From Merismopedia glauca CCAP 1448/3 (GTDB lineage Bacteria; Cyanobacteriota; Cyanobacteriia; Cyanobacteriales; CCAP-1448): a stretch of 46,489 nucleotides of DNA. How positions within the stretch are numbered: the first letter of the stretch is position 1; every line of letters starts with the position of its first letter. Shown here piece by piece: positions 1-46,489 of the stretch. The notes beneath the pieces are model-generated. The model was given only the letters and a program-made list of their open reading frames with translations. It made no database searches and was not told where the DNA came from. Location of the stretch: assembly GCF_003003775.1 (NCBI RefSeq), contig NZ_PVWJ01000027.1:1-46489 (forward strand). The letters run 5' to 3'. The translations under genes and the position numbers were made by a program.

Positions 1-2956
1 CACTGGTTTGGAGTTCTTGGGCAATAGCGAGGAGTTCTTTAAAAGCGGCGGAGACTTGAGTCGCTTCTTTGAGAGTATTGCTAGAGATTGCCGCCACATC
101 AGAGACAGTTTGGCTCACTACTGCCGAAGTTTGAGATTGTTCGGAAGCTGAAGTGGCAATAGCTTCTACCAGATGGCTAATGCGATCGCTCACGGCACTA
201 ATCTTATTCAAACTCTGTCTGGTTTCGTCTACTAATTTAGTACCCATCACCACTTGTTCTGTCCCAGATTCCATCGCTGCTACCACTTCATTAGTTTCAG
301 TTTGGATTTCTGTGACTAGAGTTTCAATTTCGGCTGTAGCTTGGGCTGACTGTCTCGCTAAGGCTCTCACCCGTTCCGCAACTACGGCAAATCCCCGACC
401 TTGTTCGCCAGCGTTAGCAGCTTCAATTGCTGCATTTAAAGCCAGTAGGTTGGTTTGTTCGGCGAAGGTACTAATCAAGTTAACCACCTTAGAAATTTTC
501 TGAGATGATTCTCCTAAGCGTTTCACTTTTTTCGAGGTTTGGGCTACTGTTTCTCGAATAGCTAAGATGCCATCTACGGTTTTATTCATAGCTAGATCGC
601 CTTCAGCTACTTGCTCAGCAGCTTCTTTAACTGCGGCTTGAGCCTCTTGGGCACTACTGGTTACAGCATTAATCGAGCTAGACATATCTTGGATACAATC
701 TAAAGTCGTCGCAATTTCCTCGGCTTGGCGCAAAGCTTCCTTAGAAAGTTCTCGCACGCTATCTTCATTAGAATTGGTCGTATTAGCTAATTTTTCTGCC
801 GCTTGTTGCACTTGAATGACGATTCGCCGCAAACTACCAATGGTGGCATTATAAGAGTCGGCTACTGTTCCAATTTCATCTTCAGTCACCTTGGCTCTAA
901 TAGTTAGATCCCCACGACTAACAGGATCGACCTCGGTTAAGAGTTCTATGGCTCTTCTTTGGAGTGTGTCTTTAGTCTGGCGTTGTTGATCTATTAGATT
1001 AGCGCGATCAATGGCAAAACCAACTTGAGTGGCGACCTGTTCTAACCAAATAATTTCTTTTTGCTGCCATTCTCTAGGAGCAGAACATTGATGAGCAATA
1101 AGTAATCCGGCTAAATTCCGACGACTACCCCGTAGAATAGGGACAACTAGGTTAGATTTAACGCTAAATGGCTCTAATTGCTGCAAATGACATTCCGTTA
1201 AGCCAGCTTGATGTATATCTTTAAAGGCTTTCACCCCACCTTGGCGATATTTTTCCAGATAACGTTCTTTAAAACAAGGGTCATAAATAGTCACCCCCAA
1301 AGCTGCGGGCCAGCCTTGACCTACAGACTCAGCAATGATGGTTCCCTGCCAGGTTTCTTCATCAAATCGGTAGATAATGACGCGATCGGCGGCTAATTGT
1401 TGTCTCAGGAGTTGTAAAGACTGATTAAAAGCCTCTTTTTGTTGGGGATATTGACCGAGGTTAATGACTATTTGACTAAGAACCTGGGCGTTTTCGGTTG
1501 CTTCGCGGTTATCAGCCAGAATTCTTTCTAATTGAACCGCCATGTGGTTTAATTCGCGAGATAAGACCCCGATTTCGTCTTGACGATCCGTTTCTACCAA
1601 GCGAGTACCCTGTTTTCCAGCCCCCAATTCTTGAGCAAAAACTGATAAGCGTTGCAATGGTCTAGAAAAACGATTAGCTAAGGGAATAGCGATTAAGCCA
1701 GTCAAAAGTAAAATGATGCCTCCAATCCCGTAGCCAATCATTTGCAGGTTATTAATGGTGGCATCTAATTCTCCTGGTGGAGTGCCCACAAAAGCCATCC
1801 CGATGGGTTTAGCTTGATCCGGATTAATTTGTTGCTGATGATCGTAGAGAGGGATATAAGTACCAACGTAGGTTTTACCAGCAATCTGGTTATTTTCTGA
1901 TAGTGAGGGTTTCCCTTGCAGTAGTACCGTTTGAACCACATCTTTAGGGGCGCGATCGCCAAGGAGTCTTTTTTCCGTTTTTGCTTCCGTGATGCTACTG
2001 GCAACCCTTAAATCTTGAGCAAAAACGCTGGTGACTGAGCCATAATTCTCTTGGAAGGTATCTGTCAATAAATTTCCCCGATTCAAGAGGGTTCCGACTA
2101 TAGCTAGACCGACTATTTTCCCGTTGACCTTAATTGGGTGAACTGCCATTGCCACCATGCCAGTTTTATTGGATTCAGCTTGGGGAAAATAGCTAGGAGA
2201 AAGGGATTTAATCTCGGTTTGTGCTTGTAGACCTAATTTATTTAAGGTTTTAGGATCGAGCAATTCAACACCTTCGAGGGGCTTATCTAACTTCAGTGCA
2301 TCTTGAACAATGCTCCAGTTACCTAAATCAATTCCAGTTGGTACTGTCAAAGACTCCAACGCTGCATTTCTTTGTTCGGCTGCGGTTCCTAATGGGAAAT
2401 CTTGGTGGAGTTTTACATACTGAGCGACAGTTTTACCCTGAGCATCAGTAACGATGCGAAAACTTTTCCAAGTGTCAGGGCGCTGAGTTTCATGAGCTAC
2501 AGGACGGAGCAAACTTTCAATCAAGGAGCGATTAGTAGCTACTTGTTGTCGATTTTGTAGGTCTATTTTAGCGGCGCTGATGGCTTCAGCCATACCTCGA
2601 GACTGAGAGATAGACTCTAATTTCAACCATAATACGTAATCATTGAGAAACCCTTGAGCATTAGTTTCAACTGTTTGTAATAAGCTTTCGCGAGTGCTTT
2701 TTTGGCTAGACCAAACTATGCCTTGAGTAATGGCTATAGCCGGAATTGCGGCAGTAGTAATCAGTAATAGAGCTAACTGACTTTTAAATCCTAGTCTTTT
2801 CCACCAACTTGATGGGCGAGTTGGAGTTGATATATCCTGAGCTTCCGACTGCAACATTGTCGCTGGAGCAAATTCCAGTTCATCGGTATCTAAGAAGGTT
2901 TCAGAAAGGTCTGGGGTCGGATCGGTCACTTGTCGAGAATGAGTATTTTCTAACAT
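1..2956 (-). CDS. Methyl-accepting chemotaxis protein, PilJ/PixJ-like (C-terminal end off window)
   Basis: Reading leftward from the ATG at 2956 there is an open frame of 985 codons that leaves the window at base 1. It begins [10 protein letters not shown], like the neighbouring receptor, and probably lacks only its last few residues. Visible in order: a cytoplasmic head, a first membrane segment near residues 50-70, a long extracytoplasmic sensor region, a second membrane segment, a HAMP region, a GAF domain, a second HAMP-like segment and an MCP signalling domain with the hairpin-tip core [12 protein letters not shown]. The GAF domain has DPCF (Cys codon 1274-1276) and ECHL (Cys codon 1190-1192), exactly 28 residues apart as in PixJ cyanobacteriochromes. 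It is a receptor for type IV pilus-based motility or phototaxis, last visible gene of the 8497-to-1 operon. Ligand or light sensing is inferred only. Confidence 0.93.
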
Positions 2957-2987
2957 AATTCTGAGATAATTTAATCTGGCGAATAGG

Positions 2988-3093
2988 TAGGGAGCGGAGG
3001 GGCGGAGGAGCGGAGGAGCAGGAGGAGCAGAGGAGCGGAGGAGCAGAGGGGCGGAGGAGCGGAGGAGCGGAGGAGCGGAGGAGCAGGAGGAGA
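2988..3093. repeat. G-rich imperfect tandem repeat between the two receptor genes
   Basis: About 105 bases made of irregular copies of GGAGCGGAGGAGCAG-type units, nearly all purine on the plus strand. It sits in the gap between the two chemoreceptor genes, so it would lie in the transcribed leader of the second gene. There the RNA would be C/U-rich with many CCUCC motifs. Copy number is likely to vary between strains. Confidence 0.85.
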
Positions 3094-3149
3094 GTTTATT
3101 TATTTCCGCCGCGATGTACTAAGCTACTGTCTCAAGAAAAATTGCATAT

Positions 3150-3188
3150 TTCCTTCCTTCTTCCTTTTTCCTTCTTCCTTCTTCCTTC
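3150..3188. repeat. Heptamer short tandem repeat (CTTCCTT)n
   Basis: About five imperfect copies of CTTCCTT (AAGGAAG on the other strand) abut and slightly enter the stop codon of the upstream receptor gene (stop at 3187-3189). The same heptamer family recurs at 29680-29712 and 32296-32343. It resembles the short tandemly repeated repetitive sequences known from filamentous cyanobacteria. Confidence 0.8.
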
Positions 3189-5994
3189 AACTAACTTTAA
3201 ATTGACCTGCACTTGCTTGGAGTTGCTCAGCTAAGGATAGAAGATCTTGGAAAGCGGTAGAAACATTAGCGGCTTCTTGGGATGTTTGGTTGGAGATGGC
3301 AGCTACATCAGTCATACTTTGAGCGACAGATTCTGATGCTACTGATTGAGTTACTGTCGTTTGGGCAATTTCTTGCACCAATTGCTCGATATAGTTACTA
3401 ACCTCCACAATTTTATTTAAGTTTTGGCGAGTTTCATCGGCTAGTTGCGTTCCTTTAAGCACTTCCCGATTACCTATAGCCATTGCAGCAACTAGTTCTT
3501 TGGTTTCTTTCTGAATTTCTTCGATAATATTTTCAATTTCGACGGTAGCTGCGCTAGATTGTCTAGCTAGGTTACCAACTTCGTCTGCAACCACTGCAAA
3601 GCCTCTCCCTTCTTCTCCGGCTCTAGCTGCCTCAATTGCCGCATTTAGAGCTAATAGGTTGGTTTGTTCGGCAAATCCGCTAATCACACCGACTACTTTG
3701 GAGATTTTTTCGGAAGCGATACCTAGTTGCTGCACTTTAGTGGAGGTATCGGTTACGGTTTGTTGGATTGCCAAAATTCCTTCTACTGTGCGGTTTAGAG
3801 AAGCATCACCAGCAGCTACGGTGGCTGTAGCTTGTTTCACGGCTATGGCGGCTTGTTGCACGTTACTGCTAACTTTCCGAATTGATGCCGACATCTCTTG
3901 AATCCGTTGCAGAGCTTGGTCAATTTCTATAGTTTGTCTGATGGCTCCATCAGAGAGATCTTGGACTAATTCTTGGTTACTACTGGTAGTCGAGGTCATT
4001 TGCTGGGCAGTTTCTTGCACTTGAGTGACAACTTTCCGCAAACTAGCTACCATTGCATTGTAAGAGTCAGCGATAGTCCCGATTTCATCTTCAGTCACCT
4101 TGGCGCGAATGGTTAAATCTCCCTGACTGATGGGATCTACTTCCATCAGTAGTTCTAAGGCTCGACTTTGCAGTCTTTCTTTACCTTGTTTTTGTTGTTC
4201 TAAAGAGTTGGCGCGATCGACGGCAAATCCGACTTGAATGGCTAGTTGGGAGAATAGATCGATATCATTTTGACTCCAGAGGCGAGGAGCATCGCATTGA
4301 TGAGCGACTAATAATCCTAATAGTTGCCGTTCTTCCCCTAAAACGATGGGAGCAACTAGATTAGCTTTGACACCAAATGGTTCTAGCTGTTTGAGGTGAC
4401 AAGCGGTTAATCCGGCTTCGCAAATGTTAGGAGTAGCTTGTACCCTACCTTCACGGTATTTTTCGACGTATCTGTCAGCAAAACATGGATCGGCGATTTG
4501 GGCACCCAAAGCTTTGGGATAGCCATCGGCTACCGATTCGGCGACGATGCTTCCTTTCCATTCAAGATCGAATAGATAGACAATGACACGACTGGCAGCT
4601 AGAGCATGACGAATTTCTGTAATGGCTAGATTGAAAATTAGATCGGTTTGGGGATATTTTCCGAGTTTAGTGGTAATTTCTTTAATTAATTGGTATCTTT
4701 CGGCTTCATACTGTTTTTGGCTGAGCAAGTCTTTAATTTGCCCTGACATTTGGTTAATACTTCCAGCCAGAATTGCCCTTTCATCATTTCCAGTTACGGG
4801 AAGAACTGTATCTAAATCTCCTTGTCCGATTTGTTGAACGGCGTTGGTGGTTTCTTCTAAGAATTTCGTACTGCGATTGACTAGGTAAGCTGTGAGCAAG
4901 GAAACTAGAGCCGCCATCAGGGTTGTCCCTCCCAAAAGAGTCAATAGCAATCTCTGCTGGGGTTCAAATAACTTGTTGCTAGGAGTAATGACAACACCTT
5001 TCCAATCTAGGTTATAGGGAGATTCTTCTAGTTCTTCTACGTGTGCTTGGGTAACTACCTGATTTGAAGTTATCTGACTAAATGCTTCATGTCCTATATC
5101 TTGAGATATATTAGGGAATTTCTGTTTGATATTTTGTTTAACTAGCGACTCTTGATTACTTAAGAAGATTTGCCCTTTACCATCTACCAAAAATACTGTT
5201 TTACCGTCTTTCTGATACTGGTCTAATAAGTCATCCATGACTTCTACAGGGAAACGCATTCGGACTAGTCCAATTAAGGCACCTGTTTTTTTATCCTGAA
5301 GAGGCGCGCCTATTTCCATACTCATTTTCTTTGTCCAGTTAGAAAAGTATGGATTTAGGAAAACTACGCTTTTAGTATTAATGATTTTCTGGTGGAAGGA
5401 ACTATTTTGACTGTGATTATAAGATTGACCAAACTTATCTTTGGCTTCAGATTGAGCAATGACATTACCATTTAGATCGAAGACAGCAATGCGATCGTAT
5501 ATATCTTCGTTACCAACATATTGAGTCAAAAACTCATTTTTTTCCTGTGGTGAGATAGATTGAGAAATTTTAGGATTGGCAAAAATTTCGAGATTAGTTA
5601 AAGATTTAGCATCTCGGTAGCGATCGCCAATAAACAATTCGATTTTATCGTTTAAGTTAACTACTGTAGATTTTTCATTCTCAAGTACTTGCTTCGTCAA
5701 GGATTGATTGGCAAAGTAATAGGCGATACTTCCCACTAACATAATAGGAAGAGTACTCAGCGCGATCGCCCAAGCAGTGGCTTTTTTGCGTAAACCGAAT
5801 TTGGGGGGGTTAATTGCTAAACTTCTGGCTCTTGGTTCGACTAAATCTTTGGACTCACGATCTAATGGCTTTGGTGCGTCTATTGGCTCATCTTCAAATA
5901 GTAAATGGTCGAGGGACTCGTCCTCATTAAATAGAGATTTATTGTCGTTTAACTGACTAGAGTCAGGGGTGCGATTTATAGAAGGTTCAAGCAT
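3187..5994 (-). CDS. pilJ: Methyl-accepting chemotaxis protein, PilJ/PixJ-like
   Basis: 935 aa. Order of parts: an acidic cytoplasmic head (1-70), TM1 (about 73-95), a double-Cache-like periplasmic region (about 100-345), TM2 (about 349-372), HAMP (372-425), GAF (about 438-600), a second HAMP-like segment and the MCP signalling domain (about 660-935) with [12 protein letters not shown] at its tip. The GAF domain carries D502-P-C504-F and C532-H533, the two cysteines of DXCF cyanobacteriochromes, spaced by 28 as in TePixJ. It should sit in the inner membrane at the pili and signal through CheW to a CheA lying outside the window. It is a paralogue of the following receptor. PilJ-type GAF domains need not bind bilin, so photoreception is a hypothesis. 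Confidence 0.93.
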
Positions 5995-6136
5995 AGCTGT
6001 TAAATTAGTAATTTAATGATGGCGTTTTTGTAGCGACAAAGCATTCAGGTAAAAGCTGAGGTAATAATTTATGAGACTATCTTCTGAATGCTTTACCCGT
6101 ACAGAGAAATTATAGATTTCATTTAATTTTTCACCC

Positions 6137-6697
6137 TTATGAGAAGTTTGATTGAGATTGAGGCATATTGGCAATCATAGAGTTCCCATCTAGAACTATA
6201 AATATTTCACCATCTTCTTTTAGCCAAAAACCTCGTAAGAAAGGTACTAGTTGCGAATTGATATTAGTTTCCAGGGAAGATTGAATCCAGTCTGGGTTAC
6301 ACCATTCCATATCTTCGACTTGATTTACCACCAATCCTAGAGTTTTTCTGGCAACAGTCTTTTGTTCTTTGTGAATGTGGTGATGGTGGATGACAATGGC
6401 AGAGTAATAGGAACGAGAACTATGTTCTTGGTAAATAGGTGTTAAACCGACTAAATGACCCAAATCGACTAACCACAAAACTTCCCCCCGCCAATTATAA
6501 ACTCCCATCACCCAAGGTGGCATATGAGGAATAGGAACAATTTGTCCTAAAGGGATGTTGAGGACTTCCGTCATCTGATTGACAGGTAAAATAGCTGTAG
6601 TATCAGGTAGAAGACTAAATCGTAAAAACTGTTGCTCACCGGCTGAAGGTTCTTGAGTTTTGCCAGATATTTCTACAGGAAAAGGTTCAGATGACAT
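6137..6697 (-). CDS. pilI: CheW-like adaptor protein (PilI-like)
   Basis: 186 aa from the ATG at 6697. I prefer this start because AAGGAGGT (6703-6710, minus strand) stands five bases upstream. An in-frame ATG eight codons further out has no such site. The CheW fold is visible: a hydrophobic strand FLRFSLLPDTTAILPV, then PIPHMPPWVMGVYNWRGEVLWLVDL, the signature of CheW proteins that couple MCPs to CheA. Following genes are the two MCPs; preceding is the CheY. In cyanobacteria this order belongs to the pil/pix/hmp motility loci. Cytoplasmic, peripheral to the receptor array. Confidence 0.93.
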   Translation of the reverse strand: MSSEPFPVEISGKTQEPSAGEQQFLRFSLLPDTTAILPVNQMTEVLNIPLGQIVPIPHMPPWVMGVYNWRGEVLWLVDLGHLVGLTPIYQEHSSRSYYSAIVIHHHHIHKEQKTVARKTLGLVVNQVEDMEWCNPDWIQSSLETNINSQLVPFLRGFWLKEDGEIFIVLDGNSMIANMPQSQSNFS

Positions 6698-6810
6698 TTG
6701 ATACCTCCTTAAATGACTCAATAGCTAGAATTATAAGAACGACAACGTGGGAAAAGACAACTTAGTGCCTTCCCCGATCAAATGGCGATCGCCATTAGTA
6801 GCTCATCAGA

Positions 6811-7179
6811 TTAAGAAACTGCGACTAATTGTTTCATAGTACGGATTAGTTCTTCTTGATCTACAGGTTTAGGTATATAAGCATTTGCACCTTGTTTCAT
6901 ACCCCAGAATTTATCCATATCGCTGCCTTTAGTGGAGCAAATGATGACTGGAATATGACTAGTGGCAGCATCTCCCTTAAGTTCTCGGCACAGTTCAAAA
7001 CCGCTACGTCCTGGGAGGACAACATCAAGGATCACGATATCAGGCTTTTTGTGACTGATTTGGGCGATCGCTTCTTCAACGCTACCAGCCGTAAGTACCG
7101 TCAATCCGGCTTTTTGGGCACAAGCGGTCAATATTTGTCTTTCGGTAGCAGTATCTTCAACAATTAGAGCAGTAGGCAT
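6811..7179 (-). CDS. pilH: CheY-like single-domain response regulator (PilH-like)
   Basis: 122 aa, a bare receiver domain. The acidic pocket E8-D9, the phospho-acceptor D52 in VILDVVLPG, the T83 switch residue and the K104-P105 pair are all present, so it should be phosphorylated normally. There is no output domain. It lies between the PatA-like regulator and CheW in the same orientation, with a gap of about 110 bases to the CheW gene and about 135 to the PatA-like gene. Known homologues (PilH/PixH) set the balance of pilus extension and retraction, often by competing with PilG for phosphate from CheA. Confidence 0.95.
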   Translation of the reverse strand: MPTALIVEDTATERQILTACAQKAGLTVLTAGSVEEAIAQISHKKPDIVILDVVLPGRSGFELCRELKGDAATSHIPVIICSTKGSDMDKFWGMKQGANAYIPKPVDQEELIRTMKQLVAVS

Positions 7180-7315
7180 AATTAGATTTCTCTTTGAGCA
7201 AGACTTGATTTCAAGATTGACTCAGAACAATTTTAATATTGAGGCAATATAGACTATGTAATAACCTGTATATGATTGCTAAAATTGACCAAATCGACGG
7301 TATTTTAAGGTATTA

Positions 7316-8497
7316 TTAAGTATGGGCTTTCTGTAAGTATTGATTAACTACTTCTAAAACCGTCGGAGCGTCTACAGGCTTACTAATAAAGTGAGATGCT
7401 CCTACAACTTTAGCCCGAACTCGGTCAATTATTCCATCGTTGCCTGTCAAAATTACAATTGGCACCTCCTTAAAGGCGGAAACTTTGCGTAGTTGGGTAC
7501 AGATTTCATAGCCATTAGTATTAGGCATCACTAGATCGAGGAAGACTAGATCTGGTTTACGACTGAGTAACGTAGCTATAGCTCGCATCGAATCTTGGAC
7601 AGGTAAAAACTGATATCCAGCAGATGTCAAGATTTTTTCCATAGTTTGACAAACCATCGGACTATCATCAACGCAAGCAATCAAAGAACCTGTAGATGTT
7701 GGTTGCGAGGTAATTATCTTGGGAATAGTTGGTGTAACTAGAGGTTGACTGTCAGGAATATTAATCAGTTCTACCAAGTTAGCTTCGATGTAAGGTAGCA
7801 AAGAGCGAGTTACATCAGTGATATTGCGCTTGGTATGCATGGCAATGTCCCGCAAACTACGCCGTCCATTCAGCAAGGCTGCTAAAGTTTTGTACGTAGC
7901 TGGGGAGACTTTCTGTTGTAGTTGATGAGGATCGCGAATCAGGGGGGCTTGATCGGGAATGATATCAAATAGTTGAGCCGTTTGCCAGATTTGCCAGAGT
8001 TTTTGAGCTTCGTTTAGACCTTGCTCAATATCAATCAGCACCAATTGCGGGGATAAAGGAGGTTCTTGAATAATCTCACCAGTGATTTGCAAGGCTTGAC
8101 TGACATCAAATAAGACTTCTACAGTCATAGTTTGAATCATTTTCACCACTTGCTCGCGGGTGACCATTTGCTGCTGTAAAGCTGCCCACAAAAACTGATA
8201 TTCCCAACAATCGACCTGGAAATCGGTTGATATTCCCGAAAGTTCGTTAATGGAGTTAAACATTGGCTCCAAGGGAGGTAGCTTACCTTGAAAGCAATGG
8301 ATTGCTAAATTTCTTTGCCATCTTCTAACAGGATGGACACCACCATTGGCATAGAGAATTCTGCCCAAGTATAGAAATACTGTCCACACTTGTCCAAAGG
8401 AACTTTTAAGTAGCACCCGCCCACTAAAGCGTGCTTGCTTTAGCTCAATAAGCTTTTTCGTAAAAGCGGTGATAGAGGTGTTTTGGGCAGTCATCAT
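7316..8497 (-). CDS. pilG: PatA-type response regulator with DUF4388 N-terminal domain (PilG-like)
   Basis: 393 aa. The N-terminal part (about 1-250) is the DUF4388/PatA domain with its FSGRVLLKSS...W...LYLGRILYANGG start. The C-terminal part (about 270-390) is a receiver with D321 as phospho-acceptor (FLDLVMP) and K373. Two adjacent ATGs (8497, 8494) follow a purine-rich AGGAAG; I keep the first. It heads the operon and is the homologue of PilG/PixG/Slr1041-type regulators, which act in pilus-dependent motility. The roughly 410-base gap upstream presumably holds the operon promoter. Confidence 0.92.
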   Translation of the reverse strand: MMTAQNTSITAFTKKLIELKQARFSGRVLLKSSFGQVWTVFLYLGRILYANGGVHPVRRWQRNLAIHCFQGKLPPLEPMFNSINELSGISTDFQVDCWEYQFLWAALQQQMVTREQVVKMIQTMTVEVLFDVSQALQITGEIIQEPPLSPQLVLIDIEQGLNEAQKLWQIWQTAQLFDIIPDQAPLIRDPHQLQQKVSPATYKTLAALLNGRRSLRDIAMHTKRNITDVTRSLLPYIEANLVELINIPDSQPLVTPTIPKIITSQPTSTGSLIACVDDSPMVCQTMEKILTSAGYQFLPVQDSMRAIATLLSRKPDLVFLDLVMPNTNGYEICTQLRKVSAFKEVPIVILTGNDGIIDRVRAKVVGASHFISKPVDAPTVLEVVNQYLQKAHT

Positions 8498-8907
8498 TAT
8501 TTCTTCCTGTAACCTTTACCAGAAATAGCTAACATTTGTTGATTTAAAATTTATCTCCCCCTCTTTTAATTAGTACCCGATCTAAATAGTTAATTACTTC
8601 AGTAAAATCACTCAGATTTATTCAATCTATCAACAAAACGTCAGAAAACACTTACTACATTTGGCTGATTAACTCGATCGGTGTTGCATAATCGGCTGAG
8701 AATTGCTAGAACCAACTTCTAAAAACCACATCAATTGACATCAGAAGTATTAATTTTCAACGATTATGATGGCTTACAAATAGATGCTTTACTTACGTTG
8801 TTCTAGTTATTAGTAGCAAATCGAATTATCAAGCAATAAAACCCGAAATCTAGGGGTTTTCCTCCGTATATTCTTCAAGTTACATAAATCAGGCGATCTC
8901 CTTCTCC
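8498..8907. other. Intergenic region upstream of the pil-like operon
   Basis: No coding frame of any quality. It should contain the promoter of the leftward operon and the end of mfd. The only structure I see is a short hairpin at 8838-8860, listed separately. Confidence 0.6.
8838..8860 (-). terminator. Possible terminator downstream of mfd
   Basis: AAAACCC (8838-8844) pairs with GGGTTTT (8854-8860) around a nine-base loop, about 48 bases past the mfd stop. On the minus strand the stem ends in a short T run. The stem is weak, so this is tentative. Confidence 0.35.
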
Positions 8908-11900
8908 TCAAGTCTCTTGGCAGCGATGAAAAGCATCAATTAAGGTAGTTAATTGCTGCTGTGGCTTCAATACCCCTAAACCGCGTACTGTGACTTTACC
9001 AGGAGCATAAACAAATCGAGACTGTAGATTTTTGGGCAAATTAGCCCAGAGTAGATTCCATGCCGGTTCCTCCATTGGTGTTTCTAGAATGATATGTTGC
9101 TTGGATTCTAGTTTAATGCGAGAAATGCCAATTTTTTTAGCCAAAAGTTTTAACTCCATAACTTTGAGTAACTGTTGAGTCGCCAAAGGTATTTCACCAT
9201 AGCGATCGCGCAACTCAGCCGCAATATTGGCTAACTCGGTTTCGCTGGTGGCTGTAGCTATGGTTCTGTAAGCACTCATCTTCTGATCTAAATCAGGGAT
9301 ATAGTCAGCAGGGATAAATGCTGTCAGGGGTAGATCTATCTCTGTATCTTCTACCTCTGGAATTTCTTGGGCGCGAATTTCCTTGATGGCATCTTGCAGC
9401 ATTTCCACGTAGAGATCGAAACCAATAGTTTCCATTTGTCCCGACTGTTCGGCTCCTAGTAGGTTACCCACACCGCGAATTTCCATATCACGGGTAGCTA
9501 ATTGGTAGCCAGAACCCAATTGAGTAAATTCTTGGATGGCTCGCAATCGTTGCCTTGCAGCCTCACTCAGTTGCATTTGTTTGGGATAAAATAGCCAAGC
9601 TTGGGCTTGAATTCCGGCTCTGCCCACCCTGCCCCGTAACTGATACAGTTGGGATAAGCCAAATCTGTGGGCATCTTCAATCAAGATGGTATTAACTCTG
9701 GGAATATCCAATCCAGATTCGATGATAGTAGTGCAAACTAAAATATCCGCTTCGCCACTGCTAAACGCCAGCATAATGGCTTCTAGCTCAGCAGCATCTA
9801 ATTGACCGTGAGCGATCGCCAAGCGGCATCCAGGGACTAATTCGCGGATTTGGGTAGAGGTTTCTTCAATCCCTTCCACCCTGGGAACAACGTAGAAAAT
9901 TTGTCCTCCCCGATCTAACTCTTGGCGGATGGCGGTACGAATAGCTTCGGGGCTGTAGGGCGAAAGATGAGTTTGAATCGGTCGTCTAGAGGGTGGAGGA
10001 GTCGTAATTAAGCTCATTTCCCGCACTCCAGACAGGGACATATATAGGGTACGGGGGATGGGGGTGGCGCTGAGGGTAAGGACATCAATTTGAGTTTTCA
10101 GGGATTTGATTTTTTCTTTTTGATTCACCCCAAACCTCTGTTCCTCGTCAATTACCAATAACCCCAAGTCCCTGAAAGCGACTTCTTTGCCTAAAAGTTG
10201 GTGAGTTCCTACAATTATGTCTAATTCCCCAGTTTTCAGCCGTTGCATGATATCTTTGCGTTCTTGAGTGCTGCGGAAGCGGTTGAGCAAACCGATATTA
10301 ATGGGATAGGGAGAAAACCGTTCTTTGAGGGTGTGGTAGTGCTGCTGGGTTAAAATGGTGGTGGGAGCTAAGAGAGCTACTTGTTTGCCAGAAATAGCGG
10401 CTTTGAAGATGGCGCGGATGGCGACTTCAGTTTTGCCAAACCCGACATCCCCACAGATTAAACGATCCATCGGGCGATCGCTCTCCATATCCCGCTTCAC
10501 TTCCTGCACAGCTTTGAGTTGATCTGGTGTAGGTTGATAGGGAAAGGAATCTTCTAATTCTATTTGCCAAGGGGAATCTACGGGGTAACTAAATCCTTCT
10601 CTTTGTGCCCGTTGGGCGTATAGTTGCAACAGGTCAAAAGCGACTTTCTTAATCGCCTTTTTCACCCTACTTTTAGTCTTTTGCCAAGCTTGACCGGACA
10701 TTTTGTTTAATTCCGGCGGTTTGCCATCACCTGGAGTCCGAAATCGAGATAGCGCTCCAACTTGGTCAGCAGGAACCCGTAAAGTCCCGTCAGCATATTG
10801 AACGGCAACGTAATCTCTCGCCATTCCTGGAGACAGGGAAATACTTTCTAATTTGAGGAATTTTCCGATTCCATAGTTGCGGTGAACGACATAATCACCT
10901 GCTCGAAGTTTATTGGGATCTACCTGTTTAGAAGCAGCTTTACGCCGTTTCCGAATGTAACTGGGGGTAGCGAGAGAATGTTGTCCAAAAAACTCTCTAT
11001 CTGTAATGACTACGACTCTGTAGGTAGGTAAAATAAACCCTTCCAGTTCCGCCAAGCCAGAATATTTCAAAGCTATAGGAACGTGCTGAATCTGTAGTTT
11101 ATCAATTGCTGGATAATCGCGAGGATTCGGCACGAATTGAGCGGGACAATCGTGTTCTTGCAGTAAAGAGACACTACGAGATGGTTGAGCAGACACTACC
11201 CAAATACCGAAACGGCGATCGCGTTCTTGACGCAACAGTTCGGCAACCTTAGCATATTGATGTGGAGTAGTGGGAATCGCACGACTAGCCAGGTTAATCG
11301 GAGGATTGACGGTAACGGTATTGGCAATGGCTAATTCAGATAAATCTAACCGCCAAAACCGTTTGATATCTTCTAAAGAATCACTAAAGGAACGATGTAG
11401 GGTAGTTGGTGGGTGGGAGATGTTGGGTTTCCTATCGTCAACCCAACCTACCTCCTTATCTGCGAGACGTAGCACTGCTACGTCTCTACCATCTCGCACA
11501 TCTCCCGACTCCCGACTCTCCACCTGCTCAATCCAGCGATCGCTATGAGCGTGACATTGTTCTGGTTCGTCAATTGCAATTAAGGTATTGGCGGGTAAAT
11601 AATCGATTAAGGAAGCAGTTTGGGGAAACGCTAAACCCATGAACTGGTTGAGATTTTCCGTGTCTGGGAGATTTTCTGAGCCAAGAGCGTCAACAATCAG
11701 TGGTTGAAAATCAGTGGGAGTGAGTATTAGTTCCTCAATTTTGTCAAGAGAGCGTTGAGTAGATGGATCGAACTCGCGAATCTGCTCTAATTGGTCGCCA
11801 AACCACTCCAAACGGGCGGGTAATTCGGCAGCGACGGGGAAAACATCAATTAAGTCTCCTCTTTGGCTCCATTGCCCTTCTGTCTCCACTAGAGGAACCC

Positions 11901-12423
11901 TTTCGTATCCCAAAGTAACTAGTTGACGAGCAAAGTCTTTTAAGTCGTAAGTTTCCCCTTTTTGCAGTTGTAAGCAGTAATTTTGAAAAACTGTCGCTGG
12001 AGGGAGTAAAGGTTGAAGCGATCGCTCAGTGGCAACAATTGCTATTTTGGGGTAATCTTTATCTTTACAGCCATCGTCTGCATTTTGGGCGACTAAATCT
12101 GCCAAAACCTGCATTTGTCCCCAAGTCATTTCTGGCTCTGGAGGCAATGGTTCGTAAGGAGAAGCTTCAGAAGTGGGGTAAAAGTGGACTGTGCGCCACC
12201 CCATGATATCTAATTGAGCCGTCCAACGGCTGGCTTCTTCTAGTGTGGCGGTAATGACCAACAAGTGATGATTCTCACTTTGCGCTAAGGTAGAGGCAAC
12301 TAAACCTTTCGCTAAACGCGATAGACCTTCTAGCCGCAATTGCTGATAGCGTTGAAGTTTGGCAATCAGTTCTGTAGTCAGAGGCGATCGCCATAGGGTG
12401 CGGATCAAAGACGAAAATACCAT
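8908..12423 (-). CDS. mfd: Transcription-repair coupling factor Mfd
   Basis: 1171 aa. The N-terminal UvrB-like module (about 1-350) is followed by the RNA-polymerase-interacting CarD-like domain (about 505-600, with [14 protein letters not shown]), the SF2 translocase with Walker A G658-DVGFGKT and DEEQ at 759-762, and a TRCF C-terminal domain. Mfd removes RNA polymerase stalled at lesions and recruits UvrA. Oddity: residues about 303-341 (bases about 11400-11517) are not typical Mfd sequence. They are translated from a cluster of palindromic intergenic-type repeats, inserted in frame between SDRWIEQ and LHRSFSD. The frame stays open, so the protein is probably still made. The ATG at 12423 gives a normal N-terminus. 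Confidence 0.97.
11400..11521. repeat. Cluster of palindromic repeats inserted within mfd
   Basis: Two palindromes sit side by side inside the coding region. GTTGGGTT (11422-11429) pairs with AACCCAAC (11440-11447), and a 23-base near-perfect palindrome spans 11464-11486 with core ACGTAGCACTGCTACGT. A CCCGACTCCCGACTC direct repeat follows at about 11503-11518. A variant of the same core palindrome occurs between genes at 13935-13963, which marks this as an interspersed element and not native mfd sequence. Confidence 0.75.
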
Positions 12424-12576
12424 ATGTCAAGACAAGGACAACCAATGAGCCAATAACGTGATGATGGTTACCGGAACTACAATACTAACCTGCGATAGTT
12501 CAGGGAAATTGTCAAAGTAATACTAAGATTAAAGCGTCAGAATCTAGTTTGCCTGCATCCATAGGCATCATTGGGA

Positions 12577-13905
12577 ATGTCACCACCTGTTAAAGTTCTA
12601 ATTATCCTGCTATTAATTTTGGCAAATGCCGTGTTTGTCATGTCAGAAATGGCGATCGTTTCGGCGAAAAAGGTCAGGTTACAATCTCTGGCAAATCAAG
12701 GCAATGTAAAAGCTCGTGCAGCTTTAGAATTAGCCAATTCTCCGAATCAGTTTCTCGCCACGGTTCAAATCGGCATTACTTCAATTGCTATTTTGTCGGG
12801 AGCATTTGGAGAATCAACCTTAAGTGAAATTTTCACGCCTATTTTTGAGCAAATATCCTTTTTAAAGGATTATAGCCATTTCATCGCTCCGGTTTCTAGC
12901 ATTTTAGTGGTCACGTTCCTAACTTTGACAGTTGGTGAATTATTACCCAAGCAGCTAGCACTAAATACTCCAGAACGGATTGCGACTTCAGTTGCTATTC
13001 CTATGAGGATGTTAGCGACAATTACGGCTCCTATAGTGCGACTTTTGGGAGCAACTACGGGTTTGATTGTCAGATTGATGGGGATTGAACCTTCTACGGA
13101 ACCGGAAGTCACTGAAGAAGAAATCAAAGTCTTGATCGAACAGGGTACGGAAGCTGGTACGTTTGAAGAAGCTGAGCAAGACATGGTAGAAAGAGTGTTT
13201 CGGTTAGGCGATCGCCGAATCGGAGCTTTAATGACACCACGTCCAGATATAGTTTGGCTCGATTTGGAAGATTCGGCTGAAGTTAATCGCCAAAAAATGA
13301 TGAATAGCGGTCATTCTCGCTTTCCAGTTTGTCAAGGAGAGTTGGATAATGTGCTAGGAGTCGTCAATGTCAGCGATTTACTGGCTCGTTCTTTGAATAA
13401 TCAACCCCTAGATTTGACTATTTCCTTAAGACAACCCCTATTTATCCCTGAAAGTACTAGGGGTTTAAAGGTTTTGGAGTTGTTTAAACAAACCAGCACT
13501 CATGTCGCTGTGGTAGTAGATGAATATGGGGTGATTCAAGGTTTGGTTACCCTAAATGATATGTTGGTGGAAATTGTTGGCGATATTCCTTCGGTTGACG
13601 AACAAGAATTTCCCCAAGCCGTTCAGCGCGAAGATGGTTCTTGGTTATTAGATGGAATGTTGTCGATTGAAGAATTCTTTGAATTGTTTGAAGTCGAAGA
13701 TCCAGGGGGAGATTATCGCGGGAATTATCACACTCTTGGCGGTTTTGTGATTATGCATCTCGGAAAAATTCCCTCAGCCGCAGAATACTTTGAGTGGAAT
13801 ACGTTTCGCTTTGAGGTGATGGATATGGATGGAAATCGGGTAGATAAGGTGCTAGTAGTCCCATTATCAGGGAATCGGGAATCGGGAATCGGGAATCGGG
13901 AATAG
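12577..13905 (+). CDS. CNNM/HlyC-CorC-type membrane protein (DUF21 plus CBS pair)
   Basis: 442 aa from the ATG at 12577; the TTG two codons earlier is less likely. A DUF21 membrane domain with about four hydrophobic segments (1-180, including ANAVFVMSEMAIVSAKK) is followed by a CBS pair (about 205-330, RRIGALMTPRPDIVWLD...) and a CorC_HlyC transporter-associated domain (about 345-430). The family is linked to magnesium or sodium efflux and was historically mislabelled haemolysin. The last dozen residues (SGNRESGIGNRE) are encoded by a GGGAATC tandem repeat, so the natural C-terminus has probably been extended. Faces away from mfd across a 150-base divergent gap. Confidence 0.93.
   Translation: MSPPVKVLIILLLILANAVFVMSEMAIVSAKKVRLQSLANQGNVKARAALELANSPNQFLATVQIGITSIAILSGAFGESTLSEIFTPIFEQISFLKDYSHFIAPVSSILVVTFLTLTVGELLPKQLALNTPERIATSVAIPMRMLATITAPIVRLLGATTGLIVRLMGIEPSTEPEVTEEEIKVLIEQGTEAGTFEEAEQDMVERVFRLGDRRIGALMTPRPDIVWLDLEDSAEVNRQKMMNSGHSRFPVCQGELDNVLGVVNVSDLLARSLNNQPLDLTISLRQPLFIPESTRGLKVLELFKQTSTHVAVVVDEYGVIQGLVTLNDMLVEIVGDIPSVDEQEFPQAVQREDGSWLLDGMLSIEEFFELFEVEDPGGDYRGNYHTLGGFVIMHLGKIPSAAEYFEWNTFRFEVMDMDGNRVDKVLVVPLSGNRESGIGNRE
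13867..13905. repeat. GGGAATC tandem repeat overlapping a gene end
   Basis: Several near-perfect copies of GGGAATC run through the 3' end of the CNNM-type gene, so the repeat is translated as the tail of that protein. Confidence 0.75.
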
Positions 13906-13934
13906 GAATTGGGGATTAGAAACTTCTGACTTCT

Positions 13935-13963
13935 GTACAGATGTAGCACTGCTACGTCTGTAC
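13935..13963. repeat. Palindromic interspersed repeat
   Basis: An inverted repeat with arms GTACAGATGTAGCA and TGCTACGTCTGTAC around one central base, with one mismatch. The core GTAGCACTGCTACGTCT is identical to the palindrome inside mfd at 11464-11486. It is flanked by ACTTCTGACTTCTG direct repeats. It could act as a terminator for the CNNM-type gene. Confidence 0.75.
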
Positions 13964-13994
13964 GACTGACTTCTGACTTCGATTAAGGTTGTAT

Positions 13995-14993
13995 ATGAAA
14001 GCTATTGTGATGACTGCACCAGGTAAACCTGATGTATTGGAATTAAGAGAAGTTCCTCAACCGACGATTCAAAATCCCTCAGAGATTTTAGTCAAGCTAC
14101 ACGCAGCAGGGGTGAACCCAATTGATACGAAACTGCGTCAGCGAGGAACATTTTATCCCGATCTAATGCCTGCAATTTTAGGCTGTGATGGTGCTGGGGA
14201 AGTGGTTGAAGTGGGTACTGGTGTAGTAAAATTTCGGGGAGGCGATCGCGTTTATTTCTGTCAAGGTGGATTGGGATCTAGCGCTGGGAACTATGCTGAG
14301 TATATAGTAGTAGATGAACGGTTTGTTGCTAAGATGCCTGGTTCTTTGTCTTTTGCAGAAGCGGCAGCAGCACCTTTGGTCTTAATTACCGCTTGGGAAG
14401 CTTTGTACGATCGCGCGCGTTTAGATGCTGGACAGCAAGTGTTAATTCATGCTGGTGCTGGTGGTGTCGGTCATGTGGCAATTCAATTGGCGAAGTTGAA
14501 GGGTGCAAGTGTAGCTACTACAGTTAGTTCTAGGGAAAAAGCCGATCTTGTCCAGGAATTAGGGGCTGATTTAGCTATTTTCTATAAGGAAAGTGATTTC
14601 GTTTCATTAGCTCTTAATTGGACTGGGGGACAAGGTGTAGATGTTGCTTTTGATACGGTTGGAGGAGAACTTTTGGGAGCTACTTTTCCAGCAGTGAAGC
14701 TTTATGGGGATGTGGTGACAATTTTGGAACCAGATCCAAAAACTAATTGGAAGGTGGCTCGAAATAAAAATTTGCGAGTTAGTTTTGAGTTAATGTTAAC
14801 ACCAATATTGCAAAATATTGTGTCAGAACAGCAAGCCCAAGCGAAGATTTTAAATCAATGTGCTAGGTTAATTGATGCAGGAAAGCTAACAATTCAAGTC
14901 AACCAAACTTTTCCTTTGGAAGAAGCAGCACAAGCACATCAACTATTAGAAACTGGTTCAGTGAGTGGGAAAATTGTCTTGTTGATTGGTTAG
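13995..14993 (+). CDS. MDR-family NAD(P)H quinone oxidoreductase-like protein
   Basis: 332 aa from the ATG at 13995, preceded by AAGG. It has the GroES-like N-terminal domain (HAAGVNPIDTKLRQRG) and the Rossmann motif AGAGGVGHVAIQLAK typical of quinone oxidoreductases (QOR, zeta-crystallin). The structural-zinc cysteine loop of classical alcohol dehydrogenases is missing, which favours the zinc-free QOR branch. Probably a cytoplasmic NADPH-dependent reductase of quinones or enones; the substrate cannot be told. It stands alone, 89 bases after the CNNM-type gene with repeats between. Confidence 0.9.
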   Translation: MKAIVMTAPGKPDVLELREVPQPTIQNPSEILVKLHAAGVNPIDTKLRQRGTFYPDLMPAILGCDGAGEVVEVGTGVVKFRGGDRVYFCQGGLGSSAGNYAEYIVVDERFVAKMPGSLSFAEAAAAPLVLITAWEALYDRARLDAGQQVLIHAGAGGVGHVAIQLAKLKGASVATTVSSREKADLVQELGADLAIFYKESDFVSLALNWTGGQGVDVAFDTVGGELLGATFPAVKLYGDVVTILEPDPKTNWKVARNKNLRVSFELMLTPILQNIVSEQQAQAKILNQCARLIDAGKLTIQVNQTFPLEEAAQAHQLLETGSVSGKIVLLIG

Positions 14994-15014
14994 AATATTT
15001 CATGGTTGTATTGA

Positions 15015-15203
15015 ATGCCTACTCTTGCTCAACTCGAGAGTTTATATCGCATCGGCTACCAATTGACATACATCATGCTTCAGCCAGTTCATATGATATG
15101 TGTCGATCGTCGCACTGGTAACGTATACATCTTGGCTGGGTATGACGAAGAGCTTGAATTTCAAATCTTACCTAACGGGGAGTTTGTTGATGAGCCTAGT
15201 TAA
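15015..15203 (+). CDS. Small conserved cyanobacterial protein (DUF6888-like)
   Basis: 62 aa. The pattern LYRIGYQLTYIML..VHMICVDRRTGNVYILAGYDEELEFQILPNGEF matches the small cyanobacterial family I remember as DUF6888. Function unknown. Its end overlaps the start of the next gene by 14 bases. In this family the partner is commonly a DUF6887 protein, as appears here. The high sequence regularity and the partner argue that this is a real gene despite its size. Confidence 0.7.
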   Translation: MPTLAQLESLYRIGYQLTYIMLQPVHMICVDRRTGNVYILAGYDEELEFQILPNGEFVDEPS

Positions 15204-15408
15204 TTATAATGCTATGTCTGATGCTGAATTGAAACAGTATTTTCTCAAACATCGAGGAGATAAAGCAGCTTTTCAAGCTTATTTAGATAGAATCAATCAA
15301 CGTCCACTCAGAATTATTGCAAGTCCTAGCGATCTAGATTTTGATGAGAAGGTTCAAGCAGCGATTCGCCAAAAGTTAGAAGCAGCAAAGAATAGTGGAT
15401 TTAAGTAG
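15190..15408 (+). CDS. Small conserved cyanobacterial protein (DUF6887-like)
   Basis: 72 aa from the ATG at 15190, inside the end of the previous gene; another ATG at 15214 would give 64 aa. I prefer 15190 because family members usually have a few residues before the MSDAELKQYFLKHRGDKAAF block. The first half is that conserved block, the second half a charged helix. The overlap implies translational coupling with the DUF6888-like protein. Two tiny coupled genes look like a toxin-antitoxin pair, but no toxin fold is recognisable and no function is claimed. Confidence 0.7.
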   Translation: MSLVNYNAMSDAELKQYFLKHRGDKAAFQAYLDRINQRPLRIIASPSDLDFDEKVQAAIRQKLEAAKNSGFK

Positions 15409-15456
15409 TCTCGTTTTTGTCCATGAAAAGATACTTTTCAAATCTGGTTGAGGAGT

Positions 15457-16614
15457 TTATTTGAAGATGAATTTACCAAAAGCGATCGCTATTCCTAATA
15501 CTATACTTATTCCTACACTTAACCACCAGACAGATTGATGGAGACGCTCGTATTTTTGCTCGATTAGTTTTAATTTGTTTCGCAGTTCATCTGGTTCGCT
15601 CAACCGAGAATTGTTAGGATTTAAAGATGGTTTTTCTGTGTCTATTTTAGTTTGGGTTAGCTGTTTAACTACCTCCGCACTACTAGTTATTTCTCGTTGT
15701 AGTTCTTGGCGTTGAAAAATTAGTTGAGCGATCGCTTTTTTAGCTTCTTCAATTTCTTTTTGTAAACTTTCTTTTGGGGAACTTGAGTCTAAAGTCTTGA
15801 TTAAGTTTTCCGAAAATTTAGATAGCTGTTCTTTCGCAGATTGCTCATGGAGATGAATTTGCTCTACTTGCTTCATCCCTTGAACTACTAGTTCAGAATT
15901 AACTTGAGTCAGACTCTCTTGAATTTGTTGGTATGCTGATGTAACTTGTTGAAATCTAGTTTCTAGTTCAGTTTTTAATTCTTGATTTGCTTGAAAAATC
16001 TTTTCCTGTTCAGCTACTAAACCCTTGATATACAGACTTTGTTCTTCATTTTTAATAATAATTTGATTGAAAGTTTCTAAGGTTTGATTTTCGATTCTTT
16101 TTAAATTAGAAAAAGCGTGATAGTAAAAATCTTTTAACTCATTAATTAATAGGGTTTGTTCTTGTAATACTTTGTCGGCGATCGCGGGTTTTGAGTGAAG
16201 ATTTTCTCGATTGTTTGCTAATAGTAATTCTAGTTCTACGAGTTTAGTTTGTAAGCGATCGCAGTTTGCTCTAGTTGAGGCAACTTCATCCCTAATATTG
16301 GAAAAATCAGCGATAAAATTAGAGAGATAATCTGCTTGATTGACATCTTTAATCGTCGATCTAAGGGTTTGTTTCAGTTCTCCCAATTCCAGAAATTCTC
16401 TGTGAAAATCTGCTAAGGAAGACTGGATTTTCAGTACTTCTTGATGACGAGATTCCAGATCGGCGATCGCTTCTTGTTGTTTCTGAGTAATTTGTTTGTC
16501 TAATAATTTACCTTTCTCTAAAACTGTATTTCCTAAAGTAATCCCTTCATTAATTTTTGTCCAAAGTTGTTCTAGTTGGATCGCTATATCTAAGTCTGTA
16601 AGTTGTTCCGTCAT
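15457..16614 (-). CDS. Coiled-coil protein with C-terminal membrane anchor
   Basis: 385 aa from the ATG at 16614, preceded directly by an in-frame GTG that could also start it. Residues about 30-360 are almost entirely charged heptad-like helix rich in Q, E, K and L, with no enzymatic motif. Residues about 362-382 form one hydrophobic segment (WWLSVGISIVLGIAIAF) followed by GKFIFK. This is therefore a tail-anchored, mostly cytoplasmic coiled-coil protein. It lies about 44 bases downstream of the RelE-helicase gene on the same strand and is probably cotranscribed with it. I do not recognise the family. A sensor, tether or effector role beside the helicase is inference from position only. Confidence 0.8.
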   Translation of the reverse strand: MTEQLTDLDIAIQLEQLWTKINEGITLGNTVLEKGKLLDKQITQKQQEAIADLESRHQEVLKIQSSLADFHREFLELGELKQTLRSTIKDVNQADYLSNFIADFSNIRDEVASTRANCDRLQTKLVELELLLANNRENLHSKPAIADKVLQEQTLLINELKDFYYHAFSNLKRIENQTLETFNQIIIKNEEQSLYIKGLVAEQEKIFQANQELKTELETRFQQVTSAYQQIQESLTQVNSELVVQGMKQVEQIHLHEQSAKEQLSKFSENLIKTLDSSSPKESLQKEIEEAKKAIAQLIFQRQELQREITSSAEVVKQLTQTKIDTEKPSLNPNNSRLSEPDELRNKLKLIEQKYERLHQSVWWLSVGISIVLGIAIAFGKFIFK

Positions 16615-16658
16615 CACTTCTTTTTATTAACTCCTGAAATACATCTAATTAGACAATA

Positions 16659-18932
16659 TCAATCAACCCAATGGCTAGAATTTACAAAAGATCTAGCAAT
16701 TATTGATTGAGATAATAAAGATACTAAACTACCCGGTTTATTGGCTATTTCTGGAAATGGATAATTTTTGGGAAAAGCTTTAGTTATTTGATGGCGAACT
16801 CTAGCAGCTTCATAAGGTAAATTTTTGGCTGCTAAATCTCTGGCAATACTGTCAATGATTTGGCTATATTGTTCGGGTTCGTTCTCTTTCAGTTCTTGAG
16901 CAATAGATACTGCTTTCCAAGAATGATGCATAGCTCTTAATAATAAACATTGCAAAGGAATATAAGGAGTTTTGGCTAATTCTGATTCCAGATGGCTGAG
17001 AGAATGAAATTGGAGATAAGCGATCGCTTTTTGTTCCCATTGATATAACTGATCTCCCTCAATTCCTGCTAACTCTAAAGCTGAATAAGTATCCCAATAA
17101 ATATATCCACTTTTACAGCGTTTTAATAATAGTTTTTTGACATTATCAGGAATTTGATTCACTTCAATATCACTAGCAACTTCCGTAATCCAACTAATAG
17201 CAATATATGGATCTATTGGCAAACAATTTTTAAAATATCCTCTGCCTACTCGTTCAATTTCAGCCGTAGTTGCTACAATTAATAACCGCGACCTAGCACG
17301 AGTTAACATGGTATACCATTGAAAACTTTCTGCTAAAGATGGTTTACCAGTTCCTGTAAATAAATTAAAAGCAATACAAGCCTCAAATTCTCTCCCTTTA
17401 GCGGCTTCTGCATTTAGCATAATTAAGTTCTCATTTCCTGCACTAGAATGAGGGGAAATTACTTTAATTGCATTGGCTAAATCTCTAAGTAAGTATCTTT
17501 GATTTTCTGGTTGAGTAGTTTCTTGTACTAACTGGCATAAAAAATCCCACGCTTCATGATTAGAGGGGAATTCTAACAATCTCACAGGTTCGCCTACTTC
17601 TATTCCTAATTTGGCTTCCCCAGGTGCGGGTAACTTTCTTCCACCATAGCTTTTAGCAATTTCTAGAAATTGGTTAGCGAACTCTAAAATCTTTTGAGAA
17701 TTGCGGTAGTTATAGCTGAGACAAATCTCTTTTCCTAACTTAAGTTTATCCCAATGAAACCCAGTTGGTTGAATTCGTTGGTTCAGATCTCCTAAGATTA
17801 AACTAGTCGTTTCATGTCCTAAATTTCTCCAGTGTTTACCTAACTGGAATAAAGTAGTAATCTCTGCTAATAGTAAGTCTTGCGCTTCATCCACAATGAT
17901 AATAGTTTGCTGGCGATCGGTAGAAGGTGATGGTAGTTTTTCTTGCAAACTATTAGCCGCAGCTACTCGGCACAAGTAACCATCTAATGCAGATTCCCAC
18001 CAATCAGGTTTAATCTGTTTAAGTACTTCAATCCGTTCTTGATTAGCTTGAAAAAATATTTCTTTAGATAGCTGTGTGCGGGAGTTATCTAAAACAAAAG
18101 CTTGGTAGAGTAAAACATCTTGCATTTCTAAATTAGCCAGCTTGCGTTTGTAGTTATTAGAAACTCTCCTAGCCGCAGTTTTCAAGGCTGATAATTCTTG
18201 TTGTGGCGAAGCAATCTGAGCATACTTTAAGTTACTGTTGAGCCAATTGGGAAATGTCCCCAACCAAAATCCTGGCTGTTTAATTTGTTGCTTCAATTGG
18301 GCATATTTTTTGATGTCTTCTACTAATTTATCGGGAACAATAAAAATAATTTGACATCCTTGTTGATGTAATCTTGATGCCAATAAAGCCGCGCAAACAG
18401 TTTTACCAGTTCCAGGGGCACTTTGCACTAAAAGAGTACCATAATGATTTTGATAATTGCTTAAATTATGCAAGAGATAGTCATAAATTTTTTCTTGTTC
18501 TGAAGTTAAAATTGGGGAGTAGCGATAACCTCCATAAACAAATTGATACCAATATTCTTCTTCCTGAAAATTCCACTGATATTGAGGGGTGTTAGCCACA
18601 TTAACAGCTTCGGAATCGGTAGATTTTAAGGTTTGATAGAATAAGTTAAGATGAGGAGAATTATAAACTTTACGATTTTGCCAAGATTCTCGATAAATAT
18701 CTCGTCGATAGCCAACTTTAATAATAATAATATCTTGCCGATCTCTTTTCCAAACAACTCTTAAATCGCCACTACGAGTGCGGAGTAATCCTTCAAAACC
18801 TTCTAGGGATTTAGTATCGCGTAAGTCATCTTGACTGAGGCGTTTCAACACAATTTGGACTTTGCCAAAATCATCGTGAGATAGTTTTTGTAAATCTCTT
18901 AAAGCTGCCCGAATTATCCTAACGCCAGCCAT
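16659..18932 (-). CDS. SF1 (UvrD/PcrA-like) helicase with N-terminal RelE/ParE-like domain
   Basis: 757 aa. Residues 1-90 have the RelE/ParE pattern: a helical start (ALRDLQKLSHDDFGKV), then GDLRVVWKRDRQDIIIIKVGYRRDIYRE, the strand-turn-strand end of that toxin superfamily. A linker with aromatic residues leads to an SF1 core with APGTGKT (172-178), DEAQD (348-352), motif III GDLNQRIQP, motif IV YNYRNS, motif V NAEAAKGREFEA and motif VI LTRARSR (543-549). All helicase motifs look intact. Residues 570-757 are a helical domain I cannot name. No antitoxin gene lies nearby. The downstream partner is the coiled-coil membrane protein. Such fusions exist in databases but I know of no described function; anti-phage defence is a reasonable guess. 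Confidence 0.88.
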   Translation of the reverse strand: MAGVRIIRAALRDLQKLSHDDFGKVQIVLKRLSQDDLRDTKSLEGFEGLLRTRSGDLRVVWKRDRQDIIIIKVGYRRDIYRESWQNRKVYNSPHLNLFYQTLKSTDSEAVNVANTPQYQWNFQEEEYWYQFVYGGYRYSPILTSEQEKIYDYLLHNLSNYQNHYGTLLVQSAPGTGKTVCAALLASRLHQQGCQIIFIVPDKLVEDIKKYAQLKQQIKQPGFWLGTFPNWLNSNLKYAQIASPQQELSALKTAARRVSNNYKRKLANLEMQDVLLYQAFVLDNSRTQLSKEIFFQANQERIEVLKQIKPDWWESALDGYLCRVAAANSLQEKLPSPSTDRQQTIIIVDEAQDLLLAEITTLFQLGKHWRNLGHETTSLILGDLNQRIQPTGFHWDKLKLGKEICLSYNYRNSQKILEFANQFLEIAKSYGGRKLPAPGEAKLGIEVGEPVRLLEFPSNHEAWDFLCQLVQETTQPENQRYLLRDLANAIKVISPHSSAGNENLIMLNAEAAKGREFEACIAFNLFTGTGKPSLAESFQWYTMLTRARSRLLIVATTAEIERVGRGYFKNCLPIDPYIAISWITEVASDIEVNQIPDNVKKLLLKRCKSGYIYWDTYSALELAGIEGDQLYQWEQKAIAYLQFHSLSHLESELAKTPYIPLQCLLLRAMHHSWKAVSIAQELKENEPEQYSQIIDSIARDLAAKNLPYEAARVRHQITKAFPKNYPFPEIANKPGSLVSLLSQSIIARSFVNSSHWVD

Positions 18933-19122
18933 AAATCAATCCCAGACTGAATCTTGAAAACTGCGATCAACCCTCTAATTAACTAGTTTAAACTGCGATT
19001 GAGCCAAACGGGGGATATCAACATCTTCTCACCTGAATAGGATGAGAACTAGTAAATCAGGACTAAGGCTATGGCAAAATGGAAAGCAGTCAATAAGATA
19101 AAATAACTATAGGTAATTGCAA

Positions 19123-20235
19123 GTGAGTCTAACCGCCGCAGCGCCATCTACTAAACGTCGTCCAGTTTTTCCATTTACAGCTATAGTCGGTCAAGAGGAA
19201 ATGAAACTGGCATTATTGCTCAATACCATCGATCCTTACATTGGCGGCGTGATGATTATGGGTGATCGCGGTACTGGCAAATCTACCACGATTCGGGCAC
19301 TAGCTGATGTTTTACCAGAAATTGACGTGGTAGCCAACGATCCTTTTAACAGCCATCCTGAAGATGGTGATTTGATGAGTGATGAAGTCAGACAACAAGC
19401 GCAACAAGGTATCTCACTACCTGTAGCCCAGAAAAAGGTGCCAATGGTAGACTTACCCTTGGGAGCGACAGAAGATAGAGTTTGTGGGACAATTGATATT
19501 GAAAAAGCCCTATCGGAAGGGGTGAAAGCTTTTGAACCAGGTTTGCTGGCTAAAGCCAATCGAGGTATTCTCTATGTAGACGAAGTGAACCTGCTCGATG
19601 ACCACTTAGTGGATGTTTTGCTTGATTCGGCGGCTAGCGGTTGGAATACAGTAGAAAGAGAAGGTATTTCGATTCGTCACCCAGCTAGATTCGTCTTAGT
19701 CGGTTCTGGCAACCCAGAAGAAGGGGAATTGCGTCCCCAATTGCTCGATCGCTTTGGAATGCACGCCGAAATCCGCACGGTGAAGGAACCCAAGCTGCGG
19801 GTAGAAATTGTGGAGCAAAGAGCCGAATTTGACCGCAATCCTGAAGATTTTGTCAGCAAAAACCAGCAAGAGCAAGAAGAACTGCAACAAAAGATCGTCA
19901 AAGCCCAAAATTTGCTACCTTCAGTTAATCTGGATTACGACCTACGAGTAAAAATCTCTCAGGTATGTTCGGAATTGGACGTAGACGGCTTGCGGGGTGA
20001 CATTGTGACAAATCGAGCCGCCAAAGCGATCGCTGCCTTAGAAGGTCGTCAGGAGGTCACTGTAGATGATATCCGTCGCGTCATTACCTTGTGTTTGCGC
20101 CACCGCTTGCGGAAAGATCCTCTAGAGTCAATTGATTCTGGCTATAAGGTAGAAAAAGTCTTTAGTCGGGTATTCGGCTTAGAAATGGTGGAAGATACAG
20201 CTAATACCAACGGCGTGCGAACTGGGGTGAGGTAA
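19123..20235 (+). CDS. chlI: Magnesium chelatase ATPase subunit ChlI
   Basis: 370 aa from the GTG at 19123, nine bases after AGG; a TTG at 19117 is the alternative. AAA+ features are clear: Walker [10 protein letters not shown], Walker [12 protein letters not shown], sensor 1 [11 protein letters not shown] and the arginine finger region LLDRFGMH. With ChlD and ChlH it inserts magnesium into protoporphyrin IX, the first committed step of chlorophyll synthesis. Divergent from the helicase gene across 190 bases, and convergent with the next gene with only 11 bases between stops. Length is normal for the family. Confidence 0.97.
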
Positions 20236-20246
20236 AACTGATTATT

Positions 20247-20612
20247 TCATGTTGAGAGATGATCTAGATCTAGGCGATCGCTCTCAACATACTCTTTGGC
20301 TGTTATATCTTCTAAAGATACTACCAAAGCTTCTATTGACTGGAATCGTCCAGATTCAGGGAGCAATTTCAACCATTGTTCGAGAAGTCGATCCCATCCC
20401 ACACCTTGAAATTGGTTTTGTTCCTCTTCTCTAATAAACCAAAACATTAGTTCAATTTCATCAGCATTCCAAGAAGGAGACGCACGTACTTTAATTTCAC
20501 GTAGAGCGCGCAGTGCTTCTCCTTCAGAGCTTGATTTATTATGCTTATCTTGCATTCGATTCTGAAGCTTTTCTGCCAATTTAATAAAATCATCAGGAAA
20601 AGCAAATCTCAC
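20247..20612 (-). pseudogene. C-terminal part of a split gene (continues the QTCDI protein)
   Basis: 121 codons from a GTG at 20612, in the same reading frame as the upstream part. Between the TAA at 20649-20651 and this GTG the frame stays open and reads LRALGEALARKR, continuing smoothly into VRFAFPDDF. No ATG and no ribosome site are visible. The simplest reading is that 21086-20247 was one gene of about 279 codons, cut by a single nonsense change at codon 146 (for example GAA or CAA to TAA). Visible content: KRVRFAFPDDF, then KHNKSS and a strand-rich region ALREIKVRASPSW. Function unknown. Sequencing error or recoding cannot be excluded. Confidence 0.65.
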
Positions 20613-20648
20613 TCGTTTGCGTGCTAATGCTTCACCTAATGCTCTAAG

Positions 20649-21086
20649 TTATTCATCATTTCGACATCCCGATGTACGTTCCCATGCAGCAACGACAGCT
20701 TTTTCTACTGTCATCACGCGATCGAGATCTGCAACTAGATTAAGCTCGGCAATTCCTGGAATATAAGCATACTGAGGTCGTCTACTTTTTTGAATCTCAG
20801 ACAATAGTTGTATCTCAACCTGAAAAAGAGGGGCAACTTCTATAAACGGACGCTGTTTACAACTGCGAACAATATCGCAAGTTTGGGTAATTACAACTAA
20901 ACCTGGAACCTCATCCTCTGCAAGATCGATTCCTTCTCTTGCAGCTTCTTCAGATGCCTGTGTCAAAGGTTGATGAGGATTGCAACGTTGGACAAAGAAA
21001 TGTTCTCCAAGCACACAATCCCCCTGACACCATTGCTTGAGAGCAGCATCTACTTCCTCAATCCAAGTATCGTCTTCATTTTCCAC
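20649..21086 (-). CDS. QTCDI-motif protein, N-terminal part (gene split by TAA)
   Basis: 145 codons from the GTG at 21086, overlapping the end of the HTH gene by 11 bases. It has six cysteines (20, 24, 35, 70, 76, 141) and the motif Q68-T-C-D-I-V-R-S-C76 after a hydrophobic strand VPGLVVIT. The C20-C24-C35 spacing could bind metal. I do not recognise a named family, although proteins with VxxQTCDIxR occur sporadically in bacterial accessory regions. The frame stops at TAA 20649-20651 and resumes at once (see 20247-20612). Third gene of the TIGR04255-HTH operon, translationally coupled by overlap. Confidence 0.7.
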   Translation of the reverse strand: MENEDDTWIEEVDAALKQWCQGDCVLGEHFFVQRCNPHQPLTQASEEAAREGIDLAEDEVPGLVVITQTCDIVRSCKQRPFIEVAPLFQVEIQLLSEIQKSRRPQYAYIPGIAELNLVADLDRVMTVEKAVVAAWERTSGCRNDE

Positions 21087-21759
21087 TGCTATTTTTGCGA
21101 CTCCTTACAGATCTAGCAGGTTTGGATCGTCCAACTTCCCGGTGAATAGGCTCTTGTAAAGCATCAACTAGATCTGCTGGATTTAATGGTCTACGTGAAG
21201 CACGAGCATCTTCAGATAAAGGTTTAAGTTGTGGTCTAGGAGGTGCATTACCTACCCCAACAATTCTTTTTACTTCTTCGTATTTACCAGCCACTAATAA
21301 ATCAAACGGCAGTGTTCCATCACTACTATTCGTGAATAATACATTGCGATTCAGACTGGCACTACCTCGATTGATGTATTTAATAGCATCTAACAATCGG
21401 TTGAGATGTTCTTCATTAAAACTATTTAATGGTTGTCCACTTGCCCAAAAATGAAGACTTCTACGTGAAACATTAAAAAGTTTAGCAAGCTGCTCCCAAG
21501 TTAATCCGCTCAATCTTCTCAGTTCGTTCAAAGCTTTTTGCGTTACTTCTGTAGAACTGATTGAAGGTAGAGTAACCCCACTTGTTGTCATATCTAAAGC
21601 TGCTAATAGATATCCCTGAACATTTGTTATGGAAGTACTGGTGCTGGGAGCTATTAAAGTTCTCGAATAAGTAACCGGATTAGTCTTAAAATTACCCATA
21701 GCTCCAAGTGCAGAAGTACTAGATAATCTATCAAGCTTTCTATCTAAAAAAGTATTCAT
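21076..21759 (-). CDS. Helix-turn-helix DNA-binding protein
   Basis: 227 aa. A low-complexity Ser/Thr-rich head (1-70) precedes an XRE-like helix-turn-helix at about 75-112 (LNELRRLSGLTWEQLAKLFN, then VSRRSLHFWASGQP). The next part, LNRLLDAIKYI...DGTLPFDLLVAGKYEEVKRIVG (about 119-168), recalls the partner-binding tail of Xre/MbcA-type antitoxins. A basic, Arg/Lys-rich C-terminus follows. The ATG overlaps the TGA of the TIGR04255 gene by four bases (ATGA), and its own stop overlaps the next gene, so the three are translationally coupled. Probably the operon's autorepressor, acting at the palindrome 22610-22625. An antitoxin role is possible but unproven. Confidence 0.82.
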   Translation of the reverse strand: MNTFLDRKLDRLSSTSALGAMGNFKTNPVTYSRTLIAPSTSTSITNVQGYLLAALDMTTSGVTLPSISSTEVTQKALNELRRLSGLTWEQLAKLFNVSRRSLHFWASGQPLNSFNEEHLNRLLDAIKYINRGSASLNRNVLFTNSSDGTLPFDLLVAGKYEEVKRIVGVGNAPPRPQLKPLSEDARASRRPLNPADLVDALQEPIHREVGRSKPARSVRSRKNSSGK

Positions 21760-22550
21760 AGTTCACCGCCAAAGCGTCGCAAAAATTCATCCTGAATCGC
21801 CCATCGAAAAAACGTATAAAGTCTCTCAGAAAAGTAATTTCCTTCCTTTATCAGTCCTTCAACGCTGAATTCTCGGTTTTTAGCCAGTGACATATCTAAA
21901 TCGAGTATCCAGCTAGCTTCAGCAATGGGTTCTATTGCATCTGGATCGAAAGTTACACCAGTGGGTATAAGTCCCCATCTTGCAGTAATTTTCTCTTCTC
22001 CATCTGGCATAATAAACAAAGATTCATTAATAGTTTGATGAGTAAAATCAGCCGCAGCTATCCCAGCAATTTCTGGTTTGACTAATGAAGATATATCTGT
22101 TAAATTTTGACCAACCAGTCTATCAATATATCGCAATCCAAATCGTTGAACATCTGGATGAAAAGCTTCGTTAACTGCTGTGAGTATACTTTGTAAACGC
22201 TCTAAAAAATCACTGCGACTTAAGTAAGCGGTAGTTTCAAGTGCCACAAAGTTAGGAGCTAATGAAACTCGCCAACTAGCCGTTGTATTGAGAAATCGCC
22301 AAGTAACTTGGGGTGCAATAGGAACGATACCTTGAGGGCTAAAAGCAAAACTATGGGTTTGTTGAGGTTGCAAGATCGGATATTTGTCCCGTATTGCTTC
22401 TTGAAATGAACCCACAAAATCTTTTTTTTCAATGGAAACAATAGGTGAAAACATTACCTGTGCGATTACTCGAACTAGAGGCGCATTTTTTAATGGCACC
22501 TCTTGAGGTGGCTTAGCAGTAAGTGGATTAGTATCAACCACTTTCTTCAT
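21756..22550 (-). CDS. TIGR04255 family protein
   Basis: 264 aa. The start PLKNAPLVRVIAQVMFSPI and the later FGLRYIDRL fit the sporadically distributed TIGR04255 family, whose function is unknown. No membrane segment or signal peptide; mixed alpha/beta and probably cytoplasmic. First gene of a tightly overlapping operon with an HTH protein and the QTCDI protein. A GAGG lies right against the ATG at 22550, an unusually short spacing. Scattered taxonomic distribution plus an attached regulator is the usual look of a mobile defence or conflict module, but this is inference. Confidence 0.8.
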   Translation of the reverse strand: MKKVVDTNPLTAKPPQEVPLKNAPLVRVIAQVMFSPIVSIEKKDFVGSFQEAIRDKYPILQPQQTHSFAFSPQGIVPIAPQVTWRFLNTTASWRVSLAPNFVALETTAYLSRSDFLERLQSILTAVNEAFHPDVQRFGLRYIDRLVGQNLTDISSLVKPEIAGIAAADFTHQTINESLFIMPDGEEKITARWGLIPTGVTFDPDAIEPIAEASWILDLDMSLAKNREFSVEGLIKEGNYFSERLYTFFRWAIQDEFLRRFGGEL

Positions 22551-22609
22551 CCTCGATTAAGCTTTGAAACGAATTGTTCACGATCGCACACAAGTGATAA
22601 TCCTAATAC

Positions 22610-22625
22610 TTGCATTTTAATGCAA
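22610..22625 (-). promoter_or_regulatory. Palindromic operator-like site upstream of TIGR04255 operon
   Basis: TTGCATTTTAATGCAA has perfect seven-base arms, 60 bases before the operon start. On the minus strand its first TTGCAT could be a -35 box with GATTAT as the -10 box 17 bases later. A repressor bound here, most simply the HTH protein of the same operon, would block transcription. Inferred from sequence only. Confidence 0.55.
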
Positions 22626-22751
22626 CTATGTGAAGTATAGTGTGAAGTTATAAAAAATTTATGAGAGTACCTGCATATTCATAGCAGCACTAATATTACT
22701 CTGGTAGTAGAGTTGCTGCTGTTGGCGATCGCGCTAGGATCGCCAATCTTA

Positions 22752-24236
22752 CTACAACAAAGCCATCCCTCGCTGGTAAATCTCCCGTGCATAATCTGTC
22801 CACGCACCCTGTCCCCAATAGCGGAAACAGCTAGTTTGCAGCAGCAAGTTATGTAACAAAGCTGCTTGATATTGAGGCTGACGGGTAATATTTGGGTTTT
22901 CTGCTACCAAAGAATCGTACTTTTGATGGAAAGCCGCACTCAGTTGCTGCATGGGTTCCAACACGTTCTCGTACCCAGCCACCCAACTTAAATTATTCGT
23001 CCAAGAAGCGCCATCCATGTGGAAATTGCAATCTGTTTGCTTCAGTTCGGCGATCGCTTCCTCCACCTTTGCCTTTGTCATCGCATCTGAAGAAACTTTT
23101 TGCCAGATTTTATGTTGATTCACCGCCTGACAAACCGGATAATCCTCAAACTTTAATCCAGCACCATCTAATAACTCTAAATACTCCGTCCCATTGAGCG
23201 CTACTCCAGCTTTCTCCCCCTGATTGCCACGGATTTCATAATTGATGCGGAAAAAGTCGCGAGGATATTCATTCATCATCACCCCGCCATTTTCCCCGTC
23301 AGCGATTTGACTGACTAGAGAAGGTACATTTAGGCTCCCAAGTTGCTGTTTACCCCTTCCTTTGGCTTCAAAATAGGGTTGCATTTGCGCGACTAATTTA
23401 GTATCCGAACCTTGAGTTTTAATCAAAGCAGTGATACTAATAGTTTCCCCTTGACTGTTGCGCGCAATTAATCGATTGGGTAAATATTTTCGATCTTGAG
23501 GCAATCCAGAACCGTCTAAACATTCTACAGAATGTTCTTGAACCAGTAACCACCGATAGCCGCATTCTTTTAAAGCTTTAATATACTCATACAAAGTATC
23601 TGGATGATTAGGAAGGTGCATTTCTGGAGGTGAGAAACCTTTCACCCGTTTTAAAGCATCATAACCAAAAATTGAGGCAAAATGGTGCTGCCATGCTTGA
23701 ATATGGAGCTTGAGATCGGGTATGGGTGTAGAAGGAACTACCGCATGACTCCACATAGTTCCCAACCATTCTACATAAGGTTGATATTGAGGATTGCAGG
23801 TAATATTCTTGAGTTTTTGGAGGATATCTTCTCTTCCCATTTGCTCGAATCCCCATAATAAGTTACCGGAATAATCCAGCATAATTCTGGGATTGCAGCC
23901 TTCTGCTACCAATTGGGGGATAAATTCTCCCATACGCTGATAGCACCAAGCAAAAGGATCTGCATTATGATTATCTCCTTCCCCTTGATGCTCGTACATA
24001 TACTGGAGATTACAAATTAGTTCTCCATTTGCACCTGCGGGAATCGTTGGTTGATGCATATGCAACGCACACGCAAACCCAGAGGTAATATCTTCTATGC
24101 GCCGATTGGTAGTAGGGAGAAATATTGGTTGATTGTGGTTGTGGTTGACCAGAGCGTTAATTTTGGCTTCCGAACCCGAAATATAGGGCAATTTCACTCC
24201 TATACTCTGTGGTTGAGGTAATGTTGCCTGACTCAT
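22752..24236 (-). CDS. Glycoside hydrolase family 57 protein
   Basis: 494 aa. GH57 hallmarks: the N-terminal H59-M-H-Q-P motif, FSPPEM with candidate nucleophile E205, and a C-terminal catalytic-type DGEN (313-316). GH57 enzymes act on alpha-glucans as amylases, branching enzymes or 4-alpha-glucanotransferases; this one lacks obvious starch-binding modules. It is divergently arranged with glgA across 204 bases, a pairing known in cyanobacteria, which points to glycogen metabolism. Two short inverted sequences (24330-24336 and 24342-24348) lie in the shared promoter gap. Exact activity cannot be told from sequence. Confidence 0.9.
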   Translation of the reverse strand: MSQATLPQPQSIGVKLPYISGSEAKINALVNHNHNQPIFLPTTNRRIEDITSGFACALHMHQPTIPAGANGELICNLQYMYEHQGEGDNHNADPFAWCYQRMGEFIPQLVAEGCNPRIMLDYSGNLLWGFEQMGREDILQKLKNITCNPQYQPYVEWLGTMWSHAVVPSTPIPDLKLHIQAWQHHFASIFGYDALKRVKGFSPPEMHLPNHPDTLYEYIKALKECGYRWLLVQEHSVECLDGSGLPQDRKYLPNRLIARNSQGETISITALIKTQGSDTKLVAQMQPYFEAKGRGKQQLGSLNVPSLVSQIADGENGGVMMNEYPRDFFRINYEIRGNQGEKAGVALNGTEYLELLDGAGLKFEDYPVCQAVNQHKIWQKVSSDAMTKAKVEEAIAELKQTDCNFHMDGASWTNNLSWVAGYENVLEPMQQLSAAFHQKYDSLVAENPNITRQPQYQAALLHNLLLQTSCFRYWGQGAWTDYAREIYQRGMALL

Positions 24237-24440
24237 ATAAGTATTCCTAATATTTGTTATTGCTAGAACTTATATGTCAGATAATATGCTGGACTTGGCA
24301 CTAGGGATCTTTAAACTATAAAAGATTTAAAGATTGTCAGTCAATCTTGAGTTTTGGCACCTCTGTCAATAAACTGGCAGTAGGAAAGTATACTTTTGTA
24401 AACATAAGCCAACAAATTTTTAAGTGAGGGTTAGACACTA

Positions 24441-25913
24441 ATGTACATCGTGCAGATTGCCTCGGAATGCGCTCCCGTCATTAAAGCTGGGGGTTTGGGC
24501 GATGTGGTTTATGGATTGAGTCGAGAGTTAGAAATTCAAGGCAATAATGTCGAACTAATTCTTCCCATGTATGACTGTATGCGCTACGACCATATTTGGG
24601 GCATACACGACGCTTACCGCGATCTTTGGGTTCCTTGGTATGGAGGTAGGATTCATTGCTCAGTCTACTGCGGTTGGGTACACGGACAGTTATGTTTCTT
24701 TATCGAACCTCATTCTGAGGAGAATTTCTTTCATAGGGGGAAATATTATGGAGAATCAGATGATTATATGCGCTTTGCTTTCTTTAGCAAGGCAGCTTTA
24801 GAGTTTTTGCTGCAAAGTAACAAGCGCCCTGATGTAATTCACTGTCATGACTGGCAAACTGGTTTAGTCCCAGTTATGTTATTTGAGATGTATAAATGGC
24901 ATGGCATGGCAAATCAACGGGTTTGTTATACCATTCACAACTTTAAGCATCAAGGGGTAACTGGCGCAGATATTTTGTGGGCAACGGGCTTAAATAATGA
25001 TGCTTACTATTATCAGTATCATTGTCTGCGAGATGACCACCATAACTGTTTAAATATTATGAAAGGAGGAATTAATTATTCCAACTTCGTCAATACAGTT
25101 TCGCCTCATCATGCTTGGGAAGCTCGTTTTAATGGTGAAGGTTGTGGATTAGAACCAACTTTAAATATTCACCATTCTAAGTTTTCAGGAATTCTCAATG
25201 GTCTGGATTATAACTTCTGGAATCCCGAAAAAGATGCCTATATTCCCCATCCATATAGTGCGGACAATTTCGCCGAAAAAGCTAAGAATAAAAAAGCTTT
25301 ACGAGAGCGATTGCTGTTAAGTGATGAAGATAAGCCTTTGGTATGTTATATCGGTCGCTTAGATCAACAAAAAGGCGTACATTTAGTCCATCATTCTATG
25401 TACTATGCTTTAGAAAGAGGGGTACAATTTGTACTTTTGGGTTCGGCAACAGAACCATCGATTAATGCTTGGTTCCAACACGAAAAAGAATTTTTAAATA
25501 ATAATCCCAACTGTCATTTAGAGCTTGGTTTTAATGAGGAACTATCTCACTTAATTTATGCTGCGGCTGACATAATTGTGGTTCCTAGTAATTATGAACC
25601 TTGCGGATTGACCCAAATTATTAGTTTGAAATACGGTACTGTACCTGTAGTTCGTGGGGTTGGTGGCTTAGTTAATACTGTATTTGATTGGGATTATGAT
25701 GACTCTCACACCCCAGAAGAACGCAATGGTTTTATGTTCTATCAAACTGATAAATATGCGGCTGAATCTGCTTTATGTAGAGCCTTAGATCTGTGGGATA
25801 ACGAGCCGAAACTGTTTCAAAAATTGGCAGTTCAGGGGATGAATTACGATTACTCTTGGACTAATCCAGTCCAAGAATATTTGAAAGCTTATGAGGCAAT
25901 TAGGCACAAATAA
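24441..25913 (+). CDS. glgA: Glycogen synthase GlgA
   Basis: 490 aa, GT5 family. The ADP-glucose binding motif K15-A-G-G-L-G-D is near the N-terminus and the second half has YIGRLDQQKG and PSNYEPCGLTQIISLKYGTVPVVRGVGGL. It elongates alpha-1,4-glucan from ADP-glucose. Cyanobacteria often have two paralogues. This one has the His- and Tyr-rich features and the GH57 neighbour that I associate with the GlgA2 (SSIII/IV-like) type, but this assignment needs a tree. A hairpin terminator follows at 25960-26002. Confidence 0.95.
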   Translation: MYIVQIASECAPVIKAGGLGDVVYGLSRELEIQGNNVELILPMYDCMRYDHIWGIHDAYRDLWVPWYGGRIHCSVYCGWVHGQLCFFIEPHSEENFFHRGKYYGESDDYMRFAFFSKAALEFLLQSNKRPDVIHCHDWQTGLVPVMLFEMYKWHGMANQRVCYTIHNFKHQGVTGADILWATGLNNDAYYYQYHCLRDDHHNCLNIMKGGINYSNFVNTVSPHHAWEARFNGEGCGLEPTLNIHHSKFSGILNGLDYNFWNPEKDAYIPHPYSADNFAEKAKNKKALRERLLLSDEDKPLVCYIGRLDQQKGVHLVHHSMYYALERGVQFVLLGSATEPSINAWFQHEKEFLNNNPNCHLELGFNEELSHLIYAAADIIVVPSNYEPCGLTQIISLKYGTVPVVRGVGGLVNTVFDWDYDDSHTPEERNGFMFYQTDKYAAESALCRALDLWDNEPKLFQKLAVQGMNYDYSWTNPVQEYLKAYEAIRHK

Positions 25914-25959
25914 GCGATGCGGCTAGGCGGTGGTTACGCCATCCCCTTTGTGAGTATTT

Positions 25960-26002
25960 ACAACCATTTGCTGTGTCGATCAAAGAAGCAGCAGATGGTT
26001 GT
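25960..26002. terminator. Hairpin between convergent glgA and CBS-CP12 genes
   Basis: ACAACCATTTGCTG (25960-25973) pairs with CAGCAGATGGTTGT (25989-26002) with one mismatch and a 15-base loop. It sits between two convergent gene ends, where a bidirectional terminator is expected. There is no long T tract, as is common in cyanobacteria. Confidence 0.6.
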
Positions 26003-26063
26003 ATGTCTGTTGAAAGTGCTGTCAATAGACCTCTTGGAAAAGTATTTTAGACCGTGTTAAGGA

Positions 26064-26681
26064 CTAATCTTCATAAATTCTGCATTCATCTGCATCTGGG
26101 TTCTCTGCACAGTAAGCTTGTAGGGAAGTGAGCTTAGAACGGGAACGGGAACGGCGATCGGCTGCTTCCATCTGCAACTCTTCAACTTCTTCCCAGGCAA
26201 CGCGAGCTTCTTGGGATGTATCGCCTTTTTCTGCACTGACGCGCCGCGCAGTTTCAATTGCAGCGTCAATTCGATCTTCTAGATCTATTTTTCTGGGTTT
26301 TTCTACCACATCACTTTTGTGTAGCAGATCGCTCACGGAAACAATACCTAGTAATTCACCATCAATTACTGGCGCTCTCCGGATCTTGGTATTAGCAAAC
26401 AGCCTAGCTACATATTCTACACCTAGTTCGGGATTAACTACGATACAAGGCTTGGTCATAATCTCATAAACCCGAATTTCTTGTGGGTCTTTACCATAAG
26501 CTGCTACTTTATAGATAATATCTGTTTCTGAGACAATCCCATAAGGATCGTCTTGGTGGCGACGTTCTACAATTAAAGCTCTTAATTGCTTATCTTTCAT
26601 GATTTGAACGGCTTCTGCAACTGTGGCGGAACCGCGAACGGTAACCACATTTTTAGTCATAATATCTGCGGCAATCCTCAT
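26064..26681 (-). CDS. CBS-CP12 fusion protein
   Basis: 205 aa. Two CBS domains (about 7-60 and 74-126) are followed by a complete CP12 domain (about 135-205) with the core AWEEVEEL and the C-terminal YCAENPDADECRIYED, in which C191 and C200 are spaced as in CP12. The N-terminal CP12 cysteine pair is replaced (S149, A159). CP12 bridges GAPDH and phosphoribulokinase to switch off the Calvin cycle under oxidising conditions. CBS pairs bind adenine nucleotides. So this protein may couple energy charge and redox to carbon fixation, as proposed for CBS-CP12 in Microcystis. AAGGAG precedes the ATG. Paralogue of the next upstream gene. Confidence 0.9.
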   Translation of the reverse strand: MRIAADIMTKNVVTVRGSATVAEAVQIMKDKQLRALIVERRHQDDPYGIVSETDIIYKVAAYGKDPQEIRVYEIMTKPCIVVNPELGVEYVARLFANTKIRRAPVIDGELLGIVSVSDLLHKSDVVEKPRKIDLEDRIDAAIETARRVSAEKGDTSQEARVAWEEVEELQMEAADRRSRSRSKLTSLQAYCAENPDADECRIYED

Positions 26682-26777
26682 TAGTATTTTCTCCTTATAT
26701 TTCTCACTTTGGGAACTTGGCTTTTATTTATAACAGGAACTCTCCTAACTCATAATTTCCCAAGCTATTATTGGTAG

Positions 26778-27233
26778 TTAATCTTCATAAATTCTAGCTT
26801 CGGGAGCATTAGGATTTTCTTCACAATACAGTTCAAAATATGTCTTAGGTTTTTCGACAAAATCACTTTTTCTGAAGATATCAGTGACGGAAATTATGCC
26901 TAATAGTTCTCCTTTACTCATAACAGGAGCGCGTCTAATTTTAGTCCCGCTAAATAATCTGGCGACATATTCTACTTGTAACTCTGGATTGACTACAATA
27001 CAGGGCTTGGTCATAATTTCAAATACCCTTACTTGCTTGGGATCTTTACCGTAAGCAGCTACTTTATAAATAATGTCTGTTTCCGAAATAATGCCATAAG
27101 GATCGTCTTGATGACGGCTGTCTACAATAATAGCTCTTAGACCTTTACTTTTCATGACTTCGACTGCTTCTGCAACTGTCGCAGAACCACGAATAGTTAC
27201 CACTTCTTTGGTCATGATTTCTTTAGCTTTCAT
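26778..27233 (-). CDS. CBS-pair protein with vestigial CP12 tail
   Basis: 151 aa. The CBS pair (about 7-126) is nearly identical in layout to the downstream paralogue. After EKPK the whole CP12 helical core is missing and only YCEENPNAPEARIYED remains. C137 is kept but the second cysteine of the pair has become A146, so the normal CP12 disulphide cannot form. Tandem duplication with loss of the middle of CP12 is the likely history. It could form mixed oligomers with the CBS-CP12 protein. AGGAG lies about a dozen bases upstream of the ATG at 27233. Confidence 0.88.
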   Translation of the reverse strand: MKAKEIMTKEVVTIRGSATVAEAVEVMKSKGLRAIIVDSRHQDDPYGIISETDIIYKVAAYGKDPKQVRVFEIMTKPCIVVNPELQVEYVARLFSGTKIRRAPVMSKGELLGIISVTDIFRKSDFVEKPKTYFELYCEENPNAPEARIYED

Positions 27234-27443
27234 CTCAATATTTTTCTCCTGTAATTGACTAGCAAGCTGTTCATAAATTATATGAATTATCTTATCAGTA
27301 ATACTGGCAAGAAAATGCGATCGCTCAAATCAAAAAATTATGGCGTTGCTGAATCAAGGCATGAAGTAGGTTGACACTTCGACAAGTTCAGCGTGCCACA
27401 CCCTAAGTAGTAATAGTGAGAGATCGGGGCGAAAGAAAACCCA

Positions 27444-27477
27444 ATCAACCATCAACCATCAACCATCAACCATCAAC
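27444..27477. repeat. Heptamer short tandem repeat (ATCAACC)n
   Basis: Nearly five perfect copies of ATCAACC, just downstream of the thioredoxin gene. The stretch between the CBS gene and the thioredoxin gene (27234-27483) otherwise holds only repeat-like sequence and no gene. Confidence 0.85.
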
Positions 27478-27483
27478 AAAGTC

Positions 27484-27807
27484 TTATCCAAGATGTGGTT
27501 GAACTGCTTGAGAAAACTTTTCATATGGTGCTATGCCGACTAAGGTTTCTACCAATTCACCCGACTTAAAGATGAGAACCGCCGGAATACTTTTAATGCC
27601 AAATTTTTTGGCGTTAACTTTGTTTTGATCTACATCAACTTTGACAACTTTAAGTTGGTTTTGGTATTCTGTGGCTAGCTGTTCTAATAATGGAGCAACT
27701 TTACGACAAGGACCACACCAGGTAGCTGTAAAATCGACTACAACTAATGATTCTGATTCCAGAAGATTATCGAAGTCGCTATCGTTGACATATGCAATGT
27801 TGCTCAT
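27484..27807 (-). CDS. trxA: Thioredoxin
   Basis: 107 aa, the full thioredoxin fold with the active site W30-C31-G-P-C34 and the cis-proline segment KSIPAVLIFKSGE. It reduces target disulphides in the cytoplasm using electrons from ferredoxin- or NADPH-thioredoxin reductase. It lies upstream of, and on the same strand as, the two CBS-CP12-type genes, about 250 bases away. That is suggestive because CP12 proteins are classic thioredoxin targets, but cotranscription across the repeat-filled gap is uncertain. Paralogous subtype (m, x or y) not resolved. Confidence 0.96.
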   Translation of the reverse strand: MSNIAYVNDSDFDNLLESESLVVVDFTATWCGPCRKVAPLLEQLATEYQNQLKVVKVDVDQNKVNAKKFGIKSIPAVLIFKSGELVETLVGIAPYEKFSQAVQPHLG

Positions 27808-27909
27808 ATTGGTAATCTTTAATTTTATTTGTTAGGATTTCCTGGAAGGCGGTGGTAATAGACTAAATCAAGTCTCTTGGCTGTGTATTAATAGTGAATT
27901 AGGTTGGAT

Positions 27910-28278
27910 ATGGCTGGCGATCGCGCTATGGATCATGACTCAATCAATGCAAATTTTGAAGATCGACTGGCTTTAGGCAGGCAACTTAAAGCTGCCAATG
28001 GAGGCTATGCTGGATATGGGTCACCAGCTTTTGGATTACAAGCTGTAGATGGGGAGTTGGTGGAAAATCCTCACGAACAGCAGATAATAGAACTGATTCG
28101 CCGTCACCACAAAAGTGGTAAATCTTTACAACAAGTGGCTGATTGGCTCAACCAACACGGTTATACCACTAAACGCGGTCAAGCATGGCAAAGAATTTCA
28201 GTGAAACGAGTTCTAGACAGACTTTACGGGAAATCTCCCCGGATTTCTGGGGTGATTGTCACTCGCTCTGACTGCTAG
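27910..28278 (+). CDS. Recombinase-domain protein lacking a catalytic domain
   Basis: 122 aa from the ATG at 27910; a TTG two codons earlier is possible. Residues about 25-110 match the Recombinase domain of large serine recombinases: GYAGYGSPAFG, E-binding helix, then SLQQVADWLNQHGYTTKRGQ and a closing DNA-contact helix. The serine resolvase domain that should precede it is absent, and there is no remnant upstream. Small free-standing proteins of this type are known to me in cyanobacteria, so it may be a DNA-binding protein in its own right and not debris. Divergent from trxA. Confidence 0.8.
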   Translation: MAGDRAMDHDSINANFEDRLALGRQLKAANGGYAGYGSPAFGLQAVDGELVENPHEQQIIELIRRHHKSGKSLQQVADWLNQHGYTTKRGQAWQRISVKRVLDRLYGKSPRISGVIVTRSDC

Positions 28279-28549
28279 AACTCGAGCAGTGGTGGCATAC
28301 TAAATCAGCGAAAATGCACCCTCAGCTTCCCTCAATGAGAAAAACTGAGGTTTGTACCGCAAACATTCCATTTCCCCTTCAGGTTAGCCTCAACCATCAG
28401 TTAGGTTTTAGCCAAACCATTAAAGGGATAGGGTATATACTGGGGTCACAATTTACATAGTAAACCTTTATTGGATTAATGTCTATAGATAGTAAAGCTT
28501 AGAAGAATTTTTTTGTAACATCCGTCAGAAGGAAAATAAGAGACAAGCT

Positions 28550-29587
28550 ATGGAAATCAACGATCCATTTCTACACATACCAGTGGTGGAAACAGCTATA
28601 GAACGCGATCCATTGGTTGTCTCTCCCCAAACCAGTTTATCGTCCGCGATCGCCTTAATCTACAATAGCCGTAGCTCTAGCTGTTTGTTAGATGAAGAGA
28701 CACTCAAGTCAGATTTTGAACCAGCCTCTAATTGTGTGTTAGTCATCCAAGCAGGAGAATTGGTAGGGATTTTGACAGCAAGGGACATTGTTCGCCTTAG
28801 TGTCGCCGAGACTGACTTCCAAGCCGTAGCTGTAGAAGAAGTGATGGCGCATCCAGTAGTAACTCTGTCTCTAGCAGCTTTTGAAGATCTATTTGCGGCG
28901 GTTTTTTTGTTGAGAAGGTATCGAATTCGTCATTTACCCATCGTAGATGATGAAGGTCAAGTCATCGGGGTGGTTTCTCCAGAAAGTATCCGTCGTAGTT
29001 TACATCCAGCTAACTTACTCAAGCTGAGAAGAGTAGCAGATGTCATGAGTACAAACGCCATCCACGCACCGATGTCAGCATCAGTCTTCACCATTGCTCA
29101 ACTGATGGTAGAACATCGCATTAGCTGTGTGGTGATTACCCATACCCAAACAGATAAGTCTTTATCTGGAGAACGAATTCCTGTCGGAATTATTACAGAA
29201 AGAGATATTGTCCAATTTCAGGCTTTAGGGGTCAATATGAATGGCGTTCGGGCGCAAGATGTCATGAGTACCCCTCTATTTCTGTTACATCCAGAAGACT
29301 CTTTGTGGAAAGCACACCAGCAAATGCAGCAACGACGAGTGCAAAGACTCGTCGTTTCTTGGGATTGGGGAAAAGGATTAGGGATTTTAACCCAAACTAG
29401 TCTCTTGCGGATTTTCGATCCTGTGGAAATGTATGGAGTGATCCAAAGTTTGCAGCGTACAGTTGAGCAATTACAATCTGAAAAATTTCAACTACTGCAA
29501 GATTATCAAACTCTATTGGTTGAAGGAAGAAGGGAGATGACAAAGACACGGGAAAAAAGCGAAGATATAGCCCCAAAATTGCCATAA
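28550..29587 (+). CDS. Four-CBS-domain protein with C-terminal coiled coil
   Basis: 345 aa. Two Bateman modules (CBS 1-2 at about 5-150, CBS 3-4 at about 158-290; MSTNAIHAPMSASV and MSTPLFLLHPED mark two domain starts) are followed by FDPVEMYGVIQSLQRTVEQLQSEK, a coiled coil. In cyanobacteria exactly this arrangement usually forms the sensory front of large PAS/GAF histidine kinases. Here the kinase is missing and the frame ends in a Lys/Glu-rich tail partly encoded by repeat-like sequence. It could be a truncated kinase or a free nucleotide sensor. Confidence 0.88.
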   Translation: MEINDPFLHIPVVETAIERDPLVVSPQTSLSSAIALIYNSRSSSCLLDEETLKSDFEPASNCVLVIQAGELVGILTARDIVRLSVAETDFQAVAVEEVMAHPVVTLSLAAFEDLFAAVFLLRRYRIRHLPIVDDEGQVIGVVSPESIRRSLHPANLLKLRRVADVMSTNAIHAPMSASVFTIAQLMVEHRISCVVITHTQTDKSLSGERIPVGIITERDIVQFQALGVNMNGVRAQDVMSTPLFLLHPEDSLWKAHQQMQQRRVQRLVVSWDWGKGLGILTQTSLLRIFDPVEMYGVIQSLQRTVEQLQSEKFQLLQDYQTLLVEGRREMTKTREKSEDIAPKLP

Positions 29588-29679
29588 CTACTTCGTTGCC
29601 TCCCATTGCCCCTCTCATGCTAAAGTTATACCATTTTCATTAGATTTCTTGCATAAATACTACAATTGTTAGTTGAGTC

Positions 29680-29712
29680 AAGGAAGAAGGAAGAAGGAAG
29701 AAGGAAGAAGGG
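29680..29712. repeat. Heptamer short tandem repeat (AAGGAAG)n
   Basis: Almost five perfect copies of AAGGAAG between the four-CBS gene and the DUF2993 gene. Same family as 3150-3188 and 32296-32343. Confidence 0.85.
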
Positions 29713-29795
29713 ATCGATTTCTCAAATACTTTTGCCAGAGATCTTTGGTATTAACCATGAAATTAAAGACCAAGGCAGCTTATTCCTCATGCTTC

Positions 29796-30602
29796 TTAAT
29801 TGCCTGATTTAGCATTTTTGGGAATATCTTCAATTTGAGCATAACCACTAAACACCAAAGTTTCACCTTGGGTTTCTAAACGGTTAATCCGCAGAGTGAC
29901 TCCATCGAGGTCAAATTTATCTAAATCCACCATATTATTCAAAATCTCTCCTAGAGCTTCTGTCAGGGTTTGAGAAATGTCTCGAAATGACTCTGGAATT
30001 GCTTCAGCTTCAAATTGCTGTTCTGTAAACGAGATGCGACGGCGACGTTCTACGCTGATGGTAGATGTCAGACTCACAGGTACAGTTTTACCCTTGCCTG
30101 TAACTACTTCAGAGTCAATCCGTACACGGTTATTTTCTAAAAGCTGTACCTTAATTTGAGTAAAAGAAACTGTTTCGCCCTCAAAAATCTCATCTAAAGC
30201 CGGAATAGATAAATTTTCCAGTTTTTTCTTGACTAATTCAGCTTCAAAAGAACGATTTAAGTCAGCTTGAGTGAGTACGACTTGAGCGATCGCTTGGGTA
30301 GGTTGTTTCAGTCGCAATTGACCGCCGAGGACTGAGCTAAAATCGATTGAAACCGCATCAGTCTCAAAAGACATCTCCTCCACCCGAAAATCACGCCGAA
30401 TGACTAAACCAGTACCGCTCATTTTGAAGCTGTCAATACTACCTTGGAGCAACTTGCTAGAGGGAAAACAGCGCACCTGGACTTCTACTGACTCACTGGC
30501 AGTGAATAAGTGGCGAATAGTCGTGCTAGCTACATTGTTGAGGAGTTTCTCCCCCCAATCTGTACCCTGCTGGTTTTTTAGACCTGTAAGACTGCCGAAC
30601 AT
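29796..30602 (-). CDS. DUF2993 (LmeA-like) domain protein
   Basis: 268 aa. It shows the DUF2993 layout seen in many cyanobacteria: FGSLTGLKN start, amphipathic beta-strand repeats (VEVQVRCFPSSKLLQGSIDS, TQADLNRSF) and the ending RINRLETQGETLVFSGYAQIEDIP. No signal peptide is evident. The mycobacterial relative LmeA is a phospholipid-binding envelope protein; the fold suggests lipid binding, but the role in cyanobacteria is unknown. The gene stands alone, convergent with the four-CBS gene. Confidence 0.85.
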   Translation of the reverse strand: MFGSLTGLKNQQGTDWGEKLLNNVASTTIRHLFTASESVEVQVRCFPSSKLLQGSIDSFKMSGTGLVIRRDFRVEEMSFETDAVSIDFSSVLGGQLRLKQPTQAIAQVVLTQADLNRSFEAELVKKKLENLSIPALDEIFEGETVSFTQIKVQLLENNRVRIDSEVVTGKGKTVPVSLTSTISVERRRRISFTEQQFEAEAIPESFRDISQTLTEALGEILNNMVDLDKFDLDGVTLRINRLETQGETLVFSGYAQIEDIPKNAKSGN

Positions 30603-30874
30603 ACTGCGATCGCGCCAGAAAGTTTATTCATAATTTGTAACAAAAATTTTTGTCTCTTAGCAATATTTCCCTCATCTCAGACAAGAATAGTCTTTTGATC
30701 GTACTTCATGTACCCAAAAAAATCTGGAAATCGCAGCGTCTCAGCATCTCAGTATCTTCCCATCTTCCTATCTCTGGGTCTTTACGTTCCCCATCTTGGC
30801 ACGATCAAACGTAACTTCAGTGATACTATGCCCCTTTTCGCGATAGAGTAAAACGAGATAAGGAGTTGTGACTA
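30603..30874. other. Intergenic region before thiE
   Basis: Divergent promoter region of the DUF2993 gene and thiE. It holds pyrimidine-rich imperfect ATCTTCC/CATCTC repeats. I looked for the CUGAGA and ACCUGAUC elements of a TPP riboswitch and saw none. Confidence 0.5.
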
Positions 30875-31975
30875 ATGGGTGAAAAACACAGCCAGGGAAA
30901 ATTTACCCAGCCTGCTGTTTACCGCATTTTGGATGCCAACTTAGACCGAGCTAGGGAAGGCTTGAGAATAGTCGAGGAGTGGTGTCGTTTCGGTCTGAAC
31001 AGCACTCAATTAGCCAGTCAGTGTAAAGATATGCGTCAAGAGTTAGCCGCATGGCATAGCTCGGAAATGCGCGCTTGTCGGGATACAGCAGCAGATCCAG
31101 GTACGGATCTCACTCACCCCCAAGAAGAACAACGCTCTAGTGTTGAAAATTTGCTTCAGGCTAATTTGTGTCGAGTTGAAGAAGCTTTGCGGGTATTGGA
31201 AGAGTACAGCAAGCTATACAATTCCCAAATGAGTGCAGCGATCAAGCAAATGCGTTATCAAGTTTACACCTTAGAAAGTGACTTGCTAGCTTACAAACGT
31301 CACCAACAACTATTGCGATCGCACTTATACTTGGTCACTTCACCTGTAGAATCATTGTTTAGCGTCGTGGAAGCCGCCTTACAAGGAGGATTGAGTATCC
31401 TTCAGTATCGAGATAAGACGGCTGATGACAGTATCCGGCTCAGTTATGCCCAAAAACTACGCCAAATGTGCCGTCACTACAATGCCCTATTTATTGTTAA
31501 CGATCGCGTCGATTTAGCAATGGCTGTTGATGCTGATGGGGTTCATTTAGGACAACAAGATATCCCCATTGGTTTAGCTAGGCAAATTTTAGGTCCTCAA
31601 CGAATTATAGGGCGTTCGACCACTAATCCTGAAGAAATGCAAAAGGCAATCCAAGAGGGTGCTGATTATATTGGGGTGGGTCCCGTTCACGAAACTCCTA
31701 CTAAAGCTGGTAAAACTGCTGCTGGATTGTCCTATGTCCGCCATGCGGCAGAAAATTGTCCGATTCCCTGGTTTGCCATTGGGGGAATTGATATGAATAA
31801 CCTAACAGAAGTTTTGAAATCGGGTGCTGACAGAGTTGCTGTGGTGCGAGCAGTTATGGAAGCTCAGCAACCCACTCTAGTCACCCAATATTTTCTCTCC
31901 CAATTGAACCGAATTCAAGCTTTACGGAGTATTGAAGCTCAAGCTAGTAAAAATCATGCTCAACCAGATAGATGA
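30875..31975 (+). CDS. thiE: Thiamine-phosphate synthase with N-terminal ThiD2-like domain
   Basis: 366 aa. The first 140 residues (YRILDANLDRAREGLRIVEEWCRF...) are the helical domain found on cyanobacterial ThiE. The TIM-barrel synthase follows (about 150-350), with LYLVTSP, LQYRDKTAD, FIVNDRVDLA, DGVHLGQQD and IGVGPVHETPTK, covering the substrate and magnesium sites. It joins HMP-pyrophosphate and thiazole phosphate to thiamine phosphate. GGAG lies about ten bases before the ATG. Its end overlaps thiS by 20 bases, so the two are coupled. Confidence 0.96.
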   Translation: MGEKHSQGKFTQPAVYRILDANLDRAREGLRIVEEWCRFGLNSTQLASQCKDMRQELAAWHSSEMRACRDTAADPGTDLTHPQEEQRSSVENLLQANLCRVEEALRVLEEYSKLYNSQMSAAIKQMRYQVYTLESDLLAYKRHQQLLRSHLYLVTSPVESLFSVVEAALQGGLSILQYRDKTADDSIRLSYAQKLRQMCRHYNALFIVNDRVDLAMAVDADGVHLGQQDIPIGLARQILGPQRIIGRSTTNPEEMQKAIQEGADYIGVGPVHETPTKAGKTAAGLSYVRHAAENCPIPWFAIGGIDMNNLTEVLKSGADRVAVVRAVMEAQQPTLVTQYFLSQLNRIQALRSIEAQASKNHAQPDR

Positions 31976-32177
31976 AATCAGCCTCCAAATCAACGGCAAT
32001 CCTCAAACCTGCTCTCATCAAACCACTTTGCCCCAATTATTAACTGATTTAGGAATTAATCTGCGCTTGGTGGCGGTAGAATACAATGGAGAGATTCTAC
32101 ATCGTCAATTTTGGGAACAAACGGAGATAAAAGAAGGCGATCGCCTAGAAATTGTCACAATTGTCGGCGGCGGCTGA
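31956..32177 (+). CDS. thiS: Sulfur carrier protein ThiS
   Basis: 73 aa from the ATG at 31956, within the end of thiE. Ubiquitin-like fold with the essential C-terminal Gly-Gly (ends IVTIVGGG), which is adenylated and thiocarboxylated to donate sulfur to the thiazole ring made by ThiG. The overlap gives fixed stoichiometry with thiE. An earlier TTG would add eight residues but is unlikely. Confidence 0.95.
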   Translation: MLNQIDEISLQINGNPQTCSHQTTLPQLLTDLGINLRLVAVEYNGEILHRQFWEQTEIKEGDRLEIVTIVGGG

Positions 32178-32180
32178 ATT

Positions 32181-32282
32181 ATACCAAATTCCTAAATGTC
32201 TGCTAAATATGGTTGACACTTCAGACGCGGAGACACGGAGACGCGGAGCTTGATATGTAGCCAGATTAAATGAAATTGGTAT
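32181..32282. repeat. Possible MITE-like element after thiS
   Basis: About 102 bases bounded by ATACCAAATT on the left and AAATTGGTAT on the right, imperfect inverted ends resembling those of the elements at 35651 and 43960. Inside is a GGAGACGCGGAG-type direct repeat. It starts three bases after the thiS stop. No gene inside. Confidence 0.45.
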
Positions 32283-32295
32283 TATATAGTCATTA

Positions 32296-32343
32296 TTCCT
32301 TCTTCCCTCTTCCCTATTCCTTCTTCCTTCTTCCTTCTTCCTT
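32296..32343. repeat. Heptamer short tandem repeat (TTCTTCC)n
   Basis: Six to seven imperfect copies of the heptamer between thiS and ychF, the same family as the repeats at 3150 and 29680 in opposite orientation to the latter. Confidence 0.8.
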
Positions 32344-32449
32344 AAAATAGTTTCAAAGCCTTGAAAGAATAAATGTTAAATTAGATGTTTGGTAAAGTTG
32401 TGCCAACTTTTCCGCAAATACTTGCTTGAATTTTTTATTTTAAAGTCAA

Positions 32450-33541
32450 ATGCTCACAGCCGGAATTGTTGGACTCCCCAATGTTGGAAAATCTACCCTA
32501 TTTAACGCTTTAGTTGCTAATGCTAAAGCTCAAGCTGCTAATTTCCCTTTCTGTACGATTGAACCGAATGTAGGTGTCGTTGCTGTACCAGACAAGCGTT
32601 TAGAAGTACTCGCCAAAATCTCTCAATCTGTCCAAATTGTCCCCACAAGAATTGAGTTTGTCGATATTGCTGGTTTAGTCAAAGGTGCTAGTCAAGGAGA
32701 AGGATTAGGAAATAAGTTTTTATCGCATATTCGAGAAGTTGATGCGATCGTTCATGTAGTACGCTGTTTTGAAAATGATGACATTATCCATGTAGCTGGT
32801 TCTCTCGATCCAATCAGAGATATTGACATCATTAAATTAGAGTTAGGTTTAGCCGATTTAGATCAAATAGAACGCCGAATTGAACGCACTAGAAAAACAG
32901 CGAAAACGAGCAAAGATGCTCAAATAGAATTAGCAGCTTTAGAAAAAATTAGTGTAGCTTTAAACGAAGGCAAACAGGCTAGTACCGTTAGTTTGAACGA
33001 GGAAGAAGCTCCTTTAATTAAACCTTTAGGACTCTTAACTGCCAAACCTGTAATTTATGCCGCTAATGTCTCTGAAGAAGACTTAGCTACAGGTAATGAA
33101 TGGGTAGCAAAAGTGAAAGAAATGGCGGCTCAAGAAGGAGCGCAAGTTGTCATTATTTCGGCTCAAGTTGAATCAGAATTAGTGGAATTGCCACCTGATG
33201 AAATTGCCGAGTTTCTATCAAGTTTGGGCGTGGAAGAAAGCGGTTTAAAATCTCTAATTAGAGCTACCTATCAACTATTAGGATTACGGACATATTTTAC
33301 CAGTGGTCCGAAAGAAACTAGAGCATGGACTATCCACTGCGGAATGTTAGCACCCCAAGCTGCTGGAGTGATTCATACTGATTTTGAACGAGGTTTTATT
33401 CGAGCAGAAACCGTTGCTTATCAAGACTTAGTTACTCATGGTTCGATGAGCGCAGCCAAAGAAAAAGGATTGGTACGCAGTGAAGGAAAAGAATATACAG
33501 TGGAAGAAGGCGATGTCATGTTATTTAGATTTAATGTCTAA
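32450..33541 (+). CDS. ychF: Ribosome-associated GTPase/ATPase YchF
   Basis: 363 aa, the standard length. G1 loop GLPNVGKST (8-16), switch region DIAGLVKGASQGEGLGNKFL, a coiled-coil insert (EQIERRIERTRKTAK-like) and a C-terminal TGS domain (RTYFTSGPKETRAWTIH). YchF/EngD/Ola1 is a universal P-loop protein that prefers ATP, binds ribosomes and affects stress responses. It stands alone here, preceded by repeat sequence. Confidence 0.97.
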   Translation: MLTAGIVGLPNVGKSTLFNALVANAKAQAANFPFCTIEPNVGVVAVPDKRLEVLAKISQSVQIVPTRIEFVDIAGLVKGASQGEGLGNKFLSHIREVDAIVHVVRCFENDDIIHVAGSLDPIRDIDIIKLELGLADLDQIERRIERTRKTAKTSKDAQIELAALEKISVALNEGKQASTVSLNEEEAPLIKPLGLLTAKPVIYAANVSEEDLATGNEWVAKVKEMAAQEGAQVVIISAQVESELVELPPDEIAEFLSSLGVEESGLKSLIRATYQLLGLRTYFTSGPKETRAWTIHCGMLAPQAAGVIHTDFERGFIRAETVAYQDLVTHGSMSAAKEKGLVRSEGKEYTVEEGDVMLFRFNV

Positions 33542-33620
33542 CTAGATTACGATTTTTAATATTGCTCATGAAGCAAGTGGTTGAGTTGATGGGAAAGTTA
33601 TTTTATATTAGGTAGCAATC

Positions 33621-34604
33621 ATGGAAATATTTAATAATTCATCTCCTTTTAATTTTGACAAAATTAACAATCGTTTGAAGGAGGAAAGGGGCAAATTAGG
33701 TCGTGTAAATGTACTACTGGTTGGGAAGACAGGTTGTGGAAAAAGTACATTAGTTAATGCTGTATTTGGTAAAAATATGGTAGCTGTCGGTGTAGGAAAA
33801 CCCGTCACTCAAGGTTTTGAAGAAATTAGGGATGTATCAAATGGAGATAAATCCTCTATTTTAGGGCTTTTTGATTCTAAGGGTTTAGAATTAGAAGGGA
33901 AAGAATATGAATCAATACTTGAGAAACTTGAGAAATTCATCCAGCAAAAAGCTGATAATGTAGATTCAAAAGATCATATCCATATTGCATGGCTTTGTAT
34001 TGACGAAGGTTCTCGCAGAGTTCAAGAGGCAGAAATCCGCGCTGCAAGGATGTTAGCTAAATATATGCCTGTCATTGCTGTAATTACAAAGTCGTATCGT
34101 GATAAATCTCAAGAATACGATCCTGTTACTCAACAAGAAAGGCAGGTTAGTTTTAAGGAAAGAGTAGTAGAACTTTTACCAGTAGTTAAGGAAGTAGTTC
34201 GAGTCAAAGCTATATTAGAGGAAGATGATGATGGAAAAGAGTCACCACCAAAAGGTTTGAAAGATTTGGTTGAAGCAACAGTCAGATTAATACCTGATGC
34301 TCATAAAAAAGCTTTTATCGCAGCCCAAAAAGTTGATTTAAGTAAAAAAGCTGCTAACGCACGTCTTACAACAGTGGGATTTGCACTACTAGCAGGAGGA
34401 GCGGCAGTAGCACCTGCAAACCTTGCCCCCCCTGGAGGACATGCAGTTTTATTAGTTACTGAACAGGTAACAATGTTTGCTTCTATTTCGCTAATTTTCG
34501 GACTCGATATAGCTCGATATAGATATAGTCTTTCTAAATACTCTCATAACAAGTGTAATAGGTGGAAGTATTGCAACTTTGACTGGACAGGAAATATTTC
34601 GTAG
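33621..34604 (+). CDS. Era/YcjF-like GTPase, frameshifted (N-terminal part)
   Basis: 327 codons as read. P-loop G35-K-T-G-C-G-K-S42, switch II LFDSKGLE (about 83-90), G4-like TKSY, then the start of a C-terminal DUF697-like membrane-active helical region (TTVGFALLAGGAAVAP...FASISLIFGLDI). From about codon 298 the frame turns to non-homologous YRYSLSKYS. The cause is visible: CTCGATATAG is duplicated head to tail (34503-34512 and 34513-34522), adding 10 bases. Removing one copy joins GLDI to DIVFLNTLITSV in the other frame, restoring a protein of about 392 aa ending at 34806. A truncated product may still be made. GTPases of this kind may act at membranes; role unknown. Confidence 0.8.
   Translation: MEIFNNSSPFNFDKINNRLKEERGKLGRVNVLLVGKTGCGKSTLVNAVFGKNMVAVGVGKPVTQGFEEIRDVSNGDKSSILGLFDSKGLELEGKEYESILEKLEKFIQQKADNVDSKDHIHIAWLCIDEGSRRVQEAEIRAARMLAKYMPVIAVITKSYRDKSQEYDPVTQQERQVSFKERVVELLPVVKEVVRVKAILEEDDDGKESPPKGLKDLVEATVRLIPDAHKKAFIAAQKVDLSKKAANARLTTVGFALLAGGAAVAPANLAPPGGHAVLLVTEQVTMFASISLIFGLDIARYRYSLSKYSHNKCNRWKYCNFDWTGNIS
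34503..34522. repeat. 10-bp tandem duplication causing a frameshift
   Basis: Two exact adjacent copies of CTCGATATAG, followed by a partial third (ATATAG). Because 10 is not a multiple of three, the duplication shifts the GTPase reading frame by one. Slippage at such a repeat is easily reversible. Confidence 0.85.
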
Positions 34605-34806
34605 AATTATCGAATTAATTCCTGGTGCTGGAGTTGTAGCGAGTGGGGCAGTAGCATCCGCAACAGCATCTACTATTACAACTATTATGGGTATGGCATA
34701 CACTGCTACGTTAGAAGCCACTTTGAAAGTTAACTCAAATCCTTCATCAGACCAAATTGCAGAAGCCTTCAAGGAAGAGCTTAGAAACAGGAATTGGCAG
34801 TTTTAA
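34513..34806 (+). pseudogene. C-terminal part of the frameshifted GTPase gene
   Basis: An open frame after the duplication reads LDIDIVFLNTLITS, VIGGSIATLTGQEIFRRIIE and then LIPGAGVVASGAVASATAST, a hydrophobic Gly/Ala-rich region typical of DUF697-type C-termini, ending RNRNWQF at 34806. No good start codon or ribosome site is present, so it is the detached tail of 33621-34604 and not a separate gene. Confidence 0.75.
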
Positions 34807-34977
34807 ATTAGGATATTGGCACACAATTACCAAATATTTTCAGCTTGCTACAACAAACCAGTACGACATGATTTGTTAGTGTTATTAGTTTGTGGGAAAT
34901 ACAAATTAAGAATCTGTTGGGAAAGCTTTCACTTCATCAATCGTTACAGAGTATTTATAAATTTAGGAGATTACAAC

Positions 34978-35226
34978 ATGAATACAGTTGAACAAATCTA
35001 TGAATTAGTGAAAAATTTGCCAGAGAAACAAGCCAGCGAAGTTTTAGATTTTGTCGAGTTTCTGAACCATAAAGCACAGCTTAATTCTAGATCTCAATCT
35101 CAAGTAAAAATCCCAAAAGGCACACTCACAGGACTAAGGGGAATTGCTAAAATTTCTGGTACTCCTCCTACAGATGAAGAAATAAGAGAAGAATATACTG
35201 ATTATTTGATGGAAAAATATCAGTAA
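34978..35226 (+). CDS. Antitoxin, DUF2281-like
   Basis: 82 aa from the ATG at 34978, eight bases after TAGGAGA. The start MNTVEQIYELVKNLPEKQASEVLDFVEFL is the DUF2281 signature, a small helical domain common in cyanobacterial antitoxins. The C-terminal half, disordered and acidic, would wrap the toxin. The stop TAA shares its last base with the ATG of the PIN gene (TAATG), the classic antitoxin-toxin coupling. The stretch 34807-34977 between the broken GTPase gene and this start contains nothing recognisable apart from this promoter region. Confidence 0.85.
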   Translation: MNTVEQIYELVKNLPEKQASEVLDFVEFLNHKAQLNSRSQSQVKIPKGTLTGLRGIAKISGTPPTDEEIREEYTDYLMEKYQ

Positions 35227-35651
35227 TGAAAGTTCTAATTGATACTAATATTATTTTAGACTCGATCTTAGAACGCGAGCCATTTGTAGGAGCAGCAATA
35301 ACTTTATTTGAGATGGTTGAAAGAGAAGAAATACAAGGATATATTGCGGCTACAACTGTAACCAATATTTTCTACATTGTTAGAAAAGCTCAAGGTAGAG
35401 AATCTGCTTTACAAGCAATTGACCGGATTTTAATCGGTTTTAAAATTTGTCCTGTCAACCATTCTACGATCGCAGAGGCTTTGAATAGTAATCTGAAAGA
35501 TTTTGAGGATGGAATTCAGTTGGCTTGTGCAACACTTAACCAACTTGATGCAATTGTGACTCGCGATATTTCTGACTTTTTAGGAATTAGTTTACCAGTA
35601 TTATCAATTCCTCAATTACAAATACGACTATCTCAACTAGGGGAATGCTGA
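35226..35651 (+). CDS. PIN-domain toxin (VapC-like ribonuclease)
   Basis: 141 aa. PIN acidic residues are in place: D6 in LIDTNIILD, E94/D95 in DFEDGIQLA and D114/D117 in TRDISDF, which should hold the metal for RNA cleavage. With the one-base overlap to the DUF2281-like protein it forms a type II toxin-antitoxin pair. The final base of its TGA stop is the first base of the MITE-like element at 35651-35768, so the insertion may have set the present C-terminus. Confidence 0.9.
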   Translation: MKVLIDTNIILDSILEREPFVGAAITLFEMVEREEIQGYIAATTVTNIFYIVRKAQGRESALQAIDRILIGFKICPVNHSTIAEALNSNLKDFEDGIQLACATLNQLDAIVTRDISDFLGISLPVLSIPQLQIRLSQLGEC

Positions 35652-35768
35652 TACCAAATCCGCATAGAGAACCCCTTTTTACGCTGGCGGTTGAAACCGC
35701 AGCTATACAAACGAAGTCCGCCTGCGCGGACTAAAAAATCAAGAGTATTTTCAAACTGGATTTAGTAT
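35651..35768. mobile_element. MITE-like element, copy 1
   Basis: 118 bases with inverted ends ATACCAAATCCG (left) and TGGATTTAGTAT (right). Inside are two hairpins, GCGGTTGAAACCGC and AGTCCGCCTGCGCGGACT. No coding capacity. A longer second copy is at 43960-44100. It sits exactly at a gene end and may act as a terminator. Confidence 0.75.
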
Positions 35769-35840
35769 GATTAGTGAAATTGGACTCGGAGGCGAATGAG
35801 ATACTTCGCCCCCTGAACTCTCCGCGCCTTCTACGGCAAA

Positions 35841-37313
35841 TTAGCTCAATACCCAGTTAACTAAAGTCCTTACAGGATAACCAGTGGCTCCCGTGGAGTT
35901 GTAGCCGTTGTCTTTATCCGTCCAAACTGGTCCTGCAACGTCTAGGTGCGCCCAAGGGGTTTTTTCGACAAACTCCCTCAAAAACAGCGCCGCAGTAATC
36001 GAACCGCCAGGACGAGGACCTGTATTTTTCATATCTGCTAAGTGAGATTTCATGCCTTCAAAGTATTTTTCGATTAAAGGCATCCGCCAAATCTTTTCTC
36101 CAGCTTGTTCGCTAGCTTGCAACAGTTCGGAGGCAAGGCTATCATCTGGACTCCACAACCCAGCTACATTATCTCCCAAAGCAATTACACAAGCACCAGT
36201 CAGGGTAGCTAAGTCTACCATTGCATCTACCCCTAATTTGTCGGTGAATACCAAAGCATCAGCTAAAGTAAGTCTTCCTTCAGCGTCAGTATTATTGACT
36301 TCGATGGTTTTGCCATTGGAAGCTTTGAGGATATCTCCTGGATGCAAAGCCCTACCACTAATCATGTTTTCGGTGACAGCGCTGATGAAGTGAACTTCTA
36401 CGTCTGGTTTGAGTTGAGCTATAGCTTTGGCTGCACCTAAAGTCGCTCCAGCACCTCCCATATCTGTCTTCATCATTTCGATGCCACTACCAGCCACCTT
36501 GATATTTAACCCGCCGGAATCGAAGGTTAAACCTTTCCCAATGATGGCTAATTTCCGTCTAGGAGTCCCTTGGGGCTTGTAGGTAAGGTGGATGAACTTG
36601 GGAGGTAAATCGGAGGCTCTAGCGACTCCCAAGAAGGCTCCCATGCCTAATGCTTCACATTCTGCTTGTTCGAGAATTTCTAGCTCTAGCTGATGGTCTG
36701 AAGCTAAGGCTTGAGCCGTAGCAGCCATAGTTTCTGGGGTGCATTCATTGGGAGGTGCAGCCACTAGTTCCCTTGCTAATATTACCCCACTACAGATAGC
36801 TTCAGCTTTTTGGATCGCATCCTCTTGACTTCCTAAACCCAATAAATCGATGGTTTGGGGGTAGTCTCCAGTTTCATCTGGTTTAGACTTGAAGCGATTA
36901 TCTTGATGCAATCCCAAGATTATGCCTTCTGTCAGGGCTTCAGCCACTTTTTCGGGTACTTGTTCCCCTGTAGGTAGACTAATAGCTACAGTTTGACACC
37001 TTTCTTTTTTAGCCTGTTTGGCGATCGCTGCGCCAGCACGTCTGAGTCTATCTAAATTAAATCCCTCAGTTTTGCCCAAACCGACTATCGCTAATTTCCG
37101 AATCGGGCTATCTTTAGCTAACCGAGTGATCGAGATACTATCAGATTTACCCTTAAAATCTGCCTCAGCGATTAACTCACTAATTCCATTTCCGACTCGG
37201 CTTTCTAGAGTTACTAATTCACCACTTAATTCTAGTTGCTCTTCAAAAAAGCCAATAGCTAATAGAGTACCTTGCCAATCTTGAAGAGAAGTATTACTTG
37301 AGATTACTTTCAT
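35841..37313 (-). CDS. pepA: Leucyl aminopeptidase PepA
   Basis: 490 aa, peptidase family M17. Metal and catalytic residues are visible: K260 and D265 in [10 protein letters not shown]284 in KTDMGG, D343 and E345 in NTDAEGRL, with R347 as the bicarbonate-site arginine. It is a cytoplasmic hexameric zinc or manganese aminopeptidase for peptide turnover; homologues can also bind DNA. ATG at 37313. Single gene, convergent with the PIN toxin. Confidence 0.97.
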
Positions 37314-37406
37314 AGTCAGTTAAATATTTGCCCAAACCAACAAGGACGAATTTATATGATAGCTGCTGTGGATTTACATTTGATATTTCCTCTTGCCTCT
37401 TCCTTC

Positions 37407-38090
37407 CTAACGCAAGATAGCCTCCCAGGTAGACTTACCCACAATTCCATCTGGCTTTATTTTGAATTTTTTTTGGACTGCTTTGACCGCTATTTCGGTT
37501 TTAGAGCCAAACACCCCGTCTATCTTAGCTGAGAAAAAGCCTAAAGCCTTTAATCTCTGTTGCAAACCACTAACAGCAGCACCCCGCATCCCTAAGCGTA
37601 AAGTGGGTAAGTCGATGGTAGGTGCTGAGGTAGCTTCCACTTGAGGTTCAGGAGTAGGGGTAGGAGATGGTGTCGGTTTTGGGGTAGAAGATGGTGTCGG
37701 TTTTGGTGTAGAAACTGTAGGTGTGGCGGGGAATAATCTTTTCCAAGTACTCTCACCTGCAATCCCATCTGGGGTTAACCCTGCTGCTTGCTGAAACTTA
37801 GAGACAGATTGAGCCGTAGTTTTGCCGTAGATACCATCTACTTCGCCATCATAATAACCTAAGAGTTTCAGTGCTGCTTGTAATTCGGAGACAGCAGTGC
37901 CTTTACTTCCTAGTTTCAATGTGGGGCGACTAATTGCGCCAGAAGAGTCAGGAGGAGTCGATGCAGAGCCGAAACTGATTCCCGTTCCTATAATTAAAGC
38001 TGCTAGTGATAGTCCCACAATATGGCTATAGAGCGAGTGGCTACCAAATTTGACGATCTTTTGCCAGTTATTGATAGTGTTTTGCTGCAT
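37407..38090 (-). CDS. Peptidoglycan-binding protein with two PG_binding_1 domains
   Basis: 227 aa. An N-terminal hydrophobic segment (about 22-43) is a signal anchor or signal peptide. Two PG_binding_1 repeats (about 57-117 and 163-226), each with the pattern LxLGxxGxAVxxLQxxLKxLGYxxxxxDGxxG, are joined by a Thr/Pro-rich linker (120-150) of PTPSPTPTPEP type. It has no catalytic domain, so it is a cell-wall-binding scaffold in the periplasm. Same strand as pepA but separated from it by 93 bases. Confidence 0.9.
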   Translation of the reverse strand: MQQNTINNWQKIVKFGSHSLYSHIVGLSLAALIIGTGISFGSASTPPDSSGAISRPTLKLGSKGTAVSELQAALKLLGYYDGEVDGIYGKTTAQSVSKFQQAAGLTPDGIAGESTWKRLFPATPTVSTPKPTPSSTPKPTPSPTPTPEPQVEATSAPTIDLPTLRLGMRGAAVSGLQQRLKALGFFSAKIDGVFGSKTEIAVKAVQKKFKIKPDGIVGKSTWEAILR

Positions 38091-38242
38091 CTGTGTTTCA
38101 CGTTCGCAATTTGGCTCAGGAATCTATTTATTCATTTTAGCCATAACAATTTTTTTGCGATCGCAGATAGTATTTGACCTCTCCAGAAACTAGATTTCAC
38201 CCTAAACTAGCAAAAGTACTTATCTTGGCGATCGCACTATGA

Positions 38243-39250
<1,008 letters not shown>

Positions 39251-39291
39251 ATAAACAAATTATGCTTGCATAATCTACGACTAGATCTCAA

Positions 39292-39316
39292 GTAGGGTAG
39301 GCAATGCCTACCCTAC
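39292..39316. terminator. Perfect hairpin after por
   Basis: GTAGGGTAGGCA and TGCCTACCCTAC form perfect 12-base arms around one A. It looks like a common cyanobacterial interspersed palindrome and probably terminates por. Confidence 0.6.
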
Positions 39317-39327
39317 CGATGGTGCTT

Positions 39328-39510
39328 GTGAGTAAATCCTGTAAATTACGAGAAAGGCGATCGCCTTTCTTTCAGCAAGGGCGCTATTATTTTGAAGGTG
39401 TCTGGGGACAAGCAGCGCAAGGTGCAACCAGTCAGCAAGAGATTCTGAGAGCATTAGCAGCCCACATTGACCAAAAGTGGTATCGAGATCCCCTGGTACT
39501 CCATAAGTAA
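39328..39510 (+). CDS. Small hypothetical protein
   Basis: 60 aa from a GTG at 39328. An ATG at 39304 lies inside the hairpin loop region and is unlikely. Visible: a basic start SKSCKLRERR, then an orderly FFQQGRYYFEGVWGQAAQGA...EILRALAAHIDQKW with amphipathic helix character. That regularity suggests a real or formerly real gene; I do not recognise the family. No ribosome site is visible. Confidence 0.4.
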   Translation: MSKSCKLRERRSPFFQQGRYYFEGVWGQAAQGATSQQEILRALAAHIDQKWYRDPLVLHK

Positions 39511-40377
39511 TTGCTTTTCATATTTTTTGACAAATAATTGCTGTTTCTGATTTGTAGCGGTTAATTAAGTCTGTATAGTCAGAATGGGCTTTATTGTACT
39601 TCACTACAGCCGTTCCGGCTGAAATACATTAAATTAGCAAAATAACGCCTTTGCAGATTAAGAAATCAGAGATATATCTACCTCTCAAGATATTCACCTT
39701 TATCACCTAAGATGGATGGTAAAAACTCACTATCACCAGAGCATGAAGTTACGAAAGAGTTATTTAAGTTTTCATCAGTCAAATAAATTGTCAGCAATAA
39801 TTTAATTTTATGGCTGTTAACTTAATAACACTTTGTGTAAAGTTTAGAAACCAAATATTCTAGAGGTAGCCTTATCAATACTACGATACTACAATTGATA
39901 ACTTCACAAAACAACTTCATGACAATTTAGAAGCGATTGAAACCCGAGCAAAATAGCTAAGGAAAAGTGTTCAATCTGCACCGAAAAAAACTCAAGCAGA
40001 GATTCAATCGAAGCTCGATGAAGCGAAGGCAAAGCTAGAAGCTAAAAAACAAGAAACAGAATAAGTCACGGAATGAGAATGTCAGTCCCCGTCTAAGGCT
40101 TTGAACTAAGGCACCCTGTAAAAGTAAGTCGTACAAATTGAATGTCGAGATCAAGTAACTTACGCTCACACCATCGATGCACCAACTGAAGTTTCAACTG
40201 CATAGAACTCAAATGGTTTGATGATGGTAGTTTCAGCCACTAATGCTGCTAAAAAAAACATTAATTAAGCTACAAATCACCTGATTTACCGCTAATAAAT
40301 GGGGATTAAATAAATACATTACAAAACTAGGTTTAAAGACTTTTAAATATCAGGTCAACACCTATCTGAGGAAATCT
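39511..40377. other. Gene-poor region of about 870 bases
   Basis: No intact gene on either strand. It contains a gene remnant (39870-40064) and otherwise AT-rich sequence. The stretch 40265-40377 should hold the promoter of the rhodanese gene. I see no insertion-sequence ends or RNA gene. Confidence 0.6.
39870..40064 (+). pseudogene. Remnant of a small helical protein gene
   Basis: One frame reads TKQLHDNLEAIETRAK, a TAG at 39954-39956, then LRKSVQSAPKKTQAEIQSKL and DEAKAKLEAKKQETE before a TAA at 40062-40064. The continuity of the charged helix across the stop suggests a decayed gene for a small coiled-coil protein. No start codon of quality is visible. Confidence 0.4.
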
Positions 40378-40893
40378 ATGATATTCAAAAAATTCCTCTC
40401 AACAATTCTGCTTGGACTCGCATTATCAATCGGACTCTTTTTTGGGGTTGGGCAACCCTCGATCGCTGCGGTGCCTTCCCCTATATTTATGGTTGGGGTC
40501 AAGGTTGCAACAGTTGCTGAAGTTTCACCGAATGTGGAATTGGAAGTCGATCGCTTTCTCACTTCGATTCCAGTAAGCTATTACACAATCGCCACTGTCG
40601 AAGATTTGAAAAGTCAGTTAGGGAAACCTCAAACCGTGTTAGTGGATGTGCGAGAACCCTTTGAGTATCGGTCTGGACATATACCTAACGCAATTAACAT
40701 TCCGCTCCGAACACTGGCGCACAATCTGAATCAAATTCCGCGCAATCTCCCTGTGGTGTTGTATTGCTCCTCCGGTTATCGATCGGCAATGGGAGTGATG
40801 ACACTACACGTGTTGGGCTATGAGAATGTGCAGGGTTTTCCACCTAGCTTTACAGCTTGGCAAGCCGCAGGAGAAGCGATCGCCTCCAGGTAA
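40378..40893 (+). CDS. Exported rhodanese-like protein
   Basis: 171 aa. A signal peptide (1-31, ending in SIAA) and a short spacer lead to one rhodanese domain (about 70-170) with DVREPFEYRSGHIPNAINIP and the catalytic C130 in CSSGYRS. It would transfer sulfane sulfur or bind an oxyanion in the periplasm or thylakoid lumen. First of three plus-strand genes for exported or membrane proteins; gap to the next is about 80 bases. Substrate unknown. Confidence 0.9.
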   Translation: MIFKKFLSTILLGLALSIGLFFGVGQPSIAAVPSPIFMVGVKVATVAEVSPNVELEVDRFLTSIPVSYYTIATVEDLKSQLGKPQTVLVDVREPFEYRSGHIPNAINIPLRTLAHNLNQIPRNLPVVLYCSSGYRSAMGVMTLHVLGYENVQGFPPSFTAWQAAGEAIASR

Positions 40894-40973
40894 TGCACCA
40901 AAACAATTAGGGCTAAAATCCCCAATTTTACTCCCTAATTTCAAGAGATTTTAACTTTATCAGGACTTTTGTG

Positions 40974-41504
40974 ATGAAATCTATCTATTTTAACGGGTCT
41001 AAAATTCGCCCGATGCGCTGGCTGCTGGCTGCCTGGATCTGCGTTTTACTGGTTGTTTGCAGTCCCCTACCCGCCTTTGCTACTGTGACACAAATCGAAG
41101 AATATCCAGGGCAAATGCTCTATCAATCCCGGCAAAAACTTCTGGATCAGACCGGAAATTCCTGGCAGGCGATCGCCTTCAAGCGCATTCATCCCGAAGG
41201 TAGTGCTATTGTCTCTCTGCGGCTAGTGGGCTTTCCTAGTGGGGTGGAATTCGATCGCACTCAACCACTGACACTAATAACATCTATGGGGCAAACTCTA
41301 ACCGCCAAGGATATTTCTAGCGAAATTTCTCAGGACACACCAACCCCAGCCAATGTTGCAGAATATGACATTAAGTCTGTCCTACCGCAGTTGCAGGCTG
41401 AAATTCCTCTTCATCTAACTTTACCGATGGTAACTGGCTCACCGATCGAGTTACAAATCCCATCCACAGCGATCCAAGAGTGGCAAGCAGTTTCTGCTCG
41501 TTAA
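40974..41504 (+). CDS. DUF3122 family exported protein
   Basis: 176 aa from the ATG at 40974; a GTG directly before it is the alternative. Signal peptide about 12-38 (WLLAAWICVLLVVCSPLPAFA). The mature part matches cyanobacterial DUF3122: EEYPGQMLYQSRQKLLDQTG, WQAIAFKRI, LRLVGFPSG, PANVAEYDIKSVLPQL and the closing EWQAVS. Function unknown; a periplasmic or lumenal beta-rich protein. It follows the rhodanese gene in the same direction and may share its transcript. Confidence 0.88.
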   Translation: MKSIYFNGSKIRPMRWLLAAWICVLLVVCSPLPAFATVTQIEEYPGQMLYQSRQKLLDQTGNSWQAIAFKRIHPEGSAIVSLRLVGFPSGVEFDRTQPLTLITSMGQTLTAKDISSEISQDTPTPANVAEYDIKSVLPQLQAEIPLHLTLPMVTGSPIELQIPSTAIQEWQAVSAR

Positions 41505-41715
41505 CTAACCCCAAAAACCCAAACTGATGAATCCCCAAATCTCCACGTTATTTAAAGAATTATGCGTCGCTAGTTTCACTACACCGCCCCCTTGATTGGT
41601 TTATACGCAAAGGATGCGGAATTTATCATGAGTCATCTCTGTCATTCATACTTTCCTCATCTTTTTTCCATATCATCAGATGTCAATGTTCTTACCATTC
41701 AAGAGGATGAAATCT

Positions 41716-42585
41716 ATGAAATGGCAACAATTAATTCTGGTTTTTATAGCTAGTATTTGCTTAATATTTGCAGGCAATGCCCTGGCGCAGACTGATATCA
41801 ATATCAACAATACCAACCTGATTCGCTTTGGTGGAAGTGTAACTGTACCAGAGAATCAAGTTGTTGAAAACGCCCTGGCTTTTGGGGGAAGTGTTACTGT
41901 ATTGCCTAATGCCAGAGTTTTGGACACTGCGATCGCTTTTGGCGGGGATGTCATACTGAAAAAAGGAGTGCGGGTAGATGGTGATGCTTACTCCTTTGGC
42001 GGCAAAATCGTACAGGAACCAGGTGCGATCGTGGGTGGTGAACGTGCCACATTTAGTGATCGACATGGCATGATGTATGGTTCCAATCGAGATAGAAGTA
42101 GCTTCTTCGCTCAGTATTTCTTCAGTGCCATTTTTAGAATTAGTGCTGCTGTAGTAGCAGCGATTCTCGGACTGATTATTTTGCATACCAGCCCACAATT
42201 CCTACCAAATTTGGCGACAAAATTGGGTCAACACCCTATTTTGACTGGTCTATGGGGCATTGGGGCGATTGTCTCCTTTGTCTTTGCCACCGTGTTTCTG
42301 GCGATTACGCTCATTGGTATTCCCCTGATTCCACTCCTAAGTCTGACTGCGGTGATAGCGGCTCTAGTCGGATCGTTAGGCGTGGCACTTTTTGTTGGTC
42401 AATGCCTAGTCAGTAATGGAAATTGGTCGTTACAGCAGCAGTTCTGGGTGGGTTTGGCGATCGTAACAGTTTTGACACTAATTCCATTTTTCGGAGGGTT
42501 CGTAGTTTTCTTAGTCAATCTATTTGGCTTGGGTCTAATCTTGCTGTGGCAATTTGGTAGAGAAAAACCTCAAATAGCTACTTAA
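41716..42585 (+). CDS. Membrane protein with bactofilin-like beta-helix region
   Basis: 289 aa from the ATG at 41716, nine bases after AGAGG; ATGs at 41680 and 41707 are alternatives. Signal peptide about 1-25 (ending ALAQ). Residues about 30-110 repeat a FGGSVTV..N..V...A.AFGG pattern, as in polymer-forming bactofilin/DUF583 proteins. Four hydrophobic segments follow (about 130-285). So an exported beta-helix is tethered to a membrane domain. Likely an envelope scaffold or stress protein; function unproven. The 175 bases before it hold nothing I recognise. Confidence 0.82.
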   Translation: MKWQQLILVFIASICLIFAGNALAQTDININNTNLIRFGGSVTVPENQVVENALAFGGSVTVLPNARVLDTAIAFGGDVILKKGVRVDGDAYSFGGKIVQEPGAIVGGERATFSDRHGMMYGSNRDRSSFFAQYFFSAIFRISAAVVAAILGLIILHTSPQFLPNLATKLGQHPILTGLWGIGAIVSFVFATVFLAITLIGIPLIPLLSLTAVIAALVGSLGVALFVGQCLVSNGNWSLQQQFWVGLAIVTVLTLIPFFGGFVVFLVNLFGLGLILLWQFGREKPQIAT

Positions 42586-42641
42586 GTATTTTAGAGGTTC
42601 CACTAACATAGGTGTAGGCTTTCGCAAAAAAATCAACAGTT

Positions 42642-43949
42642 ATGAAAATCTTACATCTATCAGATATTCACATGGGAAGTGGGTTTACCCACGGTAGGTT
42701 AAATCCCACCACTGGATTGAATACTAGATTAGAAGATTTCGTCAGTAGCTTAAGTCAATGTATCGATCGCGCTTTAGCTGAACCAGTCGATCTGGTATTA
42801 TTTGGGGGTGATGCCTTTCCTGATGCTACTCCTGCACCCTACGTGCAAGAAGCTTTCGCCAGTCAGTTTCGTCGCCTAGTTGATGCTCAAATCCCCACAG
42901 TGCTACTGGTGGGGAACCACGATCAGCATTCCCAAGGACAAGGGGGGGCGAGTTTATGTATCTATAGAACCTTGGGAGTACCTGGATTTATTGTCGGCGA
43001 TCGCCTCACCACTCATCGCATCTCGACTCCTCATGGCGATATCCAAATCGTGACTCTTCCTTGGCTAACTCGTTCTACTCTCTTTACCCGCAAGGAAACC
43101 CATGATACTTCCTTAGCCGAAATCAATCAAATGCTGTTAGAACGGCTCGAACCCGTCTTAGAAGCTGAAATCCGTCGCTTAGATCCGAACATCCCAACTG
43201 TCTTGCTGGCTCACTTGATGGCAGATCGGGCTAATTTGGGTGCAGAACGCCTATTAGCTGTAGGTAAAGGCTTTACTATTCCCATTTCTTTAATTGCTCG
43301 TCCTGAATTTGACTATGTAGCTTTAGGACACGTCCATAAGCACCAGAACTTGAATAAATCAAACGATCCACCAGTTGTTTACCCTGGAAGCATTGAAAGA
43401 GTTGATTTTAGTGAAGAAAAAGAAGATAAAGGCTATATTTTAGTTGATTTAGTCAAAGGTAAAGTCGATTGGGAATTTTGCCGCCTACCTGCGAGAAATT
43501 TCCGCACCATTGAAGTCGATGTCTCAGAGAAGAAAGAACCCCTAGCTGTAATTGTAAAGGCGATCGCTCAAAAACCGATTACTGAAGCTGTCGTTAGGCT
43601 GATCTACAAACTTCGTCCCGATCAAGTTGAACAAATCGAAACCAACACATTACATCAAGCATTGACTGATGCTCACAGCTATACCATTCAAGCCGAACTA
43701 GTCAGTCAACTAGCTCGTCCTAGACTACCAGAATTGGGTTTAGGTCAAAGTATAGAACCCATTGCTGCTCTAGAAACATACTTAAAAAGTAAACCAGATT
43801 TACAAGATTTAGCCGCTAGAATGCTAGAAACTGCGGAAAAAATGCTTGGCTCAGAAGACCAATGGGAATTAGATGAACTACCAGAGACAGAAAATCTTGT
43901 CTCCTCAGTCTCAGCTAAATCGCGGCGCACCCAGTTAAAACTGCTGTAA
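42642..43949 (+). CDS. sbcD: SbcD-like exonuclease (metallophosphoesterase)
   Basis: 435 aa. Calcineurin-like phosphoesterase motifs: D8-I-H10, GGD57, GNHD (91-94), HLMAD and GHVH. The C-terminal extension (about 270-435) is the part that in SbcD/Mre11 proteins meets the SbcC/Rad50 ATPase. SbcCD cuts DNA hairpins, which is notable in a genome so rich in palindromes. No sbcC lies in the window. Stop at 43949, ten bases before a MITE-like element. Confidence 0.92.
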   Translation: MKILHLSDIHMGSGFTHGRLNPTTGLNTRLEDFVSSLSQCIDRALAEPVDLVLFGGDAFPDATPAPYVQEAFASQFRRLVDAQIPTVLLVGNHDQHSQGQGGASLCIYRTLGVPGFIVGDRLTTHRISTPHGDIQIVTLPWLTRSTLFTRKETHDTSLAEINQMLLERLEPVLEAEIRRLDPNIPTVLLAHLMADRANLGAERLLAVGKGFTIPISLIARPEFDYVALGHVHKHQNLNKSNDPPVVYPGSIERVDFSEEKEDKGYILVDLVKGKVDWEFCRLPARNFRTIEVDVSEKKEPLAVIVKAIAQKPITEAVVRLIYKLRPDQVEQIETNTLHQALTDAHSYTIQAELVSQLARPRLPELGLGQSIEPIAALETYLKSKPDLQDLAARMLETAEKMLGSEDQWELDELPETENLVSSVSAKSRRTQLKLL

Positions 43950-43959
43950 TTGAGAGGTT

Positions 43960-44100
43960 ATACCAAATCCGCCTAGATAACCCCTTTTTTACGCTGGCGG
44001 TTGAAACCGCAGCTACATAATCATAGGCGCAGCCTTCCCGCAGGGTAGTCCGCCTGCGCGGACTAAAAAATAAAGGGTATTTTAAAACCGGATTTAGTAT
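43960..44100. mobile_element. MITE-like element, copy 2
   Basis: 141 bases with inverted ends ATACCAAATCCG and CGGATTTAGTAT and the same internal hairpins as copy 1 (35651-35768), plus about 23 extra bases around GGCGCAGCCTTCCCGC. It lies between sbcD and the phosphoketolase gene and probably ends the sbcD transcript. No coding capacity. Confidence 0.8.
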
Positions 44101-44152
44101 TACTACCACCGAATCATCCCTCCGATAGTGAAAATTCAACGGTAAAAGTATC

Positions 44153-46489
44153 ATGACTTATGTAACTCCGCTAGAAACCAAAAAGCCTGAAGAAGCTCTG
44201 ACTAAAGAAGAATTACGCCAGATCGATGCCTATTGGCGAGCGGCAAACTACCTTTCTGTGGGACAAATCTATTTATATGACAATCCCCTGCTGAAAGAAC
44301 CTTTAAAACTAGAACACATCAAACCCAGGCTCCTGGGACATTGGGGAACAACACCAGGTCTAAACTTTATTTACGTTCATCTCAATCGTTCGATCAAAAA
44401 ACACGACCTGAACGCGATTTATATTGCTGGTCCCGGTCATGGGGGACCTGGCTTAGTTGCCAATACCTACCTAGAAGGAACCTACAGCGAATACTATTCT
44501 CATATTTCCCAAGATGCTGAAGGAATGAAACAACTGTTTAAACAGTTCTCTTTCCCTGGTGGGATTCCCAGCCACGTTGCTCCTGAAACTCCTGGCTCGA
44601 TCCACGAAGGGGGAGAACTGGGTTATTCGATCTCTCATGCTTATGGAGCAGCTTTCGATAACCCTAATTTGCTTGTTGCTTGTGTGGTAGGCGATGGAGA
44701 AGCAGAAACAGGAGCTTTAGCTGCTGGTTGGCACTCTAACAAGTTTCTCGACCCCACCCATGATGGTGCTGTTTTGCCAATTTTACATTTGAATGGCTAC
44801 AAAATTGCCAATCCTACAATATTGGCTCGCATCCCCCACGAGCAACTGGAGAGTTTATTTATCGGTTATGGCTACAAGCCTTATTGGGTAGAGGGTTCAG
44901 ATCCCGAAATCATGCATCAGTTGATGGCTCAAACTTTAGAAACAATTATAACTGAGATTAAAGCTATCCAGCATAATGCTCGCCATAATGGCAGCAAAGA
45001 GATTCCCCAATGGCCAATGATGATTCTGCGGACTCCCAAAGGCTGGACAGGACCTAAAGAAGTTGATGGCAAGAAAACTGAAGGATTCTGGCGATCGCAT
45101 CAAGTTCCTTTATCCGAAATGGCAACCAACCCCGAACACGTTAAACTGCTCGAACAGTGGATGAAGAGTTATCAGCCGGAAGAACTTTTTGATGACAACG
45201 GGAAACTGATTTCCGAACTAGCAGAACTAGCACCATTAGGCGATCGCCGTATGGGTGCTAACCCTCATGCTAATGGTGGCATTTTACTCAAAGATCTAAA
45301 AATGCCTGATTTCCGCGCATATGCTATCGATGTTCCCCAACCTGGTACTGTTTATGGGGAATCAACTCGGACAATGGGGCTTTTTTTACGAGACGTGATT
45401 AAATTCAATCGGAACAACTTTAGACTCATGGGACCAGACGAAACCGCCTCAAATCGTCTTAACCCAGTATTTGAAGTGACAAATCGGGCTTGGATGGCTG
45501 AATCTTTACCTGAAGATCGAGGTGGGGGTAACTTAGCCAGCGATGGTCGAGTGATGGAAATCTTAAGCGAACACACCTGTCAAGGATGGCTCGAAGGCTA
45601 TTTACTCACTGGTCGCCACGGCTTTTTCTCTTGCTACGAAGCGTTTATTCATATTATTGATTCGATGTTCAATCAACACGCTAAGTGGCTCAAAACAACT
45701 CGTCACATTCCTTGGCGCAGACCGATTGCTTCCTTGAACTATTTGTTAACTTCCCACGTTTGGCGACAGGATCATAATGGTTTTTCTCACCAAGACCCAG
45801 GATTTATCGACCATGTTGTGAATAAAAAGGCGGATGTCATTCGAGTTTATCTCCCACCCGATGCTAATACCTTATTGTCTGTAACGGATCACTGCTTGCG
45901 GAGCCGTAATTACGTCAATGTTATTGTGGCGGGAAAACAGCCAGAATTGCAGTATCTAAACATGGATGACGCAATTAAGCACTGCACTAAAGGAATCGGT
46001 ATTTGGGAATGGGCCAGTAACGATCGCGGTTTTGAGCCTGATGTAGTTATGGCTTGTGCTGGAGATGTCCCTACTTTGGAAACTCTAGCGGCGGTTGCTC
46101 TGCTGCGGCAATATTTTCCCGAACTAAAGGTGCGAGTCATCAACGTTGTCGATCTGATGAAGCTTCAGCCGGAAAGGGAGCATCCCCACGGTTTGTCAGA
46201 CAAAGACTTTGACACCCTCTTTACTACTGATAAGCCTATAGTCTTTGCTTATCACGGCTATCCTTGGTTAATCCATCGTTTAACTTATCGACGTACTAAT
46301 CACAAAAATCTTCATGTGCGGGGTTATAAAGAAGAGGGAACCACAACTACGCCTTTCGATATGGTAGTTCTTAATGACCTCGATCGCTTTCATTTAGTGG
46401 CAGATGTCATCGACCGAGTGCCAAAACTCGCAGCGATTGGTGCTTATAGCAAAGAGGCCATGCGTAACAAACTACTCGAACACAAGGAG
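44153..46489 (+). CDS. xfp: Phosphoketolase (3' end off window)
   Basis: 779 codons from the ATG at 44153 run to the last base; the family is around 800 aa, so only a short tail is missing. Thiamine-diphosphate enzyme motifs: [55 protein letters not shown] and, later, [12 protein letters not shown]. It splits xylulose 5-phosphate (and often fructose 6-phosphate) with phosphate into acetyl phosphate and an aldose phosphate, linking the Calvin and pentose phosphate cycles to acetyl-CoA. Preceded by the MITE-like element, with the promoter presumably in 44101-44152. Confidence 0.96.

Follow-up and report, generated by a model that had tools for sequence, protein, structure and literature searches.

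We describe here a cyanobacterial gene pair that has seemingly not been reported as such: a RelE-type domain fused to an SF1 helicase is followed by a coiled-coil protein. Judging from the sequences, the pair may act as a defence or self-restraint device. The pair lies in a stretch of 46,489 nucleotides from Merismopedia glauca CCAP 1448/3 (NZ_PVWJ01000027.1), called the window below. We will show that the two genes occur together far more often than chance allows, and well beyond close relatives. The best explanation, to which we give a probability of roughly 45%, is a two-protein conflict module in which the RelE-helicase would be tethered or restrained by its partner.

Results

The open reading frame check of the window finds both genes with the lengths and spacing of the preliminary description, and places them on the minus strand, which had been left unstated. 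The fusion gene (16659..18932) encodes 757 residues from an ATG start, with a mean AF2 pLDDT of 81.7. It is followed by a 41-bp intergenic gap (16618..16658) with an AGGAG ahead of the partner gene (15457..16617), which encodes 386 residues from a GTG located 41 bp past the helicase end, or 385 from the next ATG at 44 bp. No Rfam match was found over 14900-19300, and promoter-like and terminator-like sites around the pair fall below the counts in shuffled sequences.

The N-terminal domain of the fusion (residues 1-85, 18678..18932, minus strand) has the RelE fold. Structure comparison with VIA gives, for residues 1-82, a Z of 12.3 to the RelE entry 2khe, with a Foldseek E of 9.5e-6, and the domain modelled alone by AF2 reaches pLDDT 86-96 in blocks spanning residues 1-80. 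The 18 PDB chains that Foldseek matches at E<=0.001 all come from toxin-antitoxin entries, namely RelE, YoeB, YafQ, ParE2, PrpT and an S. pneumoniae module tabulated without its type. A profile of 12 N-termini run against PDB sequences likewise matches Rv2866 (E 2.7e-6) and E. coli RelE (E 8.7e-5). The fold is not obvious because the Pfam score of the window N-terminus for PF05016 falls under the cutoff (17.9 bits vs 23); at E<=0.1 this family matches three of the 12 homologous N-termini. AF2, Foldseek and VIA thus agree with the earlier assignment of residues 1-95 to the RelE/ParE type.

Cleavage by E. coli RelE requires R61, R81 and Y87, as reported in the available part of PMC2807027. Their counterparts in the window protein, R58, R76 and Y80, are kept in all 47 full-length homologues. 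The domain carries a complete RelE catalytic set, and its ribonuclease activity is putative. We have also considered that it might be a decayed remnant, but as a general explanation this was rejected: the catalytic set does not vary, and the RelE segment has a median dN/dS of 0.062 (36 pairs), a value that mostly describes Calothrix because that genus supplies 28 of the 37 printed pairs. The fold and the three residues are common to the RelE/RelBE toxins (2khe, 3g5o, 4fxe, 9g12), while here the domain is fused to a helicase and has no recognised RelB-type antitoxin alongside. A RelE-like domain within a multidomain protein is also seen in the cA4-bound, ribosome-associated Cami1 (8phj, 8phb; VIA Z 10.1). 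In the window fusion, the second part is instead a helicase. Cami1 is a CARF-RelE effector of type III CRISPR.

The helicase core (residues 141-578, 17199..18512, minus strand) is UvrD-like and contains the Walker A K177, the DEAQD motif at 348-352 and R545. Its best match is UvrD (4c2t), with a VIA Z of 24.1 over residues 142-578, followed by Rep (Z 22.7) and HelD (Z 21.9). All SF1 residues checked are intact, as expected of the complete helicase previously described, and they are conserved, the Walker A lysine included, in 47 of 47 full-length homologues, except for T178 (45/47) and R514 (44/47). The core fold and motifs are thus those of UvrD, Rep and HelD, from which the window protein differs by the RelE domain in front and by its own C-terminus behind. 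This last region (residues 579-757, 16662..17198, minus strand) is all-helical in the AF2 model, with W581 kept in 47/47, E708 in 46/47 and R711 in 45/47 homologues. An artefact or chance fusion was rejected, as the 47 full-length homologues keep an open frame through the same order of domains.

The partner is heptad-periodic in the local test (z 6.1 vs shuffles), while the global test is non-significant (p 0.24), perhaps because phase shifts cancel. Its single C-terminal hydrophobic segment, also noted in the preliminary description, lies at residues 362-386 (15460..15534, minus strand; KD mean 2.24 over 17 residues) and is a putative tail anchor. At the other end, residues 7-34 (16516..16599, minus strand) hold a conserved motif, TDxxIAxxLxxLxxxIxxGI, that is found downstream of the helicase at other loci as well. 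Partner length varies between 140 and 652 aa across loci. A hydrophobic tail is present in 35 of the 50 complete partners and missing from 15; one of these has a masked run (L037), and another (L070), from a draft of about 5-fold coverage, is broken into two ORFs with its helicase intact. Family searches gave no recognised antitoxin match for the partner and no OLD/TOPRIM match, whereas Gabija requires an OLD-family GajA beside GajB.

In all 51 loci whose contig runs past the helicase, the next gene on the same strand is the coiled-coil gene. The spacing is within -90 to +60 bp in 46 of the 51, and 18 pairs overlap. These testable loci represent 24-28 genomic contexts, a count that is approximate on account of short contigs. 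The genes do co-occur far outside close relatives, which the preliminary description had made the test of its pairing. A looser clustering of contexts was discarded, since it merged 39 loci through paralogues. No third gene is shared across the 24-28 contexts. The family is patchy, being present in 16 of 386 genomes of the phylum, and no copy was found among 50,697 phage records or, by pattern search, in IMG/VR viral contigs.

There is an asymmetry in the pairing. The partner gene is found at every checkable helicase locus, and three loci retain it with the helicase lost or broken: in genome G030 only about 33 codons of the helicase start were found, on the Synechocystis 6803 plasmid the helicase has one in-frame stop, and on the Picosynechococcus 7002 plasmid it is frameshifted. 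A sequence search of the 386 genomes with the window partner returned only its own genome and two weak matches. The reading of the partner as an orphan was rejected when the gene after each helicase, once read, revealed a family. With a profile of the partner N-terminus at E<=0.01, 19 of the 386 genomes are matched, 13 of them beside the helicase, one as an orphan (G030) and five weakly (G050, G105, G109, G119 and G180; E 0.0056-0.0095). The helicase is absent from the neighbourhoods of the three of these five that were read. Partners in G083, G131 and G145 escaped this profile.

The genes adjoining the window pair are chlI, a DUF6887/DUF6888 pair and a zinc-type dehydrogenase, and the flanks also hold CNNM/CorC and an HTH protein. 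No antitoxin of known type is encoded in the adjoining genes, in line with the earlier statement; the nearest candidate, a 227-aa protein with an Xre-like HTH match below the cutoff (21.6 bits vs 23), lies 2.1 kb off, beyond chlI (21076..21759). The DUF6887/DUF6888 genes recur beside the pair at one locus only (L073). For a defence-island test we considered 98 neighbours of 27 loci, with matches listed for 25 of 169 PADLOC and 25 of 129 Pfam families. Among the matches listed, defence genes are few and many neighbours are metabolic. Those traced include csx3 and cmr6 beside the copies on Synechocystis plasmids, which lie within a type III-B CRISPR region and are the only copies so placed among the matches listed, and a C5 methylase at L038. 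In one plasmid context (L043/L102) a BrxH/DrmD-like helicase is nearby. Of the remaining matches listed, the strongest are at L049, where DpdF models hit a RecQ-sized helicase, and at L073, where PD-T4-6 models hit a 595-aa protein; we take both to be housekeeping cross-hits. A Bpu10I-type enzyme match is also among those listed.

In Microcoleaceae and Nostoc/Nodularia, dN/dS is 0.48-0.85 for the helicase and 0.63-1.61 for the partner, compared to 0-0.3 for most neighbours. The pair thus evolves fast in two lineages, as conflict genes do. The helicase dS in Microcoleaceae (0.05-0.13) is under that of every neighbour (0.21-0.86). In Calothrix, purifying selection on the copies is strong, with RelE-domain dN/dS mostly <0.12. 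Once the rest of the protein is allowed for, the partner N-terminal motif still co-diverges with the RelE segment over 26 thinned loci (partial r 0.24, p 0.002). The same signal is present at residues 400-450 and, more weakly, at 140-200 (p 0.03), while the unthinned analysis pointed instead to residues 240-340.

Discussion

Closest to the window fusion among known systems is ArmD of ARMADA type II, also a RelE-UvrD fusion (PMC12458937). According to the available part of that paper, phage defence in the tested type II system depends on ArmD, which is essential, and on its Walker A lysine. ArmD sits in a four-gene operon with a BrxHII-like helicase, a PglX-like methylase and a YprA-like helicase, none of which is beside the window pair, and the ArmD passages of the paper do not mention a coiled-coil partner. 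Alignment of the ArmD-like proteins from our scans (L052, L146-L148) with the window core succeeds only piecewise, with 22-39% identity. The preliminary description had proposed a two-component anti-phage or stress-abort system. Its two-component idea, domains and pairing are strongly supported, while the abort part is not favoured because the authors of ARMADA, in the same passages, describe the mechanism as non-abortive.

The second comparison is with Slr7083 of Synechocystis plasmid pSYSA, which by gene order is the partner of the pSYSA helicase: slr7080, which is csx3, is followed by two helicase fragments and then by a 377-aa coiled-coil gene. The Slr7083 protein (locus L101) matches the N-terminal profile with E 1.1e-10 and sits after the RelE-helicase; it is one of the tail-less partners, unlike that of the window. 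As reported in the available part of PMC7002697, it interacts with itself, assembles into filament nets in vitro and is located at the cell periphery, properties that among partners are published for Slr7083 only. That text regards it as species-specific and, in the part available, does not mention the helicase. The titles, abstracts and partial texts searched hold neither a link of Slr7083 to a helicase nor a description of the pair, and slr7080-7083 are absent from the main text of a type II toxin-antitoxin census of Synechocystis 6803 (PMC4963859).

On the sequence evidence, a conflict role, be it defence or addiction, is the likeliest for the pair. In the preferred reading, the partner would assemble along the inside of the membrane, and its N-terminal motif would bind the fusion and keep it silent or in place, therefore doing the job of both tether and antitoxin. 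When the motor meets abnormal nucleic acid, such as an invader's DNA or RNA transcribed from it, this would free or activate the RelE domain, which would cut mRNA on ribosomes, so that growth or expression of the invader's genes would stop. The invariant catalytic set, the constant pairing with its asymmetry, and the self-assembly and peripheral location of Slr7083 speak for this reading, as does the result that no PCC-M transformant carrying Slr7083-GFP was obtained (PMC7002697, available part). Against it count the 15 tail-less partners, the helicase already interrupted on the deposited 6803 plasmid, and the lack of copies among the phage records and, by pattern search, in IMG/VR. An anti-phage role is plausible. 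The essentiality of ArmD, the type III-B CRISPR setting in Synechocystis, the patchiness and the fast evolution in two lineages speak for it; the few defence neighbours among the matches listed, the constraint in Calothrix and the motility and cytokinesis phenotype of Slr7083 (PMC7002697, available part) speak against it.

In a plain addiction module, another option considered, the selfish toxin would be the RelE-helicase, the coiled-coil protein would serve as antitoxin, and neither would take part in defence. A partner that is never missing where checkable, yet is kept where the helicase is lost or broken, fits such an addiction module, as does the co-divergence of its N-terminal motif with the RelE segment. 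We nevertheless consider it unlikely, as the co-divergence is shared by other segments and shifts to residues 240-340 without thinning, the partner, 140-652 aa long, matches no recognised antitoxin, and a full helicase motor would be superfluous.

Just as unlikely, in our judgement, is a cell-biology role, in which a helicase-ribonuclease at the membrane cortex would act on RNA and control either how mRNA decays locally or functions of pili and motility. In strain PCC-M, loss of Slr7083 lowers twitching motility and disturbs cytokinesis, and a two-hybrid assay links Slr7083 to the motility protein HmpF (PMC7002697, available part). These data and the peripheral location agree with such a role, as do the many metabolic neighbours among the matches listed and the purifying selection in Calothrix. 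However, the family is found in only 16 of 386 genomes, dN/dS is 0.5-1.6 in two lineages, and the deletion phenotype may not reflect the pair, because the helicase on the deposited 6803 plasmid is already interrupted. A repair factor or an RNA polymerase/ribosome rescue factor, with a HelD-like or UvrD-like motor and a RelE fold that merely docks on the ribosome, is quite improbable: HelD is among the best structural matches, but the HelD NCBIfam equivalog scores 30.9 bits vs a cutoff of 419, and the RelE catalytic residues, which would then need no conservation, are kept throughout.

Going beyond the preferred conflict module, one can speculate, with considerable doubt, that the fusion would be an immune ribonuclease that is driven by its helicase and targets ribosomes, and that a self-assembling coiled-coil antitoxin, built as a membrane-anchored filament and not as a small DNA-binding wrapper, would hold it in check at the membrane cortex. 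Cytoskeleton-like proteins such as Slr7083 would then be surviving halves of such modules. Should the partner restrain the RelE domain, this would make it an antitoxin of a new kind, and the Slr7083 phenotypes in Synechocystis 6803, where the deposited helicase has its in-frame stop, could be read differently. The pair, a compact module that is present in named laboratory cyanobacteria, joins two literatures that are unconnected in the papers searched, on phage defence by the RelE-UvrD protein ArmD and on filament-forming coiled-coil proteins of cyanobacteria.

Results and Discussion

The window encodes, on the minus strand, a 757-aa RelE-helicase (16659-18932) and a 386-aa coiled-coil protein (15457-16617) whose gene starts 41 bp past that of the helicase. 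We find that the two constitute a module in which a RelE-UvrD protein stands alone and is obligately paired with a coiled-coil protein, and both this architecture and the gene pairing are well established.

The fusion of a RelE-like domain to a helicase, proposed in the preliminary description, is borne out by profile, predicted fold and structural comparison (Foldseek and VIA), and the helicase core is UvrD-like. While PF05016 scores 17.9 bits against the window N-terminus (Pfam cutoff 23), a profile built from the N-termini of 12 homologues matches, among PDB sequences, Rv2866 (E 2.7e-6) and E. coli RelE (E 8.7e-5). Folded alone, the domain reaches a pLDDT of 86-96 in blocks spanning residues 1-80. 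With this model, Foldseek returns 18 PDB chains at E<=0.001, every one from toxin-antitoxin entries, and VIA aligns it with T. thermophilus RelE (Z 12.3, 81 residues, 1.9 A); residues 1-95 are thus modelled as a RelE-type fold.

According to the available text of PMC2807027, changing R61, R81 or Y87 of E. coli RelE to alanine reduces cleavage, and K52A and K54A have no significant effect; the M. tuberculosis RelE1 equivalents R65, R85 and Y89 are likewise described as required in the available part of PMC12620021. In the alignment from the N-terminal profile, the E. coli residues R61/R81/Y87 correspond to R58/R76/Y80 of the window protein. For the conservation analysis, 67 helicase ORFs were reduced to 58 by removing duplicates (contained ORFs, or ORFs of the same length with <2% difference), and 47 of these are longer than 650 aa. 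R58, R76 and Y80 are each present in 47/47 of these full-length homologues, a set that includes the diverged ~890-aa subfamily and also close strains (thinning to <80% identity leaves 26 loci, the ~890-aa group excluded). Judged by sequence, the putative RelE-type catalytic set is complete in the fusion. The ~890-aa subfamily (L046, L047, L049) retains these residues and has a tail-less partner. At one locus, a stand-alone RelE/ParE toxin ORF (L039:11376-11651; PF05016, 32.5 bits) lies between helicase and partner; no toxin ORF is listed at this position in the near-identical L040.

The full-length predicted model has a mean pLDDT of 81.7 and matches UvrD (Z 24.1, 391 residues, 4.0 A), HelD (Z 21.9) and SLFN11 (Z 20.4), mainly within residues ~121-576. 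K177, D348/E349, Q351/D352, Q385, R410 and R545 are found in 47/47 full-length homologues, T178 in 45/47 and R514 in 44/47. The C-terminal 180 residues are predicted to be helical.

Used as a search query, the partner sequence gives almost no matches, and the coiled-coil family was recognised from the gene 3' of each helicase. That this gene accompanies the helicase holds at 51 of 56 non-redundant loci; at the other five (L075, L091, L095, L096, L097) the sequence stops <=116 bp past the helicase ORF. Judged by record title and query range, three of these, L075, L091 and L096, look like 5' gene parts, with the apparent 3' parts and the partner on other contigs of the same genome (L094, L093 and L082, respectively). 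A profile of the first ~60 partner residues, built from 11 of the 51 partners, which match by construction, is matched at E<=1e-3 by 35 of the 40 independent ones. Weaker matches come from L102 (E 0.0012), L046 (E 0.0038) and L043 (E 2.9), and the L049 and L086 partners were taken in on position and visual inspection. The spacing is -90 to +60 bp in 46/51 loci, with gene overlap in 18/51. Heptad periodicity with z>2 is seen in 51/51 partners, compared to 21/100 background ORFs, and partner length ranges from 140 to 652 aa. Masked runs occur inside the partner genes of L037 and L041, and that of L070 is split in a draft of ~5x coverage. The C-terminal membrane helix ascribed earlier to the partner holds in part: 35/50 complete partners have a hydrophobic segment at the C-terminus, compared to 136/856 ORFs, and it is missing in 15/50, among them the Synechocystis and Picosynechococcus partners, the ~890-aa subfamily and some others.

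Among the 386 phylum genomes, 13 full-length homologues were found, along with three members of the ~890-aa subfamily. When 84,980 species genomes were scanned with exact peptide patterns, which distant kin can escape, 47 loci emerged, three of them weak (L098-L100); the other 44 are annotated as cyanobacterial or, in one case, from Candidatus Tanganyikabacteria of the same phylum. Plasmids contributed eight cyanobacterial records and two weak UvrD matches in Cetobacterium, and no copies were found in phage records and viral contigs. The 56 loci represent 24 or 28 genomic contexts, depending on the cutoff. In both Picosynechococcus plasmids a small gene lies directly upstream of the helicase (L043:11389-11796, L102:7511-7918); the L043 product has three hydrophobic segments.

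In the window, the pair is flanked upstream by chlI (opposite strand; Mg_chelatase and AAA_lid matches) and downstream by genes for a zinc-type dehydrogenase and a CNNM/CorC protein, also on the opposite strand. Because chlI also neighbours the pair at L068, and the dehydrogenase does so at L076, this site of the pair may be old. On the far side of chlI, at a distance of 2.1 kb from the helicase, lies a gene (21076-21759, minus strand) whose 227-aa product matches an Xre-like HTH below the cutoff; the two short ORFs beside it that are nearest the module (20247-20612, 20649-21086) have no Pfam match. A DUF6887/DUF6888 gene pair (15015-15408, plus strand) adjoins the module downstream and occurs a second time only near L073.

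Losses are asymmetric. In genome G030, a tailed partner (L144:9962-10801) follows a 33-codon remnant of the RelE-helicase start (51% identical, E 0.001; whole site L144:9665-10801), the rest of the helicase being lost. With two broken plasmid copies, this makes three cases in which the partner persists although the helicase is not intact, and none of the checkable helicase loci was seen to lack a partner gene. This fits a partner that restrains the helicase, three cases being few. In the first of the plasmid copies, the Synechocystis PCC 6803 helicase (L101:11794-14181, pSYSA) is in two ORFs owing to one in-frame stop; in the second, that of Picosynechococcus 7002 (L102:7995-10378, pAQ6) is split by a frameshift. 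Both of these laboratory strains keep an intact partner.

On the PCC 6803 and PCC 6714 plasmids, a csx3 gene lies on one side of the pair and type III-B cmr genes on the other; strain B12 has a CRISPR-associated TIGR03985 gene nearby. In the available text of PMC9676260, the csx3 homologue that lies upstream of CRISPR3 is slr7080. The ORF immediately 5' of the pSYSA helicase is Csx3-AAA (2.7e-112), and the next three ORFs run in order as slr7081, slr7082 and slr7083 (the old tags are absent from the record), so that the 377-aa partner is, by gene order, Slr7083. This protein, described as species-specific, self-interacts, forms filament nets in vitro, is peripheral in the cell and, in a two-hybrid assay, interacts with HmpF; its deletion in PCC-M reduces motility and disturbs cytokinesis, its deletion in the non-motile wild type caused no defect, and no PCC-M clone of Slr7083-GFP was obtained (available portion of PMC7002697, in which the word "helicase" is absent). 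The main text of a toxin-antitoxin census of Synechocystis 6803 does not include slr7080-7083.

Evolutionary rates differ between groups. The RelE segment of the Calothrix copies is under constraint (dN/dS mostly <0.12, up to 0.2), and the partners of three strains have dN/dS of 0.23-0.28. In Microcoleaceae, the helicases (two of five being fragments) show dS of 0.05-0.13 and dN/dS of 0.48-0.85, the partners dS of 0.05-0.45 and dN/dS of 0.63-1.27, and the flanking genes dS of 0.21-0.86 and dN/dS of 0.04-0.29. At L037, L070, L072, L093 and L094, helicase dS is far below that of same-site flanks and dN/dS is high, which suggests that the pair is exchanged locally and that the protein is changing fast. 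For Nostoc/Nodularia, dN/dS is 0.63-0.72 for the helicase, 0.96-1.61 for the partners (the top value includes a possibly non-coding upstream ORF extension) and mostly 0-0.21 for the neighbours (exceptions 0.32-0.34, 0.41 and 0.64). The excess is distributed along the protein, with a minimum in two core regions. Recent transfer with relaxed constraint is an alternative explanation of these rates. Since the genes of the fast-evolving pairs stay open, except for the split L070 partner, and full-length copies keep the catalytic residues, we read the pattern as suggesting exchange with diversifying selection, typical of conflict genes.

A partial Mantel test of 14 helicase segments against the partner (26 thinned loci) gave a partial r of 0.24 for the RelE segment (p 0.002), 0.26 for residues 400-450 (p 0.002) and a weaker 0.18 for residues 140-200 (p 0.03); the unthinned analysis favoured residues 240-340 instead. 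Co-divergence can at most hint at helicase segments that contact the partner.

The RNase, restraint and defence steps of the module are ones that we infer. The closest architectural parallel considered is ArmD of the anti-phage system ARMADA type II, which joins domains of the same two types; ArmD and its Walker A lysine are essential for protection, which is non-abortive by its authors' account (available text of PMC12458937). We do not class the window pair as ARMADA because the other ARMADA genes are missing and the identity to ArmD-like proteins from the scans is low. Another class of RelE-UvrD fusion was encountered at L052:8525-10582, L146:4728-6836, L147:1707-3977 and L148:9559-11565. 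No DEAD/MZB helicase was seen near L148; the other three have a gene for a 1783-1850-aa DEAD/MZB helicase nearby and are ARMADA-like, with a gene order unlike the published type II order. An Eco57I methylase gene is also found at L146, and GmrSD, SNF2-type and Eco57I-methylase genes at L052.

What the first reader, a model, noticed from the sequence alone, without database searches (positions are those of the whole stretch)
20247..22625. TIGR04255-HTH-QTCDI operon with its own palindromic operator
Three genes are joined by overlaps (ATGA, then an 11-base overlap), and a perfect seven-base-arm palindrome lies where the promoter should be. TIGR04255 is known only as sporadically distributed, and the third protein has a cysteine-rich QTCDIVRSC motif without a named function. 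Scattered distribution, a dedicated regulator and tight coupling suggest a mobile self-regulated module, possibly defence or toxin-antitoxin.
Basis: partly seen in the sequence, partly recalled or inferred. Interest (0 to 1): 0.65.

Follow-up and report, generated by a model that had tools for sequence, protein, structure and literature searches.

The report
Three-gene toxin-antitoxin-like operon, toxin gene broken
A cyanobacterium carries a widespread but undescribed three-gene cassette whose third protein is predicted to fold like the bacterial self-poisons MazF and CcdB and whose promoter carries a repeated DNA sequence kept across many phyla; in this genome the poison-like gene is cut short by a stop codon.

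Summary
The three genes and the palindrome are real, but two details change. (1) The "QTCDI" gene is only the first half of a 279-codon gene: an in-frame TAA (20649-20651) interrupts a frame that continues to 20247 and is intact in most relatives. (2) The palindrome is not the operator. It occurs in none of the homologous operons and lies on the -10 box. What is conserved is a tandem direct repeat, TTCACA-N6-TTCACA (22629-22646): exact in 31 of 44 operons from Cyanobacteria to Alphaproteobacteria, where shuffled sequence gives none. Other HTH-bearing TIGR04255 cassettes carry their own 12-bp-period repeats.

The order TIGR04255-HTH-QTCDI recurs in about 45 loci of several phyla, some on conjugative plasmids. 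The third protein has no sequence match in Pfam, PADLOC or the PDB, but its AlphaFold model (pLDDT 92) resembles MazF/CcdB toxins (Z up to 9.7). Its invariant QTCD motif is not a MazF motif. Where only one gene is broken, it is usually the third (9 of 11).

Best reading: a mobile, self-regulated, toxin-antitoxin-like module, with the third gene as toxin or effector, the HTH protein as operator-binding regulator and TIGR04255 as likely neutraliser. Toxicity, neutralisation and DNA binding are untested.

The parts
21756..22550 (-). gene 1: TIGR04255 family protein, 264 aa, intact
   Evidence: TIGR04255.1 149 bits; 35-sequence alignment A3; AlphaFold pLDDT 91.3
21076..21759 (-). gene 2: HTH protein (Xre-like; nearest solved structures are HigA-2 and MbcA antitoxins), 227 aa, intact; predicted to bind the operator
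   Evidence: HTH_3 E 2.2e-4 below cut-off; profile hits HigA-2 E 1.6e-4 and MbcA E 1.6e-3; alignment A4
20649..21086 (-). gene 3, 5' part: holds WxQGD and QTCDI motifs; ends at an in-frame TAA (20649-20651)
20247..20648 (-). gene 3, 3' part in the same frame beyond the premature stop; still conserved against intact relatives, no further stop until 20247
22629..22646 (-). operator: tandem direct repeat TTCACA-N6-TTCACA, read on the minus strand as TTCACACTATACTTCACA
   Evidence: exact in 31 of 44 homologous upstream regions, at most 1 mismatch in 38 of 44; shuffles expect 0 and 0.1; only copy in the genome
22614..22619 (-). putative -10 box TAAAAT, 9 nt downstream of the operator
   Evidence: TA..AT-like box at 8-9 nt from the repeat in most cyanobacterial operons
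   Evidence: not found upstream of other operons; overlaps the -10 box

Best explanation
The locus is a horizontally moving, autoregulated, three-component toxin-antitoxin-like operon. Gene 3 encodes a toxin or effector with a MazF/CcdB-like N-terminal domain plus an extra C-terminal domain. Gene 2 is the HTH repressor that binds two direct TTCACA repeats, 12 bp apart, next to the -10 box. Gene 1 (TIGR04255), the part common to all cassettes whatever their other genes, is the most likely neutralising or sensing partner. In this genome the effector has been inactivated by a nonsense codon while genes 1 and 2 and the operator remain intact. Shown here: gene order, operator conservation, nonsense codon, predicted fold, pattern of decay. 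Inferred: toxicity, which protein neutralises it, DNA binding, and what triggers it.
For: Three-gene order recurs in about 45 loci from Cyanobacteria, Gemmatimonas, Thiocapsa, Deltaproteobacteria, Acidobacteria, Rokubacteria, Thermoleophilia, Alphaproteobacteria and others; pairwise distances of the three proteins correlate at r 0.90-0.95. Operator exact in 31 of 44, only with a 6-nt spacer; distinct period-12 repeats in 6 of 7 other HTH-bearing cassettes and no comparable one in 18 cassettes without an HTH middle gene. Third protein: Foldseek top hit MazF-mt1 (probability 1.00, E 2.8e-3); the 42 best VIA-align rows are all MazF or CcdB-type toxins, Z 9.7-8.0, 102 of 105 residues of MazF-mt3 aligned at 2.8 A. 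HTH protein nearest to HigA-2 and MbcA antitoxins. Single-gene breakage: gene 3 in 9 of 11 cases (window, L040, L042, L082, L094, L095, L098, L099, L111) against gene 1 in 2 (L091, L096); p 0.003 against gene length. Another TIGR04255 cassette (L070) has a HEPN-domain third gene. Copies on conjugative plasmids.
Against: No sequence similarity to MazF/PemK (hhalign probability 0.9%; no Pfam hit), and the invariant residues (WxQGD, QTCD, D121, K130 in L078 numbering) are not those of MazF, so a shared fold need not mean a shared activity. Z near 9 is only moderately above background for this aligner. The third gene is the last of the operon and several broken copies come from MAGs, so its decay bias may partly reflect polarity or sequencing error. 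In Anabaena lutea (L091) genes 2 and 3 lie without a recognisable gene 1, which argues against gene 1 being an essential antitoxin. The premature stop in the window rests on one assembly.
Confidence: 0.55

Rival explanations
1. A three-gene anti-phage defence module: gene 1 senses infection, gene 3 is an abortive effector (nuclease or other enzyme using the QTCD, D and K residues), gene 2 only controls expression.
For: Sporadic distribution (50 of 195 genomes of the order carry TIGR04255), horizontal spread, frequent effector loss, interchangeable third genes beside a constant TIGR04255; some neighbours match PADLOC models such as JetA/JetB, AbiLi and AriA.
Against: No protein of the module matches a PADLOC model convincingly; neighbour hits are scattered and were not compared with a control; flanking genes in the window and many loci are housekeeping.
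Confidence: 0.25
2. A self-regulated metabolic or stress-response operon in which the MazF-like domain is a non-toxic binding domain and TIGR04255 is an enzyme or adaptor.
For: Gene 3 shares only the fold with MazF; it has strongly conserved polar residues of its own.
Against: Patchy distribution, interphylum transfer, plasmid carriage and effector decay are untypical of metabolic operons.
Confidence: 0.15
3. In the window, the two halves of gene 3 are expressed as separate proteins (a split gene), or the stop is an assembly error, rather than the gene being dead.
For: The 3' half is still open and conserved, with a GTG at 20612; the stop rests on one assembly.
Against: No relative was seen with the same split; many others have the gene broken at different points; the break cuts into the last helix of the MazF-like domain.
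Confidence: 0.05

Closest known systems
MazF/PemK and CcdB toxins of type II toxin-antitoxin systems
   Same: Predicted N-terminal fold of gene 3 (residues about 12-163; best Z 9.7); small operon with overlapping genes and its own DNA-binding protein
   Different: No detectable sequence similarity; invariant WxQGD and QTCD motifs instead; extra C-terminal domain; two upstream genes rather than one antitoxin
Three-component toxin-antitoxin operons such as PaaR-PaaA-ParE (PMC8630535)
   Same: Dedicated regulator gene plus a further small gene ahead of a toxin-like gene, in one operon
   Different: TIGR04255 and the QTCD family are not part of it (own knowledge); regulator is second, not first; operator is a 12-bp-period direct repeat; toxicity not shown here
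TIGR04255 family (NCBIfam, function unknown)
   Same: Gene 1 is a clear member (149 bits)
   Different: The family is known only as sporadic; here it is shown to head three-gene cassettes with variable middle and third genes
Panacea-type promiscuous antitoxin (PMC8832971)
   Same: One conserved protein found beside many different toxin-like partners
   Different: Not known to be related; TIGR04255 has no shown neutralising activity; comparison rests on gene neighbourhood only

Membership tests
TIGR04255 | NCBIfam model score above curated cut-off | tested here: met
   149 bits against 30
MazF/PemK (PF02452) | Sequence match to the family | tested here: not met
   No Pfam hit for gene 3 or homologs; hhalign probability 0.9%
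MazF/PemK (PF02452) | MazF/CcdB-type barrel fold | tested here: inconclusive
   Predicted model only: Foldseek probability 1.00, E 2.8e-3; VIA Z 9.7; no experimental structure
MazF/PemK (PF02452) | RNA cleavage | not testable with these tools
   needs a biochemical assay
type II toxin-antitoxin system | Compact operon with overlapping genes, mobile | tested here: met
   4- and 11-base overlaps conserved; several phyla and plasmids
type II toxin-antitoxin system | Operator for the operon's own DNA-binding protein | tested here: inconclusive
   Direct repeat conserved and restricted to HTH-bearing cassettes; binding itself untested
type II toxin-antitoxin system | Toxin arrests growth, partner neutralises it | not testable with these tools
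   needs expression assays
known anti-phage defence system | Match to PADLOC-DB models | tested here: not met
   Only weak HTH-region hits for gene 2 (E 0.009 and 0.06), none for genes 1 and 3

The most novel reading that the evidence does not exclude
TIGR04255 is a general neutralising or sensing hub that pairs with many unrelated toxin-like effectors (a MazF-fold QTCD family, HEPN proteins and several unknown families), forming an undescribed large class of three-component toxin-antitoxin or defence cassettes, the HTH-bearing ones controlled by 12-bp-period direct-repeat operators.
Probability: 0.35. Interest if true: 0.8.

Novelty: new variant of a known kind. Interest (0 to 1): 0.58.

Why it matters
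TIGR04255 has been a named but unexplained family; no paper in the open-access library mentions it. Showing that it heads three-gene cassettes with a toxin-fold partner and a strongly conserved operator turns it into a directly testable system: the operator sequence, the candidate toxin, the candidate neutraliser and the residues to mutate are all specified. If TIGR04255 pairs with many effectors, it may label many unrecognised toxin-antitoxin or defence loci.

Tried and rejected
Palindrome as operator: rejected, absent from homologous operons. Metal site from the cysteines: the alignment keeps only one cysteine invariant (C71 of QTCD), so a cysteine cluster is not supported. Membership in a known defence system: no convincing PADLOC match. 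Sequence relation to MazF: hhalign found none. Gene 1 fold: no convincing PDB match (best Foldseek TM-scores about 0.3; VIA Z 8.2 to arginine kinase). Viral fold library for gene 3: nothing under E 0.001. Phage records: no match for genes 1 or 3, though five IMG/VR contigs hold distant gene-3 relatives. Empty-site comparison around chlI: the window's other flanking genes were not found beside chlI in the relatives fetched, except the helicase gene in one, so no clean empty site was seen. Defence-island proximity: 112 neighbours scanned, hits scattered, no control run.

Full report
Observation. The window is cyanobacterial in content (chlI-type and glgA-type genes beside the locus). Three minus-strand genes are present as described: TIGR04255 (21756-22550, 149 bits), an HTH protein (21076-21759) and the QTCDI ORF (20649-21086), joined by 4- and 11-base overlaps. 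The palindrome at 22610-22625 is exact and the only one in the genome. However, the QTCDI ORF ends at a TAA in the middle of a longer frame: reading on gives 279 residues to 20247, and relatives have that same protein without a stop (about 63-70% identity to the window's copy). The third gene of the window is therefore interrupted at codon 146 (20649-20651), within the last helix of its predicted N-terminal domain.

Conservation of the module. Searching the order and then one genome per species gave about 45 loci with the same order and strand: many cyanobacteria, but also Gemmatimonas, Thiocapsa, several Deltaproteobacteria, a Myxococcales MAG, Acidobacteria, Rokubacteria, Thermoleophilia, Alphaproteobacteria and an actinobacterial MAG. 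In 35 complete operons the 4-base and 11-base overlaps are the rule in cyanobacteria, and protein distances of the three genes correlate at r 0.90-0.95, as expected if they travel together. Gene 3 is found on six plasmids and gene 1 on ten, several conjugative.

The operator. The palindrome is missing from all other operons. Lining up the upstream regions shows instead AACTTCACACT-N-TACTTCACACT, a direct repeat of TTCACA with exactly 12-bp period. Of 44 upstream regions 31 carry TTCACA-N6-TTCACA without a mismatch and 38 with at most one; shuffled sequences give 0 and 0.1; no other spacing is enriched. The window has it exactly (22629-22646), once in the genome. A TATAAT-like -10 box follows at 8-9 nt in most cyanobacterial operons, and the window's palindrome simply straddles that box. 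More distant HTH-bearing TIGR04255 cassettes have different 12-bp-period repeats (for example AGTGTAAA in L053, L058, L061), whereas 18 cassettes whose middle gene lacks an HTH show nothing comparable. This ties the repeat to the HTH protein; binding itself was not tested.

A wider family. TIGR04255 occurs in 50 of 195 genomes of the order. In 27 of the 39 fetched TIGR04255 loci the third gene carries, or in three broken cases once carried, an [ST][HQ]xCD motif. Profile comparison shows these third genes are one superfamily: the window type against the VTQDCDL/LTQSCDL type, probability 97.8%, and against the SHDCDI type, 97.9% over the full length. The same genome carries a second such cassette on another contig (L056). 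Other cassettes have different third genes, one a HEPN protein.

The third protein. Thirty-two intact homologs give an AlphaFold model at pLDDT 92 (the model is of a Microcoleus homolog, since the window's copy is interrupted). Foldseek's best PDB match is MazF-mt1 (probability 1.00, E 2.8e-3); after re-alignment the first 42 rows are all MazF or CcdB-type toxins (Z 9.7-8.0). There is no sequence similarity to MazF, and invariant residues include W20, Q22-G23-D24, Q69-T70-C71, D121 and K130, so the activity may differ. The HTH protein is nearest to HigA-2 and MbcA antitoxins. TIGR04255 gave a confident model but no convincing fold match.

Decay. Where exactly one gene is broken, gene 3 is the one in nine cases: nonsense in the window, L082 and L098; deletions in L040 (which removes QTCDI) and L042; frameshifts in L094 and L095; a transposon-like insertion in L099; replacement of the 3' part in L111. 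Gene 1 is the one in two cases (L091 absent, L096 frameshift), gene 2 in none. Against gene length this has p 0.003. Caveats: several are MAGs, gene 3 is last in the operon, gene 1 of L095 lies off the contig, and loci were found by searching for gene 1 or gene 3. Loci that have lost more than one gene (L102, L106, L107, L109) and loci cut by contig ends were not counted. The pattern fits a costly effector beside tolerated partners.

Mechanism. The simplest account is a three-component toxin-antitoxin-like operon: HTH repressor on the tandem repeat, gene 3 as toxin or effector, TIGR04255 as neutraliser or sensor. The assignment of TIGR04255 is the weakest step and rests on its constancy across cassettes. 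A phage-defence role is possible but unsupported by PADLOC matches or by consistent neighbours.

Known work. No open-access paper in the library names TIGR04255. Three-component toxin-antitoxin operons with a separate regulator are known (PaaR-PaaA-ParE, PMC8630535), so this is a new variant of a known kind, not a new kind, until activity is shown.

Noticed in passing
L056 10960-12735 (same genome, contig C48): A second TIGR04255 cassette with a non-HTH middle gene and a short VTQDCDL third protein; intact.
   Followed up: partly
L070 5552-7342: TIGR04255 cassette whose third gene encodes a HEPN-domain protein (PF05168 above its cut-off).
   Followed up: partly
L062, L069, L072, L052: TIGR04255 cassettes with another conserved third family of about 175 aa without any Pfam match and a middle gene with weak HEAT-repeat similarity.
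   Followed up: no
L099 1446-4876: Third gene split by an insertion of about 2.6 kb that looks like a transposable element (IS21-type by eye), direct evidence of inactivation by insertion.
   Followed up: partly
window 16659-18932: 757-aa protein with a helicase-like region (ResIII/UvrD-like Pfam matches) whose first 80 residues look RelE/ParE-like by eye; next to chlI.
   Followed up: no
L101 2011-5846: In a Desulfovibrio MAG a further HTH copy (about 3054-3458) lies between gene 1 and gene 2, suggesting duplication within the cassette.
   Followed up: no
L058 3147-3947: SHDCDI-type third protein matches phrog_34320 (unknown function, E 3.8e-9), so phages or prophages carry a relative.
   Followed up: no
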